A stretch of DNA of 39,325 bases from Oscillospiraceae bacterium (lineage in GTDB: Bacteria; Bacillota; Clostridia; UMGS1810). Every line of letters begins with the position of its first letter. The stretch's first letter is position 1. The DNA lies in the NCBI GenBank assembly GCA_015068565.1, contig SVKG01000002.1, forward strand, positions 1 to 39,325, given 5' to 3'. The notes beneath the pieces were generated by a model. That model was not told where the DNA came from. It ran no database searches and saw nothing but the letters and a program-made list of their open reading frames with translations. Below are positions 1 through 39,325 of the stretch, one piece after another. A program made the position numbers and the translations under genes.

Positions 1-1
1 A

Positions 2-553
2 GCCGTTACCGGAAAGCCAATCAAGTTTGCCGGTATGGGCGAAAAACTTACTGACCTCGATTACTTCTACCCCGACCGTATGGCATCGAGAATCCTCGGT
101 ATGGGCGATGTGCTTTCTCTTATTGACAAGGCTCAACAGGCGTTCGACGAAAAGAAGGCTGTTGAACTTGAAAAGAAAATGAGAGAGCAAACCTTTTCCC
201 TCGAAGATTATCTCGAACAGTTACGGCAGATGAAGAACATGGGCTCACTTACTGACCTTATCGCTATGATACCCGGTATGAACAGCAAAGCCCTCAGCGG
301 TGTTGACATTGACGAGCGCAGACTGCTCAGAGTCGAGGCTATCATAACCTCAATGACCATGGATGAACGGCTCAAACCCGAAATCATAAATTCATCACGC
401 AAAAAGCGTATTGCTGACGGCAGCGGCGTCAAGGTGCAGGATGTAAATACTCTGCTCAAACAGTTTGAACAGATGTGCAAAATGATGAAACAGTTTTCTA
501 ACCCAAAACTTATGAAACGCCAGATGCGTTCCATGGGCAGATTTATGAGATAA
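2..553 (+). CDS. ffh: Signal recognition particle protein Ffh, C-terminal (M-domain) part; 5' end outside window
   Basis: Open frame from window edge: AVTGKPIKFAGMGEKLTDLDYFYPDRMASRILGMGDVLSLI..., then Met-rich M domain ending KRQMRSMGRFMR. Confidence 0.96.
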   Translation, partial: AVTGKPIKFAGMGEKLTDLDYFYPDRMASRILGMGDVLSLIDKAQQAFDEKKAVELEKKMREQTFSLEDYLEQLRQMKNMGSLTDLIAMIPGMNSKALSGVDIDERRLLRVEAIITSMTMDERLKPEIINSSRKKRIADGSGVKVQDVNTLLKQFEQMCKMMKQFSNPKLMKRQMRSMGRFMR

Positions 554-607
554 CAATTTTTATGTTATATATATCTTTTCTTTATCACTTTAAGGAGGTG
601 AACACTA

Positions 608-850
608 ATGGTAAAAATCAGACTTAAAAGAATGGGTGCTAAAAAGGCTCCTTTTTACAGAGTTGTTGTTGCAGATTCCAGATATCCCAGAGACGGTAGA
701 TTCATCGAGGAAATTGGTACTTACAATCCTTTGACAGATCCCGCAACCATCAATATCGACAAAGAAAAAGCAGCTAAATGGCTCAGCAACGGTGCACAGC
801 CCACCGATACAGCAAGAGCTCTTCTCAAAAAGAGCGGTGTTTTACAATAA
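608..850 (+). CDS. rpsP: 30S ribosomal protein S16
   Basis: [44 protein letters not shown] aaggaggtg upstream. Confidence 0.98.
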
Positions 851-872
851 TCGTATAAAGGAGTAATTCAAC

Positions 873-1100
873 ATGAAAGAATTGCTTGAATACATTGCCA
901 GATCTCTTGTTGATTATCCCGACGACGTAAAAGTTGAGCAGAAAGGCTCAGAGGACTCTATCGTTTTGGAACTTCACGTTAACGAAAGCGATATGGGTAA
1001 GGTAATCGGCAAGCAAGGCAGAATCGCAAAATCTATTCGTTCTGTTATGAAAGCTGCTGCAAGTAAAAACAACGTAAAGGTTTCTGTTGACATAGTCTGA
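873..1100 (+). CDS. khpA: KH-domain RNA-binding protein KhpA (YlqC family)
   Basis: 75 aa with GKVIGKQGRIAKSIR KH motif, between rpsP and rimM. Confidence 0.93.
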   Translation: MKELLEYIARSLVDYPDDVKVEQKGSEDSIVLELHVNESDMGKVIGKQGRIAKSIRSVMKAAASKNNVKVSVDIV

Positions 1101-1157
1101 TACGGACTTTCCACGATAGCACAGCAGTCAAATGCTGTGCTATTGTAGGTTAAAAGG

Positions 1158-1658
1158 ATGATTAAAATGAATAATGATTTCCTTGAAATAGGCAAAATAG
1201 TAAATACTCACGCCCTCAGGGGCGCTATGAAGATGGTTGTCTGGGCGGACTCTACCGACGTGCTTGACACTCTGGACTGTCTTTACGACGAAAACGGCAC
1301 CTGCTATGAAATTAAGTCGGTATCGTACCCCAAAGACAACGCGATTATAAAACTTTCAGGAATTGATTCCATTGAGCAGGCAGAAATGTTCAAAGGCAAA
1401 ATCCTGTATGTAAAACGTGACGCCTTTAACCTGCCCGAGGGTGTGTACTTTGTGGCAGACCTTATAGGGTCAAAGGTTTACGAAGACGACAGATTACTTG
1501 GAAAAATAGACGACGTATTCCCCGCGGGTGGATGTGATGTGTACTCCATCAAAGGCGACAGCCACATCCTGTTCCCCGCTTTGAAAGAAAACGTCGTTTC
1601 AGTTGATATACAAAACAAAGTTATAAAAGTTAGAATTCCCGAAGGGTTGCTTGATTGA
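1158..1658 (+). CDS. rimM: Ribosome maturation factor RimM
   Basis: FLEIGKIVNTHALRGAMKM..., conserved position between khpA and trmD. Confidence 0.95.
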   Translation: MIKMNNDFLEIGKIVNTHALRGAMKMVVWADSTDVLDTLDCLYDENGTCYEIKSVSYPKDNAIIKLSGIDSIEQAEMFKGKILYVKRDAFNLPEGVYFVADLIGSKVYEDDRLLGKIDDVFPAGGCDVYSIKGDSHILFPALKENVVSVDIQNKVIKVRIPEGLLD

Positions 1659-1661
1659 TTT

Positions 1662-2360
1662 ATGATATTCGATATCCTGACCTTATTTCCCGAAATGTTT
1701 GACGGTGTCCTTAACGCCAGTATGCTGGGCAGGGCTATGGAAAAAGGTATTTTAGAATTTAATACTGTAAATATACGCGACTTTGCCGACAACAAGCACA
1801 ACAGAGTAGACGATGCCCCCTACGGCGGCGGCAGAGGAATGGTAATGCAGGCACCGCCCATATACAGCGCATACGAAAGCATTGTCCGTCTCCGCGGCAA
1901 AAAGCCACATCTTATATATATGTCACCCAAGGGGAAAACACTTACACAACAAGATGCCATTCGTCTGTCAAAGATGGACTCGGTGGCAATACTGTGCGGT
2001 CACTACGAGGGTGTAGATCAGCGTATTATTGACGAAATTGTGGACGAGGAAATCTCTATCGGCGATTATGTTCTTACCGGCGGCGAACTCCCTGCCATGG
2101 TACTTATCGACACTATCAGCCGTATGATTGACGGGGTACTGTCAAACGAGGACAGTTTTACCGACGAATCCCATTTTAACGGGCTTTTAGAATACCCGCA
2201 GTACACAAGACCTTATGAATTTCACGGTGTGTGTGTACCTGACGTTCTTATGTCGGGAAACCATGCCAACATCGCCAAATGGCGCAGGGACAAATCTGTT
2301 GAACTCACCGGAAAACTCAGACCTGATATGCTGAAAGGACTGGACCAGAATGACGATTAA
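1662..2360 (+). CDS. trmD: tRNA (guanine-N1)-methyltransferase TrmD
   Basis: MIFDILTLFPEMF..., YGGGRGMVMQ, GHYEGVDQRI, GDYVLTGGELPAM motifs. Confidence 0.97.
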   Translation: MIFDILTLFPEMFDGVLNASMLGRAMEKGILEFNTVNIRDFADNKHNRVDDAPYGGGRGMVMQAPPIYSAYESIVRLRGKKPHLIYMSPKGKTLTQQDAIRLSKMDSVAILCGHYEGVDQRIIDEIVDEEISIGDYVLTGGELPAMVLIDTISRMIDGVLSNEDSFTDESHFNGLLEYPQYTRPYEFHGVCVPDVLMSGNHANIAKWRRDKSVELTGKLRPDMLKGLDQNDD

Positions 2361-4338
2361 CAGTGTATATATCAAAAGTTTCGGAAAACTCCGGGACAAA
2401 GACTACATACTCGACGACGGATTCAATGTAATATTCGGTAAAAATGAATCGGGCAAAAGTACTTTTTTGTCTTTTATCCGGTTTATGTTTTACGGTGCAA
2501 AAAAACAACGTGGCAAAGAGATATCCTTCCGCGACAAATACACTCCCTGGAACGGAGAAAATATGGAGGGAGAACTGGTATACACACACAAGGGTACCCA
2601 ATATTCCCTGTCACGTTCAATCTCTGCCTCAGGCAGAAAATCAGAGGTAAAACTTATCAACAAGTCCACCGGAGAAGAAATAAACCTTACCACAGATGAA
2701 GTGGGCACAGAGATTTTCGGTATGAGCGAACAGACCTTTTTAAGAACTCTGTTCATATCCTCAGAGGGAACAAAAATTGACTCCGACGGAGAAATACTTG
2801 CCAAGATATCAAATGTTTCACAAAGCGGGGAAGAAACCTCCTCATATCAGGCTATTGCTCAGCAGCTCAAAGAAAAGGCTGCCAATCTTGATTCAAGACG
2901 AGGCAGTGCTGTTATCCCCTATCTTGAAAATGAAATTGAATCCTTACTGGAAAAGAAACAAAAACTGATAACTGCCCGTGATGAAAAAAGCACGGCTGCA
3001 CAGCGTCTTGAAAATGTAAAGGCGCAGTTGGACGACGCCCTTAAAGAACAGGCGTTACTCGCCGATACTATGGAAAAATTAAAGCGGTACAGAGATTTCT
3101 CCGCATACAAAAAAGCCGAGGAAAAACTCAACAATGCCGCCGAGGATGTTGAAAAAGCAAAAGGTGACCTATCCAGTGTTCAAGGGGTTGACAATGAATT
3201 TTTGAAAAACATCTCTCCTGAGGAAGAAGAAATTATACTTGCAGATACATCAAGCCAGAGCGTTGCGGACCAGACGGAGCAGGTGGTACTTAAAAACAAA
3301 GCCGTATCCTCTAAAACAACGGGTTTTGTATTTGCTGCCCTCACGGCGGTATCGGCAGTTATATCACCCTTTATACACATCGCTTTGCTCACCCTTGCCG
3401 CAGTGTTTGGCATTTTATCGGCGTTCTCATTTGTTTCATCAAAAAAAGCAAAGGACAAAGCCGATGCTCTTACAGAAAAAATGAGATTTGCGCAGGACAC
3501 AAAAAAGCAGGTGCTCAGCAAATACGGGCTGGAAAGCACCGAGCATTACAGACTTATAAAGCGCACTGCCGCAGACACATCTGCAAAGGCTGAACTTTTA
3601 AAATCCAATGCAGATGCCGCACAGAAAAGGTACAACGAGTGCAAAGAGGAATTTGACTCAATATCTGCCGGTATAACAGCAAAATACGGCAGCACTGACA
3701 AGTTCGAAGCAGAGCCTGTATCGGCAAATGAAGAAGAACTTACAAAAAAAATCAAGGATGCCGAGCAGAAAATCTTGAATCTTACCGGAGATAATGTTAA
3801 AATTAAGATTGAGGCAGATTCCGTTGACGGGCTTACAGAGGAAATCAATCAGGCGGACTGCGTAGTTGCCGATCTTAAAGAGCGCCTTGACGATGCAAGA
3901 GGCGATCTTCGTATTATCAATCTTGCAAAAGAGATTCTGGACGAATCCTACGAGGAAATCAAGAGCAATTTTGCGCCGCGTCTTGCCGCAGCAACACAGC
4001 GTATTTTTAACGCGCTGACCGGCGGCAAATACGGCGAGGTTACGGTAAACGACAAGTTTGAAATACAGATTCGACACGAGGGAAAATACGAAAATTCAAA
4101 TTATTTCAGTTCGGGCACAATTCAACAGTTGTATTTTTCTTTAAGATTAGGTATAATAGAATTACTGGCAGAGAATTTTCCTTTATTTATCGACGACGCA
4201 TTCATCACTTATGACGATGAACGCTTCAATCAGGGGCAAAAGTTTTTGAAGGAATACTCCCTTAACAACCAGATCGTCTTTACAACTTGCCACCAGCGGG
4301 AAAAAGGTATGTCCGGCGCCAGTTTAACAGAGTTTTGA
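2350..4338 (+). CDS. AAA/SMC-like ATPase, YhaN-type, with coiled coil and central hydrophobic hairpin
   Basis: Walker A FGKNESGKST, signature-like FSSGTIQQLYFSLRLG, Walker B LFIDDAF; hydrophobic stretch GFVFAALTAVSAVISPFIHIALLTLAAVFGILSAFSFV inside coiled coil. Confidence 0.85.
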   Translation: MTINSVYIKSFGKLRDKDYILDDGFNVIFGKNESGKSTFLSFIRFMFYGAKKQRGKEISFRDKYTPWNGENMEGELVYTHKGTQYSLSRSISASGRKSEVKLINKSTGEEINLTTDEVGTEIFGMSEQTFLRTLFISSEGTKIDSDGEILAKISNVSQSGEETSSYQAIAQQLKEKAANLDSRRGSAVIPYLENEIESLLEKKQKLITARDEKSTAAQRLENVKAQLDDALKEQALLADTMEKLKRYRDFSAYKKAEEKLNNAAEDVEKAKGDLSSVQGVDNEFLKNISPEEEEIILADTSSQSVADQTEQVVLKNKAVSSKTTGFVFAALTAVSAVISPFIHIALLTLAAVFGILSAFSFVSSKKAKDKADALTEKMRFAQDTKKQVLSKYGLESTEHYRLIKRTAADTSAKAELLKSNADAAQKRYNECKEEFDSISAGITAKYGSTDKFEAEPVSANEEELTKKIKDAEQKILNLTGDNVKIKIEADSVDGLTEEINQADCVVADLKERLDDARGDLRIINLAKEILDESYEEIKSNFAPRLAAATQRIFNALTGGKYGEVTVNDKFEIQIRHEGKYENSNYFSSGTIQQLYFSLRLGIIELLAENFPLFIDDAFITYDDERFNQGQKFLKEYSLNNQIVFTTCHQREKGMSGASLTEF

Positions 4339-4355
4339 CGGAGGTGTTTTGATTT

Positions 4356-4718
4356 ATGGCAAATGCAAGTGTAGAATTTTTAAAAGGTAACGTTTCTATC
4401 GATAATGAAGTAATCGCACAGATTTGCGGCATTATTACCACAAGTTGCTACGGCGTTGTAGGTATGGCTTACAGTTCTAAATCAAAAGGTATTGCTTCAT
4501 TGCTTGTAAAAGACAAAATCTCCAAAGGTGTAGACGTTTTTGTTTCGCCTGATAAAAAAATAAGCGTTGATATCCATATCATTATTGAATACGGCGTTAA
4601 TATCCAGACTATAAGCGACAGTATTATCAATAACGTGAGATATCATCTCGGATATATGACCGGCCTTGAAATTGACCGCATCAATGTATATGTGGACGGG
4701 GCAAGAGTACGCGAATAA
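4356..4718 (+). CDS. Asp23/Gls24 family envelope stress response protein
   Basis: SIDNEVIAQICGIITTSCYGVVGMA...; directly upstream of DAK2 gene. Confidence 0.9.
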   Translation: MANASVEFLKGNVSIDNEVIAQICGIITTSCYGVVGMAYSSKSKGIASLLVKDKISKGVDVFVSPDKKISVDIHIIIEYGVNIQTISDSIINNVRYHLGYMTGLEIDRINVYVDGARVRE

Positions 4719-4730
4719 GAGGTGAATACC

Positions 4731-6368
4731 GTGATAGATATATTAACTGGGCAGTTACTTGCCGATATGATTATATCCGGCAGTAACAACCTTGCAAATA
4801 GAAAAATTGAAATTGATGATTTAAACGTGTTCCCCGTTCCTGACGGCGACACGGGTACAAATATGTCACTTACCATGCTGTCGTGCACAGAGGATGTTAA
4901 TGCCGCAAGGGACAAAGGCGTAGGTGTGGTTTCAAAGACACTCTCCTCTGCAACTCTCCGTGGTGCAAGGGGCAACTCCGGTGTTATTACAAGCCAACTT
5001 ATGCGTGGTATTGCCAAATGCTTTGCCAACCTTGAAACCTGCGGCAAGGCAGAATTTGCACAGGCAATGAAACTTGCTGCTGATTCGGCTTACGGTGCCG
5101 TTATGAAACCTATTGAGGGTACAATCCTCACGGTTGCAAGAGGTATAGCAGAATCCGCCGTTGCAAATGCTGAAACGGCAGAGGACGTGCTTGACCTTTT
5201 AAGAGTATGTGTAAAAGACGGTAACGACGCTCTCAACCGCACTCCCGATATGCTGCCTCAGTTAAAACAGGCAGGTGTTGTGGATGCCGGAGGTAAAGGT
5301 CTTATTTGTTTCTGGGAAGGGGCTCTCTCCTATCTTGAAACAGGCGTTATCATCCCCCGCGAAGATGCCGCATCCGAAACCGCTGCTCCCAAGGCTGAAT
5401 TCAAATCACAAGAGGATATCAAGTTCAGTTATTGCACAGAGTTTCTGATTCACAAAGCAAAGGAAAATGCCGACGTTTTTAAATACAAAACAAAAATCGA
5501 AAGACTCGGGGATTGTATGGTCGTTATTGAAGATGATGATATCATCAAAACCCACATCCATACAAACGAGCCAAATATCGTCCTCGGCGAGGCTTTGAAA
5601 CTTGGAGAACTTTCCAAAATCAAAATTGACAATATGAAACTCCAACACGAAAACAGACTGGTGTCTGAAACCGAGGTTGAACTGGAAGCGCAAAAAGAAC
5701 CCCAACCTCCCAAAAAGTACGGATTTATTTCCGTTGCTGTGGGGGACGGTATTGTAAATACTATGACCGAACTTGGCATTGACATTATCATCGAGGGCGG
5801 TCAGACTATGAACCCCAGTGCCGAAGATATTCTAAACGCCATAGAAAAACTCAATGCAGAAAACATAATTGTTTTCCCCAACAACAAAAACGTTATACTC
5901 TCTGCCGAACAGGCAAAAAATCTTACGGATAAAAATGTTACGGTAATCTCTACAAAGAGCGTGGCACAGGCAATTTCGTGTATGATATGCTTTGACGAGG
6001 ACGAGGACCTTGACGAAAATATCGAAATGTTTAACGAAACTGTTGCCAATGTACGCACGGGACAGATCACTTACGCTGTAAGAAATACCGTTGTGGAAGG
6101 TCAGAAAATCAAGCAGGGAGATATTCTCGGTATTGTTGACGGCAAACTTAAAATAGCCAAAAAATCAATCAGCAGTGCATTCTTTGCAACGGTTGATGCC
6201 GTTATCGGCGACGGTGCTGACAACATCACCGTTTTCTACGGCAAAGACGTGTACGAAAAAGACCTTGAAGAAATCAAGGAAAAACTTGACAAAAAATACA
6301 GCGACTATGATGTTTCTGTACAATACGGCGGTCAGAATGTTTATTACTATATAATCTCTGCCGAATAA
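4731..6368 (+). CDS. DAK2 domain fusion protein (YloV/FakA-like); GTG start at 4731 (alternative 4722)
   Basis: NVFPVPDGDTGTNMSLTM (DAK2/DhaL motif), C-terminal DegV-like half; GTG 4731 has RBS agaggtg with 6 nt spacing. Confidence 0.92.
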   Translation: MIDILTGQLLADMIISGSNNLANRKIEIDDLNVFPVPDGDTGTNMSLTMLSCTEDVNAARDKGVGVVSKTLSSATLRGARGNSGVITSQLMRGIAKCFANLETCGKAEFAQAMKLAADSAYGAVMKPIEGTILTVARGIAESAVANAETAEDVLDLLRVCVKDGNDALNRTPDMLPQLKQAGVVDAGGKGLICFWEGALSYLETGVIIPREDAASETAAPKAEFKSQEDIKFSYCTEFLIHKAKENADVFKYKTKIERLGDCMVVIEDDDIIKTHIHTNEPNIVLGEALKLGELSKIKIDNMKLQHENRLVSETEVELEAQKEPQPPKKYGFISVAVGDGIVNTMTELGIDIIIEGGQTMNPSAEDILNAIEKLNAENIIVFPNNKNVILSAEQAKNLTDKNVTVISTKSVAQAISCMICFDEDEDLDENIEMFNETVANVRTGQITYAVRNTVVEGQKIKQGDILGIVDGKLKIAKKSISSAFFATVDAVIGDGADNITVFYGKDVYEKDLEEIKEKLDKKYSDYDVSVQYGGQNVYYYIISAE

Positions 6369-6376
6369 AACAATTT

Positions 6377-6406
6377 AAACGGAGCAGAATTTTCTGCTCC
6401 GTTTTT
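6377..6406 (+). terminator. Rho-independent terminator after the DAK2 gene
   Basis: aaacggagcagaa-tt-ttctgctccgttt perfect stem followed by T run. Confidence 0.88.
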
Positions 6407-6434
6407 GATTGACACAAATTTTGATTTGTATGTA

Positions 6435-6463
6435 TTGAAAAAACGATATTTATATATTATAAT
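6435..6463 (+). promoter_or_regulatory. Sigma-A-like promoter for the YihY gene
   Basis: TTGAAA-N17-TATAAT, about 39 bp upstream of TTG start. Confidence 0.7.
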
Positions 6464-6501
6464 ATAGAAGTAGGTATTTTATTTAAAGTGAGGATTTAAC
6501 A

Positions 6502-7365
6502 TTGTATAAAGAAAAATTCGTACGCTACATAAATAAGTATCCACGACTGAAAAAAATCGCAAAGGTCGTTCTTAAATTTTTAAACGATGATGTTCCCGGT
6601 CTTACCGCCGAACTCACCTTTTATCTTATAACATCGTTCTTCCCTTTTGCCATTCTGTTACTCTCACTCATAAGCATTACTCCCCTGTCGGCAGAGGATA
6701 CCATTTACCAGTTATTCTCCGCACTGCCGCAAGACGTATACGATATAATTTTTAACTTTTTAACCGGCATAACCATAAGTCCGCCTATTGTTATTTTCAG
6801 CACATTACTTGCTATGTGGTCACTGTCGGGTGCAGTATCCACCATCAGCAAGGCGCTTAACAGGATGTACGGAGCAAAAGAAACACGCAACCAATTCATT
6901 ATACGGAGCATCGGCGCACTGTTCGCTTTCCTTTTGGCACTCACCATTGTTCTCGCCTTTTCAACCCTTATTCTGGGCAATATCATTGGTATGCTTATTT
7001 CCAGGTTTTTTCCGTCATTTAATGTACTGTGGCATTTTCTGCGAATTGTATTTATGTTTTTCGTTATGTTCTGTGTATTCGCTTCTCTGTACAAAATTTT
7101 GCCCGACAAAAAACTCCGTTTCAAAAATGTGTTTATCGGTGCTATTTCAACCACCCTGTTATGGAGTGGTGCATCCATAGTATTTTCGTTTTACATTGAC
7201 AACTTCTCAAAGCACCACATAATATACGGATCAATCGCAGGTGTTCTGGTGCTTGTTACCTGGCTGTATATGTCAAGTTTTATAATTCTTAGCGGTGGAG
7301 AAATCAATGCTCTGATTCATCACAAAAAACACTTAACAAAATCAAATGATATAAACAAGGTTTAA
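6502..7365 (+). CDS. YihY/BrkB family inner membrane protein (TTG start)
   Basis: Multi-TM; DDVPGLTAELTFYLITSFFPFAILLLSL, VLVTWLYMSSFIILSGGEINA; RBS gtgagga. Confidence 0.92.
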   Translation: MYKEKFVRYINKYPRLKKIAKVVLKFLNDDVPGLTAELTFYLITSFFPFAILLLSLISITPLSAEDTIYQLFSALPQDVYDIIFNFLTGITISPPIVIFSTLLAMWSLSGAVSTISKALNRMYGAKETRNQFIIRSIGALFAFLLALTIVLAFSTLILGNIIGMLISRFFPSFNVLWHFLRIVFMFFVMFCVFASLYKILPDKKLRFKNVFIGAISTTLLWSGASIVFSFYIDNFSKHHIIYGSIAGVLVLVTWLYMSSFIILSGGEINALIHHKKHLTKSNDINKV

Positions 7366-7371
7366 ATCACC

Positions 7372-7686
7372 TTACAAATTCATCAATTGCTGTTTGAGAG
7401 TATCTTCTGCAATTTCTTCGAGTTCACAAGGTGTTACCCGACCTTTTACAAGGCTGTCCATAAATGTGACAGCCTTTTCTTTTGAGAAAAACAAATCTTC
7501 CAGCAGTTTCGATTCAACGTCATCAGAATTGTTGTCGGACATATTTATTTCTGCACCGTAACTCACATAGTTTATATTACTGCTTTTAAAAGGTGTTTCT
7601 TTTATAACAAGGTAATATTCTAAAAGTTTTTCCTCTGAGGTTTCTTCGATTATAATTTTTTCTTTCCCGTAAAGTTCTTTTTTCAT
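7372..7686 (-). CDS. Conserved hypothetical small protein (possibly DUF6514-like; not verified)
   Basis: 104 aa ORF, convergent with the YihY gene, only 6 bp between stops. Confidence 0.75.
   Translation of the reverse strand: MKKELYGKEKIIIEETSEEKLLEYYLVIKETPFKSSNINYVSYGAEINMSDNNSDDVESKLLEDLFFSKEKAVTFMDSLVKGRVTPCELEEIAEDTLKQQLMNL
7450..7482 (+). terminator. Hairpin with T-rich tail, likely + strand terminator for the YihY gene, lying inside the convergent CDS
   Basis: aaggctgtc-cataaatgt-gacagcctt then ttctttt; 9 bp perfect stem. Confidence 0.65.
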
Positions 7687-7840
7687 AAAATCATTCCTTT
7701 CTTATCCCAAAAAAATGGGAGCAAATCCATTATATCGTCGCCGCATACAAAAATCCAGTAAATCTTACCGACCTTTTCCGATTATCGTATCTGCATATTT
7801 TGTTTTTGTCGGTAAATACTGTTACAAAGGAGGTTTTACC

Positions 7841-8797
7841 ATGAAAAATTGCAGAACAGACCTTGCCATAGAAGCGGCGGATTTATACAATAAAAATCCT
7901 GATGAGGTTAAAAAAATTGACGGTGTGACAGTCGAAACCGATGAAATAAAGGGCATTAAAATTACCCATGTTGAGATAACCAACAAAAACGGAGAAGAAG
8001 CCATAGGCAAAAAGCAGGGCAACTACATTACCATTGAATCGCCCAAAATAAGAGACAACGACGAAGATGCAATCGCCGCAACCTCTCAAATCCTTGCGGA
8101 CAAACTCAGGGAGATTTTACATCTTAACAAAAAATCCACAGTACTTGCAGTAGGTCTCGGCAACTGGAACGTTACCCCCGACGCACTGGGCCCCAAGGTG
8201 GTTTCTAATCTTAAAGTTACCCGACATCTTTTTGAGTATGTGCCCGAACACATTGACGAAAACACCCGCTCTGTGTGTGCCGTCTCTCCCGGAGTGCTGG
8301 GTATTACGGGCATTGAAACAAGCGAAATAATCAAAGGTATAACCGATATGGTAAAACCTGATGTCATTATTGCCATAGACGCTCTCGCTTCAAGAAAAAC
8401 AAACAGGATAAGCACTACCATTCAAATTGCAGATACAGGAATCACTCCCGGCTCGGGCATAGGAAACAAAAGAAAAGGTCTTGACAAAGACTATCTGGGA
8501 GTACCCGTTATAGCCATCGGTGTACCAACAGTGGTTGATGCTGCCACCGTTGCAAACGATGCTATTGAACTTTTGATAGAAAACATAAAAATGTTGTCGG
8601 ACAAAAACTCCGCCATGAACAAACTTGCCGACAGTTTTGATATCGAGCACAGATATCCCCTTATAAAAGAGGTGCTCACTCCCTATGTGGGAGACCTTAT
8701 TGTTACACCCAAGGAAGTAGACGGAATAATCGAGGAGGTATCCTTAATAATAGCAGATGCTATAAACGATGCCCTGTTTGGCAGCAAAGCAGGGTAA
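7841..8797 (+). CDS. gpr: GPR endopeptidase (spore germination protease)
   Basis: RTDLAIEAADLY, LAVGLGNWNVTPDALGPKVV, VCAVSPGVLGITGIETSEII; RBS aaaggagg before ATG 7841. Confidence 0.96.
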   Translation: MKNCRTDLAIEAADLYNKNPDEVKKIDGVTVETDEIKGIKITHVEITNKNGEEAIGKKQGNYITIESPKIRDNDEDAIAATSQILADKLREILHLNKKSTVLAVGLGNWNVTPDALGPKVVSNLKVTRHLFEYVPEHIDENTRSVCAVSPGVLGITGIETSEIIKGITDMVKPDVIIAIDALASRKTNRISTTIQIADTGITPGSGIGNKRKGLDKDYLGVPVIAIGVPTVVDAATVANDAIELLIENIKMLSDKNSAMNKLADSFDIEHRYPLIKEVLTPYVGDLIVTPKEVDGIIEEVSLIIADAINDALFGSKAG

Positions 8798-8814
8798 TTA
8801 TTGCCCCGCAACAA

Positions 8815-8856
8815 GCATATATATTAAGCAAATACTTCAACGGGGTATATATATGC
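8815..8856 (+). promoter_or_regulatory. 10 bp perfect inverted repeat whose 3' arm covers the spoIIP start codon
   Basis: gcatatatat (8815-8824) / atatatatgc (8847-8856); ATG at 8853. Confidence 0.55.
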
Positions 8857-9968
8857 AGAAAAAACACAGATTTTACAGACACAGAAAATTCAATACGTTT
8901 ATTTTAAAAAGAACACAACTCACAACAATAATCATAGCATTGGTGTTCATTGGGGCATTGGTTTTCACCATTCCCCTCTCAAAGATGAACAGCAGTTTAC
9001 TTTTATGCGCCCTGCGCCACTCTCTCCCCCCGTTGCACCTGACCGAAAGCGACACGTCAAAATCTGAAAAAAGAGATTTTGGCTCGTTATTTAATCCTCA
9101 AAGGGTACTCGCAGAATCTATCCCGTTTTTAAATCTTCCTCCGTCCGAGGAGGAATTCCAGCCTCCGGAAGACACCACCCCCGAAGCACCGCCCCCAACG
9201 CCGCCTCTGCCAGAAAACACCCACCCCATACTGAATACACAGGTTATATCAAAAAATCTTGGTATACGGAACGAAACCACATACCAACCCGATTTACAGG
9301 CTCTGCTGTCTGCTCCTTTATCTTTTAGTTCCCCCGAAATACTGATAGTCCACACCCATGCCTCGGAATCATATAAAAATGACGGGTTAAACTATTACAC
9401 CGAAGGGGAATCGGACAGAAGTCTTGACACCACCCTTAATATGGTGAGAATAGGCGAAGAACTGGCAGCCGAACTTAAAGCGAGGGGATTTAAGGTTACC
9501 CACGCCAGGGATATTAACGACCACCCCTCCTACAACCAATCATACAACAGAACTCTTGATGTTATAAACAGTCATCTTCAAGCCAACGGAAACATACAGA
9601 TTGTACTGGATCTGCACCGCGATGCCGCGGTCAGGTCTGACGGGACAAAGTTAAAATTTACTGCATCGGTAAACGGCGAAAGTGTTTCACAGATTATGCT
9701 TGTATGCGGGACCAACCAAAGAGGGCTGCCCAACGACACCTGGCAGGAAAATCTTAAATTTGCCCTCAAACTGCAAAATTATATGGAAAACTCATTCCCC
9801 GGTCTTGCCCGTCCGCTTAATCTCCGTCAGGAACGATTCAACACCCACGCCACAAAAGGGTCTATGATAATAGAAATCGGCACCTCGGGCAATACGTTGC
9901 AGGAGTCGTTGGGCTCGGTAAAATACCTGGCGGATGCTCTGGCGCATGTTATATCAACATCAGGCTGA
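8853..9968 (+). CDS. spoIIP: Stage II sporulation protein P (SpoIIP)
   Basis: N-terminal TM, Pro-rich linker, ILIVHTHASESY, DLHRDA, EIGTSGNTLQE; directly downstream of gpr. Confidence 0.95.
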   Translation: MQKKHRFYRHRKFNTFILKRTQLTTIIIALVFIGALVFTIPLSKMNSSLLLCALRHSLPPLHLTESDTSKSEKRDFGSLFNPQRVLAESIPFLNLPPSEEEFQPPEDTTPEAPPPTPPLPENTHPILNTQVISKNLGIRNETTYQPDLQALLSAPLSFSSPEILIVHTHASESYKNDGLNYYTEGESDRSLDTTLNMVRIGEELAAELKARGFKVTHARDINDHPSYNQSYNRTLDVINSHLQANGNIQIVLDLHRDAAVRSDGTKLKFTASVNGESVSQIMLVCGTNQRGLPNDTWQENLKFALKLQNYMENSFPGLARPLNLRQERFNTHATKGSMIIEIGTSGNTLQESLGSVKYLADALAHVISTSG

Positions 9969-10005
9969 AAACAATCGACGGCAATTTGCCGATTACAAAG
10001 ATTTT

Positions 10006-10040
10006 CCCATGCAGTGCCCTGCACCGCATGGGATTTTTTT
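10006..10040 (+). terminator. Rho-independent terminator after spoIIP
   Basis: cccatgc-a-gtgc-cct-gcac-c-gcatggg then attttttt. Confidence 0.88.
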
Positions 10041-10076
10041 GCTTTGGTTTCATATACTTTTATGAGGTGATTTTTT

Positions 10077-10934
10077 ATGAGAATCAAAAGCCGAATTGCT
10101 ATACTTTTGTTTGTGGCCTCTGTTATAGCAGTATATAATTTTGTAAGCATCCGCACATACGAAGATGTGATAAACACCAACCTGTGCACCGAGGTAAAGT
10201 TGCCGATAGTTATGTATCACGCTTTTTTAAAAGACACATCACGGCACGGGAAGTTTATTATATCCCCCGAGCAGTTTGAAGAGGATATTAAATATATAAA
10301 AGACAAAGGCTACACGCCCATACACATCAAAGAACTTATCACCTATGTAAACGCCGAGGGCAATCTCCCCGAAAAACCTATACTGATAACAATTGACGAC
10401 GGCTATTATAACAACTACATTTATGCTTTTCCGATACTTAAACAGTATGGCGTGAAAGCAGTAATTTCGCCCATTATGAAATTCAGCGAACTATACAGTC
10501 AGCACGACGAAAACAATGCCTACTACTCTCACATTACTTTTTCCCAAGCCAGGGAGATGGCCGCAACGGGGCTGGTTGAATTTCAGAATCATTCCTACGA
10601 TATGCACAAGGAAAGCGGTGAACGGCACGGGGTCAGAAAAACAGATTCGGAATCTGTGGAAGAATACAGAAAAACCGTTTATGCCGACCTTTACAGGGCA
10701 CATAATATGATAAAAGAAAATATAGGATGCACACCCGCTGCTTTTACTTTTCCATTCGGCTCATATAACCCTTATATCGACCAGGTAATAGACCAAATGG
10801 GCTACTCCGTAACACTGTCGTGCGAAAGCGGAATCAACTCGATATCCAAGGGTTGCTCCCTTAAAAACCTTAAACGCTTTAACCGTCCACACGGCATAAG
10901 TACAACAGAGTTCTTCGCAAAAATACTTGAATAA
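10077..10934 (+). CDS. Polysaccharide deacetylase (NodB homology domain) with N-terminal TM anchor
   Basis: LPIVMYHAF, ILITIDDGYYNN, QNHSYDMH, AFTFPFGSYNP motifs. Confidence 0.92.
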   Translation: MRIKSRIAILLFVASVIAVYNFVSIRTYEDVINTNLCTEVKLPIVMYHAFLKDTSRHGKFIISPEQFEEDIKYIKDKGYTPIHIKELITYVNAEGNLPEKPILITIDDGYYNNYIYAFPILKQYGVKAVISPIMKFSELYSQHDENNAYYSHITFSQAREMAATGLVEFQNHSYDMHKESGERHGVRKTDSESVEEYRKTVYADLYRAHNMIKENIGCTPAAFTFPFGSYNPYIDQVIDQMGYSVTLSCESGINSISKGCSLKNLKRFNRPHGISTTEFFAKILE

Positions 10935-10964
10935 AAAATATTTTGATTTTTTTGAAATTTACCC

Positions 10965-10993
10965 TTGACAGAGCCATGTCTGTGTGCTATAAT
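10965..10993 (+). promoter_or_regulatory. Perfect sigma-A consensus promoter of tRNA-Leu
   Basis: TTGACA (10965-10970)-N17-TATAAT (10988-10993), 15 bp before the mature tRNA. Confidence 0.9.
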
Positions 10994-11008
10994 CGTTAAT
11001 GTTCGTAA

Positions 11009-11089
11009 GCGAGTGTGCTGGAACTGGCAGACAGGCACGTTTGAGGGGCGTGTGTTTATGACGTACGGGTTCAAGTCCCGTCACTCGCA
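11009..11089 (+). tRNA. tRNA-Leu (anticodon GAG)
   Basis: Acceptor gcgagtg/cactcgc; anticodon stem cacgt/gcgtg with loop ttGAGgg; T arm acggg-ttcaagt-cccgt; long variable arm (class II). Confidence 0.94.
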
Positions 11090-11167
11090 TTAAAAAGCCT
11101 TAAAGGATTTTTCCTTTAAGGCTTTTTTGTGTGTAATTAGAGGGACTTGAACCCTAAGAGGGCACGA
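11075..11167 (+). repeat. Composite repeat unit 1: tRNA 3' tail + hairpin + gtgtaatt + inverted T-arm
   Basis: gtcccgtcactcgcat (11075-11090) and gggacttgaaccctaagagggcacga (11142-11167) recur exactly in unit 2. Confidence 0.85.
11095..11128 (+). terminator. Rho-independent terminator after tRNA-Leu
   Basis: aagccttaaagga-tttt-tcctttaaggctt plus T run. Confidence 0.85.
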
Positions 11168-11204
11168 GCCGTTAAGCACAATAATCCAGCGGATTGTTGT
11201 GCAG

Positions 11205-11287
11205 GTGAGTGGTGCGCAGACGGGTACTGTGCGAAGCACGGTCGTCAAGCAGGAAAGACGCGAAGCGGATTTGTCCCGTCACTCGCA
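11205..11287 (+). pseudogene. tRNA-like segment, possible degenerate tRNA-Leu
   Basis: gtgagtg (11205-11211) can pair with cactcgc (11280-11286); 3' end identical to that of tRNA-Leu; no intact anticodon or T arm. Confidence 0.4.
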
Positions 11288-11367
11288 TAAAAAGACTTGA
11301 AGATTCAATATCTTCAAGTCTTTTTTATTGTGTAATTTGAGGGGACTTGAACCCTAAGAGGGCACGA
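11273..11367 (+). repeat. Composite repeat unit 2
   Basis: gtcccgtcactcgcat (11273-11288), hairpin aagacttgaagat...atcttcaagtctt, gggacttgaaccctaagagggcacga (11342-11367). Confidence 0.85.
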
Positions 11368-11436
11368 TATGTCCAAGGTCAGTTTCACCATAATTTCAAT
11401 AGGGAAAATTGCCATAATACTAATTGGTGATGTGTT

Positions 11437-11661
11437 ATGAATAAATTAAAGGAACTTCGTATCAAAAAGGGTTATACACAAATCAAAATGCAGATGCTCA
11501 CAGGCATTGACCAGAGTGATTATTCCAAACTCGAAAACGGCAAAAGATATTTTGCTTTTGAACAATGTCGGAAACTTGCAATAGCACTTGATACAAGTAT
11601 GGACTATCTTGCAGATTTAACCGATGAAGAAAATCCGTATCCACGAAAACAATCTAAATAA
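11437..11661 (+). CDS. Small XRE-family helix-turn-helix transcriptional regulator
   Basis: LKELRIKKGYTQIKMQMLTGIDQSDYSKLENGKR HTH_3 pattern, 74 aa. Confidence 0.9.
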   Translation: MNKLKELRIKKGYTQIKMQMLTGIDQSDYSKLENGKRYFAFEQCRKLAIALDTSMDYLADLTDEENPYPRKQSK

Positions 11662-11674
11662 ATCTTTACAGCAA

Positions 11675-11704
11675 AAAACCGAATTGAGCAATCAATTCGG
11701 TTTT
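11675..11704. terminator. Bidirectional terminator between converging XRE and ftsW/rodA genes
   Basis: aaaaccgaattga-gcaa-tcaattcggtttt with A run upstream and T run downstream. Confidence 0.88.
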
Positions 11705-11708
11705 ATTT

Positions 11709-12944
11709 TTATCTTTTTCTTTCCAGATAAGAGACCGCAGTGAGTATTCCCGTCATTATACAGCACGACACCATTGAACTGCCACCGTAACTTACAAACG
11801 GGAGTGTGATGCCCGTTAAGGGTATAAGTTTTATAACGCCCCCTACAATGATAAAAGTCTGAAAAGCAAAACTTATGACGAGTCCGAAAGTAAGCGCCTT
11901 TAAAAACTCATTTTTCGCTTTTAAACCTATTTTAAACCCACGATAGGAATATATAAAATATATCATAATAATGGCTATACCGGTGAAAATACCCATTTCC
12001 TCGCATATTGCGGCGAAGATAAAGTCCGAATGGACTTCGGGTATCAAATGCGGTGTGCCGTTACCAAGCCCTGTACCGAAATACCCGCCGGAGGTTATTG
12101 CAAAGAGTGACTGGGTAATCTGAAATCCCTTATTGGTGGCGTCCACCCAGGGGTCTAACCATGTGACGACTCTTGACTTAATATGGTCAGTAAGGAAATA
12201 GCCCCCCGCAGCACCTAAAAAAGCAAGTGCACCGTTTATAAGCATAAGCCGTTTTGAAGTATCGTACAAAAACATCATAACAAAGTACGTGAGGAAAAAC
12301 ACTATTGCAGTACCCCACTCCTTCTGTATAAGCATAAAGCCAAGGCAAACATACACAAATATATTTGCGACAATATCTTTTTTTGGAATGTTCCATATCT
12401 CGCCGGACAAAAGTTTATGTTTTGATTCGTCCATTGTAAAAAAACAAGCCAGGGCAAATACATAGGTTATCTTAATAAATTCCGAGGGCTGAACTGTTCT
12501 TCCGCCGATACTTATCCAGTTTTTAGAGCCGCCCCGGGTTTCTCCGAAAACAAGTGTTGCTATAAAGAGACCTATGGAGATTATGACGTACAAGATAAGA
12601 AGTTTATCCCAATGTTTAAAAAGTCTTACCGCAAGGTATCCGGCAAGAAACACTATAATTCCTGTACAAAACCAGAAAACCTGATTATATCCGTATTTTG
12701 TGTCTATCCGAAGCAACATAATAATACCTATACTGATAAGTATAGACACCATAAGAAACAGGTACACATCGCCCATATCAAGCCAATACATAAGAGCGTA
12801 TATACCAATATTTACCGCAAGAATAATGGCTCCGGCGTACAGAATGTTTACATCATACGGCGTCTTATAAAAAAACAACAACACAAACCCTATGAGATTA
12901 AGCAACAGAAAATAAAGAACAGGTCGTATTCTTAATCTGCTCAT
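11709..12944 (-). CDS. SEDS family protein (FtsW/RodA/SpoVE)
   Basis: Multi-TM; NWISIGGRTVQPSEFIKI, FQITQSLFAITSGGYFGTGLGNG, SDFIFAAICEEMG, LPFVSYGGSS. Confidence 0.95.
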   Translation of the reverse strand: MSRLRIRPVLYFLLLNLIGFVLLFFYKTPYDVNILYAGAIILAVNIGIYALMYWLDMGDVYLFLMVSILISIGIIMLLRIDTKYGYNQVFWFCTGIIVFLAGYLAVRLFKHWDKLLILYVIISIGLFIATLVFGETRGGSKNWISIGGRTVQPSEFIKITYVFALACFFTMDESKHKLLSGEIWNIPKKDIVANIFVYVCLGFMLIQKEWGTAIVFFLTYFVMMFLYDTSKRLMLINGALAFLGAAGGYFLTDHIKSRVVTWLDPWVDATNKGFQITQSLFAITSGGYFGTGLGNGTPHLIPEVHSDFIFAAICEEMGIFTGIAIIMIYFIYSYRGFKIGLKAKNEFLKALTFGLVISFAFQTFIIVGGVIKLIPLTGITLPFVSYGGSSMVSCCIMTGILTAVSYLERKR

Positions 12945-13402
12945 GATTTAACCTCCATAACATACGGGTCAACAAACATAAATTCTACATTACCTATCTT
13001 AATCTTATCCCCGTCTTTGAGGCGAACAGGCTTTTCCAAAAGTTTTTTACCGTTTAAAAACGTGCCGTTGGTACTGCCCATATCTTTCGCATAAAATTTG
13101 CCTTCTTGCAGATATATAAAGGTATTCTCCTTCGACATAAAGGGGTCTTTGATAAACAAATCACACTTTTTGCTCCTGCCTACAAGGGTGTTCTCTTTAA
13201 GTCCGTAACTTTCGAACACTTTAAAGTCCAGATCCTTTGCAAGGGTGATTGTCTTTAAATACGCAACAGCACCGTCAAGGGAATTTTCCATACGCCTTGT
13301 GTCTGTAATATCAAGATAGATAAGTTTAATAACGCTGTATATGAACATATACACAACTACAACGAATATATATTTCAAAATATCGGCAATTATCTGGTAC
13401 AT
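12941..13402 (-). CDS. FHA domain protein with N-terminal TM segment
   Basis: LVGRSKKCDLFIKDPFMSKENTFIYLQEGKFYAKDMGSTNGTFLNGKKL. Confidence 0.93.
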   Translation of the reverse strand: MYQIIADILKYIFVVVVYMFIYSVIKLIYLDITDTRRMENSLDGAVAYLKTITLAKDLDFKVFESYGLKENTLVGRSKKCDLFIKDPFMSKENTFIYLQEGKFYAKDMGSTNGTFLNGKKLLEKPVRLKDGDKIKIGNVEFMFVDPYVMEVKS

Positions 13403-13429
13403 ACCGTCACCCCTTATAAAAGATGCGCT

Positions 13430-14734
13430 TTAATTGAAATACGCCTTCCACAATGCCTCTCCGCCACGAAGGGCTACTCTGCCGCCCACGATTGAATAGA
13501 GAAGTCTGCCTGTTAATTCAAATCCGTCATAGGGCGTGTTTTTACTTTTTGAAAGCATATCCGCTGCCACAACCTTATAACTTTTACTCACATCAAATAT
13601 CGCAATGTCTGCAACATCTCCAACACCGATACTGCCTCTTTGTATTCCCAGAATTTTTGACGGATTAACAGACATTTTTTCCACGAGTTCGCTCAAAGTA
13701 AGGTGTCCCTTTTCAACAAGATAAGTGTAACCCAATGCAAAGGCTGTTTCAAAACCCACTATACCGTTAGGTGCTTTACTGAATTCTCCGCCCTTTTCCT
13801 CTGCCGAATGGGGCGCATGGTCAGTTGCGATTACATCAACCGTACCGTCTGCAAGACCTTCTATTATCGCAGAAACATCGTCGTTATTGCGCAAGGGAGG
13901 ATTCATTTTCGCATTGGCACCGCTTACCTTAACCGCATCCTCTGTAAGCGAAAAATAATGCGGACAGGTTTCGCAAGTGATGGGCGCACCTTTTTCTTTG
14001 GCGCGGCGGATTATATCCACAGACCGACGGGTGCTGACATGGGCTATATGCACAGGGAGTTTATACTGCTCTGACAAGATGGCATCACGGGCAACCATAA
14101 CCTCTTCGGATGTGGGAGAAATCCCTTCATACCCAAGGCTCTCGGCAAGTGCCCCCTCGTTCATATCACCTTTACCGAGGGAAATGTCTTCACAATGTGA
14201 TATTACCGCAACGCCAAGTTGGTATGCCTTTCTCATAGCATCGAGCATCATCGCAGAGTTCTCTACCGGTCTGCCGTCATCGGACACGGCAACAACCCCT
14301 GCCTCTTTAAGCGCCTCTATATCGGTAGCATCTGCGCCACCCAGGCCTTTACTTATTGCGCCTATCGGGAACACATTTGCCATACCTGCCGCCTCGGCTT
14401 TGTCAAGTATAAACTTAACAGTTTCGGCTGTATCAATCGCAGGTTTTGTATTGGGCATACAGGCAACGGAAGTAAACCCACCGCCAAGAGCACTCTTGGT
14501 ACCGGATGCGATGTCTTCCTTATACTCAAAGCCGGGCTCACGCAAGTGGCAATGCATATCCACAAGACCGGGCACAACAATATGATTTTCGACGTTGATA
14601 ATCTCTGTGTCCTCCCCAACCGTGAGATTTTCGCCGATTGCAGACACTATGCCTTTTTCAATAAGCACATCCGCCACACCGTCAAACCCGTTTACCGGGT
14701 CCACTACCCTGCCGCCTTTTATAAGTATTGACAT
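13430..14734 (-). CDS. pyrC: Dihydroorotase
   Basis: DMHCHLREPGFEYKEDI, GGFTSVACMPNT, HVSTRRSVDIIRRAKEKG, IATDHAPHSAEEK. Confidence 0.96.
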   Translation of the reverse strand: MSILIKGGRVVDPVNGFDGVADVLIEKGIVSAIGENLTVGEDTEIINVENHIVVPGLVDMHCHLREPGFEYKEDIASGTKSALGGGFTSVACMPNTKPAIDTAETVKFILDKAEAAGMANVFPIGAISKGLGGADATDIEALKEAGVVAVSDDGRPVENSAMMLDAMRKAYQLGVAVISHCEDISLGKGDMNEGALAESLGYEGISPTSEEVMVARDAILSEQYKLPVHIAHVSTRRSVDIIRRAKEKGAPITCETCPHYFSLTEDAVKVSGANAKMNPPLRNNDDVSAIIEGLADGTVDVIATDHAPHSAEEKGGEFSKAPNGIVGFETAFALGYTYLVEKGHLTLSELVEKMSVNPSKILGIQRGSIGVGDVADIAIFDVSKSYKVVAADMLSKSKNTPYDGFELTGRLLYSIVGGRVALRGGEALWKAYFN

Positions 14735-14763
14735 ATTAAATCCCTCCGAATTCAGTTTATATT

Positions 14764-14792
14764 ATTATACACCAACACAAAAAGTTTGTCTA
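14764..14792 (-). promoter_or_regulatory. Candidate sigma-A promoter for pyrC
   Basis: minus strand TAGACA-N17-TATAAT. Confidence 0.55.
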
Positions 14793-14794
14793 TA

Positions 14795-14824
14795 CAAAAA
14801 GTCCGCTGCTATGCGGACTTTTTG
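14795..14824 (-). terminator. Terminator of the LMW-PTP gene
   Basis: caaaaagtccgc-tgctat-gcggactttttg. Confidence 0.85.
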
Positions 14825-14826
14825 GA

Positions 14827-15288
14827 TTATTTTTGTTCGTTCTCTATGTATCTCAAAAGTCCTCTGCAACCTGCCAGGACATCTTTATATGTTCTGTCAA
14901 AATCTCCTGTGTACCAAGGGTCTGCCACATCCTCGTGAGAGGAAGCAAATTCAAGTAATTTATATACTTTTTTCTCCTTATCTTCACCTACAATCCGCAA
15001 GGTGTTACGTACATTTGCGCTATCCATACACACCAGATAATCGTATTTTGCGTAGTCGGATTTTTCCAGATGTACTGCGCGTTTATCGGCGTATGATATG
15101 CCGAAGGAGTCTAAGATTTTTGCCGTTCCGTAATGCACGGGGTTTCCTATTTCCTCATAACTCGTAGCGGCAGATGCTACATAGAATTTATCACTTGTCC
15201 CTGATTTTTGCACCATATCCTTAAAAACAAATTCCGCCATGGGACTTCGGCATATATTGCCGTGGCATATAAATAAAATTCTTATCAT
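14827..15288 (-). CDS. Low molecular weight protein tyrosine phosphatase
   Basis: MIRILFICHGNICRSPMAE (CX5R), VADPWYTGDFD. Confidence 0.95.
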   Translation of the reverse strand: MIRILFICHGNICRSPMAEFVFKDMVQKSGTSDKFYVASAATSYEEIGNPVHYGTAKILDSFGISYADKRAVHLEKSDYAKYDYLVCMDSANVRNTLRIVGEDKEKKVYKLLEFASSHEDVADPWYTGDFDRTYKDVLAGCRGLLRYIENEQK

Positions 15289-15374
15289 AACTTCACCCGT
15301 CAATATATTCTGTAAGAGTATCTTTATCAAGTTCATTATACATTACAGGCAGAATTTTGTCCACAAAAAATCAA

Positions 15375-15405
15375 GAAAAAAGTCCGCATCAAAGCGGACT
15401 TTTTC
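15375..15405 (-). terminator. Terminator of gpmI
   Basis: gaaaaaagtccgc-atcaaa-gcggactttttc. Confidence 0.85.
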
Positions 15406-15407
15406 AA

Positions 15408-16937
15408 TTATTTTACTATAATGCTCTCGCCGGTCATTTCGGCAGGTTTGGCCACGCCCATAATATCGAGCATTGTGGGTGCAAGGTCTGCCAGTCTGCC
15501 TGTTTTGAGTTTTACATCGCCCATACCGGTAAGGATAAGAGGAACAACATTAGTGCTGTGGGCAGTGAACACATCGCCTGTGGCGGGGTCTGTCATCTGC
15601 TCCGCGTTACCGTGGTCAGCAGTGATAAGCATAACGCCGCCCATCTCCTCAACCTTTGCAGCAATCTTACCTACGCAGGTATCAACCGCCTCAACAGCAG
15701 CAACGGCAGCCTCCATAACACCTGTATGGCCTACCATATCGCAGTTTGCATAGTTTAAAATAACAACGTCGTATTTATTGGTGTCGAGGGCTTCGAGGAG
15801 TTTGTCTGTAACTTCGTAAGCACTCATCTCAGGCTGCATATCGTATGTGGCAACCTTGGGTGATGCAACAAGTATTCTGTCCTCGCCCTCGTAGGTTTTC
15901 TCTACGCCGCCGTTAAAGAAAAATGTTACATGCGCATACTTCTCGGTTTCGGCGATACGGAGTTGTTTGAGTCCAAGTTTACTGATATATTCGCCAAAGG
16001 TGTTGACAAGTTTCTGTGGTTTGAAAGCAACCTCTACATTGGGCATTGAAGCATCGTACTGTGTCATACATACATAGTAAAGGTCTTTCTTCTCCCTCTC
16101 AAAGCCGTTAAATTCATCATCAACTAATGTCCTTGTGATTTCACGGGCTCTGTCAGGTCTGAAATTGAAGAAAATTACAGAGTCGCCCGATGCAATCTTA
16201 CCTGTGGGCTGACCGTCTTTTGTAATAACGGTGGGCACAACAAATTCGTCAGTAACATCGTTATTATAAGAATTTTCAATAGCGGTAACGGCTGAATCAC
16301 ACATCTCACCAACGCCGTTAACCATAGCATCGTATGCTTTGGAAACTCTTTCCCAACGGTTATCTCTGTCCATAGCATAATATCTGCCCATTACAGTTGC
16401 AATCTCACCAACGCCGATTTCGCGGATTTTAGCAACCAGGCTCTTGGCAAAATCTACACCGCTTGTGGGGGAAACATCACGTCCGTCAAGGAAACAATGT
16501 ATATAAACTTTGTCAAGGCCTTTCTGCTTGGCAAGTCTTATGGTCGCATAAAGGTGCTCTATATGGCTATGAACACCGCCGTCAGACAAAAGACCCATAA
16601 TGTGGAGAGCACTGCCCTTTGCCACACAGTTATCACAAGCGCCGTTGAGGGCTTCGTTAGTAAAGAAATCCCCGTCGCTTATTGACTTGGTTATTCTGGT
16701 GAGTTCCTGATACACAATTGCACCTGCGCCGATATTGGTATGTCCAACCTCGCTGTTGCCCATCTGTCCGTCGGGGAGGCCTACATCCATACCACTTGCA
16801 TGAATAACTGTGGTGGGGTTTTGCTCCATCAGTTTATCAAGATTGGGGGTTTTTGCGGCAAGTACTGCATTACCCTCTGTTAAATCGCTTTTACCGTATC
16901 CGTCAAGGATTGCAAGTACGATAGGTTTTTTACTCAT
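15408..16937 (-). CDS. gpmI: 2,3-bisphosphoglycerate-independent phosphoglycerate mutase
   Basis: [53 protein letters not shown]. Confidence 0.97.
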
Positions 16938-17022
16938 AATAAATCTGCCTTTCTTTATCATATCGCTACACAAATATAGGGGAAGTTTCAAACTACCCCT
17001 ACATTCTGCCTTTTTATTATTG

Positions 17023-17769
17023 TCAACTGTTTACTATTACGCCAAAATCCTCTGCTTTAAGACTTGCACCGCCAACGAGTCCGCCGTCGATATCTTCTTT
17101 GGCAAAGAGTTCTGCGCTGTTTTTGGCATTAACGCTGCCGCCGTACTGGATGGTAACTGCCTCAGCTGCATCTGCACCGAATACTTCGCAAACTGTTTCG
17201 CGGATTTTAGCACATACTTCCTGCGCCTGATCGCTTGTGGCGGTCTTGCCTGTGCCAATAGCCCAGATGGGTTCGTATGCGATTATTGTTTTCTTAACCT
17301 GCTCTGCACTCAGACCGAGAAGGGCAATCTTTGTCTGCATACTAACAAGGTCATTTGTTATGCCCTGTTCTCTCTGCTCTAAACTTTCACCTACACAAAC
17401 GATAGGAATAAGACCGTGTTCAAACGCCTTTTTAACTTTGAGGTTAACGGTTTCATCAGTTTCGGCAAAATACTGTCTGCGTTCGCTATGACCGATGATA
17501 ACATATTTAACGCCGAGTTCTGTAAGCATTGAAGGTGCAATCTCGCCTGTGAAAGCGCCGCTTTCTTCATAGTACATATTCTGTGCGCCAACGGAGATGT
17601 TGGAACCCTCACACGCTTTAACAGCCTCGCTGAGTGATGTATAAGGAACACAGATAACACAATCATTCTTTGCTCCTGCTACCAAGGGTTTGAGTTCTTC
17701 GATAAGTTTAACTGTTTCTGCCGGAGTTTTATTCATTTTCCAGTTTCCTGCAACTGTGATTTTTCTCAT
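17023..17769 (-). CDS. tpiA: Triosephosphate isomerase
   Basis: [50 protein letters not shown]. Confidence 0.97.
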
Positions 17770-17845
17770 TTTGTTAGTCCTCCAAATGTTATTTTCAAAC
17801 ATTGCCCTTCCGTTAAGAAAGGGCAATGGGGTTTTAAGATATAGA

Positions 17846-19030
17846 TTATTTATCGTTCAATGCTGCGATACCGGGGAGTTCAATACCCTCCAAAAATTCC
17901 AGAGACGCGCCGCCGCCGGTTGAGATATGAGTCATCTTATCTGCAAAGCCGAGCTGCTCTACTGCTGCTGCACTGTCGCCGCCGCCGATGATTGTGATAG
18001 CATCAGCCTCTGCAACTGCTCTTGCAATTTCCTTGGTACCGTTAGCGAATGCGGGCATTTCGAATACACCCATAGGACCGTTCCAGATAACAGTCTTGGC
18101 TTTTTTGATAACCTCAGAGAAGAGTTCGATTGTTTTGGGACCGATATCCATACCCATGAAATCATCGGGAATCTGCTCGGATGCAACAACTTTGTGTTCT
18201 GCATCTGCTTTGAACTCTGCTGCCACAACATTTTCGATGGGGAGAATGAGTTCTACACCCTTCTGCTGTGCCTTTTCCATAAGGCTGCGGGCGAGGTCAA
18301 GTTTTTCTACTTCGCAGATGGAAGTACCTACACCGTAACCTTTTGCTGCGAGGAATGTATATGCCATACCGCCGCCGATAATGAGATAATCAACTTTTTC
18401 AAGAAGATTTTCGATTACACCGATTTTGTCAGAAACCTTTGCACCGCCGAGGATTGCAACGAAGGGGCGCTCGGGGTTTGACAATGCCTTACCCATAACC
18501 TCAATCTCTTTCTGGATAAGATATCCGCATACTGCGGGGATGTATGCTGCAACACCTGCAGTAGATGCATGAGCACGGTGTGCTGTACCGAATGCATCAT
18601 TTACATATACTTCTGCAAAATCAGCAAGTTTTTTAGCAAATTCGGGATCGTTCTTTTCTTCTTCTTTATGATAACGTACGTTTTCAAGAAGAACGATTTC
18701 TCCGTCTTTAAGTTCTGCTACACATTTAGCAGCGCTTTCGCCGATAACATCCTCTGCCATCTTAACTTCCTGACCGAGAAGTTCTGAAAGTCTTGCCGCA
18801 ACAGGTTTAAGGCTGTACTTTTCGTTGAATTCGCCCTTCGGTCTGCCAAGGTGTGAGCAAAGAATAACCTTTGCACCCTCTTTAACCAGATACTTGATTG
18901 TGGGAAGCGCACCGATAAGTCTGTTCTCGTCGGTAATCTTCTTTTCCTCGTTAAGGGGAACGTTGAAGTCGCAACGAACGAGTACGCGTTTGCCGCCTAC
19001 GGCGATATCCTCAATAGTTTTCTTGTTCAT
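17846..19030 (-). CDS. pgk: Phosphoglycerate kinase
   Basis: [66 protein letters not shown]. Confidence 0.98.
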
Positions 19031-19112
19031 AATTTTATCTCCATTCCCGCATATCTTCTATGCGTAATAATAATAGCAAAAAATATTATATATATTTTTT
19101 CCATACACAGTT

Positions 19113-19141
19113 ATTTTACTCTATTTATACACATTTTGCAA
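19113..19141 (-). promoter_or_regulatory. Candidate promoter for the pgk-tpiA-gpmI group
   Basis: minus strand TTGCAA-N17-TAAAAT. Confidence 0.45.
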
Positions 19142-19186
19142 GTAAAATTTTTAAATTTGTTAATTTATTATCAATCTTTTGCCCTG

Positions 19187-21532
19187 CTATTTAAGTTCGG
19201 CTATGGTGACACCCGAATCTCCCTCGCCAAAGGAGCCTAAACGGAAGGATTTAACACGTTTATGTTTCCTTAAATACGACTGGATTCCGCCACGGAGAAC
19301 GCCTGTGCCCTTTCCGTGGATTATGCGGACCTCGTGCAGTGATGAAAGAACAGCATCATCAATGAATTTATCAACCATCATTATAGCGGTTTCAAGGTCT
19401 TGTCCGCGAAGGTCAATCTCTGTGCCTACCATCATACTCTTAATCTCACCCCGTGCTTTTATACCGCTTTTTACAGGGTCGGGTTTGGCGGAGACGGTAC
19501 GGAGTTGGCTTAAATTGAGTTTCATTTTCATAATGCCGACATTGACTACAAGGTTACCCTTATTATCAGGCAAGGTAACAACTGTACCGTTCTGATTGAG
19601 ATGCGGTATGGATACCTCCTGACCGAGTTGAACACTTTTGGGCGGTTTCCCCGCCTGAGTGCCGGGGGATGAGGTTACATTATGCTTTTTACTGTCCGCT
19701 ATTACCTGCTGACGAACCTGCTCTACCACTCTGTTGGCCTCTTTAAGGTCCTTTTTCTTCATAGCGGCGCGGATATCTGCCAGGGCAAGTTCGCTCTCTG
19801 CACGGGCTTCATCTATAATCCGACGCGCTTCCTTATGGGCATCCTCTATTATTTTATCCGTCTTTTTATCAAGGGATTTGTTCTTGTTGGAGATTCTCTC
19901 TTTCAAAAGTTCTATCTCCTGCTTATAAGCAATAGCACTATCCCTTTCTTTTTCCGTATCACGACGTGCCGTTTCGAGGCTTGAAAGGACATCCTCGAAC
20001 TTAATATTATCCCCTGCTATGCGGGATTTGGCATCCTCTATTATTTTATCGCTTATGCCAAGTTTTGACGATATGGCAAAAGCATTACTCTTTCCGGGGA
20101 TACCTATAAGCAATCTGTAAGTCGGCGCGAGGGTTTCGACATCAAATTCACAGGAGGCATTCTCTACACGTGGGTTTGAAAGTGCATAGGATTTAAGTTC
20201 GCTGTAATGGGTAGTGGCTGCTGTTTTTGCGCCTTTTTTACGCACATCTTCCAGAATACTCACTGCCAACGCCGCGCCCTCAACAGGGTCTGTACCTGCA
20301 CCAAGTTCATCAAAAAGGCACAATGAACGGTAATTGACACTGTTTAATATATTAACTATATTTACCATGTGAGAAGAAAATGTACTGAGGCTCTGCTCTA
20401 TGCTTTGTTCATCGCCGATATCGGCAAACACATCGTCAAAAACAGAAATTACAGTCCCCTCTTGTGCAGTGATGTGAAGCCCCGACTGTGCCATAAGAGT
20501 CATAAGTCCAAGGGTTTTTAGCACAACGGTTTTACCGCCGGTATTGGGACCGGTTATAACAAGGGTATCGAAATCTTTGCCCAGATATATATCGGTGGGC
20601 ACTACCTTATCAACGGGAATAAGGGGGTGACGCGCTTTGCGGAGATTGATATACCCGTCATCGTTGAGTGTGGGACGAAAGGCATCGCATTTAAGAGCAA
20701 ATTTTGCCTTGGCAAATATAAGGTCAAGGTCTGCGATACAGTTGAACGTCATCTCCAAAACCTTGGCATACTGAGCAATATTGCCCGAAAGGGCTCTGAG
20801 GATTCTTTCTATCTCATCCTGTTCTTTGCTTTTTAAAAGCCTTATTTCGTTATCCGCCTCAACAACGGCTTCCGGCTCTATAAATATAGTCATACCGCTC
20901 GATGAGGTATCGTGCACAATACCTTTAATACTGCCTTTATGCTCTGCCTTAACGGGGACAACATATCTGTCGGAGCGCATCGTTATAATGGCGTCTTGAA
21001 GGTATTTGGAGTTTTTGGCAATAACACTTTGGAGTATTTCCTTAACCTTACCCTCGGAGGAGCGTATCTTTCTGCGGATAGATGCAAGTTCGCTACTTGC
21101 GGTATCGGCAACATTTGCTTCGTCGTCAATGCTTTCGAAAATCGTTTTCTCCAAGGTTTTATCATCAAAAAGTGCTTCTATATATTCTTCTATCGCCTCG
21201 CATGGGATATCGTCAGGGTAATCCTTGAATTTCCTTGCGGTTTTTAAAACCTTACCCACTCCGAGTATATCTGCCGGAGACAAAACTCCGCCCATATCCG
21301 CCCTTTTGAGAGAAGATATAACATCACCCTTACAGTAAATCGGGGGACTGCCCTTTTTAACCATAAGGTTTATAGCACAGGCGGTCTGCTCCTGCATAAG
21401 GTTTACTTCTTTTATATCAGTAGAGGGTTCGAGGCTGAGCGCACGTTCCTTTGACAGTTCAATAACAGCGTGTTCGCTGAGCATAGCCCGTATTTTATTA
21501 AATTCCAGTGTGGAGTATACCTTTTCGTTCAA
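19187..21532 (-). CDS. mutS2: MutS2 with C-terminal Smr domain
   Basis: ITGPNTGGKTVVLKTLGL, DELGAGTDPVEGAALA, C-terminal IDLRGQDLETA and IIHGKGTGVLR. Confidence 0.97.
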   Translation of the reverse strand: MNEKVYSTLEFNKIRAMLSEHAVIELSKERALSLEPSTDIKEVNLMQEQTACAINLMVKKGSPPIYCKGDVISSLKRADMGGVLSPADILGVGKVLKTARKFKDYPDDIPCEAIEEYIEALFDDKTLEKTIFESIDDEANVADTASSELASIRRKIRSSEGKVKEILQSVIAKNSKYLQDAIITMRSDRYVVPVKAEHKGSIKGIVHDTSSSGMTIFIEPEAVVEADNEIRLLKSKEQDEIERILRALSGNIAQYAKVLEMTFNCIADLDLIFAKAKFALKCDAFRPTLNDDGYINLRKARHPLIPVDKVVPTDIYLGKDFDTLVITGPNTGGKTVVLKTLGLMTLMAQSGLHITAQEGTVISVFDDVFADIGDEQSIEQSLSTFSSHMVNIVNILNSVNYRSLCLFDELGAGTDPVEGAALAVSILEDVRKKGAKTAATTHYSELKSYALSNPRVENASCEFDVETLAPTYRLLIGIPGKSNAFAISSKLGISDKIIEDAKSRIAGDNIKFEDVLSSLETARRDTEKERDSAIAYKQEIELLKERISNKNKSLDKKTDKIIEDAHKEARRIIDEARAESELALADIRAAMKKKDLKEANRVVEQVRQQVIADSKKHNVTSSPGTQAGKPPKSVQLGQEVSIPHLNQNGTVVTLPDNKGNLVVNVGIMKMKLNLSQLRTVSAKPDPVKSGIKARGEIKSMMVGTEIDLRGQDLETAIMMVDKFIDDAVLSSLHEVRIIHGKGTGVLRGGIQSYLRKHKRVKSFRLGSFGEGDSGVTIAELK

Positions 21533-21560
21533 TGTATCATCCCCCTCTTTCAGGATAATT

Positions 21561-22133
21561 CTATTTATTTATAAATTCCGCCAACGCTTTGAGCGCTCTT
21601 GCTCTGTGGCTGATTTCGTCCTTTATACTGCTATCGAGTTCGCCGAAGGTTTTGTCATATCCATCGGGAATAAATATGGGGTCATAACCGAATCCGTTTT
21701 CACCCTTGGGTTCAAAATCAAGGGTGCCTCTTACAATACCGCTGAATATATGCTTTTCGCCGTCAGGCATAACAAGTGCAATCGCACAGTTAAACTGTGC
21801 GCCACGGGTGTCGGCGTCTTTTATTTCGTCAAGGAGTTTGTCCACCCTGTCCTCATCGGTGGCATCCTCCCCACAATAACGGGCACTGTAAATGCCGGGG
21901 GCTCCGTTTAAAGCATCAACCTCTATACCGGAATCGTCCGCAATAACTGCACAGGTAACCTTTTCGGCAATGGATTCGGCTTTAAGCATAGCATTTTCCG
22001 CAAAAGTGGTGCCGGTCTCTTCTACATCAATATTGATACCTGCCTCACCCTGACTTATAACATTATGGTCGCCCAAAATCTTTTTTATCTCTTTAATCTT
22101 GCCTTTGTTTTTGGTTGCAACTATTATATCCAT
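21561..22133 (-). CDS. rdgB: XTP/dITP diphosphatase (RdgB/HAM1 family)
   Basis: MDIIVATKNKGKIKEIKKIL, AVIADDSGIEVDALNGAPGIYSARY, GFGYDPIF. Confidence 0.96.
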   Translation of the reverse strand: MDIIVATKNKGKIKEIKKILGDHNVISQGEAGINIDVEETGTTFAENAMLKAESIAEKVTCAVIADDSGIEVDALNGAPGIYSARYCGEDATDEDRVDKLLDEIKDADTRGAQFNCAIALVMPDGEKHIFSGIVRGTLDFEPKGENGFGYDPIFIPDGYDKTFGELDSSIKDEISHRARALKALAEFINK

Positions 22134-22212
22134 AATATACCTCATTATATATTTTAATATTATATACAATTATATACTTGTTTGGCGTTGCCGTCAAGTT
22201 TTTGCTAAATAC

Positions 22213-22238
22213 AAAAAAGCGGCTCATAAGAGCCGCCT
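22213..22238 (-). terminator. Terminator of tsf
   Basis: gcggctc-ataa-gagccgc with T run on minus strand. Confidence 0.82.
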
Positions 22239-22256
22239 TTGACAGTTAAGATTATC

Positions 22257-23147
22257 TTATTTAACCATACTTGCAACTTCGTCAGCGAAGTTTTCGGATT
22301 TCTTTTCAAGGCCTTCGCCCTTTTCGAAACGTACATAGTCAACAAGTTTAACACCTTTTGATTCAAGGTATTTACCAACAGAGATGCTGTCGTCTTTAAC
22401 AAATGCCTGTTCAATAAGGCAGTTTGTTTCATAGAATTTATTGATTTTACCGCCAAGCATTTTTTCGATAATGTTGTCGGGTTTGTTAGCATTCTTGGGA
22501 TCTTCCTTGATCTGGGCTGTGATGATAGCCTTTTCCTTTTCAACATCCTCAGCAGGAACGCTGTCTCTGTCTTTGTACAAAGGATTGATGGCTGCAATCT
22601 GCATAGCGCAGTCTCTTGCTGCTGCGGTTGCATCATCGTTAAGGTCAGCATCTACTTTAACCATAACGCCGATTCTACCTGCCGCATGAACATAACCTAC
22701 AACGCCGCCTTCGTATCTTGCGAAACGTCTGATGTTCATATTCTCACCGATTTTTGCAATCTTTTCTGTGAGAAGGTCTTTGATTGTGATGTTGGTATCG
22801 TCAATGTATTTTGATTCCAAAAGCGCATCAACATCTGCGGGGTTTGTTGCGATAACCTGTCTTGCAACATTTTTAACGAAATCTTTGAATTCGTCGTTCT
22901 TTGCAACGAAGTCTGTTTCGGAGTTGATTTCAACCATTGCGCCTACATTGCCTTCAACGAGGATATCAACAAGACCCTCGGATGCAATTCTGCCTGCCTT
23001 TTTAGCGGCAGTAGCAAGACCTTTTTCACGCAAAAAATCAACTGCTTTATCAAAATCACCGTTTGTTTCTGTAAGGGCTTTTTTGCAGTCCATCATACCG
23101 CAACCGGTTCTCTCTCTGAGCTCTTTTACGTCTTTTGCTGTAAACAT
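22257..23147 (-). CDS. tsf: Elongation factor Ts
   Basis: VKELRERTGCGMMDCKKALTETNGDFDKAVDFLREKG, VEINSETDFVAKN. Confidence 0.98.
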   Translation of the reverse strand: MFTAKDVKELRERTGCGMMDCKKALTETNGDFDKAVDFLREKGLATAAKKAGRIASEGLVDILVEGNVGAMVEINSETDFVAKNDEFKDFVKNVARQVIATNPADVDALLESKYIDDTNITIKDLLTEKIAKIGENMNIRRFARYEGGVVGYVHAAGRIGVMVKVDADLNDDATAAARDCAMQIAAINPLYKDRDSVPAEDVEKEKAIITAQIKEDPKNANKPDNIIEKMLGGKINKFYETNCLIEQAFVKDDSISVGKYLESKGVKLVDYVRFEKGEGLEKKSENFADEVASMVK

Positions 23148-23189
23148 GAGTTTATTCCTCCTATTTAAAGTACAAGGGTTTGTCCTTGA

Positions 23190-23930
23190 TTATTCCTGTG
23201 TTTCTTCCACAGTTTCTTCTGCATCGTCAGATACAGTACCGAGTTGTTCACCCTGTCTGCCTTCGATAATAGCATTACCCATTGTTGAAGCGATAAGTTT
23301 TACCGCACGGATAGCGTCATCGTTACCGGGGATAACGTAATCTACTTCGTCAGGGTCACAGTTTGTATCAACAATAGCAACAATCGGAATACCCAATTTC
23401 TTTGCTTCTGCAATAGCAATCTTCTCTTTCTTGGGGTCTACAACGAACATAGCACCGGGGAGTTTTTTCATCTCTTTGATACCGCCAAGGTACTTTGTGA
23501 GTTTTTCGGCTTCGAGTTTGAGTTTGATAACTTCTTTCTTGGGAAGAAGTTCAAATGTGCCGTCTGCTTCCATCTTTTCGAGCTGATTGAGTCTTTCAAT
23601 TCTCTTTCTGATTGTCTTGAAGTTGGTCAGCATACCGCCGAGCCATCTTGCATTTACATAGTACATTCCTACTCTTTCGGCTTCTTCTTTAATAGAATCC
23701 TGAGCCTGTTTCTTTGTACCTACGAAAAGGATGTCCTCGCCGCTTTCTGCAACTTCTTTGATGAAGTTGTATGCTTCGATTACCTTTTTAACGGTTTTCT
23801 GCAAGTTGATGATGTAGATACCGTTTCTCTCTGTGAAGATGTACTCTGCCATTTTGGGGTTCCATCTTCTTGTCTGGTGTCCGAAGTGAACACCTGCTTC
23901 TAAAAGCTGTTTCATTGAAATTACTGACAT
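23190..23930 (-). CDS. rpsB: 30S ribosomal protein S2
   Basis: [46 protein letters not shown]. Confidence 0.98.
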
Positions 23931-24038
23931 TTTTTTGCCTCCTTGTTTTTTATACCTCCGCATACATCACCCCATACAGGCACCTTTTTAAAGGCAACTC
24001 CCGTAAAGTCAATATGCGTGTGTATTTTTTACCTGAAC

Positions 24039-24067
24039 ATTTTACCACACTTATTTTTCAAATGCAA
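24039..24067 (-). promoter_or_regulatory. Candidate promoter for rpsB-tsf
   Basis: minus strand TTGCAT-N17-TAAAAT, leaving a leader of about 100 nt before rpsB. Confidence 0.55.
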
Positions 24068-24074
24068 TAGTTTT

Positions 24075-25265
24075 TTAATTATTTTTTTCCAAAATTTCTA
24101 CCGCTTTTTTAAGTTGACTGTCTTTTTCATAAGGAATGCTGTTTACGGGCACATTTTTAACATCTTCGTCAAGGGTAACCTCATGGGCGGGTGTTATACC
24201 CGTTTTATCTATGCAAGTGCCTCCGGGGGTGTAATATTTGGCGGCTGTCACCTTAAACGCCGTTCCGTCGCCAAGTTCAAATATACTCTGAACACTACCC
24301 TTTCCAAAGGTTTTCTCGCCTACAAGCACACCCATTCCGCTGTCTGCAAGTGCTCCGGCAAGGGCTTCTGCCGCACTGGCGCTATTACCGTTGATGAGCA
24401 CACATATCGGAAAATCCACACATCTTGCATCGGAATCATACCTGGTTTCGTTGCCCTGTTTATCTTTTATGGTGATAATATTACCCTTAGGCATCAAAAC
24501 ATCTGCAACATCAACAAGGCTATCGAGTGTGCCGCCGGGATTATTACGAAGGTCTATTACAAGACTTGTGATTTGCTGTGTACGCAGGGCTCTGAGACTT
24601 TCTTTAAATTCTTCGCCGGTTTTTTCGCCGAAACTTGAAATCCTGATATAGCCGATACCGTCTGTCAGCATTTTGCCCTGAGCAGTTACGGCAACAACTT
24701 TTTTCCTTGCAACAGATACATCAAAAACTTCTTCGCCCCTCTTGATGGTAAGGTTTACAGTCTTGCCGTCTTCTGTCTTTCCGTCACCTTTAATAAGGTT
24801 GATTGCCTCGGTATAGTTTGAATAATCCACATTGGTATCTCCGACTTTTATAATCTTATCGCCGGGCAAAATACCTGCCTCCGCCGCAGGAGAATGGTCA
24901 AAAGGTGATATTACCGTTATAAGCATATCGCTGTCTATAAAAACCTCTATGCCTATACCTACATAATCACCCTCCACACTCTGCTTCATATCGGCATAGG
25001 ATTCTTTATCAATATACGAAGTGTAAGGATCGCCAAGACCGTAAGTATATGCCGCAAGGGACAGATCCGTCATCTTTTCTTTATCGTAATCGTAAATGTA
25101 ATATGCATCTATAAGCGCATCAATTTTGCCGATTTTCTGCATACCGTCGTTGGCAAAGGAGGATAGCGACATAATCACACTGCCACCTAAGACAAACACA
25201 AAAAGTAATGCTGTAACTACAAAGGTTATAATCGCTGTAATGATGATTTTATTTTTAGTTGACAT
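24075..25265 (-). CDS. S41 family C-terminal processing peptidase (PDZ domain)
   Basis: N-terminal TM, PDZ EAGILPGDKIIKV, LRNNPGGTLDSLVDVADVL, NGNSASAAEALAGAL, FGKGSVQ. Confidence 0.95.
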   Translation of the reverse strand: MSTKNKIIITAIITFVVTALLFVFVLGGSVIMSLSSFANDGMQKIGKIDALIDAYYIYDYDKEKMTDLSLAAYTYGLGDPYTSYIDKESYADMKQSVEGDYVGIGIEVFIDSDMLITVISPFDHSPAAEAGILPGDKIIKVGDTNVDYSNYTEAINLIKGDGKTEDGKTVNLTIKRGEEVFDVSVARKKVVAVTAQGKMLTDGIGYIRISSFGEKTGEEFKESLRALRTQQITSLVIDLRNNPGGTLDSLVDVADVLMPKGNIITIKDKQGNETRYDSDARCVDFPICVLINGNSASAAEALAGALADSGMGVLVGEKTFGKGSVQSIFELGDGTAFKVTAAKYYTPGGTCIDKTGITPAHEVTLDEDVKNVPVNSIPYEKDSQLKKAVEILEKNN

Positions 25266-25322
25266 ATTTTCAGCACACTCCCTAAATTATACTATTCACC
25301 CTCAAAAACTTTATTCAACAAT

Positions 25323-25354
25323 TTGGACAGAACACAAATATATGTTCTGTCCAA
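25323..25354. repeat. 12 bp perfect inverted repeat/hairpin between the M23 and S41 peptidase genes
   Basis: ttggacagaaca-caaatata-tgttctgtccaa; no U-tract on either strand. Confidence 0.7.
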
Positions 25355-25358
25355 CAAA

Positions 25359-26507
25359 TTATTGCAGATAAGACATGGGGTTTACAGGGGAACCGTTTAC
25401 CTGTACCTCAAAATGTATATGAGGACCGGTGGAATATCCCGTGGAACCAACCTTGGCTATAACCTGACCTCTTGTGACTCTCTGCCCTTTGCTTACAATA
25501 AGTTTACTGTTATGTGCATAAAGAGTGGTTAGTCCGCCTCCGTGATTGATTACTACATAATTACCCCAGGCGTTGTTCCAGCCGGAGATGATTACAGTGC
25601 CGTCTGCCGCCGCAAGAACATCTGTTCCATAAGCGGCACCTATATCCATACCTGTATGCTGCTTATATACTCCCAATGTGGGGTGGACACGCATACTGAA
25701 AGGTGACGTCACTCTGTAAGAATTAGTGGAGGGCCAGAGGAGTTTTCCGCCTACATACTTGGAGGTGTCTCCCGATACAAGACGGGCAATCTCACGTTGT
25801 GCCTCGTACTCGGCTTCCTTAGCCTTGCGCATCTCCTGTGTAATCTCTTTTTCACTCGCGGCAAGGTCATCGAGTATCTTCTGACTTGCTGCTTTCTTTT
25901 CGGCAAGAGCACGTTTTTTTGCCATGCTCTGCTCCATAACGTCCATTACCTGTGCGCGTTCGTTTTCTATCTCTATTTTGAGTGCTTCTATTATCTGTTC
26001 GTTTTCTTTAAGTTCGTTTAAAAGGTTATTGTCATAAGCCGCTATCTGCTCAACAACGTCCATCCTTGTAAAGAAATCTTCGAGGGAGTTGGCGTTTATA
26101 AGAACTTCAAGATATGTAACCGAACCTTTTTCCACTATAAGTTTAACACGCTTTTTATACGACTCAAACTGCTTACTGCTAAGTTCGTGAGCCGCCGCAA
26201 GTTCTGCATCCTTTGCTTCGATACGGTCATTGATTTCCTCTATCTGGGCATCAAGAGCATCTATCTCTGCCTGAACAGCCGCTACGTCTTTATCTATACG
26301 CGCCTTATTGGCCTGTTCCTGCTTCTTTTTAGCATTATTGTCGTTAAGTTTTTTGTTAAGTTCCTGTTGTTGCTGCTGTGCCTTCTGCAATCTTTCTTTC
26401 GCAGAGGCGGCGCTTACGTTGAACGGTATCACCGAAAGCAAACTCACAGCCACAAAAGCGGCGAGGGCTATCCATGCAAGGACTCTTACAAATTTTCTGT
26501 TCCGCAT
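25359..26507 (-). CDS. M23 family peptidoglycan endopeptidase with N-terminal coiled coil (EnvC/PcsB-like)
   Basis: Signal peptide, long coiled coil, HTGMDIGAAYGTDVLAAADGTVIISGW, NHGGGLTTLYAHNSKL, GPHIHFEV. Confidence 0.95.
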   Translation of the reverse strand: MRNRKFVRVLAWIALAAFVAVSLLSVIPFNVSAASAKERLQKAQQQQQELNKKLNDNNAKKKQEQANKARIDKDVAAVQAEIDALDAQIEEINDRIEAKDAELAAAHELSSKQFESYKKRVKLIVEKGSVTYLEVLINANSLEDFFTRMDVVEQIAAYDNNLLNELKENEQIIEALKIEIENERAQVMDVMEQSMAKKRALAEKKAASQKILDDLAASEKEITQEMRKAKEAEYEAQREIARLVSGDTSKYVGGKLLWPSTNSYRVTSPFSMRVHPTLGVYKQHTGMDIGAAYGTDVLAAADGTVIISGWNNAWGNYVVINHGGGLTTLYAHNSKLIVSKGQRVTRGQVIAKVGSTGYSTGPHIHFEVQVNGSPVNPMSYLQ

Positions 26508-26532
26508 AAGTTTCTCCTTGAATTTTGACTTA

Positions 26533-27429
26533 TCACACCTGCAAATACTTTCTCATAGAAAGGGCACTTCCCAATGCGCCGATTGACACGCCCACACCTA
26601 TAAAGGGAAGCAAAATTACATGCCATATATCACCGAAATTTCTAAGTGCCACGATGGCCCCCGCAGGAATTGAACCAAGGGCAGACAAACCCGCAACATA
26701 GCAGGACTGCACTATGAAAAACGCTATAATGGCTCCTGCAAAGCCCACTATCATTCCCTCTATCATAAAGGGCCAACGGATAAATGCATCGGTTGCGCCT
26801 ACGTATTTCATAATATTTATTTCTTTACGTCTTGCATAAACAGCAAGTTTGATGGTGTTTGAAATTATAAACACGCTTATAAACATAAATATAATTATAA
26901 TCCATACCGAAATGTGACGGATTGCATTGGTGATTGAATACACAATGTTTATCATATCCTGTCTGTTTTCCACACGGAGAACGCCGTCTATCTTTGATAT
27001 TGCATCGGCTTTTTCTTTTGTTTCGGATATGTCGTGAAGGGTAACCTTAAAGGAATCGTCAATTATATCATCGGGCAGACCGCTGTATGACACAAGTTCC
27101 TCCTCAGTAAGTCCCGCTTTGAATTTTGCAAAGGTTTCCTCGCCACGTTCAAAGGTGATATTACTGATACCCTCCATGGCTCTGATAGAGTTGCTGATAC
27201 TCTGTATCTTGCCGCCGTCACTGGCTTCCTGAGTTATATAAACCTGTATCTGGCACTGGTCTGCAACCTGGTCGCCGAAAAAGTTTATATTAACAGTAAC
27301 CACAAGGAACACGCCAAAAACAAACAGACAGGCGACTATTATAAAAAGCGATGCAAGGCTCATGAGTCCATTTTTGAAAATATTGCCCATAGCCTCGTAT
27401 GTAAACCGTCTTGCATTTCTAATTAGCAT
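26533..27429 (-). CDS. ftsX: Cell division protein FtsX
   Basis: LIRNARRFTYEAMGNIFKNGLMSLASL, KYVGATDAFIRWPFMIEGMIVGFAGA; overlaps ftsE by 11 bp. Confidence 0.95.
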   Translation of the reverse strand: MLIRNARRFTYEAMGNIFKNGLMSLASLFIIVACLFVFGVFLVVTVNINFFGDQVADQCQIQVYITQEASDGGKIQSISNSIRAMEGISNITFERGEETFAKFKAGLTEEELVSYSGLPDDIIDDSFKVTLHDISETKEKADAISKIDGVLRVENRQDMINIVYSITNAIRHISVWIIIIFMFISVFIISNTIKLAVYARRKEINIMKYVGATDAFIRWPFMIEGMIVGFAGAIIAFFIVQSCYVAGLSALGSIPAGAIVALRNFGDIWHVILLPFIGVGVSIGALGSALSMRKYLQV

Positions 27430-28105
27430 AACTGTACCCACCTTTTTTCTCATCATGGGCAATGGCTCCGCCCTCAACATGAATAACACGTTTCTGCATT
27501 GTATTTACTATATCCTTGGCATGGGTTGACATAACAACGGTGGTTCCACGTCTGTTGATTGTTTCCATAATCTCCATTATATCCTTTGCCGTTGCAGGGT
27601 CAAGGTTTCCGGTAGGCTCGTCCGCTATAAGAACGGCAGGATTGTTTACAATCGCACGGGCGATTGATACCCTCTGCTGTTCACCGCCGGAGAGTTCATT
27701 AGGATACATATTTGCCTTATGGGTAAGCCCCACCATACTGAGCACATTAGGTACCTGACGGCGAATCTCCCTGCGGGATGCGCCTACAATCTCCATAGCG
27801 TAGGCAATATTGTCATAGGCAGTTTTATTGGGCAGGAGTCTGAAATCCTGAAAAACCACCCCGATTGTACGCCTGAAATACGGAATCTCCTTACGGGTAA
27901 GGGAGCACACATCGACACCGTTTATAACGATATTGCCGCTGGTGGGCTCAATCTCTTTCATCATAAGTTTTACAAGAGTGGATTTGCCGGCAGCAGACGT
28001 GCCTACAAGAAATACAAACTCACCCTTTTCGATAAACATATTAACATCATGCAGTGCCTGAACGCCGTTTTCGTACGTTTTCGACACATTCTCCATCAAT
28101 ATCAT
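27419..28105 (-). CDS. ftsE: Cell division ATP-binding protein FtsE
   Basis: MILMENVSKTYENGVQALHDV, GTSAAGKSTLVKLMM, LSGGEQQRVSIARAIVNNPAVLIADEPTGNLDP. Confidence 0.96.
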   Translation of the reverse strand: MILMENVSKTYENGVQALHDVNMFIEKGEFVFLVGTSAAGKSTLVKLMMKEIEPTSGNIVINGVDVCSLTRKEIPYFRRTIGVVFQDFRLLPNKTAYDNIAYAMEIVGASRREIRRQVPNVLSMVGLTHKANMYPNELSGGEQQRVSIARAIVNNPAVLIADEPTGNLDPATAKDIMEIMETINRRGTTVVMSTHAKDIVNTMQKRVIHVEGGAIAHDEKKGGYSYAN

Positions 28106-28113
28106 AATACACC

Positions 28114-29202
28114 TCAGATTTTTAAGGATGTTGTCTTTAAGTACTTATTAACCATCATGGCTACCTTGAAAATAATAGCCTCGTCAAATATTCTTAAATC
28201 CAGACCTGTTATCTTCTGGATTTTATCCAGTCGGTACACAAGGGTGTTTCTGTGAACATACAGTTGTCTTGATGTTTCCGATACATTGAGGTTGTTTTCA
28301 AAGAACTTTTTGATTGTTTCGATAATTTCGCCGTCAAGTTCGCTGATGGAACCTTTTTTGAACACCTCACTAAGGAACAGTTGACATACAGTAGTAGGCA
28401 ACTGATATATGAGTCTGCCTATTCCCAGATCCTCGTAACTTACGATATGCTTTTCGTCCTCGAACACTTTGCCCACTTCCAGCGCAACCTGTGCCTCTTT
28501 ATATGAGGTGGCAATTTCTTTGATATTGGAAATAAGCGTTCCTATACCGATATTTACCTTCTTAACCAGTGCCTCGGAGGTAATTGTATCTGCTATCTGG
28601 GTCGCAAGATTCTGCAAGGTTTTAAGATCAACTTCCCCGTCAAATTCCTTTACAAGAGCGATATCTGTGCCGTCAATATTGACAACATAATCGCTGTTTT
28701 TGTTGGGGAACATATTTTCCAGTATTTCAAGAACAGAGAAATCCCCTGTGTTCTCGGACCGGATCAAAAACACCGCACGGTAAACATCAATAGGAAGATG
28801 CAGTTCTGCTGCTTTTGCAAGTACGTCGCCCGGCAAAACATTATCAAGCAGGAAGTTCTTGATAAAGTTGATATGATTATACTTATCGTCGTACAAGGCT
28901 TTTATGGAAGTGAAATTTATTTTCAAAATTTCCGCAAAACTTCTCGACATTGCATCGTCACCACGTACAAACACTATAAAATCCACCCTGCCCATATCCT
29001 GAACAGATCTGTATGTATAGCCATTATAGGAAAATGTGTCAAGGTTATCGTTAGCAAAATTAAGCACACATTCAAGGTCGGCATCCGAAATTATGGAATC
29101 TGTACTGGAAATGACAGTTCCGCTGTCTAAAATAATGCCCACGTCTCTGCCCATGGCATCCTTAAACTGGCGTGTTATCTGCTGAAAATAACGTGTGTTC
29201 AA
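28114..29202 (-). CDS. PucR/CdaR-type transcriptional regulator with C-terminal HTH_30
   Basis: C-terminal FFENNLNVSETSRQLYVHRNTLVYRLDKIQKITGLDLR. Confidence 0.9.
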   Translation of the reverse strand: MNTRYFQQITRQFKDAMGRDVGIILDSGTVISSTDSIISDADLECVLNFANDNLDTFSYNGYTYRSVQDMGRVDFIVFVRGDDAMSRSFAEILKINFTSIKALYDDKYNHINFIKNFLLDNVLPGDVLAKAAELHLPIDVYRAVFLIRSENTGDFSVLEILENMFPNKNSDYVVNIDGTDIALVKEFDGEVDLKTLQNLATQIADTITSEALVKKVNIGIGTLISNIKEIATSYKEAQVALEVGKVFEDEKHIVSYEDLGIGRLIYQLPTTVCQLFLSEVFKKGSISELDGEIIETIKKFFENNLNVSETSRQLYVHRNTLVYRLDKIQKITGLDLRIFDEAIIFKVAMMVNKYLKTTSLKI

Positions 29203-29354
29203 AATATCACCTCATTTTAAATTTACACCTCTACTATACATAATACTATTTTTTTGTTTATTTTGCAAGGATAAAAAGCATATTTTTTATAAAAATTGTA
29301 GGATTTTTTGGCTGCGGATACACTTTTTAGCCGAAGTTATCCAAAAAAATACAC

Positions 29355-29389
29355 AAAAACCGCCGTTGAGTTTTATCTCGTCGGCGGTT
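29355..29389 (-). terminator. Terminator of the VanW-family gene
   Basis: minus strand aaccgccgacgag-ataaaa-ctcaacggcggttttt (one mismatch). Confidence 0.75.
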
Positions 29390-29393
29390 GTTA

Positions 29394-31166
29394 TTATTGT
29401 ACCAATTCGTTTGTGGTGCTCTCCATTGTTGCCGTTCCTTCCGTTACTGTTTCCTCTGCTGTGGGCTGAACATTTTGTGCTGCTTCGTCAGAAGTTATGT
29501 CGGTTTCTGAGGGTGTGTCGCTCACGGGAACTTCTGCCGTCGCCTCCTCTGCCATTTCATCTCCGACACCTTCGGCAATATCCCCCTCTGCATCGGGGAG
29601 TTCCTCTGCTATCTCACCCTCGGGCAAGACTTCTTCCGGTTTGGGCGGAACAAGGACTATTTTATGAATAGGACTGTATACGCTTTTATGGATAAACTTA
29701 CTGGACACAACCTTACCGTCTTCCACAACTTTTTTATATGTGTTTACAACGGCACCATTGCTTCCGGTTTGTTTAACTTTTGTCTGACCCTCGGCAATGG
29801 TTTCATCTTCTTCCTCTCTAACGGAGAAAGGAGTCGAACTTACCCACTCTGTCCAGATTTCTACCTGTTTATCAGAGGTTTTTTTGCCGTGTACGGAAAC
29901 TGTAAGTATACCGCCACTCGCATGAGCGGTTATTTTAACAGGGTCTGCATACTGATTTTTGAACTTGAAATCTATACTGCCATAGGAAACAGTGGCATCT
30001 CTGCCCAAAGAAACATACGCTACGGGCAATGAATGGGCGGTACGGGAAACTATCTCCAAATCCGCATACAGCACCGCATTATACAAAGTAGAGGACACCT
30101 GACATATTCCGCCGCCAAGACCGTCTACCACTTCGCCCCCCGCATAAACCTTTGCTCCGGCAAAGCCCCTTGCCTCGGTTCTTTCGCCCACAAGGGCGTT
30201 ATACGAAAAGACATCCCCCTGTTTTAAAACTACATTATTTATATTACGGGCGGCCAAGGATACGTTTTTCGTTCTGCCAACCTCGCCGGGGTTATATTTG
30301 GTTGTATATGTGCCAAGGCAATCACCGAACATGGATTTATCCAGTTCCTCCAATGTCATCTCAGGTGCCACCACGATTACGGGGATAAAATATTCTTTTG
30401 AGTTCTTTAAATTATCCTTCAATATCGCCTCTGCCTCGGAAACATCAAAATCAATTCCGTCGGCACTTTCTGTATACGAAATCCGCATATTTGAAATGGA
30501 ATATTCCGCGTTTACGGGCTTTTTGGCGTATTGTTCGTAAAGTTTTTCGGCAGACAGCAAAGTGGGATTTACCGTCTCTATAACAAGTTCTATCGAATCA
30601 GGCTTTTCGGTTGCCGCCGAAACAACATCTTTACGGAATTTATCTCGGCTTACATCAAGCCCCTCACTGCCGTTTGTTATATAAAGTTTATCACCTTCGA
30701 GGCGGATTTGAGGTTCTACCGACGGAGTTCGCATATCCCCGATATGTTCCTCAAACACAGCATCAAGTTTTTTATCATCCCATTTAATCTCTATGGGCAA
30801 GTCAACGGGGTTAAACATAACATTGAAGATATTACCGATACGGTTGAATATATTTTCGTCTCTGCCGTAAGCGTGGGCAGTTGATACGGTTTTTTCAGCA
30901 TCACATTCAAGGTCTATATCATCAGAAGCAACAGTAAACCGTCTGCCCTCACACACAAACTCAGGCAGTTTAGTATAAAAATCTTTGCTCTGCAACAGTT
31001 GCATTGCTTCCTCTGTGGTTTTACCGCCAAGGTCAACTCCGCCAACCGATATGCCGTTATAAATCCTGCCGTTAAACGTGAGCAAAGCCAAAAGCGCTAT
31101 CGCTGCCGCAACAACAATAGCAGATACAATTATAATAATCTTAGTTGTCATTTTCATATTCTTCAT
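29394..31166 (-). CDS. VanW family protein with peptidoglycan-binding-like domain and acidic C-terminal tail
   Basis: N-terminal TM, NVSLAARNINNVVLKQGDVFSYNALVGERTEARGFAGAKVYAGGEVVDGLGGGICQVSSTLYNAVLYADLEIVSRTAHSLPVAYV. Confidence 0.94.
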   Translation of the reverse strand: MKNMKMTTKIIIIVSAIVVAAAIALLALLTFNGRIYNGISVGGVDLGGKTTEEAMQLLQSKDFYTKLPEFVCEGRRFTVASDDIDLECDAEKTVSTAHAYGRDENIFNRIGNIFNVMFNPVDLPIEIKWDDKKLDAVFEEHIGDMRTPSVEPQIRLEGDKLYITNGSEGLDVSRDKFRKDVVSAATEKPDSIELVIETVNPTLLSAEKLYEQYAKKPVNAEYSISNMRISYTESADGIDFDVSEAEAILKDNLKNSKEYFIPVIVVAPEMTLEELDKSMFGDCLGTYTTKYNPGEVGRTKNVSLAARNINNVVLKQGDVFSYNALVGERTEARGFAGAKVYAGGEVVDGLGGGICQVSSTLYNAVLYADLEIVSRTAHSLPVAYVSLGRDATVSYGSIDFKFKNQYADPVKITAHASGGILTVSVHGKKTSDKQVEIWTEWVSSTPFSVREEEDETIAEGQTKVKQTGSNGAVVNTYKKVVEDGKVVSSKFIHKSVYSPIHKIVLVPPKPEEVLPEGEIAEELPDAEGDIAEGVGDEMAEEATAEVPVSDTPSETDITSDEAAQNVQPTAEETVTEGTATMESTTNELVQ

Positions 31167-31195
31167 ACATAACCCCACCGTATATGTGAAATTGG

Positions 31196-31237
31196 TTTTT
31201 TCAAAACACACAACGGGTATTGTATGTTTTGAAAAAA
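31196..31237. repeat. 13 bp perfect inverted repeat in the nifJ-VanW intergenic region
   Basis: ttttttcaaaaca (31196-31208) / tgttttgaaaaaa (31225-31237). Confidence 0.75.
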
Positions 31238-31266
31238 AGGCGAGAGCACATCAAGTACTCTCGCCT
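31231..31266 (-). terminator. Terminator of nifJ
   Basis: aggcgagag-tacttgatgtg-ctctcgcct then T run on minus strand. Confidence 0.88.
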
Positions 31267-31294
31267 AAAACTAAGCACTCGTCAAGGATTAAAA

Positions 31295-34200
31295 TTAATC
31301 GCGAGCCTGTCTTTTATAAGTTTCGTATCTTTCAGCCAGATCCTTTTCTGCTTTGTCAAAGAGTTTCTCTGCAACTTCGGGGAACGCCTTTTTAAGCATG
31401 AGGTATCTGTTTTCGCCTTCCAAGAATTCTTTAACTGTGCCTGTGGGTTCCTTAGAGTCAAGAATGAAGGGGTTCTTGCCTTCTTCTTTAAGGAGAGGAT
31501 TATATCTCCACAAGTGCCAGTAGCCTGTTTCAACGGCTTTCTTTTCTTCGGCAATTGAGTTACCCATACCGCCTTTTGCTTTGATACCGTGGTTGATACA
31601 GGGAGCATAAGCGATAATAAGTGAAGGTCCGGGATATGCTTCTGCTTCTTTGATTGCTTTAAGAGCCTGAGCCATATCAGCACCAAGAGCAATCTGCGCT
31701 ACATACACATAACCGTAGGTTGTGCCGATCATACCCAAATCCTTTTTCTTAACCCTCTTACCGGATGCAGCAAATTTAGCAACCGCAGCAGTAGGTGTAG
31801 ATTTAGATGACTGACCGCCTGTGTTTGAGTAAACCTCGGTATCTACAACGAAAATGTTTACATCCTCGCCGGATGCGATAACGTGGTCAAGACCGCCGTA
31901 ACCGATATCGTATGCCCAACCGTCACCACCGAAGATCCACTGTGACTTCTTAACGAGATAGTCGCATCTGTCAGCAATCTCTTTAACAGCAGCATTGCTC
32001 ATATCAGCATCTTTAATAAGTGCTTCGATCTTATCAGCGGCTTCTTTTGAACCCTTAGCGCAATCTTTTGCGTCGATCCATTCTTTGAAAGCAGCAGCCA
32101 GTTCAGGTGATACTGCATCCATTGCTTCGTTCATTCTTGCAGCAAGAGTGTTTCTTACTTTCTTATTGGCGATTGCCATACCAAGACCGAACTCAGCGTT
32201 ATCCTCGAAGAGAGAGTTTGCCCATGCGGGACCTCTGCCGTTCTCGTCTTTGCAGTAAGGCATTGAAGGTGCTGATCCGCCCCAGATTGAAGTACAACCT
32301 GTTGCATTGGCTACCATCATTCTGTCACCAAACAGTTGTGTGATAAGTTTGATATAAGGTGTCTCACCGCAACCTGCACAAGCGCCTGAGAATTCAAGGT
32401 AAGGCTGTGCGAACTGTGAGTTCTTGATGTTTGAAGATTTATCAACGAGGTGCGCTTTATTCTTAACTGTTTCAATACCGTAGGTCCAGTTAACTGCTTC
32501 AACCTCTGAAACCTCGTCGATGGGTTTCATAACAAGTGCCTTGCCCTTAGGTGCGGGACATACGTTTGCACAAACGCCGCAGCCCAAGCAGTCAAGAGGA
32601 GATACCTGAATTCTGAATTCAAGACCTGCAAAGTCCTTACCGATGGCTTTGAGTGTTTCAAATCCGGCAGGAGCAGCAGCCTTTTCTGCTTCGTCAACCA
32701 ATACGGGACGGATAGCAGCGTGAGGACATACGAGTGAACACTGGTTACACTGGATACAGGTGTCTTTGTTCCAAGAGGGAACCATAACGGCTACGCCGCG
32801 TTTTTCATATCTTGATGTGCCTGTTTCGAAAGTTCCGTCTTCACGGCCTAAGAATGTGCTCACGGGGAGTTTATTACCGCGCTGTGCATTTACAGGGTCA
32901 ACTACCTTTGTGATGAACTCGGGACGGTTAGCATCTACTTTGATATCGTCCTTTGCATCCTTCCAACTAGCTGGAACATCAATCTTAACGAGAGCGTCAA
33001 CTGCACCGTCAACTGCTGCGCAGTTCATGTTAACGATTTCGTCACCCTTCTTGCCGTATGTCTTTTTAATTGCCTCTTTAATGAGTTTAACTGCTTCATC
33101 AAAAGGAATAACATTGGCAAGTTTGAAGAACGCACTCTGTGTTACCATGTTGATTCTTGTAGAACCGAGACCAACCTTAACTGCAACATCAACAGCGTTG
33201 ATGGTGTAGAAGTTGATTTCGTTTTCTGCAATATAGCGTTTTACGTTAGCGGGGAGTCTGTCATTAAGTTCCTCGGGTGTCCATACGCAGTTCAAAAGGA
33301 ATGTTCCGCCTTTTCTTAAACCTTCGAGTACATCGTACTGATATACATAAGCAGGTTTATGACATGCTATATAGTCAGCCTCGTCGAGGAGGTATGTTGA
33401 CTTGATGGGAGTTTTACCAAATCTTAAATGAGACATGGTAACACCGCCGGATTTTTTGGAGTCGTAATCAAAATATGCCTGAGCATACATATCAGTATTG
33501 TCACCGATGATTTTGATAGCGTCTTTGTTAGCACCAACTGTACCGTCTGAACCGAAGCCCCAGAACTTACAACGTGTTGCACCGGCAGGAGCAGCGTTTA
33601 CTCTTTCGCCAAGTTCAAGTGAAAGGTTTGTAACGTCGTCTTTGATACCGATTGTAAACTCTTTCTTGGGTTCTTTTGCATCAAGGTTAGCAAATACTGC
33701 AACAAGTTGTGTGGGAGTAGTATCTTTTGAACCAAGACCGAAACGTCCGCCGATAATCATGGGTGCTTTGTCGCAATCTTTATAAAGGTTGCAAACATCA
33801 AGATAAAGAGGTTCGCCAAGTGAACCGGGTTCTTTTGTTCTGTCAAGTACTGCAATCTTTTCAACAGTCTTGGGCATTACATCGAAGAAGTATTTTGCAG
33901 AGAAAGGTCTGTAAAGGTGAACTTCAAGTACACCAACCTTTTCGCCTTTTGCATTAAGGTAATCAACAGTTTCTTCAAGTGCCTGACATACACTGCCCAT
34001 AGCAACGATAACCTTTGTTGCATCAGCAGCACCGTAATAATTGAAGGGTTTGTACTCACGGCCTGTGATTTTGGTGATTTCCTTCATGTAATCTGCAACG
34101 ATATCGGGAATTGCATCGTAATATTTATTACATGCCTCTCTGCCCTGGAAGTAGATATCGCCGTTCTGTGCTGTACCGCGGAGTACGGGATGTTCAGGGT

Positions 34201-34825
34201 TGAGTGCTCTGTCTTTGAACTCTTTGAGTGCTTTCCAGTCAACGAGTTTTTTGAGGTCTTCATAATCCATAACTTCAATCTTCTGGATTTCGTGTGATGT
34301 ACGGAAACCGTCAAAGAAATGAAGGAAAGGAACTCTACCTTTAATTGAAGCAAGGTGTGCAACACCGCCTAAGTCCATTGTTTCCTGAACACTGCCTGAT
34401 GCGAGCATCGCAAAACCTGTCTGACGACAAGCCATAACGTCCTGATGGTCGCCGAAAATGTTAAGCGCATGTGCAGCCAATGCACGGGCACTTACATGGA
34501 ATACAGTGGGAAGAAGTTCACCCGCGATCTTGTACATATTGGGGATCATAAGGAGCAATCCCTGTGATGCTGTGAATGTGGTGGTCATAGCACCTGCTTG
34601 AAGTGAACCGTGAACAGCACCTGCTGCACCGGCCTCGGACTGCATCTCTACAACTTCAACAGTCTCACCATAAATGTTCTTCAAGCCTTTTGCACTCCAC
34701 TCATCAACATATTCAGCCATTGTTGACGAAGGAGTAATGGGGTAAATTGCCGCAACCTCAGTAAACGCATACGCGCAATGAGCAGCAGCGCAGTTACCGT
34801 CCATGGTCTTAAATGTTTTAGCCAT
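31295..34825 (-). CDS. nifJ: Pyruvate:ferredoxin (flavodoxin) oxidoreductase
   Basis: MAKTFKTMDGNCAAAHCAYAFTEVAAIYPITPSSTMAEYVDEW; CIQCNQCSLVCPHAAIRP and CLGCGVCANVCP clusters; ACAGCGETPYIKLITQLFGDRMMVANATGCTSIWG TPP domain. Confidence 0.98.
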   Translation of the reverse strand: MAKTFKTMDGNCAAAHCAYAFTEVAAIYPITPSSTMAEYVDEWSAKGLKNIYGETVEVVEMQSEAGAAGAVHGSLQAGAMTTTFTASQGLLLMIPNMYKIAGELLPTVFHVSARALAAHALNIFGDHQDVMACRQTGFAMLASGSVQETMDLGGVAHLASIKGRVPFLHFFDGFRTSHEIQKIEVMDYEDLKKLVDWKALKEFKDRALNPEHPVLRGTAQNGDIYFQGREACNKYYDAIPDIVADYMKEITKITGREYKPFNYYGAADATKVIVAMGSVCQALEETVDYLNAKGEKVGVLEVHLYRPFSAKYFFDVMPKTVEKIAVLDRTKEPGSLGEPLYLDVCNLYKDCDKAPMIIGGRFGLGSKDTTPTQLVAVFANLDAKEPKKEFTIGIKDDVTNLSLELGERVNAAPAGATRCKFWGFGSDGTVGANKDAIKIIGDNTDMYAQAYFDYDSKKSGGVTMSHLRFGKTPIKSTYLLDEADYIACHKPAYVYQYDVLEGLRKGGTFLLNCVWTPEELNDRLPANVKRYIAENEINFYTINAVDVAVKVGLGSTRINMVTQSAFFKLANVIPFDEAVKLIKEAIKKTYGKKGDEIVNMNCAAVDGAVDALVKIDVPASWKDAKDDIKVDANRPEFITKVVDPVNAQRGNKLPVSTFLGREDGTFETGTSRYEKRGVAVMVPSWNKDTCIQCNQCSLVCPHAAIRPVLVDEAEKAAAPAGFETLKAIGKDFAGLEFRIQVSPLDCLGCGVCANVCPAPKGKALVMKPIDEVSEVEAVNWTYGIETVKNKAHLVDKSSNIKNSQFAQPYLEFSGACAGCGETPYIKLITQLFGDRMMVANATGCTSIWGGSAPSMPYCKDENGRGPAWANSLFEDNAEFGLGMAIANKKVRNTLAARMNEAMDAVSPELAAAFKEWIDAKDCAKGSKEAADKIEALIKDADMSNAAVKEIADRCDYLVKKSQWIFGGDGWAYDIGYGGLDHVIASGEDVNIFVVDTEVYSNTGGQSSKSTPTAAVAKFAASGKRVKKKDLGMIGTTYGYVYVAQIALGADMAQALKAIKEAEAYPGPSLIIAYAPCINHGIKAKGGMGNSIAEEKKAVETGYWHLWRYNPLLKEEGKNPFILDSKEPTGTVKEFLEGENRYLMLKKAFPEVAEKLFDKAEKDLAERYETYKRQARD

Positions 34826-34888
34826 GATAATTCTGCCTCCTATCAAATTTCTATACATAATATAAAAAAGACATAAACATACAAACTG

Positions 34889-34917
34889 ATTATAACACAT
34901 GTTTTTTCAATTTTCAA
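34889..34917 (-). promoter_or_regulatory. Strong promoter of nifJ
   Basis: minus strand TTGAAA-N17-TATAAT with extended -10 TGTTATAAT. Confidence 0.75.
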
Positions 34918-35147
34918 ATACTATTTTTACATTTTTGAGATTTGTCGAATTTTTATAAATACAGACATATTTTGGGGTTTTGTTTTGTTAAACTGCCCAA
35001 GCGATGCAACACAGCAATCACAATGTACCGCTTCAATCCGTGTTTGTCAAAAAAATGGCGGTCGGGTTAATGACTTTTTATATGTTTGATAATATGAGGG
35101 AATAATACATAAACTGTATGTAAGTAAATACAGAAAGGATGATTTTT

Positions 35148-36578
35148 TTGACACTTGGTAAAAAGGAAAATCCCGATGCCTCCATCGGAAACAAATACTT
35201 TGGCACAGACGGTTTCAGGGGCGAAGCCAATATGAATCTTACATCTATGCAGGCGTACAAGGTGGGCAGATTTCTCGGCTGGTATTTTTCTTCTGCCCTT
35301 TCAGGTTGCGATAAGGCCGCTTACCGTCCGCGCATCGTAATAGGCAAAGATACCCGCCGTTCAAGTTATATGATTGAATACTCCATAGCAGCAGGTATAA
35401 CTGCTTCGGGAGCAGACGCTTATATGCTGCACGTTACCACCACGCCCAGCGTTTCCTACGTTACAAGACAGGATGATTTTGACTGCGGTATTATGATTAC
35501 TGCATCACACAATCCTTTCTATGACAATGGAATCAAGGTTATTAACCGCCATGGAGAAAAACTTAACGATAAGACGATTTCCCTTATTGAAGCATATCTT
35601 GACGGCAACCTCAAAACTCTCGGTATAAACGACGATGACATCCCTCTTGCAAAACGCGAGAGAATCGGACGTATTATCGACTATGTTTCCGGCAGAAACC
35701 GTTATGTGGGATATCTTATATCTCTCGCATCAAATTCATACAAGAATTTAAGAATCGGTCTTGACTGCGCAAACGGCGCATCATGGATGATTGCAAAATC
35801 AGTATTTGCCGCATTGGGTGCACACACAACTGTAATAGGCGCAGAGCCTGACGGTCTTAATGTAAACCGGGATTGTGGCTCTACCCATATTGAAAATTTA
35901 TGCAAACTGGTAAGGGAAAATCATCTTGATGCAGGTTTTGCCTTTGACGGAGATTGCGACAGATGTATCGCAGTTGACGGCAACGGCAACGTGGTTGACG
36001 GCGATGCTATGATGTATATTCTCGGAAAGCGTTTGAAATCAAGAGGTATGCTAAACGACAACACCATCGTTGCAACAGTTATGTCAAACAGCGGTCTTAT
36101 TTCAAGTCTTAAACAGGAAGGCATCAAGTGTGTGCAAACCACAGTTGGTGACCGTTTTGTTTACGAATGTATGCAGGAAAACGATTACAGTCTCGGCGGT
36201 GAACAGTCAGGCCACATAATACTCAAAAAGTACGCCACCACAGGTGACGGTCTGCTCACAGCGATTATGATTACGGAAGAGATTTGCGATTCCAAACTTT
36301 CACTCGCAGAACTTACCTCTCCCGTAAAACTCTATCCGCAGTACACAAAAAACGTGAGAGTAAAAGACAAAGACGCAGTGATGGACGACTCCGCAGTGCT
36401 CAAAGAGAGAGATGCGGTTGAAAAACTTATAGACGGCAAAGGCAGAGTGTTACTTCGTAAAAGCGGTACAGAACCTGTTATAAGGGTTATGACCGAGTGC
36501 GAGACAGAAAGGCTTTGTGTGGAATATGCCGACAGAATTGTAGAGGCAATAGTCAAGGGAGGTCACAGCATTGGTTAA
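35148..36578 (+). CDS. Phosphoglucosamine mutase/phosphomannomutase family (GlmM-like); TTG start 35148 preferred over ATG 35139
   Basis: NKYFGTDGFRGEANMNLT, IMITASHNPFYDNGIKV, FDGDCDRC, LLRKSGTEPVIRVM; RBS agaaagg fits TTG 35148. Confidence 0.93.
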   Translation: MTLGKKENPDASIGNKYFGTDGFRGEANMNLTSMQAYKVGRFLGWYFSSALSGCDKAAYRPRIVIGKDTRRSSYMIEYSIAAGITASGADAYMLHVTTTPSVSYVTRQDDFDCGIMITASHNPFYDNGIKVINRHGEKLNDKTISLIEAYLDGNLKTLGINDDDIPLAKRERIGRIIDYVSGRNRYVGYLISLASNSYKNLRIGLDCANGASWMIAKSVFAALGAHTTVIGAEPDGLNVNRDCGSTHIENLCKLVRENHLDAGFAFDGDCDRCIAVDGNGNVVDGDAMMYILGKRLKSRGMLNDNTIVATVMSNSGLISSLKQEGIKCVQTTVGDRFVYECMQENDYSLGGEQSGHIILKKYATTGDGLLTAIMITEEICDSKLSLAELTSPVKLYPQYTKNVRVKDKDAVMDDSAVLKERDAVEKLIDGKGRVLLRKSGTEPVIRVMTECETERLCVEYADRIVEAIVKGGHSIG

Positions 36579-37233
36579 GAAAGTTAAAACAAAGGAACTT
36601 TTTGATTGCAAAAACGAACACCTTGCTCTTTTTTTTGAAAAGTACGAGTATCCGTGGGAGATGCTTCCGCACATAAAAGATTTCATACTGGATTTTATAG
36701 CAAATCCCCCTGCCGGATATACGCTTATAGCAGAGGGTGTTCTCGTTGGTGAGAATGTCAGCATCCACCCCGCCGCAACAATTATGCCACCCACAGTTAT
36801 TGGCAGCGGCACAGAGATACGCCCCGGCGCATTTATAAGAGGAAGCGTTATAACAGGCACAAAATGTGTTATAGGAAATTCCAGCGAACTTAAAAATGCA
36901 ATTTTACTTGACAGCGTTCAGGTACCACACTATAATTATGTTGGGGATTCCGTACTGGGAAACAAAGCACACATGGGGGCAGGGGCTATATGCTCCAACC
37001 TTAAATCCGACGGAAAGACTGTTGTAATCCACGGAGAAGCCGAACACGAAACCGGTCTGCGAAAGATAGGTGCTATCCTGGCAGACGGCGCAGATATCGG
37101 GTGCGGATGTGTACTTAATCCCGGCACTGTAATCGGCAAGAACACATCGGTTTATCCCCTAACGTCTTTAAGGGGTGTGTATCCCGAAGACTCTATTGTA
37201 AAGGCAAATGACAATATAGTTAAAAGAAGATAA
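36571..37233 (+). CDS. Left-handed beta-helix acyltransferase, similar to GlmU C-terminal domain (TTG start)
   Basis: Hexapeptide repeats; PHYNYVGDSVLGNKAHMGAGAICSNLKSDGKTV; 8 bp overlap with upstream gene. Confidence 0.88.
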   Translation: MVKKVKTKELFDCKNEHLALFFEKYEYPWEMLPHIKDFILDFIANPPAGYTLIAEGVLVGENVSIHPAATIMPPTVIGSGTEIRPGAFIRGSVITGTKCVIGNSSELKNAILLDSVQVPHYNYVGDSVLGNKAHMGAGAICSNLKSDGKTVVIHGEAEHETGLRKIGAILADGADIGCGCVLNPGTVIGKNTSVYPLTSLRGVYPEDSIVKANDNIVKRR

Positions 37234-37253
37234 AATGAAAGGGTGTTTTTATT

Positions 37254-37964
37254 ATGAATTTTATAACAGTGGACAGTTATGAGGCTTTGAGCAAAAAAGC
37301 AGCAGACATCATCGCTTCGCAGATCATTTTAAAGAAAGACTGTGTTTTAGGTCTTGCGACAGGGTCTTCACCTGTCGGTACATACGAAATTCTTGCAAAA
37401 ATGTGTGCTGACGGAAAAATCGATTTTTCTTGTGTTACTTCTGTTAACCTTGACGAATATGCAGGGCTTACTCCTGATAACGACCAGAGTTACAGATATT
37501 TTATGAACAAGAACCTTTTTTCAAAAGTTAACATTGACATTGCAAAAACCCATGTTCCCGACGGCTGTGCTCCCGACCTTACAAAAGAGGGGGAACGTTA
37601 CGATGCACTTATAGAGGAACTTGGCGGTATAGACATTCAACTTCTCGGTATCGGGTTAGACGGTCATATCGGCTTTAATGAGCCTGACGAGTTCTTTACG
37701 GCGGAAACTCACAGTGTTAAACTTGACGAGTCAACTATCGAGGCAAACGCCCGTTTCTTTGAATCTATTGATGATGTGCCGCGCGAAGCAATCACAATGG
37801 GTATGAAATCCATTATGGGCGCAAAAAAGGTGCTCCTTATTGCCAACGGCAAAAATAAAAAGGAAATCGTTGAAAAGGCATTTTTCGGCCCTATCACTCC
37901 AAAGGTTCCTGCATCTATTTTGCAACTCCACAAAGACGTTACGGTTATCTTCTGCGAAAACTGA
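37254..37964 (+). CDS. nagB: Glucosamine-6-phosphate deaminase
   Basis: LGLATGSSPVGTYEILAKM, VNLDEYAGLTPDNDQSYRYFMNKNLF, IQLLGIGLDGHIGFNEP. Confidence 0.96.
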   Translation: MNFITVDSYEALSKKAADIIASQIILKKDCVLGLATGSSPVGTYEILAKMCADGKIDFSCVTSVNLDEYAGLTPDNDQSYRYFMNKNLFSKVNIDIAKTHVPDGCAPDLTKEGERYDALIEELGGIDIQLLGIGLDGHIGFNEPDEFFTAETHSVKLDESTIEANARFFESIDDVPREAITMGMKSIMGAKKVLLIANGKNKKEIVEKAFFGPITPKVPASILQLHKDVTVIFCEN

Positions 37965-37981
37965 TAACAAATAAAAAGCAT

Positions 37982-38010
37982 AAAAAAGCACCCTGTCGGG
38001 TGCTTTTTTT
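37982..38010. terminator. Bidirectional terminator between nagB and rnfB
   Basis: aaaaaagcaccc-tgtc-gggtgctttttt. Confidence 0.88.
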
Positions 38011-38016
38011 ATGCAA

Positions 38017-38805
38017 TCATTTTATTTTGATTATCTTTCTGGGACACGCCTCAACGCACACGCCACAGGCGGTACATTTATCCGTATCAACCTTTGCAAG
38101 GTTGTTTTCAACGTGTATAGCGTCAAACTCACACTTTTTCTCACATATCTTACAGCCGAAGCAACCCACGTCGCAGACATTACGCACAACTGCCCCCTTA
38201 TCGGCAGAGTTACAATTAACAAAAGCGCAAGGTTTATCCTCTACAAGCTTAATAAGACCCTTGGGGCAGATATCTGCACACGCTCCGCAGCCAACACATT
38301 TCGCCCTGTCTACAAAAGCCACGCCATCTGAAACGGTTATTGCTCCGTAAATACACTTTTCTGCGCAACTGCCAAGGCCCAAACATCCGTAACTGCATTC
38401 TTTGGGGCCTCCGCCAAGTTGGGACGCCGTTACACAATCGTTTGTGCCGTAATACTCGTACTTTGATTTTGCAACAGCGCAAGAGCCCACACAGGATACA
38501 TGAGCAACCTTTTTAACTCTTTTACCTGCTTGAACACCCATAATCTCTGCAATAGCAGAAAGTTTTTCATCAGTCATAAGGTTACAACGTGAGATTTGCG
38601 CACCATCTGCAACTATGCCTTTTGCAAAGGCACTGCAACCTGCATAACCGCATCCGCCACAATTTGCGCCCGGCAGGATCTCTGCTATCTTCTCTTCACG
38701 TTCATCGGTTTTTACACTGAAAACTACTGATGCAAATGCCAACAGTGCACCAAAAAACAATGCTATCGCACCTATTGACAATGCGGGAAATAATATCTCG
38801 TTCAC
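38017..38805 (-). CDS. rnfB: Rnf electron transport complex subunit B
   Basis: EKIAEILPGANCGGCGYAGCSAFAKGIV, several CxxCxxCxxxC clusters in C-terminal half. Confidence 0.96.
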   Translation of the reverse strand: MNEILFPALSIGAIALFFGALLAFASVVFSVKTDEREEKIAEILPGANCGGCGYAGCSAFAKGIVADGAQISRCNLMTDEKLSAIAEIMGVQAGKRVKKVAHVSCVGSCAVAKSKYEYYGTNDCVTASQLGGGPKECSYGCLGLGSCAEKCIYGAITVSDGVAFVDRAKCVGCGACADICPKGLIKLVEDKPCAFVNCNSADKGAVVRNVCDVGCFGCKICEKKCEFDAIHVENNLAKVDTDKCTACGVCVEACPRKIIKIK

Positions 38806-38817
38806 GTTATCTCCTCC

Positions 38818-39325
38818 TTAAAATGACAAACCCTGGAAGCCAAGGAATGCAATCGACAGAAGTCCTGCCGAAACAAGTGCAATAGGAAAGCCTTTAAGAT
38901 ATTTGGGGATACGGGAAGTTTCCAGTCTTTCCCTCACTCCCGCAAAAAGCACAATCGCAAGCATAAATCCAAGAGCCGCTGCAAAGGAGTACCAGAGCGA
39001 TGTGCCGAAGTCATAATTTCTCTGCACGTTTATCATGGTGACACCTAAAACAGCACAGTTAGTAGTGATAAGGGGCAGATATATACCCAATGCCGAATAC
39101 AGTGCCGGTAACGCCTTTTTTACAAACATTTCTGCAAACTGTACCAGGGAAGCAATAACAAGGATAAATGCCATAGTTTGAAGATACGGTGCATCGGCTA
39201 TTACATACCGGTTTACCACCCATGTAAGGGCAGATGCCGCAACCATTACAAACGTAACCGCTATACCCATACCTGCGGCTGTTTCTATCTTCTTCGATAC
39301 ACCAAGGAACGGGCATATACCCATA
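38818..39325 (-). CDS. rnfA: Rnf complex subunit A (N-terminus outside window)
   Basis: GICPFLGVSKKIETAAGMGIAVTFVM, LPLITTNCAVLGVTMINVQR; frame still open at window edge. Confidence 0.95.
   Translation of the reverse strand, partial: MGICPFLGVSKKIETAAGMGIAVTFVMVAASALTWVVNRYVIADAPYLQTMAFILVIASLVQFAEMFVKKALPALYSALGIYLPLITTNCAVLGVTMINVQRNYDFGTSLWYSFAAALGFMLAIVLFAGVRERLETSRIPKYLKGFPIALVSAGLLSIAFLGFQGLSF

What the first reader, a model, noticed from the sequence alone, without database searches (positions are those of the whole stretch)
11075..11367. Composite tRNA-tail / hairpin / inverted-T-arm unit present twice downstream of tRNA-Leu
A unit of about 94 bp occurs at 11075-11167 and 11273-11367. 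Each starts with the same 16 bp of tRNA-Leu 3' end (gtcccgtcactcgcat). A hairpin with T run follows, then gtgtaatt. Each ends with the same 26 bp gggacttgaaccctaagagggcacga. Units are offset by 198-200 bp with unrelated sequence between. This looks like a tRNA-derived repeat or modular element rather than simple spacer DNA, and I do not recognise it as a named family.
Basis: seen in the sequence. Interest (0 to 1): 0.72.

Follow-up and report, generated by a model that had tools for sequence, protein, structure and literature searches.

The report
Clostridial tRNA-linked repeat, antisense T-arm
Behind a leucine tRNA gene lies a roughly 150-base structured RNA element that begins with an antisense copy of the tRNA's T-arm and ends with a copy of the tRNA's tail; it is the Clostridia counterpart of the unexplained tRNA-linked repeats of E. 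coli and sits behind many different tRNA genes in gut Clostridia.

Summary
The repeats are real, but the unit was framed wrongly. The "unrelated" sequence between them is a conserved structured core. The element runs 11142-11288: an antisense copy of the tRNA T-arm, four hairpins (P2-P5), then a direct copy of the tRNA tail from position 59. A terminator follows each tRNA tail; 11342-11367 is a truncated second start. A covariance model finds the element in 34 of 146 sampled genomes of the class, up to 15 matches each. Of 111 fetched copies, 64 start 31-58 nt behind a complete tRNA gene (24 anticodons); others follow tmRNA or truncated tRNA ends. The start matches its own tRNA (51-63) at 12.44 of 13 positions (shuffled 9.85); the tail copy begins at tRNA 58|59; 38 of 41 base pairs covary. 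This is the anatomy of E. coli tRNA-linked repeats (TLRs; rtT RNA is one); E. coli lysQ and lysV TLRs match it part by part. The core sequence is unrelated, so it is a new variant of a known kind. TLR function is unknown. I propose a read-through RNA, released at its tRNA-like end, whose antisense start pairs with its own tRNA or with itself. Transcription, pairing and mobility are untested.

The parts
11009..11089 (+). tRNA-Leu(GAG), the gene the element is linked to; CCA not encoded
   Evidence: ARAGORN; Rfam tRNA 44.2 bits
11092..11127 (+). terminator-like hairpin with T run behind the tRNA (T1)
   Evidence: 16-bp perfect inverted repeat, 4-nt loop
11142..11288 (+). the whole element: TLR-type structured RNA
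   Evidence: covariance model match 11142-11277, 144.4 bits, plus the rest of the tRNA-tail copy; folding z-score -3.14
11142..11154 (+). antisense T-arm: reverse complement of tRNA 51-63; its first 5 nt can also pair with 11273-11277 (P1)
   Evidence: 13/13 complementary to the neighbouring tRNA
11152..11162 (+). P2 hairpin CCCT-AAG-AGGG
   Evidence: covariation, helix 1
11163..11211 (+). P3, long hairpin with a GA/GA internal loop
   Evidence: covariation, helices 2-4
11213..11251 (+). P4 hairpin with GGT bulge, best conserved sequence
   Evidence: covariation, helices 5-7; invariant columns
11254..11272 (+). P5 hairpin with C-GAA-G triloop
   Evidence: covariation, helices 8-9; triloops
11273..11288 (+). 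direct copy of the tRNA tail from position 59 on
   Evidence: 16-nt identity; boundary at tRNA 58|59 across 64 loci
11289..11325 (+). terminator-like hairpin behind the element (T2), a different sequence from T1
   Evidence: 16-bp perfect inverted repeat
11342..11367 (+). truncated start of a further copy (antisense T-arm plus P2)
   Evidence: 26/26 identical to 11142-11167; extension 26 nt

Best explanation
It is a Clostridia version of a tRNA-linked repeat (TLR): a dispersed structured-RNA element behind tRNA and tmRNA genes. Shown: its position, its covarying fold on the tRNA-sense strand, its antisense copy of cognate tRNA 51-63, its direct copy of the tRNA tail from 59, and its presence behind many tRNA species with both ends matched to each. 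Inferred: it is transcribed at a low level by read-through of T1 and is cut free by tRNA-maturation enzymes that recognise the copied tail. Inferred: its 5' segment has two alternative partners, its own tail copy plus P2, or the T-arm of the neighbouring tRNA or precursor, so each RNA is addressed to one tRNA. Copies appear to spread within genomes and to be lost again by recombination between repeats.
For: Fold: 93.0% of cells paired, 38 of 41 pairs changed on both sides, covariation 0.512 against 0.04-0.08 for slid partners; G.T 194 against A.C 18 cells. Link: 64 of 111 copies 31-58 nt behind a complete tRNA gene, 24 anticodons; tmRNA confirmed by Rfam in L127 and L158. Ends: 12.44/13 cognate against 9.85 shuffled; boundary 58|59; tRNA position 57 covaries with a nucleotide unpaired in the fold, Fisher 1.8e-16; in 21 loci with unrelated terminators the copy stays tRNA-identical and identity falls after the tRNA end. 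Spread: cores 89-96% identical behind Leu, Ser and Arg tRNAs of one genome, each with its own matched ends. Known kind: E. coli lysQ and lysV TLRs have the same order of parts; rrn TLR RNAs are made by read-through of T1 and processed (PMC8144298).
Against: No transcript data for any Clostridia copy. The core does not match E. coli TLR sequence (no RtT match). E. coli lysT, lysW, lysY, lysZ, argQ and argZ copies have only 5-6 nt of antisense, so the antisense is not universal in TLRs. Within-genome spread could instead be gene conversion of the cores. The matched ends could partly be relics of how copies arise.
Confidence: 0.6

Rival explanations
1. Intron-like, RNA-guided exon exchange: the 13-nt segment is an internal guide. 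Five nucleotides hold tail positions 59-63 and eight hold tRNA 51-58, lining up 58|59 so that tRNA 1-58 is joined to the second tail copy. The product is the same tRNA, so the element is harmless.
For: The guide spans exactly 51-63 across the 58|59 boundary; the tail copy is kept fit as a tRNA end even where the terminators are unrelated; position 57 covaries.
Against: No known ribozyme family matches; position 58 pairs as plain A-T in 60 of 64, without the wobble typical of group I splice sites; some divergent members have a much reduced P4; E. coli copies without the guide.
Confidence: 0.17
2. Integrase scar: a very small integrated element. Direct repeats of the tRNA tail are attachment-site cores left by a tRNA-targeting recombinase, and the antisense T-arm is a recombinase site. 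The RNA has no role.
For: Repeats that run from the T-loop to the tRNA end are typical of tRNA-targeting integrases (general knowledge); presence or absence differs among close species.
Against: Strong covariation with G.T bias needs a folded RNA or strand; T1 is not shared between loci with 96% identical cores; the overlap sequence 5' of position 59 is not shared.
Confidence: 0.12
3. Single-stranded DNA hairpin element, moved like REP sequences or IS200/IS605: the fold acts in DNA.
For: C-GNA-G triloops in P5 (50 of 87 triloops), known as very stable DNA mini-hairpins (general knowledge).
Against: The 194:18 bias of G.T over A.C fits RNA better; no Y1 transposase test was made.
Confidence: 0.05
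4. Simple tandem duplication or assembly error at one tRNA gene.
For: Direct repeats with partly duplicated terminators.
Against: Over 100 related copies in independent genomes, covariation, and the same anatomy in finished E. coli K-12.
Confidence: 0.01

Closest known systems
tRNA-linked repeats (TLRs) of E. coli, above all the lysQ and lysV copies (PMC8144298, citing Rudd 1999 and Egan and Landy 1978)
   Same: Behind a tRNA on the same strand, often behind a terminator; 3' end copies the tRNA tail from about position 59; antisense T-arm at the start (exact, tRNA 49-61, in lysQ and lysV); hairpin-rich core; second terminator.
   Different: Core sequence unrelated; in Clostridia nearly all copies sampled carry the antisense T-arm, in E. 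coli only some; Clostridia copies also follow tmRNA; no rRNA-linked copy seen here.
RtT RNA (Rfam RF00391), the tyrT/tyrV repeats of E. coli, themselves TLRs
   Same: Four repeats of one model in K-12, closed by a stem between antisense start and tail copy, imperfect antisense of tRNA-Tyr, similar hairpin layout.
   Different: No RtT match in the window; antisense shifted towards the acceptor strand and mismatched at 57-58.
Group I introns with an internal guide sequence
   Same: A guide that pairs across an exon boundary (working resemblance only).
   Different: No group I match in Rfam, no recognisable catalytic core, no wobble at the junction.
Theta ribozymes next to phage tRNAs (PMC10879173)
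   Same: Ribozymes associated with tRNAs (title and abstract only read).
   Different: HDV-like and phage-borne; here a nested multi-helix fold on chromosomes, one hit in 2.9 million viral contigs.

Membership tests
[quoted passage not shown]
   Positions 59-76 at 0.88-1.00 identity in 64 loci; 16 nt in the window, whose tRNA gene lacks CCA
tRNA-linked repeats (TLR) | Lies in a tRNA or rRNA operon, same strand, singly or in tandem | tested here: met
   64 of 111 directly behind a tRNA gene; tandem copies in G003 C90 and G012 C88
tRNA-linked repeats (TLR) | Sequence homology to E. coli TLR cores | tested here: not met
   Clostridia model scores at most 5.3 bits on the tyrT locus. So it is filed as TLR-type by anatomy, not by descent
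tRNA-linked repeats (TLR) | Transcribed and processed RNA (shown for rrn TLRs) | not testable with these tools
   no transcript data
RtT RNA (RF00391) | Score at or above the Rfam gathering cut-off | tested here: not met
   no match in the window at E up to 5 nor in 20 loci at gathering; E. coli positive control scores 133-138 bits
Group I intron | Conserved catalytic core recognised by Rfam | tested here: not met
Group I intron | Self-splicing activity | not testable with these tools
   needs RNA in vitro
IS110 (bridge RNA) element | Cognate IS110 recombinase in carrier genomes | tested here: not met
   PF01548 absent from G025, G124, G003, G008, G101
Reverse-transcriptase retroelement | Reverse transcriptase in carrier genomes | tested here: not met
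   PF00078 absent from G025, G124, G003, G008, G101

The most novel reading that the evidence does not exclude
TLRs are a widespread class of RNA-guided elements: the antisense segment recognises the T-arm of one particular tRNA or tmRNA, and the copied tail is used as a real tRNA 3' end by exchange or repair at 58|59. The same guide would explain how copies settle behind new tRNA genes with matched ends.
Probability: 0.2. Interest if true: 0.92.

Novelty: new variant of a known kind. Interest (0 to 1): 0.62.

Why it matters
TLRs have been known in E. coli since 1978 and had no known function as of 2021 (PMC8144298). A second, far more diverse set in Clostridia gives what E. coli could not: over 100 sequences, a covariation-supported fold, an exact boundary at tRNA 58|59, and an antisense T-arm that covaries with the cognate tRNA at a nucleotide unpaired in the element's own fold. 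These turn an old curiosity into specific predictions that can be tested in E. coli K-12.

Tried and rejected
Known ribozyme or Rfam family: none at E up to 5 on the window beyond the tRNA and weak chance matches far below cut-off, chiefly miRNA models; only tRNA, tmRNA and one Gut-1 RNA at gathering in 20 loci. Phage-borne element: one hit in viral contigs, at what looks like an island end. IS110 or reverse transcriptase as the mover: absent from element-rich genomes. Own promoter before the element: no positional signal beyond the T run of T1. Mobile circle that carries T1: terminators differ where cores are 96% identical. Integron attC: set aside by eye, R-box ends missing. A literature search for rtT with tyrT found nothing; the link came from fetching the E. 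coli locus and then PMC8144298.

Full report
Observation. tRNA-Leu(GAG) is 11009-11089. The stretch between the two 26-mers is not unrelated: BLASTN of 11000-11400 against 60 relatives matched 11142-11281 at dozens of dispersed places, which on inspection mostly lie behind tRNA genes. The natural unit is therefore 11142-11288, and 11342-11367 is the truncated start of another.

Anatomy. From 5' to 3': a 13-nt antisense T-arm; P2, a hairpin that reuses the antisense CCC; P3, a long stem with a GA/GA internal loop; P4, with a GGT bulge and the best conserved sequence; P5, often with a C-GNA-G triloop; then a direct copy of the tRNA tail. The first five nucleotides can close the fold by pairing with the start of the tail copy (P1). 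A terminator-like hairpin follows the tRNA (T1) and the element (T2). This consensus was drawn by comparison; the minimum-energy fold of the single window sequence keeps P2, the P3 top hairpin, P4 and P5 but pairs the tail copy elsewhere.

Family. A covariance model (R1) finds the element in 34 of 146 genomes drawn from the class, up to 15 matches each, in 14 of 17 genomes of the family, and in 2 others of 299 genomes sampled across the phylum. Twenty loci scanned against Rfam gave only tRNA, tmRNA and one unrelated Gut-1 RNA.

Structure test. On 118 aligned matches 93.0% of cells pair and 38 of 41 pairs show changes on both sides; the covariation score is 0.512 against 0.04-0.08 for slid partners. 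The alignment was fitted to the model and so leans towards it, but the contrast is large. G.T cells outnumber A.C cells 194 to 18, which points to folding of the tRNA-sense strand as RNA.

Link to the tRNA. Of 111 copies, 64 lie 31-58 nt behind a complete tRNA gene of 24 anticodons. The rest follow tmRNA, truncated tRNA ends at island borders, earlier tandem copies or contig ends, and about ten have no tRNA remnant (classed by eye). The antisense segment covers tRNA 51-63 and matches its own tRNA at 12.44 of 13 positions, against 9.85 for shuffled partners. Much of that could follow from pairing inside the element, so the key test is tRNA position 57, opposite a nucleotide left unpaired by the fold: 33 G-C, 27 A-T, 1 G-T, 0 A-C, and 3 G-A (Fisher on the first four 1.8e-16). 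Related loci are not fully independent, but 13 genomes hold both states of position 57 and follow the rule within themselves except for two G-A cells. Direct identity with the tRNA starts sharply at 58|59. In 21 loci with unrelated terminators it drops to 0.38 just past the tRNA end.

Spread and loss. In genome G003 the elements behind tRNA-Leu, -Ser and -Arg share 89-96% of the core, yet each has the ends of its own tRNA, and their first terminators are unrelated. Either copies move and acquire matched ends, or cores are homogenised by gene conversion. Within the window's genus, tRNA-Arg(CCG) has the element in one species and not in two others; tRNA-Val has it in two, and only a lone antisense remnant in the window's own genome. 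Tandem copies about 200 bp apart occur (G003 C90, G012 C88).

What it is. E. coli tRNA-linked repeats are described as sharing 18-19 bp at their 3' end with the upstream tRNA or rRNA; 22 exist in K-12 and they had no known function (PMC8144298). I fetched K-12 loci. The tyrT and tyrV repeats (RtT RNA) end with tRNA-Tyr from about position 59 and begin with an imperfect antisense of it. lysQ and lysV have tRNA, T1, an exact 13-nt antisense of tRNA-Lys 49-61, a core, the 59-76 copy and the terminator again: the same anatomy as the window. lysT, lysW, lysY, lysZ, argQ and argZ keep only 5-6 nt of exact antisense. The cores of the two groups do not match by sequence. I therefore file the window element as a TLR-type variant by anatomy, without claiming common descent.

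How it works. E. coli rrn TLR RNAs are made by read-through of T1 and processed, and the authors propose that the tail copy is a processing signal (PMC8144298). I carry that over by inference: a low-level read-through RNA trimmed at its tRNA-like end. The antisense T-arm adds alternative pairing with the cognate tRNA; that paper does not use the words 'inverted' or 'complementary to', and I found no description of the antisense elsewhere, but the original TLR papers were not available to me. Exon exchange at 58|59 is the boldest reading: it fits the geometry, has no direct evidence, and E. coli copies without the antisense argue against it as a general rule.

Limits. No transcripts, mostly draft genomes, related sequences, rough E-values, and only part of the E. 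coli TLRs examined. In the window, 10077-10934 is a polysaccharide deacetylase, 11437-11661 an HTH protein, and 11709-12944 (-) an FtsW/RodA-like protein; none seems part of the element.

Noticed in passing
L124 758-896, L163 174-317, L050, L125, L149, L150, L178, L307: Elements lie directly behind truncated tRNA or tmRNA 3' ends that look like the far borders of integrated islands, so islands often integrate just upstream of these elements.
   Followed up: partly
L308 (G000 C67), behind tRNA-Val: A lone terminator plus antisense T-arm (AGGGCTCGAAC) without core: a likely remnant after loss of an element that two sister species still have.
   Followed up: partly
L320, L080, L077, L083: Divergent members with a much reduced P4 that lack the GGGTAC motif still keep the antisense T-arm (less well in L083) and the tail copy, so P4 may be dispensable or variable.
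   Followed up: partly
L172 and L177 (tRNA-Lys), L166 (tRNA-Met), E. coli tyrT repeats (L323): A shared deviation in the antisense, GA opposite tRNA 57-58 (GAGAAC instead of TCGAAC), recurs in separate lineages.
   Followed up: no
L170 50-121: A Gut-1 RNA (RF01706, 70.5 bits) lies upstream of the tRNA-Ser gene that carries an element; probably unrelated.
   Followed up: no
L114 402-607: An element whose P2 loop carries an insert of roughly 65 nt.
   Followed up: no
L126 and L129 (G025 C33): Two elements 98% identical in the core, about 3.4 kb apart; only one has a tRNA in front, as if an insertion had split a tandem array.
   Followed up: no
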